This document shows positions 1 to 64,000 of a stretch of DNA of 64,000 nucleotides, in pieces (the first letter of the stretch is position 1; the number at the start of each line of letters is the position of its first letter). Below the pieces are notes generated by a model. It saw only the letters and a program-made list of their open reading frames with translations. It had not been told where the DNA came from and did not search any database. The translations under genes were made by a program, and so were the position numbers. The stretch lies in contig VYCW01000077.1 in the NCBI GenBank assembly GCA_009843735.1, positions 1-64,000 of the forward strand, given 5' to 3'. Origin of the DNA: Acidimicrobiaceae bacterium (GTDB lineage: Bacteria > Actinomycetota > Acidimicrobiia > Acidimicrobiales > Aldehydirespiratoraceae).

Positions 1-908
<908 letters not shown>

Positions 909-963
909 GCAACCACTATAGCAATGATTCTGGACTTTGTCTAAAATCCGCTAAGGTCCAGAT

Positions 964-1719
964 TCAGCCCCGGCCCACCAGGGGCATGCCGTTGGCCATG
1001 ACTGTCATGGTCAGGACGTTGGTGTCGGCGGGAAGGCTGGCCATGTAGGCCACAGCCCGGCCGGCGTCGGCCGCGTCGAAGGTGGGTTCGGGCCGGATGC
1101 TGCCGTCGGCCTGGGGCACGCCCTCAGCGAACCGGGCCGTCATGGGTGTCTGGGCGTTGCCGATGTCGATCTGGCCGCAGGTGATGCCGAAGGGTCGGCC
1201 ATCGAGCGACAGCGACTTGGTCAGCCCGGTGATCGCGTGCTTGGTGGCCGTGTAGGGCGCGCTGTTCGGCCTGGGCACCTGGGCCGAGATCGACCCGTTG
1301 TTGATGATCCGGCCGCCGGGCGGCTCCTGGGTCTTCATCAACCCGAACGCGCCGCGGGCGCACAGGAACGAGCCGGTGAGGTTCACGTCCACGACACGCT
1401 GCCAGTCGTCGACCTCGAGCCGGTCGATCGGCACCGGCGGCGCCACCGTTCCCGCATTGTTGAACAGCAGGTCGAGGCGACCGTGCTCGGCGCGCACCTG
1501 CTCGAACAGGGCCGCGACCGAGGCCGGGTCGCTGACGTCGGCGGCGATCGCTGACCCCGACCCGCCGGTGCCATCGCACTCCTCGGCGGTCTCCGACAGC
1601 AGATGCGCCCGCCTGCCGACGGCGATCACGTGCCAGCCGTCGCCGGCCAGTGCCAGGGCGGCAGCCTTCCCCAGGCCAGTGCCCGCGCCGGTCACCATCG
1701 CGATCCTGCGGTCCTGCAT
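964..1719 (-). CDS. SDR-family oxidoreductase
   Basis: TGxGTGLGKA Rossmann motif, NNAG, YTATK active site. Confidence 0.9.
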
Positions 1720-1802
1720 CGCTCTATCTTCTCAGCGGGCGTACCGGGCGCGCCACAGCGCCCGCAGAAAGAAGCTCGATGCCCGGCGAGTAGTCTGGCC
1801 CC

Positions 1803-3617
1803 ATGGTCGTCGCTCCTGATTCATCCGGAAGCGACCGCGAGCTGCGGTCGGCGGCCTGGTTCGGCTCCGATGGCGATCCGCACCTGTCGGCGCTGTATCT
1901 CGAGCGCTACGTGAACTTCGGACTGACCCGCGAAGAGCTCCAGTCCGACAAGCCCAAGATCGGGATCGCCCAGACCGGCTCCGACCTGTCGCCGTGCAAC
2001 CGTCACCACCTGGAACTGGCCAAGCGGGTGCGCGAGGGCATTCGGGAGGCCGGCGGGATCGCGTTCGAGTTCGGCGTGCATCCCATCCAGGAGACCGCCA
2101 AGCGGCCCACCGCGGCACTGGACCGCAACCTGGCCTATCTCGGGCTGGTGGAGGTGCTGCAGGGCTACCCCCTCGACGGGGTGGTGCTGACCATCGGCTG
2201 CGACAAGACCACCCCGGCGTGCCTGATGGCCGCGGCCACCGTCAACCTGCCGGCCATCGCCCTGTCGGTGGGCCCGATGCTCAACGGCTGGCACGAGGGC
2301 CGCCGCACCGGCTCGGGCACGATCGTGTGGGAGGCCCGCAAGCTCTACTCCGCGGGAGAGATCGACAAGGCCGGGTTCATCGACCTGGTGGCCTCGTCTG
2401 CGCCGTCGGTGGGCTACTGCTCGACGATGGGCACCGCCACCACCATGAACTCGCTGGCCGAAGCGCTGGGCATGCAGCTGCCGGGATCGGCGGCCATCCC
2501 GGCGCCGTACCGGGAGCGGGCCCAGATGGCGTACCGCACCGGGCTGCGGATCGTGGAGATGGTGCGTGAGGACCTGCGCCCCTCCGCCATCATGACCCGG
2601 GCGGCGTTCGAGAACGCCATCGTGGTGAACTCCGCCATCGGCGGATCGACCAACGCGCCGATCCACCTCAACGCCATCGCCGCGCACCTCGGCGTCCCGC
2701 TCGACAACGACGACTGGCAGAAGTACGGCCTCGCAGTGCCGCTGCTGGTGAACCTCATGCCGGCGGGGGAGTACCTGGGGGAGGACTACCACCATGCGGG
2801 AGGGGTGCCCGCGGTGGTGGGCGAGCTGATCCGGGCCGGCCTGCTGCCCCATCCCGACGCGCCGACCGCCAATGGGCGCACTATCGGCGAGAACTGCGCA
2901 GGGGCCCGTATCGCGGACCCCGACGTGATCCGCAGCGTCGACGAGCCGCTGGTGGCCGACGCCGGCTTCGTGCACCTGTCCGGCAACCTCTTCGACAGCG
3001 CCATCATGAAGACCAGCGTCATCTCCGATGAGTTCCGCCGGCGCTACCTGTCGAATCCCGACGACCCCGACGCGTTCGAGGGTCGGGCCATCGTCTTCGA
3101 CGGCCCCGAGGACTACCGGGCCCGCATCGACGATCCCGACCTCGACATCGACGCGGACTGCATGCTGATCGTGCGGGGCGCGGGCCCAGTCGGTTACCCC
3201 GGCGCGGCCGAGGTGGTGAACATGCAGCCGCCAGCCGCGCTGCTCGTTCGGGGGGTGGACTCGCTGCCGTGCATCGGCGACGGCCGCCAGTCGGGGACCT
3301 CCGGCTCGCCGTCGATTCTCAACGCCAGCCCGGAGGCCGCGTCCGGCGGGGGACTGGCGCTGCTGCGAACCGGCGACCGGGTCCGCATCGACCTGCGACG
3401 CGGCCGCGCCGACGTACTCATCGACGACGCTGAACTCGAGCGCCGGCGCGCCGATCTCGAGGCCGGTGGCGGCTATCCGGTACCCGAGTCGCAGACCCCT
3501 TGGCAGGAGATCCAGCGCTCGATGGTCACCCAGATGGACGAGGGCATGGTCCTGCGTCCCGCGCTGAAGTACAAGGACACGTCCCGCACTCACGGCATCC
3601 CGCGCCACAACCACTAG
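1803..3617 (+). CDS. IlvD/Edd-family dehydratase (sugar-acid dehydratase-like)
   Basis: [32 protein letters not shown] Fe-S motifs; C-terminal [10 protein letters not shown]. Confidence 0.9.
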
Positions 3618-3898
3618 GCCCGGCGTACGCGAGTCGTTGATGACGCGATCTCCCCCCGGAGCGCTCGCGCCTTCTCGACACCGACTTCACCTAAACCCGC
3701 CCATGCAGTTGTGGATAGTGACAGGCAAATCGGCCTATGATTCCTTGAACTACGAAGAGATGATCTGTGCCAATCATGTTACGGAAACCGAAGATCAGTG
3801 TGAAATGATCGACACTGGAGTGGACATGAGTTTTGTTGGACGAAGTGACATAGGCGCGGTGACTGCCGTGCTAATGTCCAAAGCACTAGGGGAGGCTT

Positions 3899-4363
3899 GT
3901 GACGAATACCGTGCCCTCGAAACACCGTCTAGCGATTCCTGACGAGGCCTTCTCGGACCGGGCAGCCCAGGCGGCGGACACCCTCGAGCAGCTCCTAGCG
4001 CGACATCCCGAGGCGACGGCAGCGTCGCTGTCGATGGTCCTTGGTAAGGACGAAGCGGCCATGGACGTGCCTATTGACGTCCTCAAACTCCTTGCCCGCA
4101 TGCTGGCGGAGACCGCAAGCGGCAACGCGGTGGCGGTCTCGCCCGTCAACGCGGAGTTGACGACCCAGCAGGCGGCTGACCTGCTCAACGTGTCCAGGCC
4201 CTATCTGGTCAAACTCCTGGACGAGCGCAGAATACCGTTCCGTCGCGTCGGAAACCGGCGCAGGATCCTGCTCGCAGACATCATGACGTTCAAGCACGAC
4301 GACGAGTCCGAGCGCCGTGCCATCGCGGCCGAACTGAGTGCCAAATCGGAACAGTCAAACTAG
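3899..4363 (+). CDS. Excisionase/HTH-type antitoxin-like protein
   Basis: ELTTQQAADLLNVSRPYLVKLLDERRIPFRRVGNRRRILLADI is an excisionase-family helix-turn-helix; sits in a locally AT-richer patch. Confidence 0.75.
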   Translation: MTNTVPSKHRLAIPDEAFSDRAAQAADTLEQLLARHPEATAASLSMVLGKDEAAMDVPIDVLKLLARMLAETASGNAVAVSPVNAELTTQQAADLLNVSRPYLVKLLDERRIPFRRVGNRRRILLADIMTFKHDDESERRAIAAELSAKSEQSN

Positions 4364-4488
4364 GACGCATAACTTTAGAAACGCGTCCCGTATGTGGTAT
4401 CTAAACTCTCGTGAGTATGTGCAGCATGGGAATGGTGAGAATCTAGAGACCAGAGAAATGTAGTTCTCTACACTTCGCGGGCCATTGT

Positions 4489-5259
4489 CTACTCAGGCGT
4501 TACATAGGCGGCTGTGAGTCCTCCGTCAACCAGCAGATTGGCGCCGGTCATGTAAGAGGACTCGTCAGATGCGAGGAATAGTGCGGCTGCGGCCATCTCG
4601 GTGGCTTCGCCGAAGCGTCCCATCGGCACATGAACGAGTCGGCGCTGCCGCTTCTCGTCGGTGTCGAGATAGGCCATGAGCAACTCCGTGCGGAGCGGCC
4701 CCGGCGAGAGAGCATTGACCCGGATGTTCTCGCGGGCGTGGATGACCGCCAATTCGCGCGTCAGCGACAGCACGGCCCCCTTGGACGCGGTGTAGGCGAT
4801 CTGGGGCGTAGCCGCCCCCACGGACGCCACGAAGGACGCGGTGTTGATGATGGACCCAGCGCCTGCGCGGCGCATGGCCGGTATCTGGTGCCGGCAGCCG
4901 TAGAGCACGCCCTTGAGGTTCACCGCCAGGGTCTTGTCGATGGTCTCGGTGGTGGTGGCGACGGCGTCGGCGTCGTCGGCCATCATGATGCCGGCGTTGT
5001 TGAAGGCGATGTCGAGGCGCCCGTAGGTCGCTTCGGCGGTCTTCACCGCCATGGCGATGTCGGCGTCGTGGGACACGTCGGCGTGCACCGCGGTGGCCTC
5101 GCCCCCGCCGGCCCGGATCAGCTCGACGGTCTCCTGGTTGGCCTCCGCGATGTCGGCAGCCACGATCCGTGCCCCCTCCTCGGCGAACCGCAGCGCGCTG
5201 GCCCTACCGATCCCGCTGGCAGTGCCCGTGATCAGCGCAACCTTGCCCTCGAGCCTCAT
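4489..5259 (-). CDS. SDR-family oxidoreductase
   Basis: ALITGTASGIGRA, NNAG, YTASKGA, DGG C-terminus. Confidence 0.92.
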   Translation of the reverse strand: MRLEGKVALITGTASGIGRASALRFAEEGARIVAADIAEANQETVELIRAGGGEATAVHADVSHDADIAMAVKTAEATYGRLDIAFNNAGIMMADDADAVATTTETIDKTLAVNLKGVLYGCRHQIPAMRRAGAGSIINTASFVASVGAATPQIAYTASKGAVLSLTRELAVIHARENIRVNALSPGPLRTELLMAYLDTDEKRQRRLVHVPMGRFGEATEMAAAALFLASDESSYMTGANLLVDGGLTAAYVTPE

Positions 5260-5284
5260 GGTCCCTCCCTTTCGGTGGCGAGTA

Positions 5285-6022
5285 TCAACTCGTCAGCGAG
5301 CCGCCGTTGATTCCGATTGTCTGGGCGGTGACCCAGGCCGCCTCCTCGGATGCGAGCCACACGCAGGCGGCGGCCACGTCGGCGGGCCGGCCGGTGCGGC
5401 CCACCGGGACGGCCCTAGCGAAACGCTCGGTGATCTCGCGGTTCTTGCGCTCGAACAGCCCCAGCGCCAGCGAGTTGGCCGTCACGCCGGAACGGGCCAC
5501 CTCCAACGCCAGCGAGCGGGTGAACGCCATCCCGCCGCCCTTGCCGGCGCTGTAGGGGGCGACACCGATTCCTACACCGCTGCTGCCCGCCGCCGACGAG
5601 ATGGTGATGATGCGCCCCCAGCCCCTCTCGCACATGCCGTCGAGCACCGCGTGGCAGCAGTTCATCACCCCGAACAGGTTCACGTCGACCGGAGCCTGCC
5701 AATCGGCCGGGTCCATATCGCGGAACTGCTCAGCCTTCATGTCGGTCGGTCCGGCCAGTCCAGCATTGTTGACGAGGATGTCGACCTGGCCGATCTCGTC
5801 CACCGCGTCCAGGACCCCGTCCAGCTCGGTCACGTCGAAGCCGGCGGGCGATGCGAGACCGCCGGCCCCGCTGATCTCGGCCGCCACGGCGCGAGCCCGC
5901 TCGTAGAAGTAGTCGTTGACCACCACGCGGGCACCGTGATCGGCGAGACCCCGGGCGATGCCCGCTCCGATGTTGCGTCCCGCGCCTGTCACCAGGGCCG
6001 TGCGTCCGCTCAAGTCGAACAT
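5285..6022 (-). CDS. SDR-family oxidoreductase
   Basis: MFDLSGRTALVTGAGRNIGAGIA, NNAG, YSAGKGG; start moved inward from the ORF-track start at 6265. Confidence 0.9.
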   Translation of the reverse strand: MFDLSGRTALVTGAGRNIGAGIARGLADHGARVVVNDYFYERARAVAAEISGAGGLASPAGFDVTELDGVLDAVDEIGQVDILVNNAGLAGPTDMKAEQFRDMDPADWQAPVDVNLFGVMNCCHAVLDGMCERGWGRIITISSAAGSSGVGIGVAPYSAGKGGGMAFTRSLALEVARSGVTANSLALGLFERKNREITERFARAVPVGRTGRPADVAAACVWLASEEAAWVTAQTIGINGGSLTS

Positions 6023-6136
6023 CTCGCCACTCCCATCAATGCGAGGGTAGGGGATCGGCGCGGGCAAGTGTGCCCAGAGGCCGAGCGGGCCCTCTCGGCA
6101 TGCTGGGCGGGCGAGTCGCGCCAGTAGCGTCGGCTG

Positions 6137-7255
6137 GTGCAGAGTCCAGTACGCCTCGTCTACCTGCTGCGACCCACCGTCAAGGCCGGCATCCTCCTGG
6201 CGGTCGGCTTCAGCGTGCTGGCCTTCGTGTCGACGCCGTTCCTGATGCCCGAGATCGCTGACCACTACGGCATCAGCCTCGGCTCCGCGTCGCTGATCGG
6301 GGTGTTCCAGCTGGGCGGATTCGTCATCGGCTCCTGGGGAGCGGGTCGCTGGCTGCAGCCCCGAGATCCGGTGTTCATGGGATCCCTGGTGGCCGCGGCG
6401 GCTGCCAACCTTGCCTCCGCAACCCTTCCGGCGTTCGCGCTGCTCGTGCCGCTGCGCCTCGTCAACGGCGTGGCGCTGGGCCTGCTGGCCTGGTACGGCT
6501 GGGTGCAGGCCTTCGGTGACGATCGTCGGATGGGAGACGTCGCCGTCGCCGGCCCCGTGGTGGGGGTGGTCGCCGCGCCCGCGGTCTCGGCCCTCCTGGA
6601 GGCCGGCGGCGTGCGGCTCGTGTTCGCCATGCTCGCGGTTGTCTCACTGATCCCGCTCGCGTTCGGCTATCACAGCGAGGTCAACGAGCTGCCCCGGGAC
6701 CGCAAGCGCCACCGGGCGGTTCCCGCCGCGCTGGTGCTGCTGGCCTGCCTGGGCCTGTTCACCCTGGGCGGGTCGGCGGTGTTCATCTATGCAGTCGTGC
6801 TGGGAACCGGCGATCCGGGGCTGACGGTGACCGCGGTCGCGGTGGGATTCAGCCTTAACGCGGTGGTGGCTATTCCGGGCGCCCGGCTGAAGGCCACCCG
6901 CAAGATCCCCAGTCCTTGGATGGTCGCCACGGCGGTTTGCGCGATCGTGGTCGCCACCACGGACTGGCCGTGGCTGTTCCTCGGTGCTCTCGTGGTGTGG
7001 GGGTTCTTCTTCTGGGCCGCGATACCGGGCGTGTTCGATGTGCTGGCCAGCCGGTCGCGCTATCCCGAGGAGCGGGTGGGCGACGCTCAGGCGCTCATGG
7101 CCGCGGGCCGCGCCGGCGGGCCGCTGCTGGGCGGGCTGCTCCTCGACAGCGCGGGAGCGGTCACGCTTGGCATCGTCGGCAGCTCCATGATGGTCGCCGC
7201 CGCCGTAGGGGTGTTCGCCACCAGGACCGTCGCCAAGCCGCGAGCCGACCGCTGA
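6137..7255 (+). CDS. MFS transporter
   Basis: About 12 hydrophobic segments; MFS-like loop pattern. Confidence 0.75.
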   Translation: MQSPVRLVYLLRPTVKAGILLAVGFSVLAFVSTPFLMPEIADHYGISLGSASLIGVFQLGGFVIGSWGAGRWLQPRDPVFMGSLVAAAAANLASATLPAFALLVPLRLVNGVALGLLAWYGWVQAFGDDRRMGDVAVAGPVVGVVAAPAVSALLEAGGVRLVFAMLAVVSLIPLAFGYHSEVNELPRDRKRHRAVPAALVLLACLGLFTLGGSAVFIYAVVLGTGDPGLTVTAVAVGFSLNAVVAIPGARLKATRKIPSPWMVATAVCAIVVATTDWPWLFLGALVVWGFFFWAAIPGVFDVLASRSRYPEERVGDAQALMAAGRAGGPLLGGLLLDSAGAVTLGIVGSSMMVAAAVGVFATRTVAKPRADR

Positions 7256-7279
7256 TGGTGGCGGCGCTACCATCCGGCC

Positions 7280-8083
7280 ATGACCGCTGAGCACGAGACC
7301 GACCCCCGGTCGGGCCCGGAGCCCGAGTGGTACCTGCCCACCTTCGACACGATGGAGGAGGAGCGCCGGCACCGCAAGCAGCGCCTGGCCGCCACCTACC
7401 GCATCTTCGCCAAGCTCGGATTCGAGGACGGCGCAGTGGGCGCGGCCGGCCATGTCACCGTGCGCGACCCGGAGGATCCCGAGACCTTCTGGGTCAACCC
7501 CTGGGGCGTGCCGTTCGCCCACATCCGTGCGTCGAGCCTGATCCGGGTGGACTCGAACGGGACGATCATCGACGGCGAGGGCGCCCTCCTGAACGGCGCG
7601 GCGTTCGCCATCCACTCCCAGATACACGCGGCCCGGCCCGACGTGGTGGCGGCGGCCCACTCACACTCGATGCACGGCAAGTCGTTCTCAACGCTGGGAC
7701 GGCTGCTGCGCCCGCTGACCCAGGACGCGTGCGCCTTCTACGACGACCACGTGGTGTTCGACGGCTACAGCGGGGTGGTGATGGAGCTGGACGAGGGCAA
7801 GCGCATCGCGGCCGCGCTGGGCGACTGCAAGGCGGCCATCCTGCAGAACCACGGCCTGCTGACCGTGGGCGCCTCGGTGGACGCGGCCGCAGGCGCCTTC
7901 GTGGCCATGGACCGGGCCTGCCAGTCGCAGCTGCTGGCCGAGGCCGCCGGCGACCCGATCGACATACCCGACGACGTCGCCCGGCACACCTACTCGATGG
8001 TCGGCAGCGGGCTGGCCATGTGGTTCACGTTCCAGCCCCTGTACACCGAGATGGTCCAGGAGCAGCCCGACCTGCTCGACTGA
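7280..8083 (+). CDS. Class II aldolase/adducin-family protein
   Basis: HSHSMHGKSFS metal-binding motif, AAILQNHGLLTVG. Confidence 0.9.
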   Translation: MTAEHETDPRSGPEPEWYLPTFDTMEEERRHRKQRLAATYRIFAKLGFEDGAVGAAGHVTVRDPEDPETFWVNPWGVPFAHIRASSLIRVDSNGTIIDGEGALLNGAAFAIHSQIHAARPDVVAAAHSHSMHGKSFSTLGRLLRPLTQDACAFYDDHVVFDGYSGVVMELDEGKRIAAALGDCKAAILQNHGLLTVGASVDAAAGAFVAMDRACQSQLLAEAAGDPIDIPDDVARHTYSMVGSGLAMWFTFQPLYTEMVQEQPDLLD

Positions 8084-8116
8084 CCCCCGCCCCCGGCGCT
8101 TGCGGCTCGCCAGCCG

Positions 8117-9151
8117 CTAGCCGAGCAGGCGGATCTGGCCTGAGCCTTCGGTGACCCGGCCGATGACGGCGGCCTCGTGGCCCGAGAGTCGAAGCTCGGT
8201 CACCGCGGCCAGGCCGGCGTCGTGGCTCACCATGCCGAGCAGCAGACCCCCTGATGTCTGCGCGTCGGCGAGCAGCGTCACCCCCACCTCGCTCGCGCCG
8301 CCGGTGTCCAGGTTCGGAGAGGCCCAGTCGAGGTTCCGGGCCGTGCCTCCGGGCACGATCCCCGACGCGGCCAGCTCCCGGGCTCCCTCGATCACGGGAA
8401 CCTCGCCGACCGAGATCTCCAGGTCCACGCCGGACTCCTGAGCCATGCGCAGGCCGTGGCCCAGCAGGCCGAAGCCGGTCACGTCGGTGGCCGCGGTGGC
8501 GCCGTGGCGCATCGCGGCGGCCGCGGCCGCCTCGTTGGACCGGGTCATTTCCCGTACAGCCCGGTCCACCACCTCCGGCCGAGCCTCCCCATGCTTGATG
8601 GCGGTGGCGATCACCCCGGTTCCGAGCGGCTTGGTCAGCACCAGCGCATTGCCGGGGCGCAGCCGCGAGTTCGTGAGCATCCGCGACGGGTTGACCTCGC
8701 CCACGACGGCCATGCCGTACTTGGGCTCGGGGTCGTCCACGGTGTGGCCCCCGCCCACAACGAAGCCGCAGGCTCGGGCCGTGTCCTCGCCGCCGGCGAG
8801 CACCTCGGTCAGGAGGTCGTTCGACAGCTCCTCGGAGTTCCAGGCCACCAGGTTCAGCGCCAACAGGGGCCGCCCACCCATGGCGTAGACATCCGACACC
8901 GAATTGGTGGCCGCGATACGGCCCCAGGTGCGGGCGTCGTCCACCAACGGGGTGATGAAGTCGGCGGTCAGCACCAGGGCACGGCCGCGGCCGACGCGCC
9001 ACACGGCCGCGTCGTCGCCGGTGGCCAGACCGACGAGGAGCTCCGGCGGGGGATCAGGGGTGAGGCCGCGCACAACTTGCGCGAGATCGCTTGGAGCGAG
9101 CTTGCAGCCTCAACCGGCGCCGTGGCTGAACTCTGTGAGGCGTCGAGCCAT
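8117..9151 (-). CDS. selD: Selenide, water dikinase (SelD), predicted selenoprotein with in-frame UGA at codon 14
   Basis: Minus strand from ATG 9151-9149 reads MARRLTEFSHGAG[TGA]GCKLAPSDLAQVVRGLTPDPPPELLVG..., then SelD domain (GDDAAVW, SVSDVYAMGGRPLLALN, GGGHTVDDPEPKYGMAVVGEV). The ORF track starts only at 9073. Confidence 0.9.
9067..9083 (-). promoter_or_regulatory. Candidate bacterial SECIS hairpin downstream of the selD UGA
   Basis: RNA-sense CGCGCA-AGUUG-UGCGCG, 6-bp stem and 5-nt loop about 32 nt after the UGA at 9112-9110. Confidence 0.5.
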
Positions 9152-9166
9152 CGCGATCACCCCCTT

Positions 9167-9195
9167 CCTGCGGACACTTGTGGAGTGTCCGCAGG
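9167..9195. repeat. Perfect 12-bp inverted repeat between selD start and the divergent NMO-type gene
   Basis: CCTGCGGACACT-TGTGG-AGTGTCCGCAGG; ends 16 bp upstream of the selD ATG. Confidence 0.8.
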
Positions 9196-9276
9196 ATAGG
9201 CGGCTCGCCGCGGGGCACCCCCGGCGGCCGCCGGGAAACGGCCGAGCCGGAACGAGGCGGCCAGTAGGGTGCAGCC

Positions 9277-10338
9277 GTGCTCATCGACCGGAGGCTCCAG
9301 ACCAGGGCCACCGAGCTGTTCGGCGTGCCCTATCCGGTCGTCCAGACGGGAATGGGATGGGTGGCCGGCCCGTCGCTTGTGACCGGCACCGCGGAGGCGG
9401 GCGGCCTCGGGATCCTGGCCGCGGCCACCATGACTGTCGACGAGATGGAGGCGGCGATAGCCGAGGTCCGGTCCCGCACCGAACGGCCCTTCGGAGTGAA
9501 CCTGCGGCCCGACGCCGTCGATCTGGCCGAGCGGGCCGACCGGCTGGTCGCCGCCCGGGTGCGGGTCGCCAGCTTCGCCGGGCCGCCCCCGGCGCAGGTG
9601 GTGAAGCGTCTGCGGGACGGCGGCGTGCTGGTGATGCCCACCGTGGGCGCCCGCCGCCATGCCGAGAAGATGGCCGAACTGGGCGTGGATGCGGTGCTGT
9701 GCCAGGGTGGCGAGGGCGGCGGCCACACCGGCTCGATACCCACCTCGTTGCTGCTGCCCCAGGTGGTCGACGCGGTGGACGTCCCGGTGATCGCGGCGGG
9801 CGGGTTCCACGACGGGCGGGGCCTGGCCGCGGCTCTGGCCTGGGGCGCGGACGGCGTGGCCATGGGCACCCGCTTCCTGCTCACCGCCGACTCCAAGGTC
9901 CCCGACGCGGTGAAGTCGGTGTATCTGAGCACTCCGGTGACGGGCACGGTGGTGTCGAGCAGCATCGACGGCAAGCCTCAGAGGGTGATCCGCACCAGCC
10001 TGGTCGACTCGTTGGAGTCGGCCCGGATCACCCGCCTGGTGCGGGCTGCGGCCAATGCGTGGCGGTTCCGGGGCCTCACCGGCATGTCGGTGCCGGCGAT
10101 GCTGCGCGAGGGGATGGCCATGCGCCGCAGCCAGCAGATGACTTGGAGCCAGATGGCCATGGCCGCCAACGCGCCCATGCTGACCCGGGCGACCATGGTG
10201 AACGGCGACATCGACGCCGGGATCCTGCCCACCGGCCAGTGCGTGGGAGTGGTGGACGACCTGCCGACGTGCGCGGAGTTGGTGGAGCGCATCGTGGCCG
10301 AGGCGGTCGCCGCCCTCGACCGGGTCGCACCCCACTAG
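9277..10338 (+). CDS. Nitronate monooxygenase-like flavoprotein (NPD family)
   Basis: GMGWVAGPSLVTGTAEAGGLGILAAATM, GGEGGGHTGSIPTSLLLPQV, GADGVAMGTRFLLTADS. Confidence 0.9.
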   Translation: MLIDRRLQTRATELFGVPYPVVQTGMGWVAGPSLVTGTAEAGGLGILAAATMTVDEMEAAIAEVRSRTERPFGVNLRPDAVDLAERADRLVAARVRVASFAGPPPAQVVKRLRDGGVLVMPTVGARRHAEKMAELGVDAVLCQGGEGGGHTGSIPTSLLLPQVVDAVDVPVIAAGGFHDGRGLAAALAWGADGVAMGTRFLLTADSKVPDAVKSVYLSTPVTGTVVSSSIDGKPQRVIRTSLVDSLESARITRLVRAAANAWRFRGLTGMSVPAMLREGMAMRRSQQMTWSQMAMAANAPMLTRATMVNGDIDAGILPTGQCVGVVDDLPTCAELVERIVAEAVAALDRVAPH

Positions 10339-10358
10339 CGCCACTAGCGTCCGGTCCC

Positions 10359-11072
10359 ATGTGCGGTCGCTACGTGTCGGCCACCCCGCCCGACGAGGTC
10401 GCCAAGTACTTCGGCGCGCTGGCTCCGGCGCCCGAGCACGCCCTGTCGCCCAACCACAACGTGGCCCCGACCCAGACCGTGTACGCGGTTCGGGAGCGTG
10501 AGGGTGTCCGCAGCCTCGACACCCTGCACTGGGGGCTGGTGCCGTTCTGGGCCAAGGATCCCAAGATCGGCAACCGGATGATCAACGCCAGGGCCGAGAC
10601 CGTCGCCCAGAAGAACGCCTTCCGGGTGCCGTTCTCCCGCCGGCGCTGCATCATCCCGGCCGACGGCTTCTACGAGTGGCAGCGCCTTGAGGGCTCCAAG
10701 CGCAAGCAGCCCATGTTCATCAGCCGTCCCGACGGGGAGCCGTTCGCGTTCGCAGGCTTGTGGGAGAGGTGGCGCGACGACAACAGCCTCGACGCCGACG
10801 GCGAGCCCCTGGAGCTGCGCTCGTGCACCATCATCACCTGCGAGGCCAACGACGCCATGGCCGAGATCCACGACCGGATGCCGGTAGTGCTGCCGCCCGG
10901 CGCCTGGGACCTCTGGCTGGAGCCGTCCAACGCCGACGCCGAGGCCGCAGCCGCCCTGCTGGTGCCGGCCCCTTCGAGCCTGATCCGAATGCACCCGGTG
11001 TCAACCGAGGTCAACAACGCCCGCAACAACGGCTCGCACCTCATCGAGCGGGCCGACCCGATCGAAGCTTGA
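10359..11072 (+). CDS. SRAP-domain protein (YedK/HMCES type)
   Basis: MCGRYVS N-terminal catalytic Cys, NVAPTQ, WGLVPFWAKD, NARAET, CIIPADGFYEWQ. Confidence 0.93.
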   Translation: MCGRYVSATPPDEVAKYFGALAPAPEHALSPNHNVAPTQTVYAVREREGVRSLDTLHWGLVPFWAKDPKIGNRMINARAETVAQKNAFRVPFSRRRCIIPADGFYEWQRLEGSKRKQPMFISRPDGEPFAFAGLWERWRDDNSLDADGEPLELRSCTIITCEANDAMAEIHDRMPVVLPPGAWDLWLEPSNADAEAAAALLVPAPSSLIRMHPVSTEVNNARNNGSHLIERADPIEA

Positions 11073-11097
11073 CCTGGCTCGCGGGGAGAAGGCCGGT

Positions 11098-11499
11098 CTA
11101 CTGGGCGAGGTACCTCCGCAGCTGGTCCGCGACCGTGTCGAGGTCGTCGGGGTCGGGGCTGGTGTCGGCCTGGGTGAAGTCGAGGTGGGCCATGGTCGAG
11201 ATGGGCACCACGTGCACGTGGACGTGGGGGACCTCGAACCCGGCGATCACCAGGCCGACCCGGTCCGGGGCAAGCCCAGCCGCCTGCTGGGCCGCAGCCA
11301 CGCCATGGGACACCGCCATCAGGTGCGCGATGGTCTCGGAGTCGAGGTCCACCCAGTGGTCGACCTCGGCTCGGGGCACCACCAGCACGTGGCCCCGGTT
11401 GAGGGGCCGAACGTCCATGAACGCCACGCAGACGTCGTCTCGCCACACGAAGCGGCCGGGTATCTCGCCGTCGATGATCCGGGTGAAGATTGAGGGCAT
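11098..11499 (-). CDS. HIT-family hydrolase
   Basis: PHVHVHVVP histidine triad. Confidence 0.93.
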   Translation of the reverse strand: MPSIFTRIIDGEIPGRFVWRDDVCVAFMDVRPLNRGHVLVVPRAEVDHWVDLDSETIAHLMAVSHGVAAAQQAAGLAPDRVGLVIAGFEVPHVHVHVVPISTMAHLDFTQADTSPDPDDLDTVADQLRRYLAQ

Positions 11500-11522
11500 C
11501 CGCTGATCGTAGGCTGAACCCC

Positions 11523-12122
11523 ATGGCAGCGCCGAGAACCGGCGAGGACCGGATCCTCACCGTCCCCAACCTGATCTCGGCGGCCCGCCTGGCCTGCATC
11601 CCGCTGTTCCTGTGGCTGCTGTTCGGCGCGGAGGACCGCTGGGCCGCGGCCCTGCTGTGGGGCGCGCTGGGAGCCACCGACTGGGTCGACGGCTGGTGGG
11701 CCCGCCGGTTCAACTCGGTCAGCAAGGTCGGCAAGCTGCTCGATCCGATCACCGACCGAGGGGTGCTGCTCGCCGGGGTGCTCGCTGTGGGTATCGACGG
11801 CTCGGTCCCGTGGTGGCTGGTGATCCTGACCCTGGCCCGGGAGGGCATCGTGGCCGTCGTGGGGCTGGTGCTGCTGTCGATGGGGGCCAAGCCGATCGAC
11901 GTGACCTGGTGGGGCAAGTGCGCCACCTTCGGTCTCTACTTCTGTTTCCCGCTGCTGCTGGCCGGCGCCTCCGACATAGCGGTGGCCGAAGGCTTCCGGG
12001 TCGCGGGATGGGTGTGCGCGGTGCCCTCGCTGGTCTACAGCTACCTCTCGGCGGTGCAGTACATACCGTTGGGACGCGAGTCCCTGCGCCAAGGACGAGC
12101 CGAAAGGGAAGAAGCGCCGTGA
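11523..12122 (+). CDS. CDP-alcohol phosphatidyltransferase (PgsA-like)
   Basis: TDWVDGWWARRFNSVSKVGKLLDPITDR matches the DGxxAR...GxxxDxxxD family motif. Confidence 0.88.
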   Translation: MAAPRTGEDRILTVPNLISAARLACIPLFLWLLFGAEDRWAAALLWGALGATDWVDGWWARRFNSVSKVGKLLDPITDRGVLLAGVLAVGIDGSVPWWLVILTLAREGIVAVVGLVLLSMGAKPIDVTWWGKCATFGLYFCFPLLLAGASDIAVAEGFRVAGWVCAVPSLVYSYLSAVQYIPLGRESLRQGRAEREEAP

Positions 12123-12156
12123 GCACAATCAAGGCATCAGAAGCGGAGGCGGGGTT

Positions 12157-13083
12157 GTGAGCGTGCGATGGGGCGTCTGGTTCGAGCCGACCCAGCCGGT
12201 GCGGCGGCTGGTCGAGCTGGCCCGCCTGGGCGAGTCGCTCGGGGCCGAGGCCTGCTTCGTGGCCGACGAGGGCACCGAGCGCGACGTGTACGTGGCCCTC
12301 ACCGCCATAGTCGAGGCCACCGAGCTCAAGGTGGCTCCGGCCATCACCAACCCGTTCAGCCGCCACCCGGTCGCCACCGCGGCGGCCATCGCCACCCTGG
12401 CGGAGCTGGCCCCGGGCCGGGTGATGCACGGCCTGGGCGTGGGCGGCAGCCGGGTGCTCAAGCCGCTGGGGATGGACCCGGAGCGTCCCTTCACCGCGCT
12501 GAGGGAGACGTTCGAGCTCAACCGGCGCCTGCTGACGGGCGAAACGGTGGGTGAGGCGTCGCTGCCCTGGTTCCGGCCCGAGCAGCCCCTGCCGGTGGCG
12601 GTGGCCGGGCGGGGACCCCGGGTGCAGCGGCTGGCGGCGGAGCATTCCGACTGCGTGATCCTGTCGGCCGCACCGCCCGCTGACCTGCCCGTCTTCGCCG
12701 AGCGGATCCGCTCGGCGGGTTCGGCCGAGATCGCCTGGTCGGCCTACCTGGCCTACAACGACACCGAGCGTCGCCGCGTCCTGCCCCACTTCTCCTACAT
12801 GGCGGTGGACGCGCCTGCCGAGGTGCGAGCAGCCGACGGCCTGGACGACGCCACCACCGAGGAGGTCCGCCGCCTGATGCTGGCCGGCCGCATGCACGAC
12901 GCGGCCGAGCTGCTGCCCGACGCCCTGGTGGACCGCTACGGCCTGGCCGGCACGCCCGAGGAGATCTCAGCGCGCATCGGCCAGCTGCGAGACTGCTTCG
13001 ACTACTTCATGCTGCCCATGAACGACGAGCCCACCGCAGCCGACCACATCCGCCAAAGCGCAGAGATCTTCAACAACTCCTGA
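12157..13083 (+). CDS. LLM-class F420-dependent oxidoreductase-like
   Basis: Luciferase-like pattern (LGESLGAEACFVADE, PGRVMHGLGVG). Confidence 0.8.
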   Translation: MSVRWGVWFEPTQPVRRLVELARLGESLGAEACFVADEGTERDVYVALTAIVEATELKVAPAITNPFSRHPVATAAAIATLAELAPGRVMHGLGVGGSRVLKPLGMDPERPFTALRETFELNRRLLTGETVGEASLPWFRPEQPLPVAVAGRGPRVQRLAAEHSDCVILSAAPPADLPVFAERIRSAGSAEIAWSAYLAYNDTERRRVLPHFSYMAVDAPAEVRAADGLDDATTEEVRRLMLAGRMHDAAELLPDALVDRYGLAGTPEEISARIGQLRDCFDYFMLPMNDEPTAADHIRQSAEIFNNS

Positions 13084-13096
13084 GCCCGTCCCGCAA

Positions 13097-13186
13097 GGCC
13101 GGCGGGTGGCGGCGAGTCGCACGACCGACGAGTAGGGCGAAGCCCGTGTCGGTCGTGGGGCTCGGCGACAGGACCCGCCGGCCGGG
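13097..13186. repeat. Structured intergenic repeat family A, copy A1
   Basis: GGCCGGCGGGT...ACCCGCCGGCC outer stem, CACGACCGAC...GTCGGTCGTG inner stem, GGGCGAAGCCC tip; homologous to the reverse complement of the copies at 55793 and 57074. Confidence 0.88.
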
Positions 13187-13194
13187 AGTGTCGA

Positions 13195-13773
13195 CTACCC
13201 CTGCGGAATGGCCGAGTAAGCGGGAAAATCCGGGTCAACCACGGAGTGGATCCCCAAGCCCATGGCCACCCGGTTCACGTAGTTGAGGTGCGCGCACTGG
13301 GCGTTGGCGTCGACGATGTCGAGGTCGTCGAGGCCCGCGGCCCGCAACTCCTCCACATCGGCCTCGGTCACCGAGCCGGGAGAGCGGGTGAGCTTCACCG
13401 CGTAGCGCACCACCGCGGTATCGACCGGGGCTAGCCCCAGGGACTCGAAACAATCGGGGTCGGCGGCCAGCTTGGCGATGGCCTCATCGTCGAGGCCGGT
13501 CTGGCGCAGCTTGATCGTCACCTGGCTCATGCAGTGGACGGTGCCGTTGATGGCCGAGGTCACGAAGCTGATCAGGTTGCGCTGGTGGGGGGTGAGGCGC
13601 GACGGGCATTTCTCCGTGGCCGCGTACAGGTCCAGGCGGGCGGCCACCAGCGCCGGGTGCAGCGACCCGGCCATGGTCATCTCGGTGGGCTCGCCCAGCG
13701 CCCGGGCCTGGCGGTTGTAATGGTCCCTCAACTCGCCCTCGGCCTCATCGTATGGAATCGTGGAGATCCACAT
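13195..13773 (-). CDS. Carboxymuconolactone decarboxylase/AhpD-like protein
   Basis: FVTSAINGTVHCMSQVTIKLRQTGLDDEAIAKL resembles the AhpD-like helix but has TVHC rather than CxxC. Confidence 0.65.
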   Translation of the reverse strand: MWISTIPYDEAEGELRDHYNRQARALGEPTEMTMAGSLHPALVAARLDLYAATEKCPSRLTPHQRNLISFVTSAINGTVHCMSQVTIKLRQTGLDDEAIAKLAADPDCFESLGLAPVDTAVVRYAVKLTRSPGSVTEADVEELRAAGLDDLDIVDANAQCAHLNYVNRVAMGLGIHSVVDPDFPAYSAIPQG

Positions 13774-13808
13774 TCGCAGCTCCTGTCGCCGTGACGATCG
13801 TGAGGAAG

Positions 13809-14825
13809 ATGACCGGGTTCCGAGGCCTAGGCCTGTCGCTGTCGAACGAGGATCCCGTCGCCGACACGCTAGCCGTGGTGGCCGCCGCGGACCGTCTCGG
13901 CTTCGAGGAGGTTTCGCTGCCGGAGAGCCGGCTGTTCAACTCGGTCATGCCGGTGGCGGCCGTCGCGCTGCACACCACCCGGCGCGTCACCGTGCGCATC
14001 GGCGTGGCCAACCCGGTGTTCCGCGACCCGGTGCTGCTGGCTCTCGAAGCGGCCACTCTGGCCGACATCGGGCCGGGGAGGCTGCGCTACGGGCTGGGCG
14101 CGGCGGAGTGGACCGTCCGGCGCTTCGGTATGGCCCCGCCCGGCTGGCGACCCCTCACCAACACCGTCGAGGCCGTACGGGCGGTGCGGCGGCTCACGGC
14201 CGGCGAGGCCCTCGACTTCGAGCCAACGACGTTCACGGTGGCGCCGCGGCTGCGTCTGGACCGGCCGCCGGCCTCACCGGTGCCGGTCGATGTGGGTGCG
14301 GTCAGCCGCCGGATGATGGAGGTCTCGGGCCAGTACGCCGACGGCGTGCAACTCGGCGCCATCACCAGCGTGGGCTACACCCGCTGGGCCCGCCAGCGGC
14401 TCGCGGCCGGAGCAGCCCGAGCGGGCCGAAGCGTCGACGAACTGCTGCTGAGCGCCAACGTCCTCACCAGCGTGGGCCCCGACCGGGCTGAAGCCCGCAA
14501 CGCGGTCAAGGAGGTCCTCGCCTACTACCTGGCCCGCGTGGAGGGAGTGGTGGTCGACGAGGCAGGCGCGGATCCCGAGGCGGTGGCCGCGGTGCGGGCA
14601 GCGGTGGCCGAGGGCGGCGAGCAGGCCGGAGCGGCGGTGCTCAGCGACAGCCTGGTGGACGTGTTCGCGGTGGCCGGCACGCCCGACGATGTCATCGAGG
14701 GGCTGGGCCCGTTCGCCGACGCCGGACTCGACCTGCCCCTGGCCTGGTACACGTTCGGGCCCGACCGCGACGAGGGAGTGCGGCTGCTGGCCGAGCAGGT
14801 CCGCCCCGCGGTGGTCCAGACCTGA
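13809..14825 (+). CDS. LLM-class F420-dependent oxidoreductase-like
   Basis: Luciferase-like fold pattern (AAADRLGFEEVSLPES, DIGPGRLRYGLGAAEW). Confidence 0.8.
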   Translation: MTGFRGLGLSLSNEDPVADTLAVVAAADRLGFEEVSLPESRLFNSVMPVAAVALHTTRRVTVRIGVANPVFRDPVLLALEAATLADIGPGRLRYGLGAAEWTVRRFGMAPPGWRPLTNTVEAVRAVRRLTAGEALDFEPTTFTVAPRLRLDRPPASPVPVDVGAVSRRMMEVSGQYADGVQLGAITSVGYTRWARQRLAAGAARAGRSVDELLLSANVLTSVGPDRAEARNAVKEVLAYYLARVEGVVVDEAGADPEAVAAVRAAVAEGGEQAGAAVLSDSLVDVFAVAGTPDDVIEGLGPFADAGLDLPLAWYTFGPDRDEGVRLLAEQVRPAVVQT

Positions 14826-14864
14826 GGGCGTGACGCCCCCGTCCGGGTCTGCGAAGATCACCTC

Positions 14865-15698
14865 ATGGCAGTAGGACCTCTGGTATCGACCCAGTGGCTG
14901 GCCGAGCGCCTCGACGATCCCGGGGTTCGGGTCGTGGACTGCCGCTGGTACCTGCGCCCCTTCGACACCCGCAACGGCGACGACGAGTACGCCAAGGCCC
15001 ACATACCCGGCGCGGTCCACGCCCGCTGGGACACCGAGTTGGCCGACCCCGACCGCCCCGACCTGTGGATGCTGGCCGGACCTGAGCGCTTCGCGGAGGC
15101 CATGGCCTCCCGGGGCATCGGCGACGGCACGTTCGTGGTGGCCTACGACGACCAGCACGTGACGGTGGCGGCCCGGCTGTGGTGGGCGCTACGGACCTAC
15201 GGCCACACCGATGTGGCCGTCCTCGACGGCGGGATCACCAAGTGGCAGGCCGAGAGCCGCCTCACCACCAGCGCCGTTCCCAGCCACCCGCGGGCCCACT
15301 TCACGCCCCGCTTCAATCCGGACCTTTACGTGACCCACCAGCAGATGCGGGCCGCGGTGGGCGCCCCGACCCGCCTGGTCGACGGGCGCATGGACGGCGC
15401 CCGTCAGCAGGACGGTGGCGCCATCCCGGGCAGCATCGTGGCCCCCGGGATCACCTTCACCGGCCCCGACGGCACCTGGACCGACCCCGAGGAGGCCCGC
15501 CGGCGTCTGGCCGAGGCCGGTGCCTGCGCCCCTGAGCCCACCATCGCCTACTGCCGGGGCGGGGTCGGCGCCTGCGGCACCGCGCTGGCCTACGCCATAG
15601 CCGGCCACCACGACGTCGCCGTGTACGACGGGTCCTGGACCGAGTGGATAACCGACCCCGACGCGCCCCGAACCGTCGACGCCGCGCCCACGACCTAG
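14865..15698 (+). CDS. Sulfurtransferase, tandem rhodanese
   Basis: VSTQWLAERLDDPGVRVVDCRW, HIPGAVHARWD, YCRGGVGACGTALA active site. Confidence 0.93.
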   Translation: MAVGPLVSTQWLAERLDDPGVRVVDCRWYLRPFDTRNGDDEYAKAHIPGAVHARWDTELADPDRPDLWMLAGPERFAEAMASRGIGDGTFVVAYDDQHVTVAARLWWALRTYGHTDVAVLDGGITKWQAESRLTTSAVPSHPRAHFTPRFNPDLYVTHQQMRAAVGAPTRLVDGRMDGARQQDGGAIPGSIVAPGITFTGPDGTWTDPEEARRRLAEAGACAPEPTIAYCRGGVGACGTALAYAIAGHHDVAVYDGSWTEWITDPDAPRTVDAAPTT

Positions 15699-15699
15699 A

Positions 15700-15816
15700 G
15701 GCCGAGCGGCAGGTCGCGATTGACGAGAGTCCTGCGTGGTCCGAGCGAGGCCGCGGCCCGAGCGGCCCGTGAGCGAAGCGAACAGGAGCGGGAATGACGG
15801 CCGAGCGGCAGGTCGC
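15700..15816. repeat. Repeat family B, copy B1, with flanking 18-bp direct repeats
   Basis: GGCCGAGCGGCAGGTCGC at 15700-15717 and 15799-15816 flank core CCCGAGCGGCCCGTGAGCGAAGCGAACAGGAGCGGGA (15757-15793). Confidence 0.8.
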
Positions 15817-15854
15817 AGAAATCGCGCGCAGGGCGGGCGATAGCATGCCGCGTC

Positions 15855-17741
15855 GTGGAGTCGTGGATGTCGGCCACTGACGAACCGAACGCTAGAGCTG
15901 CCGCCATAGCGGCTCATGGCTCGCTGAGAGCCGCCATCGACGCAGAGGCGACTCCCGCGACGGCCACAGCATCCCTGGCCGAGCTGGTCGTTCTGGGACT
16001 GCTCGAACAAGATGTTCGCACCTATATCGGGGTGCTGGGACACGGGTCCACCACCGTCGGCGAGGTGCTCCGGATCTACGAGGCCGCGGGCGTGGTGCGG
16101 TTCGCCGCCGTGCGTCACGAGACCGAGGCCGCCCACGCGGCCAGCGCGCTGCGCATCGCCACCGGCGAGCGGGCCGCGGTGGTCACGTCGATTGGTCCGG
16201 GATCGCTGCACGCCTTCGCCGGTTCGCTCACATCCGCGCTCAACGGCGTCGGCGTCTGGCACATCTACGGAGACGCCACCACCGAGGCCGAGGGTCCCAA
16301 CATGCAGGACCTCCCCGGATCGGTTCAGTCCGGGTGGCTCCGGCTCACCTCCATGATGGGCGGCAGCTACAGCCTCCACACTCCCCACGCCGTGACCCAC
16401 GCCTTACAGCAGGGGGCTGCAGTGGTCGACCATCCCTACCGGGCCGGGCCGTTCTTCCTGCTACTGCCGCTCAACACCCAGCCGGAGATGGTCCCGGACT
16501 TCAACCTGGGCCGCCTGCCCGGCGGCGGGGGGACTCGCTTGGGGGCGGCCGAGCCGGCGAGGATCTCCGCGGCGGCTCGCCTGCTGAGCAGGGCCGTACG
16601 AACAGTCGTGAAGGTAGGCGGCGGGGCCCGCGCGCTCGGTCCGCTGCTGGACCGGTTCCTTCAGGCTGTGGACGGGGTGGCGGTGCTATCGCCGAACTCC
16701 GTCGGCGCCCTCGGTCCGGACAACCCGCGCAACATGATGGTCGGCGGCTCCAAGGGGTCCATCTCAGGGAACTTCGCCATGGAGCACGCCGACACCCTGG
16801 TCGTCCTCGGAGCCCGGGCGGTCTGCCAGTCGGACTGCTCCCGCACCGGGTATCCGAACGTCCGCGAGGTCGTGAACATCAACGCCGATCCGGCGGCGGC
16901 CACCCACTACGCCAACACCACCGCGTTGGTGGGCGATCTGGAGCGCACCCTCGAGGGCCTGTGCGACGAAGTCGACCGCCTTCCCGGCGGCGCCGACCGC
17001 TCCGTCTCGTGGCTCGCGGACTGCGCGTCGGCCCGGGCCGAGTGGGACCGCTACCTCAAGGCCCGCACCGACCCGGTGCTGTTGAAGGACTCCCGCTGGG
17101 ACCAGCCGGTGCTGTCCCAGGCCGCCGCCCTGCGGATTATCGAGGACTGGGCGACCCGCCACGGCGCCTTCCGCTGGTTCGACGCAGGAGATGTGCAGGC
17201 CACCGCCTTCCAGGTGAGCCGGGACGACTCACCCGACGCGAGCTTCACCGACGGCGGTGCCAGCTATATGGGGTTCGGCGCCTCGGCCCTGCTGGCCACC
17301 GCACTTAGCAGCGACGCTCCCTACTCGCTGTCGGTGGTCGGGGATGGCTCCTTCCTGATGAACCCGCAGGCGCTGGTTGACGGCGTGGTGCACGGCGCAC
17401 GGGGTGCGGTGGTGGTGCTGGACAACCGGCGGATGGGCGCGATATCCGGCCTGCAGCAGGCCCAGTACGGCGAGGCCTACGGAACCTACGACGACGCCGT
17501 GGTGGACTACGTGGAGCTGGCGTCGTCGATCGCGGGGGTGGAGGCCGCATCGGGAGCGGGCGGGGCCGAGAAGCTGGTCGCCGCGCTGGACCGAGTCTTC
17601 GAACACGGGGGAGTGGGACTGGTGCACGTTCCCGTCTACTACGGCGACGACCCCCAGGGATCTATCGAGGCCTTCGGCCGCTGGAACGTGGGGAACTGGG
17701 TGGAGGAAACGCAAGCCTTGCGACACAGGATGAGCCTGTGA
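15855..17741 (+). CDS. TPP-dependent enzyme (acetolactate synthase/IolD/decarboxylase superfamily)
   Basis: RHETEAAHAASA catalytic Glu region, VVGDGSFLMNPQALVDGVVHGARGAVVVLDN TPP motif. Confidence 0.88.
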   Translation: MESWMSATDEPNARAAAIAAHGSLRAAIDAEATPATATASLAELVVLGLLEQDVRTYIGVLGHGSTTVGEVLRIYEAAGVVRFAAVRHETEAAHAASALRIATGERAAVVTSIGPGSLHAFAGSLTSALNGVGVWHIYGDATTEAEGPNMQDLPGSVQSGWLRLTSMMGGSYSLHTPHAVTHALQQGAAVVDHPYRAGPFFLLLPLNTQPEMVPDFNLGRLPGGGGTRLGAAEPARISAAARLLSRAVRTVVKVGGGARALGPLLDRFLQAVDGVAVLSPNSVGALGPDNPRNMMVGGSKGSISGNFAMEHADTLVVLGARAVCQSDCSRTGYPNVREVVNINADPAAATHYANTTALVGDLERTLEGLCDEVDRLPGGADRSVSWLADCASARAEWDRYLKARTDPVLLKDSRWDQPVLSQAAALRIIEDWATRHGAFRWFDAGDVQATAFQVSRDDSPDASFTDGGASYMGFGASALLATALSSDAPYSLSVVGDGSFLMNPQALVDGVVHGARGAVVVLDNRRMGAISGLQQAQYGEAYGTYDDAVVDYVELASSIAGVEAASGAGGAEKLVAALDRVFEHGGVGLVHVPVYYGDDPQGSIEAFGRWNVGNWVEETQALRHRMSL

Positions 17742-19213
17742 CCTCTCGACAAGACCCAGACGCGAGCCAGACCAGCGCCGGAGCAAGCACACCGGCCGCG
17801 TCGTACTACGCAGGCGCGTGGGGTGGCCGCGGGCCGTGCCTGGCCGTCGTCAACCCGGCGGACGGGTCGACGGTGGCCTCCGTCGCCACCGTGACCCCCG
17901 TCGAGGTCGCCGAAGCGCTCGACGCCGCTTCGGGCGCCCTCCAGTCCTGGCGGCACACCGACCCGTGGGCCCGCTCGCAGCACCTGCGGACCGCGGCTGC
18001 CTACATCCGCGACCATCTCGGCGACATAGCCGGCTCCATCACCGCCGAGCAGGGCAAGCCGCTGGCCCAGGCCGAGGGCGAGGTCGCCGCGGCCGCCGAT
18101 CAGTTCGACTGGTGCGCCGACGAGGCCCGCCGCATCTACGGCAGGGTGATCCCGGCCCGGGGCGAGGGCCGTCGCCTGCTGGTGCAACGTGAGCCTGTGG
18201 GGGTCGTGGGCGCGTTCGCGCCTTCGAACTTCCCAGCCCTGCTGCCGGCCCGCAAGATCGCGGCGGCCACCGCCGCAGGCTGCACCATCGTCGTCAAGCC
18301 GGCCGAGGAGACGCCGAGCGCGGCCCTGTGGCTGGCCGCGGCAGCCGACGCCGCCGGCATTCCACCGGGAGTTGTGAGCGTGCTGGTGGGTGACCCCGCG
18401 ATGATCTCCGAGATGATCCTGAGCGACTCCAGAGTGCGCAAGGTGACCCTCACCGGTTCGGTGCCGCTTGGCCGCCACATCATGGAGGAGGCGGCCAAGC
18501 AGCTGAAGTCGGTGTCACTGGAGTTGGGCGGCCATTCACCGGTGATCGTGCTCGACGACGCCGACCCGGAGTGGGCCGGTGAGCTGGCCGCCATGGGCAA
18601 GTTCCGCAACGCCGGGCAGGTGTGCATCTCTCCGAGCCGGTTCCTCGTGCCGGCCACACTCCACGACCGCTTCGTGGCCAGCTTCGTGCAGGCCACCGAG
18701 GCGCTGGCCTTGGGGCCCGGCGACGACCGCTCCTGCGAAATCGGCCCGCTCCAGAACGAGCGGCGGGTCCAAGCCATGGAGCAGATGGTGGCCTCGGCAG
18801 TCCGTGACGGCTCGGTCGTCGCGTCCGGGGGCCGGAGGATCGAACGCGACTCCGGCTGGTGGTTCGAGCCGACCGTGCTGACCAACGTCGGCCTCGACAC
18901 CGAGGTCATGGTGTCGGAGCCCTTCGGGCCCATCGCTCCGATCTGCGCCTACGAGGACATCGACGAGGCAGTGCGTATCGCCAACGACACCGACTTCGGG
19001 TTGGCCGGATTCGTTCTCGGTGGTTCGCTCCAGCGTTGCCTGGACATCGCCGATCGTCTCGAGGTGGGCATGGTCGGCATCAACGACTTTGCCATCGCGC
19101 TGGCGGAGGCGCCCTTCGGCGGGATCAAGCACAGCGGCTTCGGCCGGGAGGGCGGCGCTGAGGGCGTGGCTGAGTTCACCGTCGTCAAGTACATCAACAT
19201 CGCGCCGGCATGA
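17738..19213 (+). CDS. Aldehyde dehydrogenase
   Basis: VSLELGGHSPVIV, FRNAGQVCISPSRFLV catalytic Cys, EPFGPIAPI; ATGA overlap with the upstream gene. Confidence 0.95.
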   Translation: MTSRQDPDASQTSAGASTPAASYYAGAWGGRGPCLAVVNPADGSTVASVATVTPVEVAEALDAASGALQSWRHTDPWARSQHLRTAAAYIRDHLGDIAGSITAEQGKPLAQAEGEVAAAADQFDWCADEARRIYGRVIPARGEGRRLLVQREPVGVVGAFAPSNFPALLPARKIAAATAAGCTIVVKPAEETPSAALWLAAAADAAGIPPGVVSVLVGDPAMISEMILSDSRVRKVTLTGSVPLGRHIMEEAAKQLKSVSLELGGHSPVIVLDDADPEWAGELAAMGKFRNAGQVCISPSRFLVPATLHDRFVASFVQATEALALGPGDDRSCEIGPLQNERRVQAMEQMVASAVRDGSVVASGGRRIERDSGWWFEPTVLTNVGLDTEVMVSEPFGPIAPICAYEDIDEAVRIANDTDFGLAGFVLGGSLQRCLDIADRLEVGMVGINDFAIALAEAPFGGIKHSGFGREGGAEGVAEFTVVKYINIAPA

Positions 19214-20946
19214 TTGCCAGCGACGGCGCGGGCTCGCCGCCTGCGGCCCAGGCCGCGGCCAGCGGCATTCACCAGGGCCCGACTTCCTACGGAGACCCCG
19301 GATTCAGCCGTTTCGTGCGCTCGGTGTTCCTGGCGTCGGCGGGCTACGACGACACCGACACCGACCGCCCGATCATCGGTGTGGGCCATTCGATCAGCGA
19401 TTTCACGCCGTGCCACCGCGACATGCCCGGACTGCTCGACGCGGTCTGCCGGGGAGTGATCGAGGCGGGCGGGCTGCCCATGGCCTTCCCGACCGCCTCG
19501 CTGGGGGAGGTATTCCTCGACCCGACCAGCATGATGTTCCGCAACCTGCTTGCCCTGGAGGTCGAGGAACTGGTGCGGGCGCAGCCCATGGACGGGGCGG
19601 TGTTGCTGGGTGGTTGCGACAAGACCGTGCCCGGCCATCTGATGGGCGCGATCTCTGCGGGGCGTCCGGTGCTGGAGGTGGTGGCAGGACCGATGATCGC
19701 GTCGCGGTGGCAGGGCGAACGCATCGGCGCTTGCACCGACTGCCGGCGGCTGTGGGCCGGCCACCGGGCCGGTGATGTCGGCGAGACCGAGATCCGGGCG
19801 GCCACCGGGGTGCTCGCCCCGACCGGCGGAACCTGCATGGTCATGGGGACCGCCTCGACGATGGCCATCATTGTCGAGGTGCTCGGTCTGGCCGTCCCGG
19901 GGTCCGCCACCGCGCCAGCCCCCAGCGGGGACCGTCTCCGGGCCGGCACGCGCTCGGGGCGCCGGATCGTCGAGATGGTCGTTGAGGCGCTGACCCCCCA
20001 GAGGATCCTGACCAAGTCCAGCTTCATCAACGCGGCGGTGGTCCTGGGGGCGGTGGGCGGATCCACCAACGCGGTCGTCCACCTGCTGGCGCTGGCCGGC
20101 CGGGCCGGCATCGAGCTGTCGCTGTCGGAGTTGGGTGACGCGGCCGCGTCGGTTCCGGTGATCGTCGACTGTCGCCCCACGGGAGCGGGCTTTCTCGACG
20201 ACCTGCACGACGCCGGGGGCGTGCCCGCTCTGCTGGCCGAGCTGGCCCCCAGACTCGACATGGAGGCGACCACCGCCCTCGGGTGCTCCCTCGGCGCGTC
20301 GCTGGAGGGGGTGGGAGGCTCGCCGGCATGGCCGTCGGCGCTGCACAGCGTCGACGATCCGGTGTCGGCCGAGCCGAGCCTGGTGGCGCTGTTCGGCTCG
20401 CTGGCACCCGACGGCGCGGTCCTCAAGGCGGGCGCGGCGACGCCCGCGCTGCTGTCGCACCGCGGCCCGGCCGTGGTGTTCGACGGGGTGGAGGACATGC
20501 AGGCCCGCATCGACCGCGTCGATGCGACCCCCGGCTCGGTGCTGGTGCTGCGGGGATGCGGCCCGGCCTCGGCGGGGATGCCGGAGGCGGGCGCGATCCC
20601 CATCCCGAGGAAGCTGGCCGCGGCGGGGGTGACCGACATGGTCCGCGTCTCCGATGCCCGCATGAGCGGCACCGCCTTCGGGACGGTGGTGCTGCACGTT
20701 GCGCCGGAGGGCGCGCTGGGGCCGCTGGGGCTGGTCCGGGACGGCGACCTCATAGAGCTCGATGCCGGCGCCCGGCGCCTCGACCTGCTGGTGGACGACT
20801 CCGTGCTGGAGCGTCGCCGGCTGGAGGCCGCCCCTGGCGACGGCCTGCGCCCCGAGCCGGACGCCACCCGGTGGCGCACCCTTCAGTCGAGCCTGATCAC
20901 ACAGGCTGATCGGGGTGCCGACATCGATGTGGAGCGGCTCGGCTGA
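19210..20946 (+). CDS. IlvD/Edd-family dehydratase
   Basis: FTPCHRDM, GGCDKTVPGHLMGA, GGTCMVMGTASTMA Fe-S motifs; ATGA overlap with the ALDH gene. Confidence 0.92.
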   Translation: MIASDGAGSPPAAQAAASGIHQGPTSYGDPGFSRFVRSVFLASAGYDDTDTDRPIIGVGHSISDFTPCHRDMPGLLDAVCRGVIEAGGLPMAFPTASLGEVFLDPTSMMFRNLLALEVEELVRAQPMDGAVLLGGCDKTVPGHLMGAISAGRPVLEVVAGPMIASRWQGERIGACTDCRRLWAGHRAGDVGETEIRAATGVLAPTGGTCMVMGTASTMAIIVEVLGLAVPGSATAPAPSGDRLRAGTRSGRRIVEMVVEALTPQRILTKSSFINAAVVLGAVGGSTNAVVHLLALAGRAGIELSLSELGDAAASVPVIVDCRPTGAGFLDDLHDAGGVPALLAELAPRLDMEATTALGCSLGASLEGVGGSPAWPSALHSVDDPVSAEPSLVALFGSLAPDGAVLKAGAATPALLSHRGPAVVFDGVEDMQARIDRVDATPGSVLVLRGCGPASAGMPEAGAIPIPRKLAAAGVTDMVRVSDARMSGTAFGTVVLHVAPEGALGPLGLVRDGDLIELDAGARRLDLLVDDSVLERRRLEAAPGDGLRPEPDATRWRTLQSSLITQADRGADIDVERLG

Positions 20947-20987
20947 CCGACCGCGCCGGCCGGTGCATTGATCATCTCGCAACGCCG

Positions 20988-21015
20988 TTGACTATTTGGC
21001 ACCGCCTGGTAATGT
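20988..21015 (+). promoter_or_regulatory. Candidate sigma70-type promoter upstream of the first sugar ABC operon
   Basis: TTGACT-16 bp-TAATGT. Confidence 0.45.
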
Positions 21016-21072
21016 CCCGACGGCGCTGGCAGAAGCCGCGCTGAACTCTCACGAACCCAGGAGGGCAGGTAC

Positions 21073-22446
21073 ATGAAGATCCGCAAGAAGACGCGCCTGG
21101 GCTGGCTGCTGCCGGTTCTCGCCGTGTTCGCCATCGTCGCCGCGGCCTGCGGCGACGACGAGGCCGACGAGCCTGCAGCCCAACCGGCGACGACCACGGC
21201 CGCGGCCGCTCCCGAGGAGGCCCCCGAGGAGGCCCCGACCACCACGGAGGCTCCCGCGGAGGAGATGATGGGCCTCGGTGAGGTTTCGGTGGGCCACTAC
21301 TACGGCTCCGACCTCGGCCAGCAGGGAATCCTCGATGTCAACTCCACCTGGGCGGACGGCGACGCGGTGGTCAGTCCGATTGAGCACGAGGCCTTCAAGG
21401 ACCAGATCCTGATCGCGTTGGCCGGCGGCGAGCCGCCCGACGTCTTCTCGTACTGGGCCGGCGCCCGGACCCAGTCGGTGTACGACAACGGCCACCTGCA
21501 GCCGATCACCGCGGCTTTCGACGAGGCCGACGTGTGGAACAACTTCCCCCAGGCGCTCGTGGACGCGGGCGTCTACGGCGGCGAGCCGCACCTGCTGCCG
21601 TTCGGATTCCACTACGTGGCCTTCTTCTACAACCCCCACGTGATGGCCGAGGCCGGCATCACCGAGATGCCGACCACCGGCGACGAGCTGTTCGCCGCGG
21701 CCGAGCAGATCGCCGCGACCGGCGTGAAGCCCTTCGCGCTGGGCTCGCAGTTCCGCTGGCCCGCCCAGTTCTGGTTCGACTTCCTCATCCTGCGCACCGC
21801 CGGCCCCGACTACCGGGCCCAGCTGATGTCGGGCGCGGCCTCCTACGAGGACCCGGAAGTCACCCAGGCCCTGCAGCTGTGGAAGGACCTCGTGGACGCG
21901 GGCTTCTTCATCGACGACGCCAACGCCTACGACTGGACCGACGCGGCCGACCAGGTCGCCAACGGCGAGGCCGCCATGACCCTGATGGGCACATGGATCA
22001 CCGGCTACTGGAACGGCATCGGACTCGAGCCGGTGACCGACTACGACTTCTTCAACTTCCCGGTCCTGAACCCCGCCATCGAGAACGCCGCCCTCGGACC
22101 GATCGACGGCTGGGCCCTGTCGGCCGACGCGGCCAACCCCGAGGGGGCCATGTCGCTGCTGGTGCACTACGCCGATCCGGCCAACCAGTTGACGTGGGCG
22201 CTGGAGCAGGGCGCGCTGCCGCCGAACTCCAACGCGGACACCACCCAGCTGAATCCGGTCATGGCCAAGGCTCTGGTTGAGGTCGGTAAGGCCGACTCCT
22301 ACTCCTTCAACTACGACCTGGCCACGCCGCCCCCGGTCGCCGAGGTCGGGCTGGACATGTTCCAGGCGTTCATGGACGACCCGTCGAGCTTTGCTGACCT
22401 CCAGGCGAGCGCCCAAGCCGACGCGCAAGCCGCGTTCGCGGGCTAG
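21073..22446 (+). CDS. Sugar ABC transporter substrate-binding lipoprotein
   Basis: Signal peptide and lipobox VAAACGDDE; family 1 extracellular SBP pattern. Confidence 0.93.
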   Translation: MKIRKKTRLGWLLPVLAVFAIVAAACGDDEADEPAAQPATTTAAAAPEEAPEEAPTTTEAPAEEMMGLGEVSVGHYYGSDLGQQGILDVNSTWADGDAVVSPIEHEAFKDQILIALAGGEPPDVFSYWAGARTQSVYDNGHLQPITAAFDEADVWNNFPQALVDAGVYGGEPHLLPFGFHYVAFFYNPHVMAEAGITEMPTTGDELFAAAEQIAATGVKPFALGSQFRWPAQFWFDFLILRTAGPDYRAQLMSGAASYEDPEVTQALQLWKDLVDAGFFIDDANAYDWTDAADQVANGEAAMTLMGTWITGYWNGIGLEPVTDYDFFNFPVLNPAIENAALGPIDGWALSADAANPEGAMSLLVHYADPANQLTWALEQGALPPNSNADTTQLNPVMAKALVEVGKADSYSFNYDLATPPPVAEVGLDMFQAFMDDPSSFADLQASAQADAQAAFAG

Positions 22447-22476
22447 CGGACCACAACCCCCGTCGGACGACTAGCC

Positions 22477-22519
22477 CAGGCGGTGCCGGACCCCGGTCGG
22501 AGGGGTCCGGCGCCGCCTG
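22477..22519 (+). terminator. Long intercistronic hairpin between SBP and first permease (attenuator/processing site)
   Basis: 18-bp stem with one G-U pair, left arm 22477-22494, 7-nt loop, right arm 22502-22519. Confidence 0.75.
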
Positions 22520-22587
22520 CGGCTGAGTCCCGCGCCCTAGTCTCGGTACCCGGACATCGGGCTAGCGCATACCAGGAGGCGGCGCCC

Positions 22588-23463
22588 TTGAAGCCGACAA
22601 CGCGTTGGGCCCTTCTCTTCATGGGGCCGCCCATAGCGCTGTTCGCGGCCATCGTGGTGCTGCCGACAGCCATGGCCCTGCGGCTCAGCTTCACCGACGC
22701 CAGCCTGCTCGGCCAGTCGAGTGAGTGGATAGGCCTCGACAACTTCACCGAGGCCTTCACCAACGACCACGTCCGCAAGTCGATCCGCATAACCCTGGTG
22801 TGGACGCTGTTCGGAGCGGTAGTCCCGCCGGCGCTGGGGCTGACCGTCGCGATGGTGCTCCAGGCCAACAGCCGCTTCGCGGCGATAATGAAGTCGGCCC
22901 TGTTCGTGCCGATCTCCATCAGCCTGGTGGTGGTCGGCCAGGTCTGGATCTGGATCTACCAGCCCGGTGACGGCCTGATAAACCAGCTGCTGGGCGCGGT
23001 CGGGTTGGAGAGCCTCCAGGAGGCATGGCTGGCGAACCGCTCCACCGCCTTGTACGCGGTCTTCATCTCGTGGGCATGGCAGCAGGCCGTGCTGGCCATG
23101 ATCCTGTACCTGGCCGGGCTGACGTCGATCCCCTCGGAGCTCGTCGAGGCGGCCCGGGTCGACGGCGCGGGCCAGCTCCAGGTCTTCCGCCGGGTGATCC
23201 TGCCGCTGCTGCGGCCCATCACGACCGTCGTGCTGTCGCTCATCGCCATCAACTCGCTGCGCAACTTCGACCTGGTGTACGCCATGACCCAGGGAGGGCC
23301 GGTCCGGGAGACCGAGACGATGCCGATGCTGGTGTGGCGGATCCTGTTCCGCCAGCAGGAGCAGGGACTGGCCAGCGCGGTGTCTCTCATCCTGTTCGTC
23401 ATGACGCTGGTAGTGATCGGCGGACTCACCTGGTGGGGCAGGCGAGGCAGCTATGTCGACTAG
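22588..23463 (+). CDS. Sugar ABC transporter permease (MalF/UgpA type)
   Basis: EAARVDGAGQLQVFRRVILPLLRP EAA loop; TTG start after AGGAGG. Confidence 0.9.
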   Translation: MKPTTRWALLFMGPPIALFAAIVVLPTAMALRLSFTDASLLGQSSEWIGLDNFTEAFTNDHVRKSIRITLVWTLFGAVVPPALGLTVAMVLQANSRFAAIMKSALFVPISISLVVVGQVWIWIYQPGDGLINQLLGAVGLESLQEAWLANRSTALYAVFISWAWQQAVLAMILYLAGLTSIPSELVEAARVDGAGQLQVFRRVILPLLRPITTVVLSLIAINSLRNFDLVYAMTQGGPVRETETMPMLVWRILFRQQEQGLASAVSLILFVMTLVVIGGLTWWGRRGSYVD

Positions 23464-24334
23464 CGCGGCCCCCGCCACGCCGGCACGGCTCACCCCTGAG
23501 GGACGGGCCCGGGCCGTGCGCCGCCGCGTCGGGATGGTGCTGATCGCGCTGTTCGTGGCGGCGTACCTGGTGCCGGTGGCCGGCGTCGTGTCCACGTCGC
23601 TCAAGACCAACGCGGAGATCGCCCGAAGGGGAATCTGGGCCCTCACCGGCGAGCTGACCTTCGCCAACTACGTAGACGTGTGGCGCACAGCCAACACCGG
23701 CCGCTACCTCATCAACTCGTTCCACGTCGCCATTCCCGCGGTGGTGGTCTCCATCGCGGGAGGCACCCTCATCGGCTACGCGCTGGCCAAGTTCCGGCCG
23801 CGCGGGGGAACCCTCATCCAGCTGGTCATCGTCTCGGGGCTCTTCGTCCCTCCCCAGGTGCTGCTGGTGCCGCTGTTCACCCTGTTCCGGGACCTCGACC
23901 TCCTCAACACCCTGTGGCCCATGATCCTGATCCACTCCGCGGTCGGGTTTTCGATCTGCACCCTGGTCATGCGCAACTTCTTCGATCAGATCCCCGACTC
24001 GCTGCGGTACGCGGCCCTGATCGACGGCGCCAGCGAGGGCCAGGTCTTCTGGCGGGTGATGCTGCCCCTGGCCAGGCCTGCCCTCGCCGCTCTGGCCACG
24101 TTGCAGTTCACCTTCATCTGGAACGACTTCCTGTACCCGCTGGTGTTCACCAGCGCCCGCGACGACGTGGCCACGATCATGCTCGGCCTCCTCAACGTGA
24201 AGGGCCAGTTCACGGTGGCCTACGGCACCCAGGCGTCACTGGCGGTGATCGCCAGCATTCCCACCGTCGTCATCTTCTTCGTCTTCCAGAAGCACTTCGT
24301 CCGGGGCCTGCTCTCCGGGGCTCTCAAGGAGTAG
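23453..24334 (+). CDS. Sugar ABC transporter permease (MalG/UgpE type)
   Basis: AALIDGASEGQVFWRVMLPLARPALAAL EAA loop. Confidence 0.93.
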   Translation: MSTSAAPATPARLTPEGRARAVRRRVGMVLIALFVAAYLVPVAGVVSTSLKTNAEIARRGIWALTGELTFANYVDVWRTANTGRYLINSFHVAIPAVVVSIAGGTLIGYALAKFRPRGGTLIQLVIVSGLFVPPQVLLVPLFTLFRDLDLLNTLWPMILIHSAVGFSICTLVMRNFFDQIPDSLRYAALIDGASEGQVFWRVMLPLARPALAALATLQFTFIWNDFLYPLVFTSARDDVATIMLGLLNVKGQFTVAYGTQASLAVIASIPTVVIFFVFQKHFVRGLLSGALKE

Positions 24335-24336
24335 TC

Positions 24337-25479
24337 ATGCTTCGCGTCGGAATCATCGGCTGCGGTCGGATCTCGGATCTCCACGTCCTCGGCTACGAGG
24401 GCCGCGACGACGCTCGCATCGTGGCCCTGTGCGATGTGGACCCCGACAACGCGGCGTCCAAGGTCCAGCAGTGGGGTCTGCCCGAAGCGGCAGTGTTCGA
24501 GGACTATCGCGAGCTGTGCGAGTCGGGCCTTGTGGACCTGGTCGAGATCATCGTCCCGCACCACCTCCACTATGAGATCGCTGCCTTCGCTGTCGGCTGT
24601 GACCTGCACGTGTCGATGCAGAAACCCCAGTCGCTCAACCTGGCTGACGCTGACCGGCTGATGAGCGCTGCCGCTCAATCGTCGAAGGTCGTCCGCCTCT
24701 ACGAGAACTTCCTGTTCTACCCGCCGGTGCTCAAGGCTCTGGAGCTCGTCGAGCAGGGCCTGATCGGCGAGCCGCTCTCGGTGCGCCTCAAGAGCAACGC
24801 CGGCTACAGCCCTGACGCGTGGGACATCCCGATGGAGGCGCTGCTGTGGCGCCACGCGCCCGAGCAGTGCGGCGGCGGACCGCTGGTGTTCGACGACGGC
24901 CATCACAAGTTCTCGCTGGCGTGGATCGTGCTGGGACAGCCGGCGGAGGTGCACGCCTGGATCGGGTCCACCTTCGTGCTGTCCTTCGAGCTCGACTCCC
25001 CGTCGCTGGTCTCGATGCGGTATGAGTCCGGCGCGATCGCGAACCTGGAGGTGGTGTACTCGCCGGATCTGCTAATCGAGGGGACCGCCCACTACGCGCA
25101 GGACGACAGGATGGAGATCACCGGCACCAGAGGCGTGATCTGGGTCAACCGGGGCCACGGCCGCATCGGGAACTCGCCGCCGGTCGTCAGCTACGCCGAC
25201 GGGAACGTCGAGGCTCACGAGTGCGCGACGGGCTGGGAGCATTCCTTCATCAGGGCGACCCGCAGCCTTCTGGACACGATCGCGACGGGACGAGAACCGA
25301 TACTCACCCTGGCCGAGGGGCGCGACATCCTCGCGGCCGCGCTGGCGGCCCAGCGGTCAGCGAGAACGGGGGCTGTGGTCGGAGTAGAGGCCCCCATCGG
25401 CCGGGCGCCCGAAGCAGTGCGGGCCGCGCTGGTATCGCCGACCGGCTCCGGCCTCGCCACAGAAGGCGGAGGAGGCTGA
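24337..25479 (+). CDS. Gfo/Idh/MocA-family oxidoreductase
   Basis: VGIIGCGRISDLHVLGY Rossmann motif; QKPQSLNLADAD. Confidence 0.92.
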   Translation: MLRVGIIGCGRISDLHVLGYEGRDDARIVALCDVDPDNAASKVQQWGLPEAAVFEDYRELCESGLVDLVEIIVPHHLHYEIAAFAVGCDLHVSMQKPQSLNLADADRLMSAAAQSSKVVRLYENFLFYPPVLKALELVEQGLIGEPLSVRLKSNAGYSPDAWDIPMEALLWRHAPEQCGGGPLVFDDGHHKFSLAWIVLGQPAEVHAWIGSTFVLSFELDSPSLVSMRYESGAIANLEVVYSPDLLIEGTAHYAQDDRMEITGTRGVIWVNRGHGRIGNSPPVVSYADGNVEAHECATGWEHSFIRATRSLLDTIATGREPILTLAEGRDILAAALAAQRSARTGAVVGVEAPIGRAPEAVRAALVSPTGSGLATEGGGG

Positions 25480-25480
25480 G

Positions 25481-26293
25481 ATGGCGGGTGCAGAACCGCG
25501 AGTGGGCGGGGCGTTGATGACCGGCCTTGACGTCCTGGAGGCGCTCGGGTCGGCGTCCGGTCCGGTCGGGCTGAGCGAGCTGGCCCGGATGCTCAACGCT
25601 GACAACGGCCATGTGCACCGGCTGCTGGGCGTGCTCACGAAGCGCGGCTACGTGCACCGCGACGAGGCCAACAAGACCTACACGCTGGGCGCCGGAGTGG
25701 TGCAGTTGGCCGGCTCACTGCTGCGGAGCATGGACCTCGTGTCCCAGGCCCGTCCGCTAATGCTGGACTTGATGAACGTGACGGGTGAGTCGGTCCACCT
25801 CGCACACCGGACGATGACCGGAGGCGTGTACATCGCCAGAGAACGGCTGGCCCGCAGGATCACAGTCGAGACCGAGATCGGGGCGCCGGTGGTGGTGCAC
25901 GCGACTTCGACGGGAAAGGCCCTATATTGCCGCTCCTCGGCCGAGGAACTGGGGAAGGTCATGGATCTTGATGCCCTCGAAGAGTTCACCGAGCACACCA
26001 TCACCGGAAGGGAAGAACTTCTCAGCGACCTCGCCGCGACCGCGCAGCGAGGCTTCGCTCTGGACGACGAGGAACTCAACATCGGGGTCCGCTGCGTGGC
26101 CTCGCCAGTGGTCGACATCGGCGGCAACATCCGTGCCTCCATCGGCATCTCGGGTCCCGCGACGCGCCTGCACGGCGAGATGATCTCCAAGTGCGCCGCA
26201 CTGGTGTGCTCGGCCGCCAAGACCCTGTCGGAGCATCTCGGGGGCGCATGGAACTTCCCGCTGCCGCCAGCGGATCCGGTCGTCTTCGAATGA
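25481..26293 (+). CDS. IclR-family transcriptional regulator
   Basis: LDVLEALGSASGPVGLSELARMLNADNGHVHRLLGVLTKRGYV HTH plus IclR effector domain. Confidence 0.92.
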   Translation: MAGAEPRVGGALMTGLDVLEALGSASGPVGLSELARMLNADNGHVHRLLGVLTKRGYVHRDEANKTYTLGAGVVQLAGSLLRSMDLVSQARPLMLDLMNVTGESVHLAHRTMTGGVYIARERLARRITVETEIGAPVVVHATSTGKALYCRSSAEELGKVMDLDALEEFTEHTITGREELLSDLAATAQRGFALDDEELNIGVRCVASPVVDIGGNIRASIGISGPATRLHGEMISKCAALVCSAAKTLSEHLGGAWNFPLPPADPVVFE

Positions 26294-27930
26294 CCGGCGA
26301 GGCCGCTCCCGGCACCACGGACGAGGATCTCTATGCGCCCGCGGCCAGGCAGCAGAACCTGGAGAGGCTGACCGGCGAGGGCCACGACGCCCTGATCGTG
26401 GGCGGTGGCATCAACGGCGCGGTCTCGGCGCTGGCGCTGGCGGCGCACGGCCTGGACGTGGCCCTCATCGACTCCGAGGACTTCGGCTCGGGCGTGAGCC
26501 AGGAGTCCTCCAACCTCATCTGGGGCGGATTCAAGTACCTGCAGACCTACGAACTCGGGCTCGTGGCCGGGCTGTGCCGTTCCCGCAACCTGCTGGCCCG
26601 CTCGTACGCGAGCCGGGTCCAGGAGGTCCGGTTCCTCGCCGCGCTCGGCCCCACATCGCCGTATTCCCCGACCTACGCCACCCTCGGGGCGCACGCCTAC
26701 TGGGCGCTGGGACGTTTCGCCACCGGGCGCCCCCGGCGGCTGTCGGCCCGTGCGCTGGCAACCGCCGAGCCCACGATCGACTCCGAGGGGGTGCGGGGAG
26801 CGGTCGAGTACTCCGACTACCTCCTCGTGGACAACGACGCCCGGTTCGTGCTCCAACTGCTGCTCGACGCCGTCGAGAAGGGAGCGGTCGCGGTGTCGCG
26901 CCTGCGCCTGAACGACGCCGAGCGGGCTGGGCAGGGCTGGCGGGCCGAGGTCACCGACCAGTTGACGGGAAGCAGCCATACCGTGTCGGCGGGCGTGCTG
27001 ATCAACGCCGCCGGGCCCAGGGCGGGCGACCTGGCGGAGTTGACCGGATCGACCTTGCGATCGACTCTGTGCTTCTCCAAGGGAACCCACATCGTGGTAC
27101 CCAGGGTCACCGAATCGGGACGGATCCTGGCCTTCTTCGACGACGATCAGCGGCTCTTCTACGTGATTCCGATGGGCCATCGCTCCCTGATCGGCACGAC
27201 CGACACCCGCGTCGAGGACTCGGACGTGTCCATCACCCACGACGACCGCGACTTCCTGCTCGAGCAGGCCAACGCCCGGCTCCAGCTCTCGTCGCCGCTG
27301 CGGAACGAGGACGTGATCGCGTACCGCTGCGGCGTTCGCCCCCTGGTGATCAGCGCGGACACCGACACCGACCGTGACTGGACAGAACTGTCGCGCCGCC
27401 ATGCCGTGGAGGCCGACAAGGGGCGCGGGACGATCTCGATTCTCGGCGGCAAGCTCAGCGACTGCCTCAACGTGGGCGAGGAGGTGGTGGCGGCCGCCCG
27501 CTCCTGCGGCCTCAAGCCGTCGCCTCCGGAGCGGGCCTGGTTCGGCGAGCCCCCCGACGGCGTGCAGGCCCGCTTCCAGCGCAGCGCGGCCCGGGCCGGA
27601 ATCGACGAGCTGACCGCGGCGCGTCTGTGGCGTCGCCACGGTCGCCGGGCTCTGGAGGTGGCCGACCTGGTGGAGGAGTCAGCCGAGCTCGGCCTGCCGC
27701 TGAGCGACGTCGTCGACTACAGCGCGGCCGAGGTGATGGTAATGGGCCGTCACGAGCACATCTTGACCATGGAGGACTTCCTGCGCCGCCGCACCATGCT
27801 CGCCATGCTTGAGACCTCCGAGACGCTGGAGAGCGATCCGGGGGTGGAGCGGGCCGCGAGCCTGCTGTTCGGACCGGGGCCCGAGCGGCCCGTAAGCGCA
27901 GCGAACAAGAGCGGGAGTGCAGCCGCATGA
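26290..27930 (+). CDS. glpD: Glycerol-3-phosphate dehydrogenase-like FAD oxidoreductase
   Basis: DALIVGGGINGAVSALALAAHGLDVALIDSEDFGSGVSQESSNLIWGG; ATGA overlap with iclR; start set at 26290 rather than 26191. Confidence 0.88.
   Translation: MTGEAAPGTTDEDLYAPAARQQNLERLTGEGHDALIVGGGINGAVSALALAAHGLDVALIDSEDFGSGVSQESSNLIWGGFKYLQTYELGLVAGLCRSRNLLARSYASRVQEVRFLAALGPTSPYSPTYATLGAHAYWALGRFATGRPRRLSARALATAEPTIDSEGVRGAVEYSDYLLVDNDARFVLQLLLDAVEKGAVAVSRLRLNDAERAGQGWRAEVTDQLTGSSHTVSAGVLINAAGPRAGDLAELTGSTLRSTLCFSKGTHIVVPRVTESGRILAFFDDDQRLFYVIPMGHRSLIGTTDTRVEDSDVSITHDDRDFLLEQANARLQLSSPLRNEDVIAYRCGVRPLVISADTDTDRDWTELSRRHAVEADKGRGTISILGGKLSDCLNVGEEVVAAARSCGLKPSPPERAWFGEPPDGVQARFQRSAARAGIDELTAARLWRRHGRRALEVADLVEESAELGLPLSDVVDYSAAEVMVMGRHEHILTMEDFLRRRTMLAMLETSETLESDPGVERAASLLFGPGPERPVSAANKSGSAAA
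27880..27916. repeat. Repeat family B core, copy B2, inside the 3' end of glpD
   Basis: CCCGAGCGGCCCGTAAGCGCAGCGAACAAGAGCGGGA. Confidence 0.85.
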
Positions 27931-29411
27931 CCGTCGTACTGGCGGTCGATGCCGGGACGACGAGCGTGCGCACCATCGCCTTCGACGACGCCGGCCGCAT
28001 CGCCGACTCCGCCCAGCGCGAGTTCACCCAGTACTTCCCCGAGCCGGGCCGGGTCGAGCACGACGCGTCGGAGATATGGGACGCGGTCCAGGCGACTCTC
28101 GGAGAGGTGACCGGCCGCCTCGCGGAGCCCCCCGCGGCCATCGGGGTAACCAACCAGCGAGAGACGGTGGTGGCGTGGAGCCGTCGGAGCTCCCAGCCGC
28201 TGCATCCGGCCATCGTCTGGCAGGACCGCCGCACCGCGCCCCGGTGCGCGGAGCTCGAGGAGACCGGGCACCTGCCCCTCGTGCGGGAGCGCACCGGCCT
28301 GGTGCTCGACCCGTACTTCTCGGGCTCGAAGATGGAATGGATGCTCCTCCACGGCGGCGTGGCGGTGAGTGCCGACCTGGCCCTCGGAACGATCGACAGC
28401 TGGATCATCTGGAACCTCACCGGCGGCGGGGTCCACGCCACCGACGCCACCAACGCCAGCCGGACCATGCTCTTCGACATCGGCTCGCTGCAATGGGACC
28501 CCGACCTGTGCGCGATCTTCGGAGTTCCGGCCGAGTCCCTCCCCGAGGTGCGGCCCTCCAGCGGCAGCTTCGGCACCACCAGCCCCGAAGCGGCGTGCGG
28601 GCCGGGAGTTCCCATCTCCGGGGTCGCCGGCGACCAGCACGCGGCCCTGTTCGGGCAGGCCGCCTTCGCGCCCGGCGACGCCAAGAACACCTACGGCACC
28701 GGGTCGTTCGTGCTGATGAACGTGGGCCCGGAACTCCCGCCGCCGGCGGAGGGCCTGCTCACAACCGTCGCCTGGCTGCTCGACACCCCGCAGGGTCCGG
28801 CGGCCACCTACGCGCTCGAGGGCGCGATCTTCGTGACCGGTGCCGCAGTGCAGTGGCTGCGTGACGGCCTGCAGATCATCGACGAGGCCTCGCAGCTGGA
28901 GGGCCTGGCCGCCCAGTGCTCGTCCACCGGCGGCGTGTACCTGGTGCCCGCGTTCGCGGGTCTCGGCAGCCCGCACTGGGATCCCTACGCCCGGGGCACG
29001 ATCGTGGGCCTCACCCGGGGCACCGGACGTCCCGAGATCGCCCGGGCGGTGGTGGAGGCCATGGCTTTTCAGACCCGCGACGTGGTGGAGGCCATGGCCG
29101 CCGCGACCGGCACGCCGGTGCGGAGCCTGCGAGTCGACGGGGGCGCCTGCGCGATGGACTCCATGCTGCAGCTCCAAGCCGACCAGCTCGGCGTGCCCGT
29201 GCAACGGCCCAAGCTCCAGGAGGCGACCGCCCTCGGGGCCGCCTACCTGGCCGGGCTCGCGACCGGTGTGTGGCCCTCTCTGGACTCGGTGGGCGGGCAC
29301 TGGGAACTCGACTTCGAGGCTGTGCCCTGCACCGGCAGCCCCGCCGTGGACGGTGCCTACGCGGACTGGAGGAGGGCGGTCGAGCGCAGCAAGCAGTGGG
29401 CGGTCCCATGA
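27927..29411 (+). CDS. glpK: Glycerol kinase-like FGGY kinase
   Basis: DAGTTSVRTIAFD, VTNQRETVVAW, SGSKMEWML, GTIDSWIIWNLTGG, GGACAMDSMLQLQAD. Confidence 0.92.
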   Translation: MTVVLAVDAGTTSVRTIAFDDAGRIADSAQREFTQYFPEPGRVEHDASEIWDAVQATLGEVTGRLAEPPAAIGVTNQRETVVAWSRRSSQPLHPAIVWQDRRTAPRCAELEETGHLPLVRERTGLVLDPYFSGSKMEWMLLHGGVAVSADLALGTIDSWIIWNLTGGGVHATDATNASRTMLFDIGSLQWDPDLCAIFGVPAESLPEVRPSSGSFGTTSPEAACGPGVPISGVAGDQHAALFGQAAFAPGDAKNTYGTGSFVLMNVGPELPPPAEGLLTTVAWLLDTPQGPAATYALEGAIFVTGAAVQWLRDGLQIIDEASQLEGLAAQCSSTGGVYLVPAFAGLGSPHWDPYARGTIVGLTRGTGRPEIARAVVEAMAFQTRDVVEAMAAATGTPVRSLRVDGGACAMDSMLQLQADQLGVPVQRPKLQEATALGAAYLAGLATGVWPSLDSVGGHWELDFEAVPCTGSPAVDGAYADWRRAVERSKQWAVP

Positions 29412-30118
29412 GCCGGGTCGCGGTCGTGACCGGCGCGGCCGGAGCGATCGGCTCCGCGGTGTGCGCCCGCCTCCGGGCCGGAGACGACACCGTCGTCGGC
29501 TTGGACACGGCCGGCGACGCCGACCACGTCGACGCCGAGATCCTGTTCTGCGACATCGCCGACGAGGAGTCGGTGGCGGCCGCCTTCGACGCGATCAGGC
29601 AACAGCACGGCGACCCGACCGTGCTCATCAACAACGCGGGCGTCACCGGGTCCGGGGGAGTGCTGGAGGAGAGCCCCGAGATGTGGCGTCGCATCATCGA
29701 CGTGAACCTGACCGGCGCCTACCTGTGCACCCGGCAGGTCGTGGCGGGCATGACCGCAGCCGGCGGGGGCCGGATCGTCAACATCGCCTCCGTCAACGCC
29801 CGCTTCGGTGGATCGCCGCTGTCGGGACCGGCCTATGCGGCCAGCAAGGGCGGGCTGGTCACGTTCACCCGCTTCCTGGCCCTGCAACACGCCGCCGACA
29901 ACATCACCGTCAACGCGGTGGCTCCCGGTCCCCACGACACACCGATGTGGAATGCGCTCGACCCGGCTCTGCGTGATCGCATCCTGGCCACCGTCCCCGG
30001 CAACCCGCCCGGAGACCCGGAGGATCTCGCGGCCATGGTGGCATTCCTGTGCGGATCGCACGCCGGTTACATCACCGGCGCCACCATCGACGTCAACGGC
30101 GGCCAGTGGATGGGCTAG
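29408..30118 (+). CDS. SDR-family oxidoreductase
   Basis: VVTGAAGAIGSAV, NNAG, YAASKGG, DVNGG; ATGA overlap with glpK. Confidence 0.92.
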   Translation: MSRVAVVTGAAGAIGSAVCARLRAGDDTVVGLDTAGDADHVDAEILFCDIADEESVAAAFDAIRQQHGDPTVLINNAGVTGSGGVLEESPEMWRRIIDVNLTGAYLCTRQVVAGMTAAGGGRIVNIASVNARFGGSPLSGPAYAASKGGLVTFTRFLALQHAADNITVNAVAPGPHDTPMWNALDPALRDRILATVPGNPPGDPEDLAAMVAFLCGSHAGYITGATIDVNGGQWMG

Positions 30119-30145
30119 CCCAGAGGCAGGGTAGGTTCGGGAGCC

Positions 30146-31156
30146 GTGTCAAGCGGCCGGCCGACCATCAAGGACATCGCACGGGTGACGGGAGTCTCGG
30201 TGGCCACCGTCAGCCGTGCCCTGCGCGACCTCCCCTACGTCGCGCCGGAGACGCGTTCGCGCGTGGTCGAGGCGGCGGCCGAGCTCCAGTACGAGGCCCA
30301 TCCTCAGGCCTCGCGGCTTGTGTCCGGACGGACCTGGACCATCGGTGTGGTGGCGCCCCTGTTCGGGACGTGGTTCCCGTTCCGGGCGCTGGGCGGCATC
30401 AACTCGGTGTTCGCCGGGGCCGGCTACGACGTGCTCATCTCCATGATGACCGCCCCGGGCGACCGCCGGCGCTTCCTTCAGGACGCACGGTCCTTTTGCC
30501 GGCGAGTCGACGGGCTCGTCCTCATCGACACGTTCGTGAGCCTCGAAGGCGGCTCGGCTGACGCATTCTTCGATCGGCCCGCGGTGGCGGTGGGTGAGAG
30601 GCTCGATGGCGCGTCGTCGATCACCATCGACAACCGCGCTGCGGCCCGGCGCGCCGTCGAGCACCTCATCGAGTTGGGCCACACCCGTATCGGGCTGGTG
30701 GCGGGACCGCCGCTTCCCGACCTGCCGACGCCGGTCCCCGAACAGCGCCGCATCGGCTACGAGGACGCGCTGCGAGCCGCCGGGCTGCCGGTCGACCCGG
30801 ATCTGGCAGTCCGTGGCGAATGGACCGCGTCCGGCGGCGCCGCGGCCCTGTCGTCGCTCTTCGACCTCACCGACCCGCCCACCGCAGTGTTCTGCATGTC
30901 CGACGAGATGGCCTTCGGCGTGATGCGAGCGGCCGCCAGACGGGGCCTGGCCGTGCCGGAGGATCTCTCCGTGGTCGGTTTCGACGACCACGATTTGGCT
31001 GGCGCGATGGGGCTCACGACGATGCGCCAGGCGGTGGATGAGATGGGGGTCCGGGCCGCAGCAACGGTGCTGGGCCTCATCGACGGCGAGCCCCCCACGG
31101 ACATCACCTGGGAGGTGCCCCTGATCGTGCGGGAGACTACTTCAACCCTGGGTTGA
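30146..31156 (+). CDS. LacI-family transcriptional regulator
   Basis: PTIKDIARVTGVSVATVSRALRDLPYVAPETRSRVVEAAAELQY. Confidence 0.96.
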   Translation: MSSGRPTIKDIARVTGVSVATVSRALRDLPYVAPETRSRVVEAAAELQYEAHPQASRLVSGRTWTIGVVAPLFGTWFPFRALGGINSVFAGAGYDVLISMMTAPGDRRRFLQDARSFCRRVDGLVLIDTFVSLEGGSADAFFDRPAVAVGERLDGASSITIDNRAAARRAVEHLIELGHTRIGLVAGPPLPDLPTPVPEQRRIGYEDALRAAGLPVDPDLAVRGEWTASGGAAALSSLFDLTDPPTAVFCMSDEMAFGVMRAAARRGLAVPEDLSVVGFDDHDLAGAMGLTTMRQAVDEMGVRAAATVLGLIDGEPPTDITWEVPLIVRETTSTLG

Positions 31157-31187
31157 TTCTGGGTGGAGCCCGCGCTACCGTCCGTCC

Positions 31188-31201
31188 TGTAAACGTTTGC
31201 A
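31188..31201. promoter_or_regulatory. LacI-type operator O1
   Basis: TGTAAACGTTTGCA near-palindrome, 19 bp upstream of the SBP ATG at 31221. Confidence 0.8.
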
Positions 31202-31220
31202 TTCCTTGGGAGGGAATTCC

Positions 31221-32861
31221 ATGAAGAATCACTCGCGCCTATGGCTGATCCTCGGCGCCCTGCTTGCCTTCGCCCTAGTGGCTACGGCCTGCGGCGACGA
31301 CGAGCCGGCCGTGGTGGACACCAGCGCCGCCGATGCGGCCGCTGCCGCGGCTCAGGCTGAGGCCGACGCGGCCCAGGCTGAGGCCGACGCGGCCGCGGCT
31401 GAGGCTGCCCAGGCTGAGGCCGATGCGGCTGAAGCGGCCGCTCAGGCTGCCGCGGCTCAGGCTGAGGCCGACGCGGCTGCCGCCAGAGCAGCCGAAGCCG
31501 AAGCGGCGCTCGCGGCTGCCATGGCCGAGGGCGAGGGGGCGGTCGACCCAGAGGTCGTCGCCGAACTAGAGGCCCAGATGGCCGAGGCCCAGGCTGAGGC
31601 CGACGCGGCTGCCGCCAGAGCGGCCGAGGCCGAGGCGGCGATGCAGGAGATGGAGATGAGCCTCGCCGGCAGCGTCGTCACCATTCTCGGTCCCGAGACC
31701 GGGTCCGAGGCCGAGGGCTTCCTGGCCGGTTTCGAGCCGCTGCGTGAGCGCACCGGGATCGTCGTCCGGTACTCGGGCACCCGCGACGCCACCACCGAGC
31801 TGAACCTGGCGGTGGAGGCCGGCGACCCGCCCGACATCGTGATCATCCCGCAGCCCGGCCGGATCCTCCAGTTCGGCGAGTCCGGTGACGCGGTCGCCAT
31901 CCCCGACTCGATCATGGCCAACATCGGCGGCTCCTACGACCAGTTCTGGTTCGACCTGGCCACCACGGGCGGCAACGTCTACGGCGTGCCCAACAAGGGC
32001 GACGTGAAGAGCCTGGTGTGGTACAGCCCGCAGGGCTTCGCCGACAACGGCTACGAGATCCCGCAGACCTGGGCCGAGCTCGAGTCGCTCATGGAGCAGA
32101 TGAAGGGCAACGGCCAGACCCCGTGGTGCGTCGGCATCGAGTCCGGCGCGGCCACCGGCTGGGCCTTCACCGACTGGATGGAGGACATGATGCTCCGCCT
32201 CCACGGGCCCGCGGTCTACGACCAGTGGGTGAGCCACGAGATCCCCTTCAACGACCCCAGGGTCGTCGAGGTGGCCGAGTTCGTCGGCAACATCTGGTTC
32301 GCGGAGGGCAACGTGAGCGGCGGCCGCGACCTGATCTCCCAGCGCAGCTTCCGCGAGATGGCGGCGGCCCACCTGAACGGCGAGTGCATGATGCACCGCC
32401 AGGCCAACTTCGCGGGCGCCCACTACCTCGAGGCAGGCGCGTCGTCGCTCGGTCCCGACGGCGACGTGAACGTGTTCTACCTGCCGACCATCAGCGCCGA
32501 GTTCGGCACCGTGGTGCTCGGCGCGGGCACCCATGCGGTGGCCTTCACCGACAAGCCCGAGACCCTGGCGGTGCTGGAGTACATCGGCACGGCCGAGTAC
32601 GCCAACGCCCGCATCGCGTCCGACAAGGGCGGCTTCCTGTCGCCCAACCGCGACCACGACACGTCGCTGTACAGCTCCTCGTTCGACCGGGCCCTCGCTG
32701 AGATCCTGGTCAGCGCGAACCCGTTCCGCTTCGACGCCTCGGACCTGATGCCGGGCGAGGTCGGTGCGGGCGAGTTCTGGCGGTCGGGCACCGACTACGT
32801 GTCGGGCTCCAAGACCGCTCAGGAGTTCGCCGACGACACCGAGGACGCCTGGCCGTCCTGA
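31221..32861 (+). CDS. Sugar ABC transporter substrate-binding lipoprotein with Ala/Glu-rich coiled-coil-like stalk
   Basis: Lipobox VATACGDDE, ~115-aa AQAEADAA-type stalk, then family 1 SBP domain; ORF-track TTG start at 31197 overlaps the operator and is unlikely. Confidence 0.92.
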   Translation: MKNHSRLWLILGALLAFALVATACGDDEPAVVDTSAADAAAAAAQAEADAAQAEADAAAAEAAQAEADAAEAAAQAAAAQAEADAAAARAAEAEAALAAAMAEGEGAVDPEVVAELEAQMAEAQAEADAAAARAAEAEAAMQEMEMSLAGSVVTILGPETGSEAEGFLAGFEPLRERTGIVVRYSGTRDATTELNLAVEAGDPPDIVIIPQPGRILQFGESGDAVAIPDSIMANIGGSYDQFWFDLATTGGNVYGVPNKGDVKSLVWYSPQGFADNGYEIPQTWAELESLMEQMKGNGQTPWCVGIESGAATGWAFTDWMEDMMLRLHGPAVYDQWVSHEIPFNDPRVVEVAEFVGNIWFAEGNVSGGRDLISQRSFREMAAAHLNGECMMHRQANFAGAHYLEAGASSLGPDGDVNVFYLPTISAEFGTVVLGAGTHAVAFTDKPETLAVLEYIGTAEYANARIASDKGGFLSPNRDHDTSLYSSSFDRALAEILVSANPFRFDASDLMPGEVGAGEFWRSGTDYVSGSKTAQEFADDTEDAWPS

Positions 32862-32872
32862 CACCGCTCAGC

Positions 32873-32900
32873 GACGGGGGGCGCGCTGGCGCCCCCCGTC
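32873..32900 (+). terminator. Intercistronic perfect hairpin between SBP and permease
   Basis: GACGGGGGGCGC-GCTG-GCGCCCCCCGTC, 12-bp perfect stem. Confidence 0.8.
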
Positions 32901-32947
32901 CGCTACGGCGAACATAGATCACCGGTACCCGCAGCCCAGGGGGGTCC

Positions 32948-34570
32948 GTGGCCCAGTTGTTAACCATGCTCGTGAGCGTCGGCGGGGCGCTCCTGGTTTC
33001 GGCGGTGGTGTTCATCGGCGCGAACCGCGCCGTGGACAGTGTCCGGAGCCGCTGGCCCGCCTTCACGGCCTCGCTGGGCGTGCTCGCAGGCCTGCTCGTG
33101 GGCGCGGTGGTACAGCACAACGGTTGGCTGCCCCGCGGACCGGCCGTGGGAGGCCCCCTCAAGGAGGGTTGGCTGCTCATCGGTGCAGGCGGGATCGCGG
33201 GAGCGGCCGTCGGAGCCTTGATCGGCAAGCTGGCCCAGCCGGCCCTGACGCGCCGCTCGCACTGGGAAGAGCGCCTCCGACCCTGGGTGTTCGTCGGTCC
33301 GGCGCTGGTCTTCGTGGCCGGCGGGCTCGTCCTCCCCGGCCTGCGCACACTGTTCCTGTCGTTCAAGAACGGGACCCGGGGCCGCGAGCCCGGCTTCACG
33401 CTCGAGCACTACACCGACATCTTCACGAACCGGACCTTCTTCACCTTCGAGGGGTGGCCGTCCATCTTCACCGGCCGGCTCTTCATAGTCGGGCTGGCCG
33501 CCGCGGTCATCGCCGCGGCGGCCGCATGGGCGAGCTCGTCACTCATCGTCGGCGGGCCGGCGCGAGTGGCCGCGGCCACCCGGCTGATGCGGGCCCTCAA
33601 GGTCGTGGCGGTCCTGCTGGTGGTCGCCGTAGCGGTGGCGTTCATCGAGTCGCTGGTGCGCGAGCCCAACCGCTCCGAGATCATGGATGTGCTCACCGTG
33701 GTCGTGTCGAGCCGGATAACGCTGTGGATCGCGGTGGTCGCCGCCGCGCTGATCCTGACCGCCTGGCTCGCGGCGCGCGCCCGCGGCCATGAGGCGGAAC
33801 TCGACTGGGGAGCGCCGGCCGCGTCCTCGCTGGTGGTCGCGGCCTCCATCCTGATCGTGTTCGGTGCGCTGTCGACCCTCCGGGGCGTGGTCTGGAACAA
33901 CATCTGGTGGGTGGTGACGGTGGCCGGACTGTCCACCGTCCTCGGCCTACTGCTGGCCGTGCTGGCCGAGCGGGCCCGGGGAGAGCGGATCGGCAAGACC
34001 CTGATCTTCATGCCCATGGCCATCTCGATGGTCGGGGCGGCCGTCATCTGGGACTTCATGTACGAGGTGCAGCCCATGGGCAACCAGACCGGGCTGTTCA
34101 ACGCGGTCCTCCAGGGGCTCGGCTTCACGCCCCGCGGCTTCTTCATCAACGCCACGATGATCCCCTGGAACAACTTCTGGATCATGTTCATCATGGTGTG
34201 GATCCAGACCGGCTTCGCCATGGTCGTGCTGGCCGCAGCCATCCGGGCCGTCCCCGAGGAGCTCACGGAGGCGGCCGAGGTCGACGGGGCAAGCCGGGCA
34301 CAGGTCTTCTGGCGGGTGGTGATGCCCCAGATCAGGCCCACCATCATCGTGGTGGTCACCACCCTCATAGTGATCGTCACCAAGGTCTTCGACCTGGTCA
34401 AGGCCACCACCAACGGCGCCAACCGCACCAACGTGCTGGCCAACGAGATGTTCGACCAGCTCCGCGACCGCAACTTCACCTCCAGCAGCGCCTTCGCGGT
34501 CGTGCTGTTCGCCCTGGTGCTGCCGGTGATGATCTACAACATCCGCCGACTCCAGCGGGAGCTGGCGTGA
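32948..34570 (+). CDS. Sugar ABC transporter permease, extended (about 540 aa)
   Basis: EAAEVDGASRAQVFWRVVMPQIRPTI EAA loop; extra hydrophobic segments N-terminal to the permease core. Confidence 0.9.
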   Translation: MAQLLTMLVSVGGALLVSAVVFIGANRAVDSVRSRWPAFTASLGVLAGLLVGAVVQHNGWLPRGPAVGGPLKEGWLLIGAGGIAGAAVGALIGKLAQPALTRRSHWEERLRPWVFVGPALVFVAGGLVLPGLRTLFLSFKNGTRGREPGFTLEHYTDIFTNRTFFTFEGWPSIFTGRLFIVGLAAAVIAAAAAWASSSLIVGGPARVAAATRLMRALKVVAVLLVVAVAVAFIESLVREPNRSEIMDVLTVVVSSRITLWIAVVAAALILTAWLAARARGHEAELDWGAPAASSLVVAASILIVFGALSTLRGVVWNNIWWVVTVAGLSTVLGLLLAVLAERARGERIGKTLIFMPMAISMVGAAVIWDFMYEVQPMGNQTGLFNAVLQGLGFTPRGFFINATMIPWNNFWIMFIMVWIQTGFAMVVLAAAIRAVPEELTEAAEVDGASRAQVFWRVVMPQIRPTIIVVVTTLIVIVTKVFDLVKATTNGANRTNVLANEMFDQLRDRNFTSSSAFAVVLFALVLPVMIYNIRRLQRELA

Positions 34571-34601
34571 CCCCGGCGCGCGCCCCGCTCAGGGGGCTCC
34601 C

Positions 34602-35537
34602 ATGACCTCGCTGCAGGCCGCTTCGGCGCCCACCGGGCTCCGGCTGCGGCGCCTGGCCGCGGAGGCGCCCACCTGGGTGATGTGGCTGATCGTGGTCGTG
34701 TGGACCGTGCCGACCATCGGGCTGTTCGTCTCGTCGTTCCGCAAGGTGCGCGACATCGACTCGTCGGGATGGTGGACCGCCTGGAACGATCTCGACAACC
34801 TGACGCTCCAGAACTACCGGGACATCTTCCGTGAGTCCGCGGCCCAGCCTTCGATGTGGGAGTTCGCCCTCAACTCGGTGGCCATCGTCGTGCCGGCCAC
34901 GATCATCCCGATCGCGGTGGCGGCCTTCGCGGCCTACGGGTTCGCCTGGATGGACTTCCGAGGCCGCAACTGGCTCTTCATCGGGCTGGTGTCGATGATC
35001 GCGCTGCCCAACCAGATGGCGTTCGTTCCCCTTCTCCAGCTCTTCAACGGCGGCGCCCGGTTCACCATCCCCGGCGTCGACTGGACACTGGCGCTGCTGC
35101 CCGACGCGGGCATCGCCAACACTGCGGCCGCGGTCTGGCTCACCCACACCGCGTTCGGTCTGCCGCTGGCCGTGCTGCTGCTGCACAACTTCGTCAGCCA
35201 GCTGCCCCGCGACATCTTCGAGGCGGCCCGCATCGACGGGGCCAGCCATTTCACCATCTTCTGCCGGCTGGTCGTCCCGCTGGCCCGCCCGGCGCTGGCT
35301 GCGTTCGCGGTGTTCCAGTTCCTGTGGACCTGGAACGACTACCTGATCGCCTCGGTGTTCCTCAACGAGAACGAGCCGATGACCATCGCCCTGGTGAACC
35401 TGGTGGGCGAGCGCGGCTCCAACTTCCAGCTCCGCTTCGCCTCCGCGTTCGTGATCATGGTGGTACCGCTGATCGTGTTCTTCAGCCTCCAGCGGCACTT
35501 CGTGCGGGGCCTGCTGGCCGGTTCCGTCAAGGGATGA
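34602..35537 (+). CDS. Sugar ABC transporter permease
   Basis: EAARIDGASHFTIFCRLVVPLARPALAAF EAA loop. Confidence 0.93.
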   Translation: MTSLQAASAPTGLRLRRLAAEAPTWVMWLIVVVWTVPTIGLFVSSFRKVRDIDSSGWWTAWNDLDNLTLQNYRDIFRESAAQPSMWEFALNSVAIVVPATIIPIAVAAFAAYGFAWMDFRGRNWLFIGLVSMIALPNQMAFVPLLQLFNGGARFTIPGVDWTLALLPDAGIANTAAAVWLTHTAFGLPLAVLLLHNFVSQLPRDIFEAARIDGASHFTIFCRLVVPLARPALAAFAVFQFLWTWNDYLIASVFLNENEPMTIALVNLVGERGSNFQLRFASAFVIMVVPLIVFFSLQRHFVRGLLAGSVKG

Positions 35538-35565
35538 TCATGAGGCCGAGCTTGCGAGGCCGTGG

Positions 35566-35602
35566 CCCGAGCGGCCCGTGAGCGCAGCGAACAGGAGCGG
35601 GA
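35566..35602. repeat. Repeat family B core, copy B3
   Basis: CCCGAGCGGCCCGTGAGCGCAGCGAACAGGAGCGGGA between convergent genes. Confidence 0.85.
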
Positions 35603-35611
35603 GACGCGGGC

Positions 35612-36697
35612 CTACAGCACGTCGGCTATCGGCACCGGCGCTCCTGTGGTGATCGACCGGTGCCCGGCGACGCCCATGGCCACCGACAGCAGTCCTGCCG
35701 ACAGGCTGGCCCGCGACGACACCTGTCGGCCCTCCGCGTCGAGCGAGTTGACCGCCTCGAGGAAGCGCTGATGCTCGACGTAGCTGGAGCCGTGATGGAG
35801 GCCCTCGTAGGCGGCCGTGCTGGGCGCGGCGACGGTCCGCACGTCGCCGATCCCGTGGGTCCCCCTGATCCCGATCCGCACGATGTCGGACGGGACGCAG
35901 GCCTCGATCTTGCCCTCGTCGCCCATCACCGCGAACTCCTGCTGGTGGTGGGTGGCTTCGGCGAACATGCAAAGGTCGAGCAGGGCGCGGGCGCCGTCGT
36001 CGTAGTCGAGGACCACATATGCGCTGTCGATGATGTCGGGAGTGCTCCCGTTGTAGCGCTCGTCGAGATGGTTGACCAGCTGGCTGCCCGAGGCGTAGAC
36101 CCGCTCGGGCCTGCCCGCCATGACCTGGTTCATGAGGTCGAAGAAGTGGCAGCACTTCTCCACCAGCGTGCCGCCGGTGTTGGCGGCGAAGCGGTTCCAG
36201 TCCCCGACCTTCTCCAGGAACGGGAAGCGGTGCTCGCGCAGCGACACCATGCGCACCCGGCCCGCGGTGCCGGCCCGCACCTCGTCGATGAGACGCGCGA
36301 ACGGCGCCATGTAGCGGTACTCCAGACCCACCCAGACCAGCCCCCGGTGATCGGCGGCCGCGGTGAGAACCCTCTGGCAATCGGCCACGGTGGTGCACAG
36401 AGGCTTCTCCACCAGCACGTGCAGATCGGTGCCGAGAACGTCGTCGAGCACAGCCGCATGGGTCATGTTCGGCGTGGCGATCACCAGCGCGTCGCAAAGG
36501 CCGGCATCGATGAGGTCGCGATGGCCGCTGAACCGGGCCGCGGCCGGCGCGAGCTTCGAAGCCTCCTCCAGCGAGGGCGGGTGCGGATCGGCCAGTGCCG
36601 TGACCCGGGCGCCGGGCAGGCGCGAGAGGTTGGCGATGTGCTCGCGGCCCATCATCCCGGTGCCGATCACGCCGCAGCGCAGTTCGGGCCCGCTCAT
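35612..36697 (-). CDS. Gfo/Idh/MocA-family oxidoreductase
   Basis: CGVIGTGMMGREHIANL, EKPLCTTVADCQRVL. Confidence 0.93.
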   Translation of the reverse strand: MSGPELRCGVIGTGMMGREHIANLSRLPGARVTALADPHPPSLEEASKLAPAAARFSGHRDLIDAGLCDALVIATPNMTHAAVLDDVLGTDLHVLVEKPLCTTVADCQRVLTAAADHRGLVWVGLEYRYMAPFARLIDEVRAGTAGRVRMVSLREHRFPFLEKVGDWNRFAANTGGTLVEKCCHFFDLMNQVMAGRPERVYASGSQLVNHLDERYNGSTPDIIDSAYVVLDYDDGARALLDLCMFAEATHHQQEFAVMGDEGKIEACVPSDIVRIGIRGTHGIGDVRTVAAPSTAAYEGLHHGSSYVEHQRFLEAVNSLDAEGRQVSSRASLSAGLLSVAMGVAGHRSITTGAPVPIADVL

Positions 36698-36770
36698 CCG
36701 ACTTTCCTATCCCAGTCGCGGCGTGGCCCGGAACTTCGGGTGTCGCGGCTCTCGCAGATGGAGTGATCGA

Positions 36771-37676
36771 GTGACATCAAGACTCACAGACCCTAATCGT
36801 CGCCCGCTCGGTCGGGATTTCCAAGTGGGGCCCCTCGGCGTCGGCTGCTGGAGGCTCGTGGCCCGGCCCGAGGACGAGTTGAGGGCGGTGGTCGAGACCG
36901 GACTGGACCTGGGCATGAACCTGGTCGACACCGCCGACATCTATGGGCTCGGATGGGGCGGTCAGGCCTTCGGCGAGGCCGAGGAGAACCTGGGGCGCAT
37001 CCTCGCCGGTGCTCCGGGTCTGCGCGACCGGATGGTGCTGGCCACCAAGGGCGGCATCATCCCGACAGTCCCGTACAACTCGGGCCGCGACGCGATCACC
37101 GCAGCCTGCGAGGCGTCGCTTCGCCGCCTGCGCACCGACGTGATCGACCTGTACCAGATCCATCGCCCGGACATGCTGACACACCCGGCGGAACTGGCCG
37201 GGTCGCTCGACGACCTGCGGGCCGCGGGCAAGATCCGCGAGGTGGGCGTCTCGAACTTCACCCCGAGCCAGTACGAGGCTCTGGCCGCCCACCTGCCGTT
37301 CCCGCTGGCCAGCTCCCAGCCCGAGTACTCCGCCGCGCACCTGGCGCCCCTGCGCGACGGCACGTTCGACCTGTGCATGCGAGACGGGGTGCTGCCGCTG
37401 GCATGGAGCCCGCTGGGCGGAGGCCGCCTGGCCGACGGTTCAGGCGTGCGAGCCGAGCTGCTGGCCGTGCTCGACCGTCTCGCAGAGCGCGAGGGAGTCG
37501 ACCGGGCCACGCTGGCGGTGGCGTTCGTGCTGGCTCATCCGTCCAGGCCGGTGGCCCTGCTGGGCACCCAGCGCCCCGGCCGGCTCGCCCAGCTGGCCGG
37601 CGCCACGGGCGTGCACCTCGACCGCAGCGACGTGTACGACGTGATCGAGGCCTCGGAGGGGGCACGGCTGCCATGA
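36771..37676 (+). CDS. Aldo/keto reductase
   Basis: NLVDTADIYG, LATKGG, DVIDLYQIHRPD, REVGVSNFTPSQYEAL. Confidence 0.93.
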   Translation: MTSRLTDPNRRPLGRDFQVGPLGVGCWRLVARPEDELRAVVETGLDLGMNLVDTADIYGLGWGGQAFGEAEENLGRILAGAPGLRDRMVLATKGGIIPTVPYNSGRDAITAACEASLRRLRTDVIDLYQIHRPDMLTHPAELAGSLDDLRAAGKIREVGVSNFTPSQYEALAAHLPFPLASSQPEYSAAHLAPLRDGTFDLCMRDGVLPLAWSPLGGGRLADGSGVRAELLAVLDRLAEREGVDRATLAVAFVLAHPSRPVALLGTQRPGRLAQLAGATGVHLDRSDVYDVIEASEGARLP

Positions 37677-38761
37677 ACGGAGACGGGACGAACGGAGCCG
37701 AACCCGCGGAGGTCGCCTGGTTCGGCGCCCTGTGCGACGACGACTACCGGCATCTGGGCGTGTCCGACCCGGATCTGGCCAGCAGCTGGGAGCACTGTCG
37801 CGACATCACCCTCGCGGCCGAGCGCAACGGCTTCGACAACATCCTGCTGCCCTCGGGCTACACGCTCGGCATTGACGCCACTGCCTTCGCGGCCGGGATC
37901 GCGCCCCTCACCGAGCGCATGCGGCTGCTGCTGGCGGTGCGGATGGGGGAGCTGTGGCTGCCGCAGCTGGCCCGCCAGATCGCCACCATCGACCGGATGC
38001 TCGGCGGTCGGCTCACCGTGAACATCATCTCCAGCGACATGCCCGGCGAGTCGCTGGAGTCGGCCCCCCGCTATCGCCGCACGCTGGAGTGGATGCACGT
38101 GCTGCGAGCCCTGCTCGACGGCCGGCCGGTGGACTTCCACGGCGAGTTCGTCGACCTCACCCTCGACCCGCCCCGAGCCCGGACCGTGTCGGGCCGCTGC
38201 CCGCTGTTCTACTTCGGCGGCTTCTCGGAGGCGGCCAAGGAGACCGCGGCCGAGGCCAGCGATGTGTTCCTGACCTGGCCCGACACCGTCTCCGGCGTCG
38301 CCGCCACCGTCGCCGACATGGAGGCCAGAGCAGACCGGCGCGGCCGGAAGCTGCGCTTCGGGTTGCGCAGCCATGTCATCGTGCGGGAGACGCCGGGAGA
38401 GGCCCAGGCGGCTGCGGCCGCACTTGTCAGCCGCCTGGATGACGAGGTCGGCGCAGCCATCAGGGGACGGTCCCTCGACGCGGTCTCGGTCGGGGTTCAC
38501 CGGCAGGCCGAACTCCGCGACCTGAGCGACACCGACGGTTACGTCGAGGCCAACCTGTGGACAGGCATCGGCCGGGCCCGCTCCGGCGCGGGGGCCGCCA
38601 TCGTCGGAGACCCGGACGAAGTGGTGGCCAAGCTGCAGGAATACCGCCGGGTCGGGATCGACGCGTTCATCCTGTCGGGATACCCGCATCTCGAGGAGTG
38701 CAGCCGGGTCGGGCACCACGTACTGCCCCGCCTGGACCACGGCCGACTCGCCCCGATCTAG
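37673..38761 (+). CDS. LLM-class flavin monooxygenase (SsuD-like)
   Basis: ERNGFDNILLPSG, LARQIATIDRMLGGRLTVNIIS, YFGGFSEAAKETAAEASDVFLTW. Confidence 0.88.
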   Translation: MNGDGTNGAEPAEVAWFGALCDDDYRHLGVSDPDLASSWEHCRDITLAAERNGFDNILLPSGYTLGIDATAFAAGIAPLTERMRLLLAVRMGELWLPQLARQIATIDRMLGGRLTVNIISSDMPGESLESAPRYRRTLEWMHVLRALLDGRPVDFHGEFVDLTLDPPRARTVSGRCPLFYFGGFSEAAKETAAEASDVFLTWPDTVSGVAATVADMEARADRRGRKLRFGLRSHVIVRETPGEAQAAAAALVSRLDDEVGAAIRGRSLDAVSVGVHRQAELRDLSDTDGYVEANLWTGIGRARSGAGAAIVGDPDEVVAKLQEYRRVGIDAFILSGYPHLEECSRVGHHVLPRLDHGRLAPI

Positions 38762-38814
38762 GACCGGGCTCCGCTTCGACATGACCGTCCCGGCTGTCAG
38801 TAGAGTGGCCGGAC

Positions 38815-38828
38815 TGTAAACGTTTGCG
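38815..38828. promoter_or_regulatory. LacI-type operator O2
   Basis: TGTAAACGTTTGCG, 12 bp upstream of the GTG start of the GH13 gene. Confidence 0.8.
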
Positions 38829-38840
38829 GAGGATTGCCAA

Positions 38841-40466
38841 GTGAGGGCCAGCACGTCTGAACAGGCCACTGCCGGGTTTGACAGAACCGAGCCCTGGTGG
38901 CGAGGAGCGGTCGGCTACGAGATCTATGTGCGCTCCTTCGCCGACTCGACCGGCGACGGGGTCGGCGACCTGGCGGGGATCACCGGCCGGCTCGACTACC
39001 TGAGCTGGTTGGGGGTCGACGCGCTGTGGCTGACCCCCTTCTACCCGTCACCGGGCCACGACCACGGCTACGACGTCAGCGACTATTGCGCGGTCTCTTC
39101 CCGCCACGGCACGCTCCACGATTTCGACGTGCTGGTGAGCGAGGCTCACCGCCGGGGCCTGCGGGTGATGGTCGACATCGTGCCCAACCACACGTCGATC
39201 GAGCACGAGTGGTTCGCGCGGGCCCGCCGAGACCAGGGGGGACCCGATCGGGACCGCTACCTGTGGGCCGACCCGACCCCCGACGGTGGGCCGCCCAACA
39301 ACTGGCTCAGTCACTTCGGCGGACCGGCCTGGACCCTCGACGAGGCCTCCGGTCAGTACTGGTGCCACCTCTTCCTACCTGAGCAGCCCGACCTCAACTG
39401 GCGGAACCCCACGGTGAGAGACGACTTCGACTCGATCCTGGAGTGGTGGATGGACCGGGGAGTCGACGGCTTCAGGGTCGACGTGGCCCATGGTCTCGTC
39501 AAGGACACCCAGCTGCGTGACAACCCCCAGATCGCGCCGGTCGTGCCCGGCATGGACCCCTTCGACGCCTTCAACGCGTTCGAGCATCGTCACGACATGG
39601 ACCAGTCCGAGAACGTCGAGATCTTCCGCCGCTGGAACCAGGTCTGCGCCCCCCGGCAGGCGATGCTGCTGGGCGAGGTCAACGCGCCCTGGCCCAACCG
39701 GATGGCCCGCTACGTCGGTGCGGGCGCGCTCGATCAGGCCTTCTTCCTGCAATCCGCCTTCCTGGGCTGGGACCCCGAGACTCTGCTGACGATGGTGCGG
39801 GTCATGCATGACGCCGCGCCCCACGGGATCTCCTGGGTACTGAGCAACCATGACCGCTCCCGGCCGGTCACCCGCTTAGGCGGCGGAGAGGCCGGCGTGC
39901 GCCGGTCCCTGGCCGTCAGCACCCTGTTCATGGCGCTCGGAGGCACTCCCTTCCTCTTCCAGGGCGAGGAACTCGCTCTGGCTGACGGAGTGCTACGGGA
40001 TTATCACGACCCGGTGTCGGTCAGGAACGATGGCGCGACCAGCGGCCGCGACGGGTGCCGGACGCCCATGCCCTGGGACAGCAGCGCCCAAAACGGCTTC
40101 TCAGCGGGCGATCCGTGGATCGACTCCGAGCCCCGCCTGCCGGAGCAGACCGTCGCCGGCCAGCAGGCCGATCCCGACGCGCCGGTGCATCGCTACCGCA
40201 GCCTGCTGGACGTGCGGCGGCAGCATCCCGACATGTGGCGGGCCCCACTCGAGTGGATTGAGACGGCGAACCCGCAGGTGGCCGCCCTGCGGCGAGGCAC
40301 CATCGCAGTGGTCGCCAACCTGTCCGAGCGTCGCACCAGCGTCCGCCTGGGCTCACCCGGATGGGAACCCGCCTTCACCAGCCAGCAAGGCAGCCGCTTC
40401 GACACGCCGGCCCACGACACAGTCTCCGTCCCGCCCGAGACGACCATCGTGCTAACCCGCGAATGA
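38841..40466 (+). CDS. GH13-family alpha-glucosidase
   Basis: YEIYVRSFADSTGDGVGDLAGI, MVDIVPNHTS, GFRVDVAHGL, LLGEVN, SWVLSNHDRSR conserved regions. Confidence 0.95.
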   Translation: MRASTSEQATAGFDRTEPWWRGAVGYEIYVRSFADSTGDGVGDLAGITGRLDYLSWLGVDALWLTPFYPSPGHDHGYDVSDYCAVSSRHGTLHDFDVLVSEAHRRGLRVMVDIVPNHTSIEHEWFARARRDQGGPDRDRYLWADPTPDGGPPNNWLSHFGGPAWTLDEASGQYWCHLFLPEQPDLNWRNPTVRDDFDSILEWWMDRGVDGFRVDVAHGLVKDTQLRDNPQIAPVVPGMDPFDAFNAFEHRHDMDQSENVEIFRRWNQVCAPRQAMLLGEVNAPWPNRMARYVGAGALDQAFFLQSAFLGWDPETLLTMVRVMHDAAPHGISWVLSNHDRSRPVTRLGGGEAGVRRSLAVSTLFMALGGTPFLFQGEELALADGVLRDYHDPVSVRNDGATSGRDGCRTPMPWDSSAQNGFSAGDPWIDSEPRLPEQTVAGQQADPDAPVHRYRSLLDVRRQHPDMWRAPLEWIETANPQVAALRRGTIAVVANLSERRTSVRLGSPGWEPAFTSQQGSRFDTPAHDTVSVPPETTIVLTRE

Positions 40467-40468
40467 AG

Positions 40469-41539
40469 CTAGGAGAGGTACTCGGAGGCTCCGGCGTCTA
40501 GGCAGTGCTGGGTGTGGCGGCGGATCATGGTCGAGAACATCTCGTCGCCGCGTGGGTCGGGGCTGCTGAAGGTGGCGCCGAGCACGGTGATGATGATCCC
40601 GTGCATGGCGGCCCGCCGGTACATATCCCAGCACTCGGCCTCGCCCAGCTCGACGCCGGCCTCTGCGAACTGGCGGCGGCAGCCTGCCACCAGCTCACGC
40701 TCCCAGAGCCTGCGGTCGTCGACCTCGACGCTTCCCCCGAGGAAGTAGGCGATGTCGGTGAGGGGGTTGGCCTCGGCCGGGGTCTGCCAGTCGACGGTGG
40801 TGGCCGTGTCGCGGTGGAACAGGATGTTCTCGCTGCGGAAGTCGCCGTGCACGAGCGTGGTGACCCCCTCGTAGGAGGAGGCAGCCGAGGCGAATTTGTT
40901 CACATAACGCTCGCCGAACGCCAGGCCGTCGGCGTCGAGCACATGGCCGAACCGGTCCACGAAGCCGGGCCAGGCGTCCTGGAGCAGCAGTTGCGCGAAC
41001 TCGGCGTTCTCGCCGCCGCGGGTCGAGCCGACCACATGGTCGATGCCGGCGAGACTGCTGTCGCCGTAGAAGGCCGCGGCCAGCTTCACCGCCTCGCGCA
41101 GCGCGGTCGCGGTGTGCGACCGGCTCTCGCCCACCGTCTGGATGCCCGGCTCGGCGGGGGCCATGTCCTCCAGCAGCAGCAGGAACGACCCGCGGTCGGC
41201 GCTGATCTCGCTGCCGTAGACGGCCGGGATGCGGATCGAGGTCTTCGGAGCCAGCACCCGGTAGAACATCACCTCGTTGTAGTAGGCGCCCGCCGCGCCG
41301 GCCATGGTCCGGGCCCGCTCGTCAGCGGCCGGGAACTTGGCCACGAGAGTCGACGGAGCCTGGTCCGCGGCGCCGCCATAAGACAGGAAGTAGCGGGCGT
41401 TGTCGCCCATCTTCCCCCCGCCGATCAGTTCGCAGCGTGCATCGGTGACTCGGTCCTCACCAAGGACGCCAGCAGCCTGCAGGTACCGGGTCAACTCGAC
41501 CGGACCTAGCGCTTCCGGCGATGTCGGGAAGTTAGTCAC
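40469..41539 (-). CDS. Aminoglycoside phosphotransferase/EcKinase-like kinase
   Basis: LVHGDFRSENILFHRDTATTVDWQTP catalytic and metal motifs. Confidence 0.85.
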   Translation of the reverse strand: MTNFPTSPEALGPVELTRYLQAAGVLGEDRVTDARCELIGGGKMGDNARYFLSYGGAADQAPSTLVAKFPAADERARTMAGAAGAYYNEVMFYRVLAPKTSIRIPAVYGSEISADRGSFLLLLEDMAPAEPGIQTVGESRSHTATALREAVKLAAAFYGDSSLAGIDHVVGSTRGGENAEFAQLLLQDAWPGFVDRFGHVLDADGLAFGERYVNKFASAASSYEGVTTLVHGDFRSENILFHRDTATTVDWQTPAEANPLTDIAYFLGGSVEVDDRRLWERELVAGCRRQFAEAGVELGEAECWDMYRRAAMHGIIITVLGATFSSPDPRGDEMFSTMIRRHTQHCLDAGASEYLS

Positions 41540-41557
41540 GCCGGCACGCGGCTCTGG

Positions 41558-42760
41558 TTAGGGGCGGAAGCCGAACGCCATGCTGGGGTTGTCGGGCAGC
41601 TCGGTGAGGGGTTCGGCCACCTCGGCAACCGTCGGCCCGACGCCTACAGAGGCCAGTGCGTCGAGGTCGAGGTTGTAGACCTCCGCGGCGGTTCCACCGA
41701 GGAGCTTGCGAAGGTCGTCCTGAGACCAGTCGCAGAACACGTGCCGCAGCGACGCCACCGAATCGGGGAACGTGCCCTCGCTGTGGGGGTAGTCGCTGCC
41801 CCACATGAACCGGTCGACGCCGATCTGGCGGATGGCCTCGGCCTCGTCCCGGCCGGGGAAGCTGGCTCCCATGTAGCAGTTGGTCTTGAAGTAGCTGCTC
41901 GGCGGGTTGGGCAGCTGCGCGGGGTCCGCAGGCATCTCCCCGACGGTGCCGGCGCTGGTGAACAGCCGCCAGTAGGCGTCCATCTTGGACAGCGTCGCCG
42001 GCACCCATCCGACACGCTGCTCGGTCATCACGAAGCGCAGCTTCTTGAAGCGTTCGAACACGCCGCTCACGATGAGGTGCCACAGGCTGCGATTGGCGAA
42101 GAACGGCACCTCCATCAACATCAGGAAGGCGCGGTTGGGGGAGTCCTGGAGGTCGGGTATGCCGGCGCCGCCGTGCTGGTTGACCGATAGCCCGGTGTGC
42201 TGGCAGGCGGCCCACAGCGGGTCGTAGTACTCGCTCCACAGCGGCGGGACCGGCGAGTCGGGCGGGATGGCCGGCACGAGCACGCCGCTCAGGCCGTTCT
42301 CGGCGGCCCACTCCACCTCGCCCACGGCCGCATCCATGTCGTTGGGGAACACCTGGGCCAGACCGGCCCGGCGTCCCGGCAGCTGGCCGCACCAGTCCAC
42401 GAGCCAGCGGTTGTGGGCCTGAAGGCCCGCCCACCGCTGCTCGAACTCGGCGGTGGTCGCCGGGGGACGGGCGACCAGCAGCGACGACGGGAAGAACGGC
42501 GGCACGGTGTTGGGGAAGACGACCTCGGCGGCCTGGCCGTCGGCCTCGAGGTCGCGCTGGCGTACCGAGTTGTCCCAGTTGCGGACTCGCTTGGAGTCCT
42601 TGAGATCGTCGAATGGGTTGATGTAGTCCTGCTTCCAGACGTCGAAGTCGGCGTGGAGCCTCGACGGCAGGTAGGGGCGGTAGTCGTCGATGTCGCCGCC
42701 TGCGTGGCAGTCCGCCGACACGATCGTGTAGCGGTCTCCGTTGGTTGTTGCGTTCATCAT
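41558..42760 (-). CDS. Amidohydrolase-2 family metal-dependent hydrolase
   Basis: VSADCHAGG, VNQHGGAG, FMWGSDYPHSEGTFPDS. Confidence 0.88.
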   Translation of the reverse strand: MMNATTNGDRYTIVSADCHAGGDIDDYRPYLPSRLHADFDVWKQDYINPFDDLKDSKRVRNWDNSVRQRDLEADGQAAEVVFPNTVPPFFPSSLLVARPPATTAEFEQRWAGLQAHNRWLVDWCGQLPGRRAGLAQVFPNDMDAAVGEVEWAAENGLSGVLVPAIPPDSPVPPLWSEYYDPLWAACQHTGLSVNQHGGAGIPDLQDSPNRAFLMLMEVPFFANRSLWHLIVSGVFERFKKLRFVMTEQRVGWVPATLSKMDAYWRLFTSAGTVGEMPADPAQLPNPPSSYFKTNCYMGASFPGRDEAEAIRQIGVDRFMWGSDYPHSEGTFPDSVASLRHVFCDWSQDDLRKLLGGTAAEVYNLDLDALASVGVGPTVAEVAEPLTELPDNPSMAFGFRP

Positions 42761-42815
42761 CGTCTCCATCTTGACAGCGGAGGGGAGAATCCCAACCGCC
42801 GCTCTACCTGCTTGC

Positions 42816-44408
42816 TCATCCGAGGCGCTGCTGGAGCTCGCGTTTGAGCACCTTCCCAGCGGGGTTGCGGGGCAGCGCATCAACGATCTCGAGACGTTCC
42901 GGTGTGGCCTGCCGCCTCAGACCAGCCGAGGTCAGCGCCGCTGCCAGTCCGTCCAGGGTGACCTCCGAACCCTCTGCGGGCACCACCACCGCGCACACCG
43001 ACTCGCCGGTACGGGCATTGGGAAGCCCGATGACGGCGGCGTCCGCAATGCCGTCCAGCCCGAACAGCAGGTCCTCGACCTCCTTGGCCGAGATGTTCTC
43101 CCCGTGGCGGATGATGATGTCCTTGAGCCGCCCGGTGATCGTCACGTAGCCATCGGCGTCGATGACGCCGAGGTCGCCGGTCCGGTAGTAGCCGTCGGCG
43201 TCGAAGGCATCCCCGTCGAGCGAGCCGTCCATGTATCCCAGCATCACCTGCGGACCCTTGGCCCGCAGCTCGCCCTCGACGCCGGGATCGCAAACCGTCT
43301 CGTCGCCGGCCACCGCGACGAGGTCGACGCCGGGAAGGGCCCGCCCCTCGGTGGTGGCCAGCTTCTCGTCGGGGTCGTCGATGGCGCCGTTGGTGAGCAC
43401 GGGCGCCTCGGTGAGCCCCCATCCGGAGGCCACCCCGACGCCGCCGAGCTCTTCGACGACCCGCCGGTGCAGCGCGGCCGGGATGGGCGCCCCTCCGCCG
43501 GGACACACCTTCAGATCGCCGAACAGCGGGCGGTCCATCGGCTGCTGGGCAGCCAGGTACATGAGATAGAACGGCCTCCCGGTGCCGGCGTGGGTGCATC
43601 CCTGCTCGGACAGGAACCTCACCGTCGCCTCCGGGTCGACGGTCTCGTCGAGCAGGTGGGTGCATCCCCGCTCCAGAGCCATGAACAGCAGCCCGATGCC
43701 GCCGATGTGAGGGAACGGGAAGGTGAGCGAGTAGCGGTCCCCGGGCTGCACGTCGAGGCGCTCAGCCATGGGCCCTCCGAACGAGCCGACGGTCTGGTCG
43801 GAGTGCCGGGCTCCCTTGGGGTCGGCGGTCGTGCCCGACGTGTAGCAGATCCAGCGGGTCTCGCCCGGCTGGGCGGCGGCGACGGGCGCCAGATCGGCCG
43901 GATCACCCTCGGGGAACGACCCCGGCTCGACCGTCAGCGTCTTGAGACCCTCCAAGTCGCCGGCGATGTCGGCCGCCATGGCCGCGTAGTCGAATCCACC
44001 GAACGTCGCCGGCGAGATCAGCCACCTGGAGCCGGTCTGGCGAGCGCAGAAGCCCACCTCCCGCTGGCGGTAGATGCCGATGATCGGGTTCTGGATCGCT
44101 CCGAGCCGGGACAGTGCGCCCGCCAGCACCACGGTGTCGACCCACGTCGGCAGGATCCAGGACACTACATCGCCTCGGCGGACGCCCGTGCCGGCCAGGC
44201 CGGCCGCCATGGTCAGGACCCGGTCGCGGTACTCGCCGAACGTCGCCCGGTCACCCTGACGCGACACCAGCATCGGCTGGCCGGGCCAGAGCTGAGCGGC
44301 CCGCTCGATGAGGTCCCATAGCGAGTGCGACGTCCGGGGCACCGATGGGCTCAATCGAGTTCCTTCTGATCCTCGCGGTTGGGCTGGCGCCCGGTGCGGA
44401 ACGGGCAC
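42816..44408 (-). CDS. AMP-dependent acyl-CoA synthetase/ligase
   Basis: CYTSGTTADPKGARHS, YYRTGDLGVIDADGYVTITGRLKDIIIRHGENISAKEVE, RNPAGKVLKREL; start codon uncertain. Confidence 0.92.
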   Translation of the reverse strand: MPVPHRAPAQPRGSEGTRLSPSVPRTSHSLWDLIERAAQLWPGQPMLVSRQGDRATFGEYRDRVLTMAAGLAGTGVRRGDVVSWILPTWVDTVVLAGALSRLGAIQNPIIGIYRQREVGFCARQTGSRWLISPATFGGFDYAAMAADIAGDLEGLKTLTVEPGSFPEGDPADLAPVAAAQPGETRWICYTSGTTADPKGARHSDQTVGSFGGPMAERLDVQPGDRYSLTFPFPHIGGIGLLFMALERGCTHLLDETVDPEATVRFLSEQGCTHAGTGRPFYLMYLAAQQPMDRPLFGDLKVCPGGGAPIPAALHRRVVEELGGVGVASGWGLTEAPVLTNGAIDDPDEKLATTEGRALPGVDLVAVAGDETVCDPGVEGELRAKGPQVMLGYMDGSLDGDAFDADGYYRTGDLGVIDADGYVTITGRLKDIIIRHGENISAKEVEDLLFGLDGIADAAVIGLPNARTGESVCAVVVPAEGSEVTLDGLAAALTSAGLRRQATPERLEIVDALPRNPAGKVLKRELQQRLG

Positions 44409-45088
44409 AGCGGTCCGGCCACCATCAGGATGCGATGCCAGTCGGTGGTGGTGAGGCGGGCCTCGGAGCGCCAGGCGAGCAGTCCCTCGTCGGATCGTTG
44501 GGCGGCCTCGGCGTCAGCCCAGGCCTGCCACCCGGGGACAGCCCACAACAGGACAGCCTCGTCGTCGTCTCGCATAGCGGTGATCCACGCTCCGACGAGC
44601 GTCCAGCCGAACCGGTCGTAGGCAGGCGAAGCCGATGTCCGGGCGAGATCGAGGAGATCGGGCGCGGTGCCGGGCCGGCACCTCAGGATCTCGTGGGCGA
44701 ACACGCTGGCCCGGAGGCCGGCGGCCATCCACTGCTCGATGGTCGGCATCCACGGGGCGGGGAGCAGGATGCGGTCGAAGCCGCCCCGACGGAACTCGGC
44801 CGCCTTGGTCCACCACCGTTCCAGGGTTGGATCCTGCAGCCCCTCGCCGACTGCCTCACCGCCGAACGAGCGGGCCAGCCCATCCAGGCCCTGCTCCTCC
44901 CAGATGTTGCACACCTGGGGCCATGGGCCGGTGCTGCCCAGCACAGCCCAGATTCCGAACAACAACTGGTTGCGGCTCTCCTGAGCGCCCGGGCTCCAGT
45001 TGGCTGCCATGTGGTGCATGTAGTTGGCCCGGTTGGTTCCCCTGATGTCGATGAACTCATGGATGTAGGCCTGTTCGTTGACGCTCAC
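44351..45088 (-). CDS. Hypothetical protein of the acyl-CoA operon
   Basis: GTG start at 45088 (MSVNEQAYIHEFIDIRGTNRANYMHHMAANWSP...); family not recognised; start set inward from 45481, which overlaps the ECH gene. Confidence 0.65.
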   Translation of the reverse strand: MSVNEQAYIHEFIDIRGTNRANYMHHMAANWSPGAQESRNQLLFGIWAVLGSTGPWPQVCNIWEEQGLDGLARSFGGEAVGEGLQDPTLERWWTKAAEFRRGGFDRILLPAPWMPTIEQWMAAGLRASVFAHEILRCRPGTAPDLLDLARTSASPAYDRFGWTLVGAWITAMRDDDEAVLLWAVPGWQAWADAEAAQRSDEGLLAWRSEARLTTTDWHRILMVAGPLCPFRTGRQPNREDQKELD

Positions 45089-45759
45089 GGTGCCTCCAGC
45101 GCAGTCCACATCATCTGCTTCAGAGAGCGCATGCGGGCCGGATCCTCTTCGGCCACCCGGGCGGCGAGCTCTCCGGCGCGGTCCCGCAGATCCCTGGCGG
45201 CCACCACCTCCGAGACGATGCCAAGCTGGCGGGCCCGCTCGGCGCTGAGCCGCTCGTACGCGCCCGTCAACGCCATCCGGGCGACCGACTCCATAGGAGC
45301 CTTCTTGAGCAGGCCGATAGCCTCGAACGCCGACACCTGCCCGACCGACACGTGGGGATCCAGGAACGTGGCGTCGTCGGCGGCGATGACGATGTCGGCG
45401 TCGGCCACGAAGTGGAGGCCGCCGCCGGCGCAGGTGCCGTTGACCGCCGCGACCACCGGCTTGGTGACGCCGCAGTGCCACGCCGTCATCCGCAGGGCGA
45501 AGTCGCGTGTCTGCCGGGAGCTGGCCCGCAGTGCCTCACGGTCGGTGGCGAGCTGCTTCACGTCCAGGCCGGTCTGGAAGGAGTGTCCGTTGCCGGTATT
45601 GACGATGGCGCGCACCCCCGGGTCGGCCTCGAGCTCAGCCCACGCGGCCTCGAGCTCCACGAACATGCGGGCGTCGATGGCGTTGCCCGCATCCGGCCGG
45701 TCGAACACGAGCCATCCCACGGGGCCGTCGGCCCGCACGTCGAGGGTCTCGTAGTTCAT
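45085..45759 (-). CDS. Enoyl-CoA hydratase/isomerase family protein
   Basis: NGTCAGGGLHFVADADIVIAADDATFLDPHVSVG crotonase signature. Confidence 0.92.
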   Translation of the reverse strand: MNYETLDVRADGPVGWLVFDRPDAGNAIDARMFVELEAAWAELEADPGVRAIVNTGNGHSFQTGLDVKQLATDREALRASSRQTRDFALRMTAWHCGVTKPVVAAVNGTCAGGGLHFVADADIVIAADDATFLDPHVSVGQVSAFEAIGLLKKAPMESVARMALTGAYERLSAERARQLGIVSEVVAARDLRDRAGELAARVAEEDPARMRSLKQMMWTALEAP

Positions 45760-46157
45760 GCGGGAGGAGACTCCTGGAGCAACTCCCAGACGTTGCCCTC
45801 GGGATCGGCGATCAACGCGAAGCAGGCCCCGGGACGGTGGTTGGTCACCTCTGCGATGACCGTCCCGCCGCCGGCCCGGACCGCCTCCGCCTCGGCCGCC
45901 GCGTCGGCCACATGGAGAGCGGCGTACGCCCACCCCGCCCGGTCCGGCCACTCGTTGGCATGCAGGGCCGCCCCTCGGGATCGTGCGGGCTGGTAGAGCT
46001 TGAGCCGGGCCTCGTCCCGCCGCAGCCGGCGGACCACGCCTTGCGGGAATGTGAGCACCGCGTCGAGCGAGAACCCCAGCGCGTCACAGTAGAAGCCGGC
46101 CAGGGCGGCGCCGTCGTCGGTGACGATCCCGGGCTCGATCCTCACCGGCAAGGTCAT
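45756..46157 (-). CDS. VOC/glyoxalase-like protein
   Basis: GFYCDALGFSLD...FALIADPEGNVWELLQ. Confidence 0.88.
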   Translation of the reverse strand: MTLPVRIEPGIVTDDGAALAGFYCDALGFSLDAVLTFPQGVVRRLRRDEARLKLYQPARSRGAALHANEWPDRAGWAYAALHVADAAAEAEAVRAGGGTVIAEVTNHRPGACFALIADPEGNVWELLQESPPA

Positions 46158-47464
46158 GGCGGGACGGCCAGTTCCCGGCGGAGCACTTTGCCAGTCTCGC
46201 TGCGAGGCAGCCGATCCACCCACTCGAAGCGCACCGGCACCTTGTACGCGGCCAGGTGCCGGCGGCAGACCGCCTCGAGGTCGGAATCGGTGTCACCCGC
46301 CACGAACGCCACCGGTACCTCGCCCACGCGGCTGTCGGAGACTCCGACCACGGCGGCCTCCCGTATGCCGGGCACCGCGACGAGCACCTCTTCGATCTCT
46401 GAAGGGTGGACCTTGTTGCCGCCCCGGTTGATGAGATCGCTGAGCCGTCCTTCGAGCCAGACGAACCCGTCGCCGTCGATGCGGGCAAGGTCGCCGGTGC
46501 GTACGAACCCGCCGGTGGTGAGGCGCTGCGGGTCCAGGCCGGCGGCGGTGCTGGGCGGCTTGACCAGCAACTCTCCCACGCCGTCGCCGTCGGGGTCGTC
46601 GATGCCGATCTCGACGCCGGGGTGGGGCCTGCCCACGGCACCGAGCTTGTCGGGGTGGCTCCTGGCGTCGTCGGCGGTCCATCCGATGACCTCGCCCACT
46701 TCGGCCTGGCCGTAGCCGTTGAGCACGGTCACCCCGAAGCGATCGGCGAACCGGCGAGCCTGGAACGGCGACAGCGGCGCGGTGATGGAGCGCACATAGC
46801 GCAGCGGCGCCAATGACTCGATTGAAGCGTCGTCGCTGAGCATGGCCATGGCCGCCGGCGGCAGCACAGTAGACCGGATCCGGTGACGGGCAACCAGCGT
46901 GGCGAATGAGGACGGGTCGAAGCCGTCCATCATCACCAGGGGAGCACCGGCCCGGAGACCGAACAAGGCGTTGTAGATGCCCGCGTTGAGCGCCATCGAC
47001 ACTGGGATGAGGTTCGGCGACGGAGGCCTCGCAGGGTCCCCCTGCTTGGCTCGCAAGGGCTCCAGGACTCGATCGATGATCTCGATGTAGCCGTCGTGGG
47101 TGTGCACCACCGGCTTGGGGCGCCCGGTCGTCCCTGAGGTCCACAGCACGAACGCTGCGTCGGATAGCACGGCGACCTCCGGCATCGCTCGGGTGACATC
47201 GTCGATCGCAGCCTGGGGCTGGCGGGGATTGATCGGCACGTAGACCGCGCCGGCCCGGAAGCATGCGAACATCGCGATCAGCGCCTCGACCCCGTCGGCG
47301 GCCACCGGTGCGAGTTGCCCGTCGAGGCCATGAAACTCCTCGGCCCGGGCCTCGACCCTGGCCAGGACCTCGCCCTTGGTGAGCGAACCGTCGAGGGTGT
47401 GGACCAGCGGATCCTCGCTTGAGAACGGATGCTCGACCAGGAGCCGAAGCAGGCTCATCGGCAC
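46154..47464 (-). CDS. AMP-dependent acyl-CoA synthetase/ligase (compact)
   Basis: VLWTSGTTGRPKPVVHTHDG, LNGYGQAEVGE, RTGDLARIDGDGFVWLEGRLSDLINRGGNKVHPSEIE. Confidence 0.92.
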   Translation of the reverse strand: MPMSLLRLLVEHPFSSEDPLVHTLDGSLTKGEVLARVEARAEEFHGLDGQLAPVAADGVEALIAMFACFRAGAVYVPINPRQPQAAIDDVTRAMPEVAVLSDAAFVLWTSGTTGRPKPVVHTHDGYIEIIDRVLEPLRAKQGDPARPPSPNLIPVSMALNAGIYNALFGLRAGAPLVMMDGFDPSSFATLVARHRIRSTVLPPAAMAMLSDDASIESLAPLRYVRSITAPLSPFQARRFADRFGVTVLNGYGQAEVGEVIGWTADDARSHPDKLGAVGRPHPGVEIGIDDPDGDGVGELLVKPPSTAAGLDPQRLTTGGFVRTGDLARIDGDGFVWLEGRLSDLINRGGNKVHPSEIEEVLVAVPGIREAAVVGVSDSRVGEVPVAFVAGDTDSDLEAVCRRHLAAYKVPVRFEWVDRLPRSETGKVLRRELAVPP

Positions 47465-47480
47465 GGACGGCGCGTCGTGG

Positions 47481-48275
47481 TCACCGCGGCTGCCAGTCCG
47501 GGTCGCGGCGCTCGGCGAAGGCCGCCGGACCCTCGGTCTGATCGGGATGGCCCCACATCGACACCAGATGACGGGCGCCCTGCTTGCAGGCGTCGGTCAG
47601 TCCGGCCTCCAATGCGCCCCAGAGCGCCTTCTTGGTGGCCGCCATGGCGGCGGGGGAGTTTCTGGCCACGGTCTCGGCCAGTTCCTGAGCCCGCTCCCTC
47701 AGCCGTTCGGGCGGATCGACGATCTCGGAGATCATGCCGAGCTCGTAGGCCCGCTCGGCCCCCATGCGCTCGTAGCTCCCCATGAACGCCATCCGCATCA
47801 CCGCCTCGGCCGGCATCTTCTTCATGAGGCCGATGGCCTCGATGGCCACCACCTGGCCCACCGAGGTGTGCGGGTCGAAGAATTGGGCGTCGCTGGCGGC
47901 GATGACGATGTCGGAGTCGGCCACCCAGTGGAAACCGCCGCCGCAGCAGATGCCGTTCACCGCGGTGATGACCGGCTTCCACACGCCCTGGTGCCAGGAG
48001 GTGAAGTGGACGTCGAAGTCCTCCATCGACTGGCGGTACCGCTCCATGCCGACGCCGTCTGACGCGATCTCGCCCACGTCCACGCCGGTCTGGAAGTCGC
48101 GGCCGTTGCCGGTGTGCACGATCACCCGAACCGCCGGGTCGTTGTCGAGCTCGGTCCAGGCGTCGGCGAACTCGTCGCGCATCGCGCTGTTCATGGCGTT
48201 GCGAACCTCGGGGCGGTCGTTGATCAGCCACCCCACCGGCCCCTGGCGCTCAACGATCAGATGCTGGTAGCTCAT
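47481..48275 (-). CDS. Enoyl-CoA hydratase/isomerase family protein
   Basis: NGICCGGGFHWVADSDIVIAASDAQFFDPHTSVGQV. Confidence 0.92.
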   Translation of the reverse strand: MSYQHLIVERQGPVGWLINDRPEVRNAMNSAMRDEFADAWTELDNDPAVRVIVHTGNGRDFQTGVDVGEIASDGVGMERYRQSMEDFDVHFTSWHQGVWKPVITAVNGICCGGGFHWVADSDIVIAASDAQFFDPHTSVGQVVAIEAIGLMKKMPAEAVMRMAFMGSYERMGAERAYELGMISEIVDPPERLRERAQELAETVARNSPAAMAATKKALWGALEAGLTDACKQGARHLVSMWGHPDQTEGPAAFAERRDPDWQPR

Positions 48276-48309
48276 CGGGTCTCCCTGGCGCGGTCCGAGG
48301 GCGGGAAGC

Positions 48310-49569
48310 TCATCGAGGAGTGTCCTGCCAGCTGCTGCCGTGGAACGGGTCGGGCTCCCGCGGCAGGCCCAGCACCTTCTCGCCGATGACGTTCTTGTTC
48401 ACCTCGGTCGTGCCGCCCTCGATGGTGTTCGCTCGGCTCCGGAACATACCGGAGACTTCATAGGGCAGCGCCCCGGCCCAGGTTCCGGCGTCCGGATAGG
48501 CCAGCGCGGCCGCGCCCAGCATGTCGGTGGCCAGCATCTGGATCGCCTGGTTGAGCGTCGACTGGTGGACCTTGCCGATCGATGCGGCCGGACCGGGCGT
48601 GCCGCCCGCCTTCACCGTGGCCCGCACCCGTTCGTTGGTCCAGCCCCTGACCCGCTCCTCGCAGTAGAGGCGCACGAGACGGTCGCGCATGACCGGCTCG
48701 ACCCCCCGCGCCTGCGCGATGCCGATCAGCCGGCGCACCCCGCTGCCCCCGATGCGGTCAACGCCGCCCGATCCCGAGCCGGCCACCATCTGGCGCTCGC
48801 CCGACAGTGTCGCCGCGGCCACCCGCCAGCCGTCGCCCTCACCTCCGACCCGGTGGAAGTCCGGTACCCGCACCTCGTCCAGCCACACCTCGTTGAAGTC
48901 GACCTCGCCGCCCATGTGTCTCAGCTCACGCACCTCCACGCCCGGGCTGCGTAGATCGACCAGGAAGTAGGTGATCCCCCTGCGCTTGGGCACTGTGGGG
49001 TCCGTGCGGGCCAGGCAGATCGCGAACTCCGAGCGGTGGGCCCAGGTGCTCCACACCTTCTGACCGGTCAGCACCCACTCGTTGCCGTCGCGCACCGCCC
49101 GCATCGCCAGCGACGCCAGGTCCGACCCGGCGCCGGGCTCGCTGAACATCTGGCACCAGCGCTCGACGTTGGCCACTATGGGCGGCAGGAACCGTAGCCG
49201 CTGCGCCTCCGTGCCGTGGGCGAACAGCGCGGGCGCGGTGTTGTGCAGCCCGAGGGGGTTGAGCCGGCCCAGGTTGTAGGGAGCCAAGCGGTCTTCGGCC
49301 AGGCGGGCCTGCCGGGGCGAGAGTTCCAGTCCGCCGTAGGCCTCCGGCCAGGTGGCGACGACCAGGCCGGAGGCCGCGAACACCGGGTACCAGTCGGCGT
49401 AGTCGTCGCGGCTGCGGACGGCCCGGATCGCTTCGCGGCCCTTGACCGCAGCCCGTCGCCAGCCTTCGGGCACCGCGGTCGCGATCCACTCGTCCACCGC
49501 CGCGACCAGCTCAGCGTCTCCGGAATCGGGCCCGACGATCAGCCGGCCGGCTATGTCCACTCGGGCCAC
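48310..49569 (-). CDS. Acyl-CoA dehydrogenase
   Basis: WCQMFSEPGAGSDLASLAMRAVRDGNEWVLTGQKVWSTWA; GTG start assumed at 49569. Confidence 0.93.
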   Translation of the reverse strand: MARVDIAGRLIVGPDSGDAELVAAVDEWIATAVPEGWRRAAVKGREAIRAVRSRDDYADWYPVFAASGLVVATWPEAYGGLELSPRQARLAEDRLAPYNLGRLNPLGLHNTAPALFAHGTEAQRLRFLPPIVANVERWCQMFSEPGAGSDLASLAMRAVRDGNEWVLTGQKVWSTWAHRSEFAICLARTDPTVPKRRGITYFLVDLRSPGVEVRELRHMGGEVDFNEVWLDEVRVPDFHRVGGEGDGWRVAAATLSGERQMVAGSGSGGVDRIGGSGVRRLIGIAQARGVEPVMRDRLVRLYCEERVRGWTNERVRATVKAGGTPGPAASIGKVHQSTLNQAIQMLATDMLGAAALAYPDAGTWAGALPYEVSGMFRSRANTIEGGTTEVNKNVIGEKVLGLPREPDPFHGSSWQDTPR

Positions 49570-49603
49570 GGTCTCCCCTCCGGCGTGTCTCCGGAGGTCG
49601 GGC

Positions 49604-50789
49604 TCAGCCTCTGATGGCCAGGCCTGTCTCCAGGTCGAAGAAGTGGGCGTTGGCCACGGTGACGGCCACGTCGATGGCATCGCCGGAGCGCACACCGGTG
49701 GTGGGGTTGAAGCGGGCGTGAACCCTCGTCGAGGAGCTCTCAGCCGCGCTGATCTCCTCGTCGCTCAGCTCCAGAGCCTCCTGGGAGATGACCGGCTTGG
49801 CGTCCAAATCGAAGTAGGCGATGATCTCGAAGCCGAGAGCCTCAGTGTGCAGTACCGACGCTCTCAACCGCTGGTCGGCCGGATGGTCCGACGCGATCGC
49901 GGCGTCCTCAAGGTCCTTGGGCCGCAGCCCCACGGCCACCTTCTGGTTCAGGTAGCCGTCCAGGGCCGGTCGGCGCTGTAGCACCTCCTCGGGCACGGCC
50001 AGCGACTGGCCTCCCAGCGCGAGCTTCAGCCCCTGGCCGTTGCGGGTCAGGACCCCTTCCATGATGTTCATGGAGGGCGACCCGATGAAGGCAGCCACGA
50101 AGATGTTGTCGGGCTCGTTGAACAGCGTCATCGGCGTGTCGACCTGCTGGAGCACTCCCTGGCTGATCACGGCCACCCGGTCAGCCATGGTCATGGCCTC
50201 CACCTGGTCGTGGGTCACGTAGAACGTGGTGACGCCCACCTCGCGCTGGAGGGCGGTGATCTCGGCCCGCATCTGCACCCTCAGCTTGGCGTCGAGGTTC
50301 GAGAGGGGCTCGTCGAGCAGGAACACCCGGGGCCGGCGCACGATGGCGCGCCCCATGGCCACCCGCTGGCGCTGGCCGCCGGACAGATGGGCGGGGCGCT
50401 TGTCGAGCTGGCTCTCCAGCTCCAGGATGCGGGCCGCCTCCGTGACCCTCTCCTTGATCTCGGCCTTGGGGCGCCGGGCCAGCTTGAGTGAGAAGGCGAT
50501 GTTGTCGTACACGCTCATGTGCGGGTACAGGGCGTAGTTCTGGAAGACCATGGCGATGTCGCGGTCCTTGGGAGGCAGCTCGTTCACCACACGGTCGCCG
50601 ATCTTGAGGGTTCCCGAGGTGATGTCCTCTAGCCCGGCGATCATCCGCAGGGTGGTGGACTTGCCGCAGCCCGACGGGCCGACCATCACCAGGAACTCGG
50701 CCTCGTTGATCTCGAGGTTCAAGTCGGTCACCGCCCTGAACCCGTTGTCGTACTCCTTGTTCAAGCCCTCTAGGACGACGTCGGCCACT
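49604..50789 (-). CDS. Sugar ABC transporter ATP-binding protein (UgpC/MsmX type)
   Basis: GPSGCGKSTTLRMIAGLE Walker A, LSGGQRQRVAMGRAIVRRPRVFLLDEPLSNLDAKLR; GTG start VADVVLEGLNKEYDNGF preferred because the longer ORF runs through the operator. Confidence 0.93.
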
Positions 50790-50807
50790 GGACCCTCTCC
50801 GATATGT

Positions 50808-50821
50808 GAAAACGTTTTCAG
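50808..50821. promoter_or_regulatory. LacI-type operator O3
   Basis: TGAAAACGTTTTCA, perfect 14-bp palindrome, 18 bp upstream of the proposed ATPase start. Confidence 0.8.
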
Positions 50822-50958
50822 CGCCACGATAGCACTGCCGTAGTGCGATGATAGGCCCGACGGCGGGTCGATGCTGTAGCCCGTCGAGGTTTCCATGAAC
50901 GTCCGCGGCTCGGCCTCTGAGTCGCGAGTTCGTCTCTGCGATGGGGTAGCTTCGGGTC

Positions 50959-51339
50959 ATGAGCATTCCGGAGCATCTCCGTTACTCGAGCGATCACGAG
51001 TGGGCGCTGGTAGAAGGCGGCGCGGTCCGGATCGGCATCACCGACTACGCGCAGGACGCTCTGGGCGATGTGGTCTACGTGGAGCTCCCACAGGTGGGCG
51101 ACCGGGTCGAGCAGGGCGAGGCCTTCGGAGAGGTCGAGTCGACCAAGTCCGTGTCTGAGTTGTTCGCGCCGGTGAGCGGGGTGGTGGCCGAAGTCAACGA
51201 CGAGCTGGGCGGCGCGCCGCAGCGGCTGAACGAGGACCCCTACGGCGACGGCTGGATCTGTACCGTCACCTTCGACGACGCAGCAGAACTCGACAACCTG
51301 CTCGACGCGGACGGCTACAGGGACCTCATAGCGGGGTAG
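50959..51339 (+). CDS. gcvH: Glycine cleavage system H protein
   Basis: SDHEWALVEGGAVRIGITDYAQDALGDVVYVELPQVGDRVEQGEAFGEVESTKSVSELFAPVSG lipoyl-lysine motif. Confidence 0.97.
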   Translation: MSIPEHLRYSSDHEWALVEGGAVRIGITDYAQDALGDVVYVELPQVGDRVEQGEAFGEVESTKSVSELFAPVSGVVAEVNDELGGAPQRLNEDPYGDGWICTVTFDDAAELDNLLDADGYRDLIAG

Positions 51340-51343
51340 GGAC

Positions 51344-51424
51344 GTGGCGTCGGCGCCGAGCCTGGAGTGCGGTCACAGCAACCGCCGGCGGGCAGAGACC
51401 TGCGCTTCATGCGGGTGCGACTGA
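51344..51424 (+). CDS. Putative zinc-ribbon micro-ORF (26 aa) coupled to the FHA gene
   Basis: VASAPSLECGHSNRRRAETCASCGCD*; TGA at 51422-51424 overlaps the ATG at 51424. Confidence 0.45.
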   Translation: MASAPSLECGHSNRRRAETCASCGCD

Positions 51425-51816
51425 TGCCCAGTGACGCCACCTCCGAGCACCAGCCGGTGGAGCCTGACGCCTCACCCGGCACCGTCTACGTGGACCGCTC
51501 GGCGTTCGGGCGCCACCAGGGGCTCTTCATAGTCAACCAGGGGGCCAAGGCCGGTGCCCGCTACGCCCTCGACTCAGATGTGGTGTCGCTGGGCCGGGAT
51601 CCCTCCAGCGACATCTTCCTCGACGACATAACGGTGTCGCGCCGTCACGCCGAAGTTGAGCGGGACGGTGCCCGGTACTCGATCCGGGATGTGGGCTCGC
51701 TCAACGGCACCTACGTCAACCGCAAGCGCATCGAGCGCGGTGAGCTCAGCGAGGGCGACGAGGTGCAGGTCGGCAAGTTCAAGCTGGTCTTCGTGCACGG
51801 GACCTCGCCGAAGTGA
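51424..51816 (+). CDS. garA: GarA/OdhI-like FHA-domain protein
   Basis: VSLGRDPSSDIFLDDITVSRRHAEVERDGARYSIRDVGSLNGTYVNRKRIERGELSEGDEVQVGKFKLVFVHG; downstream of gcvH as in mycobacteria. Confidence 0.9.
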   Translation: MPSDATSEHQPVEPDASPGTVYVDRSAFGRHQGLFIVNQGAKAGARYALDSDVVSLGRDPSSDIFLDDITVSRRHAEVERDGARYSIRDVGSLNGTYVNRKRIERGELSEGDEVQVGKFKLVFVHGTSPK

Positions 51817-52580
51817 ACCGCGGTCACCGGTCCATCGGCGAGGTGCTCTCGCTGCTGTCGGCCGAGCATCCCGACCTGACGATCTCGAAGATCCGCTTCC
51901 TGGAGAGCCAGGGCCTGATCGCCCCGCAGCGCACCCCGTCGGGCTACCGGAAGTTCTTCGAGACCGACATTGAGAAGCTCAACTGGATCCTGGTCCAGCA
52001 GCGCGACCATTTCCTGCCCCTCAAGGAGATCAAGCGCCGGCTCGTCGCGGGCGAGGTGCCACCGTCGGCGCTGCGGAGCGCAGCCCCGGGAGGCGACGCC
52101 CCGGCGGGGACCCCGTCGCTGTTCGCGGCCAGCCACGACACCGATGGCGGTGAGGCGGACTCCGAGGACGCCGGGGGCTCCGCGGAGCCCGCGGAGGACA
52201 CCGTGACCCTCACCGCTCAGGAGTTGGCCCACGCCGTCGGCAGCGACGTCGACCACATCTACGAGCTCCAGCGTCTCGGCCTCATCGCCCCGGCGGGCGT
52301 ATCCGGCGGACCCGACACCGAGGCCGTGTTCGATCAGGACGCGCTGCTGGTGGCGAGAACGGTCGCAGCCCTGGCCGAGCACGGAATCGCGGCGCGGAAC
52401 CTGCGGATGTTCAAAGTCGCGGCCGACCGGGAGGCCGGCGTGTACGAGCAAATGCTCGGGCCGCTCATGGCGCGGGGCGCCACCGCGAGACTGCGCTCCG
52501 AGCTGGGCCAGGTCGTGGAGCTGACCGAGTCCCTGCATCGCCTTCTGCTGCGGCGCCTGCTGCGGCCGCACCTGGACTGA
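51813..52580 (+). CDS. MerR-family regulator (FtsR/Rv1828-like)
   Basis: SIGEVLSLLSAEHPDLTISKIRFLESQGLIAPQRTPSGYRKF. Confidence 0.92.
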   Translation: MNRGHRSIGEVLSLLSAEHPDLTISKIRFLESQGLIAPQRTPSGYRKFFETDIEKLNWILVQQRDHFLPLKEIKRRLVAGEVPPSALRSAAPGGDAPAGTPSLFAASHDTDGGEADSEDAGGSAEPAEDTVTLTAQELAHAVGSDVDHIYELQRLGLIAPAGVSGGPDTEAVFDQDALLVARTVAALAEHGIAARNLRMFKVAADREAGVYEQMLGPLMARGATARLRSELGQVVELTESLHRLLLRRLLRPHLD

Positions 52581-52585
52581 GGGCC

Positions 52586-53173
52586 GTGCCGTCTCAGGAA
52601 GCGGCGCTCCGGCAGCCGCGCGTGTTGCTGACCGCGGAGGAGATCGATTCCACGGTGGCCCGCCTGGCCGCGGAGATGTCGGCCCGCTACCACGACGGTG
52701 TGGTGCTGATCGGTGTGCTGCGAGGCAGCGTGCCGTTCCTCGCCGACCTGGTTCGGGCCATGACCGTGCCCGTGAGCGTGGACTTCATGGCCATCACCCC
52801 CTACACACCCGGCTCGGGCCGGGTCCGCCTGCTCAAAGATCTCGACCTCGACATCGCCGGCCGCGACACGGTGATCGTCGAGGACATCGTCGACACCGGA
52901 CTGAGCACCGCCTTCCTGCGGAGGGAGCTGGAGCGTCGTAACCCCAGGTCGGTGGCAGTGTGCACGCTGCTCGACCGGCGGATCCGCAGGGTGGTGCCGG
53001 TTGAGATCGACTTCGCGGGCATGGAGGTCGCCGACGCCTTCGTGGTCGGCTACGGCCTCGACCACGAGGGCCGGTACCGGAACCTCCGACTGGTCGCGGC
53101 CGCCGATGTGGAATTGCTGTCCGACGACCCCGACGTGTACGTTCCGGTCTTCTACGGATCGCCGAACCCCTAG
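52586..53173 (+). CDS. hpt: Hypoxanthine(-guanine) phosphoribosyltransferase
   Basis: LIGVLRGSVPFLADL, VIVEDIVDTGLS PRPP loop, VVGYGLDHEGRYRNL. Confidence 0.93.
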   Translation: MPSQEAALRQPRVLLTAEEIDSTVARLAAEMSARYHDGVVLIGVLRGSVPFLADLVRAMTVPVSVDFMAITPYTPGSGRVRLLKDLDLDIAGRDTVIVEDIVDTGLSTAFLRRELERRNPRSVAVCTLLDRRIRRVVPVEIDFAGMEVADAFVVGYGLDHEGRYRNLRLVAAADVELLSDDPDVYVPVFYGSPNP

Positions 53174-53190
53174 CGGAGTAGGATGCCGAC

Positions 53191-53688
53191 ATGCAGCAGA
53201 TGGAACTGCTGGGAGTACGGGTGGAGTTGCCGTCCAACGCCCCGATCGTGCTGCTGCGGGAGATGTCCGACTCGGCGCGGCTGCTTCCCATCTTCATCGG
53301 CGCGCCCGAGGCGACCGCCATCGCCATAGCCCTCGACGGCATGACCACACCCCGACCGATGACCCACGACCTGCTGCGCAACGTGCTGGAGGAGCTGTCG
53401 GCCGACCTCGAGCGGGTCGTGGTCACCGAACTGCGGGAGAAGACCTTCTTCGCCGAGTTGCACCTGCTCCGCGACGGCAGCCGGTTCGTGCTCTCGAGCC
53501 GTCCCTCCGATGCCATCGCCCTCGCGGCCCGTACCGGCACGCCGATCTTCGCTGAGGACTCGGTGATAGAGGAGGCCGGCTACACAGCGGAAGGCACCGC
53601 GGTCGCCGACCAGCAGCCGGCCGAAGAGGTCGTAGAGCAGTTCCGGGAGTTCATCGACTCGGTCTCTCCCGAGGACTTCGGCGCCTAG
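53191..53688 (+). CDS. Bifunctional nuclease family (DUF151) protein
   Basis: MELLGVRVELPSNAPIVLLREMSDSARLLPIFIGAPEATAIAIALDG...RPSDAIALAARTGTPIFAEDSVIEEAG. Confidence 0.92.
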   Translation: MQQMELLGVRVELPSNAPIVLLREMSDSARLLPIFIGAPEATAIAIALDGMTTPRPMTHDLLRNVLEELSADLERVVVTELREKTFFAELHLLRDGSRFVLSSRPSDAIALAARTGTPIFAEDSVIEEAGYTAEGTAVADQQPAEEVVEQFREFIDSVSPEDFGA

Positions 53689-53747
53689 CAATCGTCAGCC
53701 GCGGCCTTCTCGAATGGCCGCGAGGAACGGCCTTCGAGCATCGGTGT

Positions 53748-53776
53748 TTGACTCGCGCGCCGGTTCACCGTAGAGT
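53748..53776 (+). promoter_or_regulatory. Candidate sigma70-type promoter of the second merR gene
   Basis: TTGACT-17 bp-TAGAGT. Confidence 0.65.
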
Positions 53777-53785
53777 TTCCACAGG

Positions 53786-53813
53786 TGACAGCATCGTAAT
53801 TCCGATGCTGTCA
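53786..53813. promoter_or_regulatory. Perfect 11-bp inverted repeat, candidate MerR operator
   Basis: TGACAGCATCG-TAATTC-CGATGCTGTCA just downstream of the predicted transcription start. Confidence 0.7.
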
Positions 53814-53863
53814 TTGCTTTCAGAGTCCGAGACGGGCACCAGCGACAAGCAAGGGAGCAGTTC

Positions 53864-54352
53864 ATGGACCGAGACATGGCGCATTTCCAGGGGTACAGCG
53901 CGAAGCTCACTGCCGATGTTGTCGGCATCACCTACCGGCAGCTCGACTACTGGGCCCGTACCGGGCTGGTCACTCCTTCGCTCGTCCAGGCCACCGGCAG
54001 CGGCAGCCGTCGCCTGTACAGCTACGACGACCTGGTCAGGCTGAAGGTGATCAAGCGGCTGCTCGACAACGGCATCAAGCTCGAGAAGGTGCGGACCATC
54101 TTCGACTACCTCCGCAACGAACTCGGAGAGGACATCTCCTCCGCCAACCTGGTGATCGACGGGCCCAACGCGGCCATCGTGCGCAGCCAGGACGACCTCA
54201 TCGACGCCCTCCAGCGCGGCCAGGGCGTGCTGCCGCTGTCGAACATCGGGCGTGAGGTGGACGCAGCCATAGTCGAGCTCCACCCCGCCGCAGCCGACGA
54301 GAGCGACGAGGACGAGGAAGGCGACGCTCAGACCGCGGTCGGCGAGTCCTAA
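53864..54352 (+). CDS. MerR-family regulator (Rv1830-like)
   Basis: YSAKLTADVVGITYRQLDYWARTGLVTPSLVQATGSGSRRLYSYDDLVRLKVIKRLLDNGIKL. Confidence 0.92.
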   Translation: MDRDMAHFQGYSAKLTADVVGITYRQLDYWARTGLVTPSLVQATGSGSRRLYSYDDLVRLKVIKRLLDNGIKLEKVRTIFDYLRNELGEDISSANLVIDGPNAAIVRSQDDLIDALQRGQGVLPLSNIGREVDAAIVELHPAAADESDEDEEGDAQTAVGES

Positions 54353-54361
54353 AGGCCGCGC

Positions 54362-54682
54362 GTGGATTTCGCCCACCCCTCCGAGCAGGCGTTCGCCAGC
54401 CTGCTCGACTCCTATGGCATCCGCTGGGAGTACGAGCCGCGGATGTTCGTGCTTGAGCGCGACTCGACCGGGAACACGGCCTGCGGATTCACGCCCGACT
54501 TCTACTTGCCCGACTTCGACACCTACGTGGAGCTCACCACCCTGCGCCAGCGGCTCGTCAACCGCAAGAAGCAGAAGCTGAGACTGCTGGCCGAGAACTA
54601 CCCGGATGTTCAGGTCAAGTTCCTGAACCGCCGTGACATGGAGTGGATCGGCCGCAAGTACGGGCTTCCCGTCGCCGCCTGA
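54362..54682 (+). CDS. Small putative PD-(D/E)XK-like nuclease
   Basis: PSEQAFASLLDSYGIRWEYEP...CGFTPDFYLPDFDTYVELTTLRQRLVNRKKQKLRLLAENY resembles the E...D...ExT/K core. Confidence 0.5.
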   Translation: MDFAHPSEQAFASLLDSYGIRWEYEPRMFVLERDSTGNTACGFTPDFYLPDFDTYVELTTLRQRLVNRKKQKLRLLAENYPDVQVKFLNRRDMEWIGRKYGLPVAA

Positions 54683-54696
54683 GCCAGACTCTCACC

Positions 54697-55770
54697 ATGT
54701 CCGAGTTGCGGCGCTCCCCACTGCACGATGTGCACGCCCGGTCCGGGGCGAAGCTCGTGCCGTTCGGGGGCTGGGACATGCCTCTCCAGTACGAGACCGG
54801 AACCGTGGCCGAGCATATGGCCTGCCGCACGGGGGCCGCTCTGTTCGACGTGTCGCACCTGGGGACGGTGCGGGTGCAGGGCTCCGGCGCGTACCGCGCC
54901 CTGCAGTGGGCCCTGACCAACGACCTGGACCGGGTCGCGGTCGGGTCGGCCCAGTACACCCACCTGCTGGACGCCACCGACGCCTCGGTGCTCGACGACA
55001 TCATCGTGTGGTGGGTCGGCGACGAGCGCTTCGATGTGATGCCCAACGCATCCAACACCGACCGGGTCGTCGACGCCCTGCGGGAGGGGGAGGGCGACCT
55101 GGATGTGGGCGACGTAACCTCGCAACGAGCCGTGATCGCGGTGCAGGGCCCCGAGGCCCGGGCCCGGCTCGCAGCCGCGGGCGGCGATGAGGTCGCCTCG
55201 GTCGGGCGGTTCAAGGTCAGCGCCAGCCGCTTCGGCGAGATCCCGGTCACCGTGGCCGGCACCGGCTACACCGGCGAGGACGGCATCGAGATGGCCGTCG
55301 GCGTCGAGGACGCCCCCACCGTGTGGCAGCGCCTGGTCGATGCAGGGGTCACCCCGGCCGGCCTGGGAGCCCGCGACACCCTGCGCCTGGAGGCAGGCCT
55401 GCCCCTGCACGGCCACGAGCTCGGTCCCGGCATCACGCCGCTCCAGGCCGGTCTGGGCTGGGTCGTGCGCTGGGACAAGGGCGACTTCCGGGGCCGGGCC
55501 GCGCTGGAGGCCGAGCGGGAGGCCGGACCGCACCGGCGGCTTCGGGGCCTCCTGGCCTCCAAGGGCCGCCCGCCGCGCGACGGCTGTGCAGTCCGTCGGG
55601 GTCGCGACGAGGTCGGTGTGGTCAGCAGCGGCAATTTCTCGCCGGTGCTGGGCCAGGGTGTCGCGCTGGCCTTCCTGGCGCCCGACATCGCGATCGGCGA
55701 CGAGGTCGTCATTGATGTACGGGGCCGGGACCTGGCCGCACAGGTGGTCAAGCCTCCCTTCCACCGCTGA
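54697..55770 (+). CDS. gcvT: Aminomethyltransferase, glycine cleavage T protein
   Basis: SPLHDVHARSGAKLVPFGGWDMPLQY, ALFDVSHLGTVRVQG, GTGYTGEDGIEM, LRLEAGLPLHGHEL. Confidence 0.95.
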   Translation: MSELRRSPLHDVHARSGAKLVPFGGWDMPLQYETGTVAEHMACRTGAALFDVSHLGTVRVQGSGAYRALQWALTNDLDRVAVGSAQYTHLLDATDASVLDDIIVWWVGDERFDVMPNASNTDRVVDALREGEGDLDVGDVTSQRAVIAVQGPEARARLAAAGGDEVASVGRFKVSASRFGEIPVTVAGTGYTGEDGIEMAVGVEDAPTVWQRLVDAGVTPAGLGARDTLRLEAGLPLHGHELGPGITPLQAGLGWVVRWDKGDFRGRAALEAEREAGPHRRLRGLLASKGRPPRDGCAVRRGRDEVGVVSSGNFSPVLGQGVALAFLAPDIAIGDEVVIDVRGRDLAAQVVKPPFHR

Positions 55771-55792
55771 CTCCTGTCGTCGATTCTCCGTC

Positions 55793-55882
55793 CCGGCCGG
55801 CGGGTCCTGTCGCCGAGCCGAGATGACCGACACGGGCTTCGCCCTATTCGTCGGTCATCTGACTCGCCGCCACCCCCCGGCC
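55793..55882. repeat. Structured repeat family A, copy A2
   Basis: Differs from A3 at two positions over 90 nt. Confidence 0.92.
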
Positions 55883-55922
55883 TAGCGCGTCCCCCTCAGG
55901 GGCGCGGCCGGGACGGCCGCAT

Positions 55923-57029
55923 TTAGGGACGGTCAGCCAGGGGTGGGAGTACGTCTACTGCTTGCTGGCGCAGCCAGTGGTCGGCCAGTACTAGCAGTGC
56001 CATGGCTTCGACCATTGGGACCGCTCGGGGCAGCACGCACGGGTCGTGCCGGCCGCGGGCCACCAGTGTGGTGGCCTCCCCATCGCGGGTGACCGTCTGC
56101 TGTTGTGAGGCGATGGTGGAGGTTGGCTTGAACGCCACCCGGATCACGATGTCCTCTCCGTTGGAGATGCCGCCCTGCACGCCTCCGGACCGGTTGGAGG
56201 CGGTGCGGATCCCATCGTCGTTGCCCGGCTCGAACGGGTCGTTGTGGGCCAGGCCGGTGAGCCGGGTTCCAGCGAAGCCGCTGCCGATCTCGAAGCCCTT
56301 GGCAGCCGGCAGCGACAGCATGGCGCCGGCCAGATTCGCCTCCAGCTTGTCGAACACCGGCTCTCCCAGCCCGGCGGGCACGCCGCGGCACACGCACTCC
56401 ACGACGCCTCCAAGAGAGTCACCGTCACGCCGGGCGGCCTCGATGGCCTCGACCATCTGCTCCGCCGCAGCCGGGTCCGGGCAGCGGGTGGGACCGGCCT
56501 CCACGTCGGCGCGGGTCACCGCAGCCGGATCGGTAGCCGCTTCGATGTCGTTCACCGATTGGACCCATCCCAGCACCTCGGCGCCGGCGGCGACCTGCAG
56601 CAGCTTGCGGGCGACGGCGGCCGCCGCCACACGGCCGACGGTCTCGCGAGCCGAGGCCCGGCCGCCGCCGGTCCAGTCCCGGAAGCCGTACTTGACGTCG
56701 TAGGTGAAATCGGCGTGGGAGGGCCGGTACACGTCCCGCAGATGCTCGTAGGCCTCCGGGCGAGCGTCCTTGTTCCTCACCAGCACGGCGATGGGCGTTC
56801 CGGTGGTGTAGCCGCCGAAGACGCCGGAGAGGATCTCGGCGGTGTCGGACTCGTCCCGCTGGGTGACCAGCCTGCTCTGGCCGGGGCGGCGCCGGTCGAG
56901 GTCGGCCTGGATCTCGGACGGGTCCAGGGCCAGCCTGGGCGGGCAGCCGTCGACGACGACGCCCACCGCGCCGCCGTGCGACTCGCCGAAGGTGGTGACC
57001 CTGAAGACGGTCCCGAACGTGCTGGCCAT
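55923..57029 (-). CDS. aroC: Chorismate synthase
   Basis: [54 protein letters not shown]. Confidence 0.97.
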
Positions 57030-57073
57030 GCCATCCAGCATACGGACCGCCCCGGTGCTGCAAGTGGGGGTGT

Positions 57074-57163
57074 CCGGCCGGCGGGTCCTGTCGCCGAGCC
57101 GAGATGACCGACACGGGCTTCGCCCTATTCGTCGGTCATCTGACTCGTCGCCACCCGCCGGCC
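57074..57163. repeat. Structured repeat family A, copy A3
   Basis: GGCCGGCGGGT...ACCCGCCGGCC, GATGACCGAC...GTCGGTCATC, GGGCTTCGCCC. Confidence 0.92.
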
Positions 57164-57236
57164 TGGCGCGCACGTGCTGGGCGGTCCGTGGGTGGCGCTA
57201 CAGCCTGGCCAGCCTGCCGGGACCTTGAGGGGTTGT

Positions 57237-58598
57237 CTAGAGCTCTAGGAGAGCCTGTTCGACCACTTCTGGTAGGGCGGGGTGGATGTAGTACTGGTGG
57301 CGGGCCATCTGGTCGACGGTCAGGTCGAAGTGCATGCCCTGGATGAGCTGCTGGATCAGCGTCGACGCTTGGGGGCCGATGATGTGCGCTCCCAGCAGGC
57401 GGCGGGTCTCGGCGTGGGCGATCACCTTGACCGCGCTGGAGGTGTCCTCCATGGCCCAGCCGTAGGCGGCCGAGCTGAAGGGCTGCACATGGCTGCGATA
57501 GGGGAGTGAGCGCTCCCGGCATTCCCTCTCGGTGAGGCCGACGCTGGCCACCTGCGGGTAGCCGAATACGGCGTGGGGGATGAAGCGATGGTCGACATGG
57601 GCCGGGTCATCGGGATGCGAGAGGTTGTGGCGCACTACCCGGGCCTCGTGATTGGCGACGTGCTTGAGCTGCACCGGGTTGGTCACGTCGCCCAGCGCCC
57701 ACACGCCCTCGGCGGTGGTCCTCAACTGGTCGTCGGTGGCCACATAGCCGGCCGGGTCGGTGTCGATGCCTCCGGCAGCCACGTCGAGCCGGTCGCCGTT
57801 GGGTATGCGGCCCGTGGCCACCAGCAGCTCGTCGGCCCGCAGTTCGGTGCGCTCACCCTGGTCACCCTGCACTACCAGCACTACCTCGGGTCCGTCGCGG
57901 CGCACGGCAAGCACCGGCGTGTTCATGCGAACATCGAAGCGGCGGCTGTAGGCCGTAGTGAAGCGTTCCCGGATCTCGTTGTCCTCGCGGCGCAGGAAGG
58001 TGTCGCCTCGCAGCACGAACGTGACCTGCGAGCCGAAGGCGCCCATTACCGAGCCCAGTTCGGCCGCGATGTAGCCCCCGCCGAGGACCACCAGCCGCTC
58101 CGGAAGGGCGTCGAGGCGCATGATCGTGTCGGAGGTGTGGTAGCCGCAGCTCTCCAGGCCCTCAATGGCGGGAATGGCGGGCCGGGCTCCGGCCGCCACC
58201 ACGATCCGCTCGGCGGTGATGGTCTCGTCTCCCACCGTCACGGTGCGCGGCCCGGTGAACCGGGCGGTGCCGGTGTACACCGTCACGTTGGGCAGCCCCA
58301 TGCGGTAGTCGAGACCGCCCTCGGCGATGGGGTCGATCCGGCCGAAGATCCGGTCGCGTATCGCGGGCCAGTCGGCTCCGTCGAAGCTGGTGTGCACGCC
58401 GAGGCGCTCGGAGTCGGCGGCCAGTTCGGCTACCTCCGCGGCGTACACGAACATCTTGGAGGGGATGCACCCCACGTTGAGGCAGGTGCCGCCGAACAGA
58501 CCGTGCTCGGCGATGGCGATGTCCCAGTCATCGTGCTCGGGCCCAATCACCGAGTTGCCCGAGCCGGCGCCGATAATCAGCAAGTCGAAGTGGCGCAT
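57237..58598 (-). CDS. Mycothione reductase-like pyridine nucleotide-disulfide oxidoreductase
   Basis: DLLIIGAGSGNSVIGPEHDDWDIAIAEHGLFGGTCLNVGCIPSKMFVYAAEVA; C-terminal HPALPEVVEQALL. Confidence 0.88.
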   Translation of the reverse strand: MRHFDLLIIGAGSGNSVIGPEHDDWDIAIAEHGLFGGTCLNVGCIPSKMFVYAAEVAELAADSERLGVHTSFDGADWPAIRDRIFGRIDPIAEGGLDYRMGLPNVTVYTGTARFTGPRTVTVGDETITAERIVVAAGARPAIPAIEGLESCGYHTSDTIMRLDALPERLVVLGGGYIAAELGSVMGAFGSQVTFVLRGDTFLRREDNEIRERFTTAYSRRFDVRMNTPVLAVRRDGPEVVLVVQGDQGERTELRADELLVATGRIPNGDRLDVAAGGIDTDPAGYVATDDQLRTTAEGVWALGDVTNPVQLKHVANHEARVVRHNLSHPDDPAHVDHRFIPHAVFGYPQVASVGLTERECRERSLPYRSHVQPFSSAAYGWAMEDTSSAVKVIAHAETRRLLGAHIIGPQASTLIQQLIQGMHFDLTVDQMARHQYYIHPALPEVVEQALLEL

Positions 58599-58626
58599 CG
58601 AGCGCGGCACCCTACCGTCCCGGGGA

Positions 58627-59424
58627 TCAGGTGCCGGTGAAGTTGGGGGTTCGCTTCTCGGCGAAGGCTCTCGGGCCTTCTTTGGCGTCGTTGGAGCGGA
58701 ACACCGCCTGGCCGTAGTCCCATTCGTGGCGCAGGGCGTCGTCGAGCTCCATGCCGTCGCACTCGTGCAGTGTGCGGGTGATCGCCGCGGAGGCCAGGGG
58801 GCCGTTGGCGGCCACCACCCCGGCGATCTCGAGAGCCTTCTCCAGGGCCTGGCCGTCGGGCACGACATGGCCGATCAGACCGATCTCGAGGGCTTCGGCC
58901 GCGCTGATGTGCTTGCCGGTGAGCAGGATCTCCGCCGCGTGGGTGTAGGGGATCTGGCGGGGCAGGCGCACCGCCGAACCGCCCATCGGGTAGAGCGACC
59001 AGCGGACCTCGCTCACCCCGAAGCGGGCCGACTCGCCGGCCACCCTGATCTCCATGGCCTGGAGGATCTCGGTGCCGCCCGCGATGGCCACGCCCTCCAC
59101 CGCGGCCACGATGGGCTTGGTCGGCCGGTAGTGGCGGAACAGGGCCTTGTAGACGATGTCGGGGTCCTCGGCCATGCGGGCCCTCGTATCGAGCGGGTCG
59201 CTGTCGTCGGCGTCGCCGGCCATGGCCCGAAGATCGGCGCCGGAGCAGAAGTTGCCGCCCGCCCCGGTCACGACGATGCAGCGCACGTCGGGGTCGTTCG
59301 AGGCCTCCTCGTAGGCGTCGTACATGCGGATGAGCATCGGCCCGGTGATGGCGTTCATCCGCGCGGGCCGGTTCATGGTGACGATCATCACGTGGCCGTC
59401 GCGTTCGACCAGGGCGTCAGGCAT
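58627..59424 (-). CDS. Enoyl-CoA hydratase family protein
   Basis: [51 protein letters not shown]. Confidence 0.93.
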
Positions 59425-59469
59425 GGGGACTCTCCCGTCAGGGGCTGAATGAGCCGTACAGCCGCGGGG

Positions 59470-62367
<2,898 letters not shown>

Positions 62368-62435
62368 CGTTACGCGAATCTACCCGGAGGGCCCGGCCGG
62401 CCCTATCCGGAGGCGATGGACGGGCAGATAACGGG

Positions 62436-63578
62436 TTAACCGAAGAGATCTCCCCGGTCGGTCAGGCCGAGCTTGGGGAAGGGGCCGAAGAAGCCGTGCT
62501 CGTAGAGGCCGTAGCCCTCCTGTGGCCCGCGGCCCGGATCGTCGTAGGTGAACCGGGCCACCGAGTCGACCACCCCGTACTGGCCCAAGCCCCGGATCTC
62601 GCTCACCTTGTACGACCGAGCCTGCTCCACCAGGTCCTCGCCCTGCCACATGCCGTGGCGCCAGTCGGGCTCGACGCCGTAGCCCGCGCCGATGGACAGG
62701 AAGTTGGTACACAGCGGCTCCACGTCGATGGTGATGGGTCCACCGGGCGCGTCACCGAACGTGATGTGGGATCCGGACAGCAGGCGGGTCCCGCTGATGG
62801 TGTCGTGGGTCCACTCGGGGCGCCCGAGGAAATCGCGCGGCCGCTCGGGATCGGTCCAGACCCGCATCCCGGTCTGCATTGTCCGGTTGCCGTCGGGCTC
62901 CTCGTGGCACAGGTAGATGACCCAGTGGTCGCCGAAGTCGGCGGGCATGTAGTTCCACATGCCGGCCAGTGTCGAGATGGTCTGGCGGATGCCGTCGGGC
63001 TGCTTCTCGCCCACGGGACGCACCCCCCAGGACCGGTCCCGTGCGCCTCCGCAGACGTCGGGGGTTACCGCGATGTCGGTGCCATCCACCGTGAGGGTGC
63101 CCTCCCAGCGGCCCAGCTGGGCGAACCGCTGGGTGTTGAACATGACCGTGCCGCGGGCCCGCACGTACTGGCGGGGCTCCTCGAAGGGGTCGACTGGCGA
63201 GGTCCAGGTCACATCCATGGCCAGTTGCGAGTCGGCGGGCCGGCCCGGCTCCACGATCACCCGCAGCTTGCGCAGCGGCTCGATCACCTCTATGCGGATC
63301 GGCCCGACCGAGATGTCGGAGCGGTCGGTCAGCGGCTTGCTGGCCCGCACCACGAGGTGGTCGTCGCCGCGGGTCACCGCCAGGTAGGCGTCGGTGGTGC
63401 CAAGGTTCGGGTACTGGCCCAGCCCGAAGATGGCGAAGTACTCGCCGCTGGAGGGATGCAGGTTGAAGTAGTAGCGGTCGTAGAAGTTGCGGTCCGAGGT
63501 GGCCGGATGGCGCACGTACTCGGAGGTCTGGTGGACGGGATAGTCGTCCCACGGCGAGATGGATCGATACGAGGTCAT
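62436..63578 (-). CDS. Conserved hypothetical protein (AttH/carotenoid-1,2-hydratase-like beta-barrel suspected)
   Basis: MTSYRSISPWDDYPVHQTSEYVRHPATSDRNFYDRYYFNLHPSSGEYFAIFGLGQYPNLGTTDAYLAVTRGD; long ORF, no firm family. Confidence 0.7.
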   Translation of the reverse strand: MTSYRSISPWDDYPVHQTSEYVRHPATSDRNFYDRYYFNLHPSSGEYFAIFGLGQYPNLGTTDAYLAVTRGDDHLVVRASKPLTDRSDISVGPIRIEVIEPLRKLRVIVEPGRPADSQLAMDVTWTSPVDPFEEPRQYVRARGTVMFNTQRFAQLGRWEGTLTVDGTDIAVTPDVCGGARDRSWGVRPVGEKQPDGIRQTISTLAGMWNYMPADFGDHWVIYLCHEEPDGNRTMQTGMRVWTDPERPRDFLGRPEWTHDTISGTRLLSGSHITFGDAPGGPITIDVEPLCTNFLSIGAGYGVEPDWRHGMWQGEDLVEQARSYKVSEIRGLGQYGVVDSVARFTYDDPGRGPQEGYGLYEHGFFGPFPKLGLTDRGDLFG

Positions 63579-63612
63579 GGCCGAGGACGCTAGCTGCGGC
63601 CCGACCGCCGTC

Positions 63613-64000
63613 CTATCCCTCGCCGTCCTTGGTGATGGTGACGGTGTGGGTGTCGCCGTCATCGGCTGTCACCGTGATCGTGTAGCCCGACACGGTGACG
63701 CTCTCGCCCACGTCCAGGATCGGTGACACGAAGGTGTGTCCCCGACCAGCGTCGCCGGCCAGCTTGATGGGGAGGTCCCCGTTTTCGATGCGCGCATCGA
63801 CGGTGTACACCACGACGCGCCCTTCGCCGACAGCGGCGTGCTTGTCATAGCCGATCCGGCGCCGGCTCTCGACCACGATCACCTCGCTCGACGAGACCGG
63901 CACAGCCGCCATGGCGACGCCGTCGCCGGGCTCAGCGATCGGACTCAGCGCGACGGTGGCGCTCGGTTCGGCAATGCACCGGACCTGCTCGCCCCCGAGC
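63613..64000 (-). CDS. C-terminal part of a secreted protein (runs off the right edge)
   Basis: Frame stays open from 63613 to the window end; ...SSSEVIVVESRRRIGYDKHAAVGEGRVVVYTVDARIENGDLPIKL...VSGYTITVTADDGDTHTVTITKDGEG. Confidence 0.6.
   Translation of the reverse strand, partial: LGGEQVRCIAEPSATVALSPIAEPGDGVAMAAVPVSSSEVIVVESRRRIGYDKHAAVGEGRVVVYTVDARIENGDLPIKLAGDAGRGHTFVSPILDVGESVTVSGYTITVTADDGDTHTVTITKDGEG

Follow-up and report, generated by a model that had tools for sequence, protein, structure and literature searches.

Selenocysteine codon in the selD frame

The gene for selenophosphate synthetase (selD) in this DNA carries a UGA shortly after its start, which raises the question of whether this codon ends the frame or is read as selenocysteine (Sec). 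The window, i.e. the whole stretch of 64,000 nucleotides that was analysed, contains on its minus strand a frame that begins at ATG 9151, passes through the UGA at 9112-9110 and reaches its stop at 8119-8117, being otherwise open throughout. Read through the UGA, selD (8117..9151, minus strand) has 344 codons before its stop, the 14th being Sec, and its 344-aa product begins MARRLTEFSHGAG-U-GCKL. ORF calling with table 11 finds a start only at GTG 9073 and a protein of 318 aa, so the catalytic loop is lost from the called ORF, and the 13 N-terminal codons (9113..9151, minus strand), which are under purifying selection, are absent from it. A Shine-Dalgarno-like purine run is visible 5' of the ATG (9160..9168, minus strand), and several relatives have a G-rich run before their start.

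With the UGA taken as Cys in the searches, the product scores 366 bits against the TIGR00476 equivalog (cut-off 125) and 342 bits against NF002098 (cut-off 299). It can be aligned over almost its whole length with the SelD proteins of E. coli (PDB 3u0o) and Aquifex (2yye), and the UGA (9110..9112, Sec14) falls on the catalytic loop Cys of both. SHGAG-U-GCKL aligns with SHGAGCGCK of 3u0o, which is the glycine-rich N-terminal loop HGAG-[C/U]-xCK. A preliminary description, made from the sequence by itself, had already given this frame and these coordinates, named the gene selD, placed the UGA at the catalytic position and reported it as missed by ORF calling; the profile score, the N-terminal alignment and the call from GTG 9073 bear it out on each point. 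A nitronate monooxygenase gene lies nearby (9277-10338, plus strand). Two long antisense ORFs, 8904-11072 (plus strand, 722 aa) and 9157-10344 (minus strand, 395 aa), overlap selD and this gene and appear to be shadow frames of high-GC DNA rather than genes.

Conservation of the UGA

When 51 genomes of the same family were searched in six frames, 45 yielded a SelD. The N-terminus is covered in 44 of these, and each of the 44 has a single internal stop, which is a TGA at the same position. Among 109 wider relatives, the codon there is TGA in 52 and Cys (TGC or TGT) in 57, and nothing else occurs. At the level of the class (247 genomes), most of the SelD matches listed, more than 100, have one TGA, while 44 of the listed matches that cover the N-terminus have none.

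The sequence upstream of the TGA evolves as protein-coding DNA: its codon differences are synonymous in 119 cases and nonsynonymous in 23, compared with 29:88 for random single changes in the same sequence. Conservation also extends over the residues from the UGA to 9073. Thus, selD shows the two features by which a Sec-encoding UGA gene is recognised, namely Cys in homologues at the UGA and a frame conserved on both sides of it. With the covarying hairpin described below, the arrangement goes well past what chance would produce.

Judged by its named relatives, the genome lies near Acidimicrobiia. In a quick tree, the SelDs of Acidimicrobiia with Sec are a single group. Two Cys-SelDs of Pseudonocardia (L082 and L088) join this group in a clade with full support, apart from the other Actinomycetes. 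This placement is compatible with a change from Sec to Cys, as a candidate direction only. L088 can form a 5-bp stem at the position of the selenocysteine insertion sequence (SECIS), GCCGA-ACUGC-UCGGC, possibly a remnant of that element. The strongly reduced genomes of about 1 Mb in this class (family f27: G055, G061, G119, G134, G212 and others; loci L215-L217) retain a UGA-SelD, and several of them retain SelB-like genes as full-length matches just below the curated cut-off.

The SECIS hairpin

Bacterial SECIS elements are described by a stem of 4-16 bp, a loop of 3-9 nt with a G in the first two positions, a spacing of 16-37 nt and a minimum free energy of at most -7.5 kcal/mol (PMC13188914). 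Downstream of the selD UGA, the hairpin CGCGCA-AGUUG-UGCGCG (hairpin II, 9067..9083, minus strand) has a stem of 6 bp and the loop AGUUG at 9077-9073, whose first base is separated from the UGA by 32 nt. Alone, it folds with -8.3 kcal/mol, and it falls within every one of the published constraints.

In 48 distinct Sec-SelD sequences, 97.2% of the cells of this stem are paired and 22 cells are changed on both sides. The stem scores 0.239 for covariation, compared with 0.058 for shuffled alignments and no more than 0.062 for slid controls; as the sequences are related, the shuffles do not give a probability, and it is the slid controls that keep the relatedness. The same columns pair poorly in 57 Cys-SelDs, e.g. 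pair 32-44 forms in 3 of the 57. Codon usage within the family points the same way: the stem codons are nearly fixed (Ala GCG 30/30, Val GTG 28/28, Arg CGC 29/30) and no other codon for the same amino acid in selD varies less, while among the Val codons it is the one in the loop that varies most. This is selection on the RNA and not on the protein. An Rfam scan of the selD SECIS region returned chance matches only. The fit of this hairpin to bacterial SECIS geometry, which the preliminary description had proposed, therefore holds for all published criteria, for the folding energy and for covariation in the 48 sequences.

A second hairpin between the UGA and the SECIS hairpin

Between the UGA and hairpin II lies a second helix, UCGCU-CCA-AGCGA (hairpin I, 9084..9102, minus strand; alignment columns 11-29). 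It had initially been described as a shorter alternative to the SECIS hairpin. This view has to be revised, as hairpin I adjoins hairpin II on its 5' side and is compatible with it, covaries, and is largely lost in Cys-SelDs. RNAalifold predicts both hairpins together on the alignment, with covarying pairs in hairpin I. All five inner pairs form in 39 of 48 Sec-SelDs and in 1 of 57 Cys-SelDs. Twenty more distant N-termini were also compared. Those read as UGA-SelD mostly retain the SECIS hairpin and hairpin I, sometimes in another register, and in the Cys-SelDs among them the pairing is largely lost. In very AT-rich small genomes, the hairpins are weaker and shifted.

The pairing of hairpin I could also be a by-product of the codons for KLAPGEL, the helix itself having no function; this would touch its role as a spacer and not the decoding of Sec. 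The outer pairs (columns 11-29, 14-26 and 15-25) do form in Cys-SelDs too, because the codons are shared. However, pairs 16-24 (46/48 Sec against 14/57 Cys genes) and 18-22 (43/48 against 6/57) discriminate between the two kinds of gene. Nine distinct sequences have an A at column 22, where codon 8 is Ser (AGC or AGT) instead of Gly (GGC); in eight of these nine the third base of codon 6 (Ala) is U and in none is it C, so that a U-A pair replaces C-G. The association of the Ala third base with the first base of the Ser/Gly codon has a Fisher p of 2e-5, calculated with no phylogenetic correction. Moreover, the Gly8 codon is the least variable among 37 Gly columns, and many distant Sec-SelDs retain a hairpin at this place, some in the other register. 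Taken together, this makes a mere by-product of the codons rather unlikely.

As to what a functional hairpin I might do, the clear SECIS elements of fdhA, the Prx-like UGC gene and an AhpD-like gene in this genome place the start of the loop 18-20 nt downstream of the UGA. The Prx-like UxxC gene has an NGU loop that begins 34 nt after the UGA and is preceded by a hairpin, both in this genome and in its congener. From these distances we infer that hairpin I may fold out most of the spacer and so shorten the path from UGA to loop. More generally, the selD signal of Acidimicrobiia, Gemmatimonadota, Myxococcota and the other aligned Sec-SelDs might be a two-hairpin SECIS, in which a spacer hairpin lets a distal SECIS act at the standard distance, with the same layout in the Prx-like UxxC gene. 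We advance this general form tentatively and would give it a little less than an even chance. If true, SECIS spacing in bacteria would be a distance in the folded RNA and not a count of nucleotides. No paper on such a spacer hairpin was found in the literature searched, which is weak evidence of novelty.

Machinery for selenocysteine incorporation

Contig C25 carries selA and selB next to each other. Both exceed the cut-offs of their equivalog models, selA with 369 bits (cut-off 268) and selB with 297 bits (cut-off 242). In this assembly, which is 84.6% complete, a search for tRNA-Sec (RF01852) gave no match over the cut-off, and the matches fetched are tRNAs for Gly, Ser, Leu, Arg and Tyr. 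However, the match between the selC locus of the congener and contig C45 extends to the first base of the contig. The 55 nt of C45:1-55 (L071) are identical to the 3' part of the congener's selC, with the anticodon just beyond the contig edge; selC is therefore most probably present and cut by the assembly. The preliminary description had predicted selA, selB and selC elsewhere in the genome, and had named their absence as one outcome that would tell against a Sec codon. This outcome did not occur: selA and selB were found as predicted, while for selC the 3' half was found and the full gene with its anticodon is cut off by the contig end.

Intact tRNA-Sec genes of 64-69 bits are present in 43 relatives, and 30 of 30 that were fetched are called SeC with anticodon TCA. 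Three relatives with a UGA-SelD (G007, G018 and G022) have no tRNA-Sec above 60 bits, plausibly owing to incomplete assemblies. In G010, G011 and G014, too, selC is no more than 450 bases away from the end of its contig, which suggests that this locus tends to break assemblies.

SelB scores over the cut-off in 130 of the 247 class genomes, and several of the 1-Mb genomes have full-length matches below it. Genomes with a Cys-SelD, such as G145 and G086, have SelB as well. An elongation-factor-like gene with one in-frame TGA was seen in another relative (G273:C61:8550-9698) and may be a pseudogene, an error or something else. SelU/YbbB, the tRNA 2-selenouridine synthase (TIGR03167), has no match in this genome or in the congener G003.

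Other selenoprotein candidates

That other selenoproteins would prove to be mis-annotated had likewise been predicted, and UGA genes for FdhA, four AhpC/TSA-fold proteins and two AhpD-like proteins were indeed recovered. The fdhA gene reads NNIDSCNRT-U-HAPSV, with one TGA in this genome and in 5 of 5 congeners tested; the best PDB matches of its product are formate dehydrogenases, including E. coli FdhH, and its TIGR01591 score of 641 is slightly under the cut-off of 666. In each of the four AhpC/TSA-fold and two AhpD-like genes, a single TGA stands at the redox position. Two of the former are of the Prx (TxxU) type (ASTAG-U-TKE and AMTAG-U-TRQ), one is a Prx-like UGC gene (SW-U-GC) and one a Prx-like UxxC gene (PH-U-PTC), while the AhpD-like (CxxU) genes read C-HY-U and C-HI-U. 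According to the marine selenoproteome of the Global Ocean Sampling (GOS), Prx (TxxU), Prx-like UGC, Prx-like UxxC, AhpD-like (CxxU) and FdhA are all selenoprotein families (PMC2398784), and the seven UGA genes other than selD were assigned to these by Pfam domain and motif.

Judged by homology and by the position of the UGA, the genome thus appears to encode about eight selenoprotein candidates, all in known Sec families. This count is a lower bound, as a few protein families plus SelD were searched. With a published threshold of at least six selenoproteins, about eight UGA genes would make the genome selenoprotein-rich, though its group is unnamed among the rich phyla of the survey.

A hairpin pattern was derived from selD, with a stem of at least 6 bp, a 5-nt loop NGUNN and a spacing of 14-34 nt. 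It is found again in 4 of the 7 other UGA genes, against 4 of 1372 TGA triplets of the window (0.29%), a contrast that is somewhat flattered since the spacing range was set after some of the genes had been seen. The exact NGU pattern with a 5-nt loop is missing from loci L180, L182 and L196, which makes a SECIS less certain in these three genes. In L182:963-1327 (G000:C138:2762-3126), a Prx TxxU gene, the sequence lies in two frames in this genome and is open in the G003 gene (L185); this is either an assembly frameshift or a decaying gene.

A search for the CCG domain (PF02754) gave no UGA gene. A crude scan for codon bias, run over the window to find frames interrupted by UGA, returned nothing convincing; it missed selD itself and is therefore insensitive. 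Near selD, at 13195-13773 (minus strand), lies a CMD/AhpD-family gene with no internal stop, the two other CMD genes of the genome being the UGA (CxxU) candidates.

Proposed mechanism and alternative explanations

In the explanation that we favour, selD encodes a selenophosphate synthetase with Sec at the catalytic position of its glycine-rich loop. The UGA at 9112-9110 would be decoded by tRNA-Sec, the product of selC, charged via SelA and delivered by SelB. SelB would bind hairpin II, whose AGUUG loop lies 32 nt downstream of the UGA, and hairpin I would fold the intervening RNA, bringing the loop to about the distance seen in the other selenoprotein mRNAs of the genome. SelD would then make the selenophosphate for its own Sec and may also supply the roughly seven other candidate Sec proteins (FdhA, the four AhpC/TSA-fold and the two AhpD-like proteins). 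We hold this explanation, a Sec-SelD whose UGA is decoded through selA, selB, selC and a SECIS, to be nearly certain, the spacer role of hairpin I being a proposal within it.

Three other accounts of the UGA were considered and rejected on the grounds of conservation, upstream selection, machinery and redox positions. Were the UGA a true stop, the protein would start at GTG 9073, the sole start offered by table-11 ORF calling, and would be a SelD-like ATPase of 318 aa lacking the catalytic loop. It is hard to reconcile this with the strong protein-level selection on the 13 codons 5' of the UGA, with the conserved residues from the UGA to 9073, with a lost loop that is the catalytic one, or with relatives that have Cys there in a continuous frame, and a true stop is accordingly most improbable. 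Single-base errors do happen in metagenome-assembled genomes and Cys is the alternative residue of the family, so the codon might really be TGC or TGT; yet 44 family genomes, each assembled separately, share the TGA, as do more than 100 of the class matches listed, and the RNA structure is present with TGA and largely absent with Cys. This conservation across genomes excludes a sequencing error in practice, and its probability is negligible. A general reassignment or suppression of UGA, with e.g. Trp or Cys inserted by another tRNA and no part for SECIS and SelB, could draw on the several genes of the genome that have an in-frame UGA. However, all of these UGAs match a redox Cys/Sec position in alignments, the genome has selA, selB and part of selC, and the SECIS is conserved, leaving very little room for this account either.

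Comparison with known systems

Table-11 ORF calling truncates selD such that the catalytic residue is lost. The same truncation is expected across a large class of environmental bacteria, UGA-SelD being the commoner form among the genomes searched. Sec-SelD has long been known, including in Actinobacteria, from Rubrobacter xylanophilus and Symbiobacterium (PMC1794560). A UGA-SelD is therefore a known kind of gene, to which the Sec-SelD of Acidimicrobiia is a well-supported addition. The literature searched held no paper on selenoproteins of Acidimicrobiia, beyond a sponge study on symbiont bins in which SelA and SelB co-occur in bins of various phyla. The interesting part here is the two-hairpin signal together with the rich selenoproteome.

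The Sec-SelDs of Rubrobacter xylanophilus and Symbiobacterium share with this one the UGA in place of the catalytic Cys codon, the selA, selB and selC genes and a downstream bacterial SECIS; the present gene differs in its Acidimicrobiia lineage and in having two hairpins after the UGA, not one. The Cys-SelDs of E. coli (3u0o) and Aquifex (2yye) belong to the same family and can be aligned over almost the whole length, but have Cys for Sec, and in the related Cys-SelDs that were examined both RNA hairpins are largely lost. The families of the GOS marine selenoproteome (PMC2398784) are the same as those found here, where they occur together with SelD in one Acidimicrobiia genome. Finally, the bacterial SECIS model (bSECISearch; PMC13188914) is a single stem-loop, and the covarying second hairpin in the spacer of selD lies outside it. 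This conserved hairpin offers a testable refinement of that model, in which the spacing rule may be three-dimensional.
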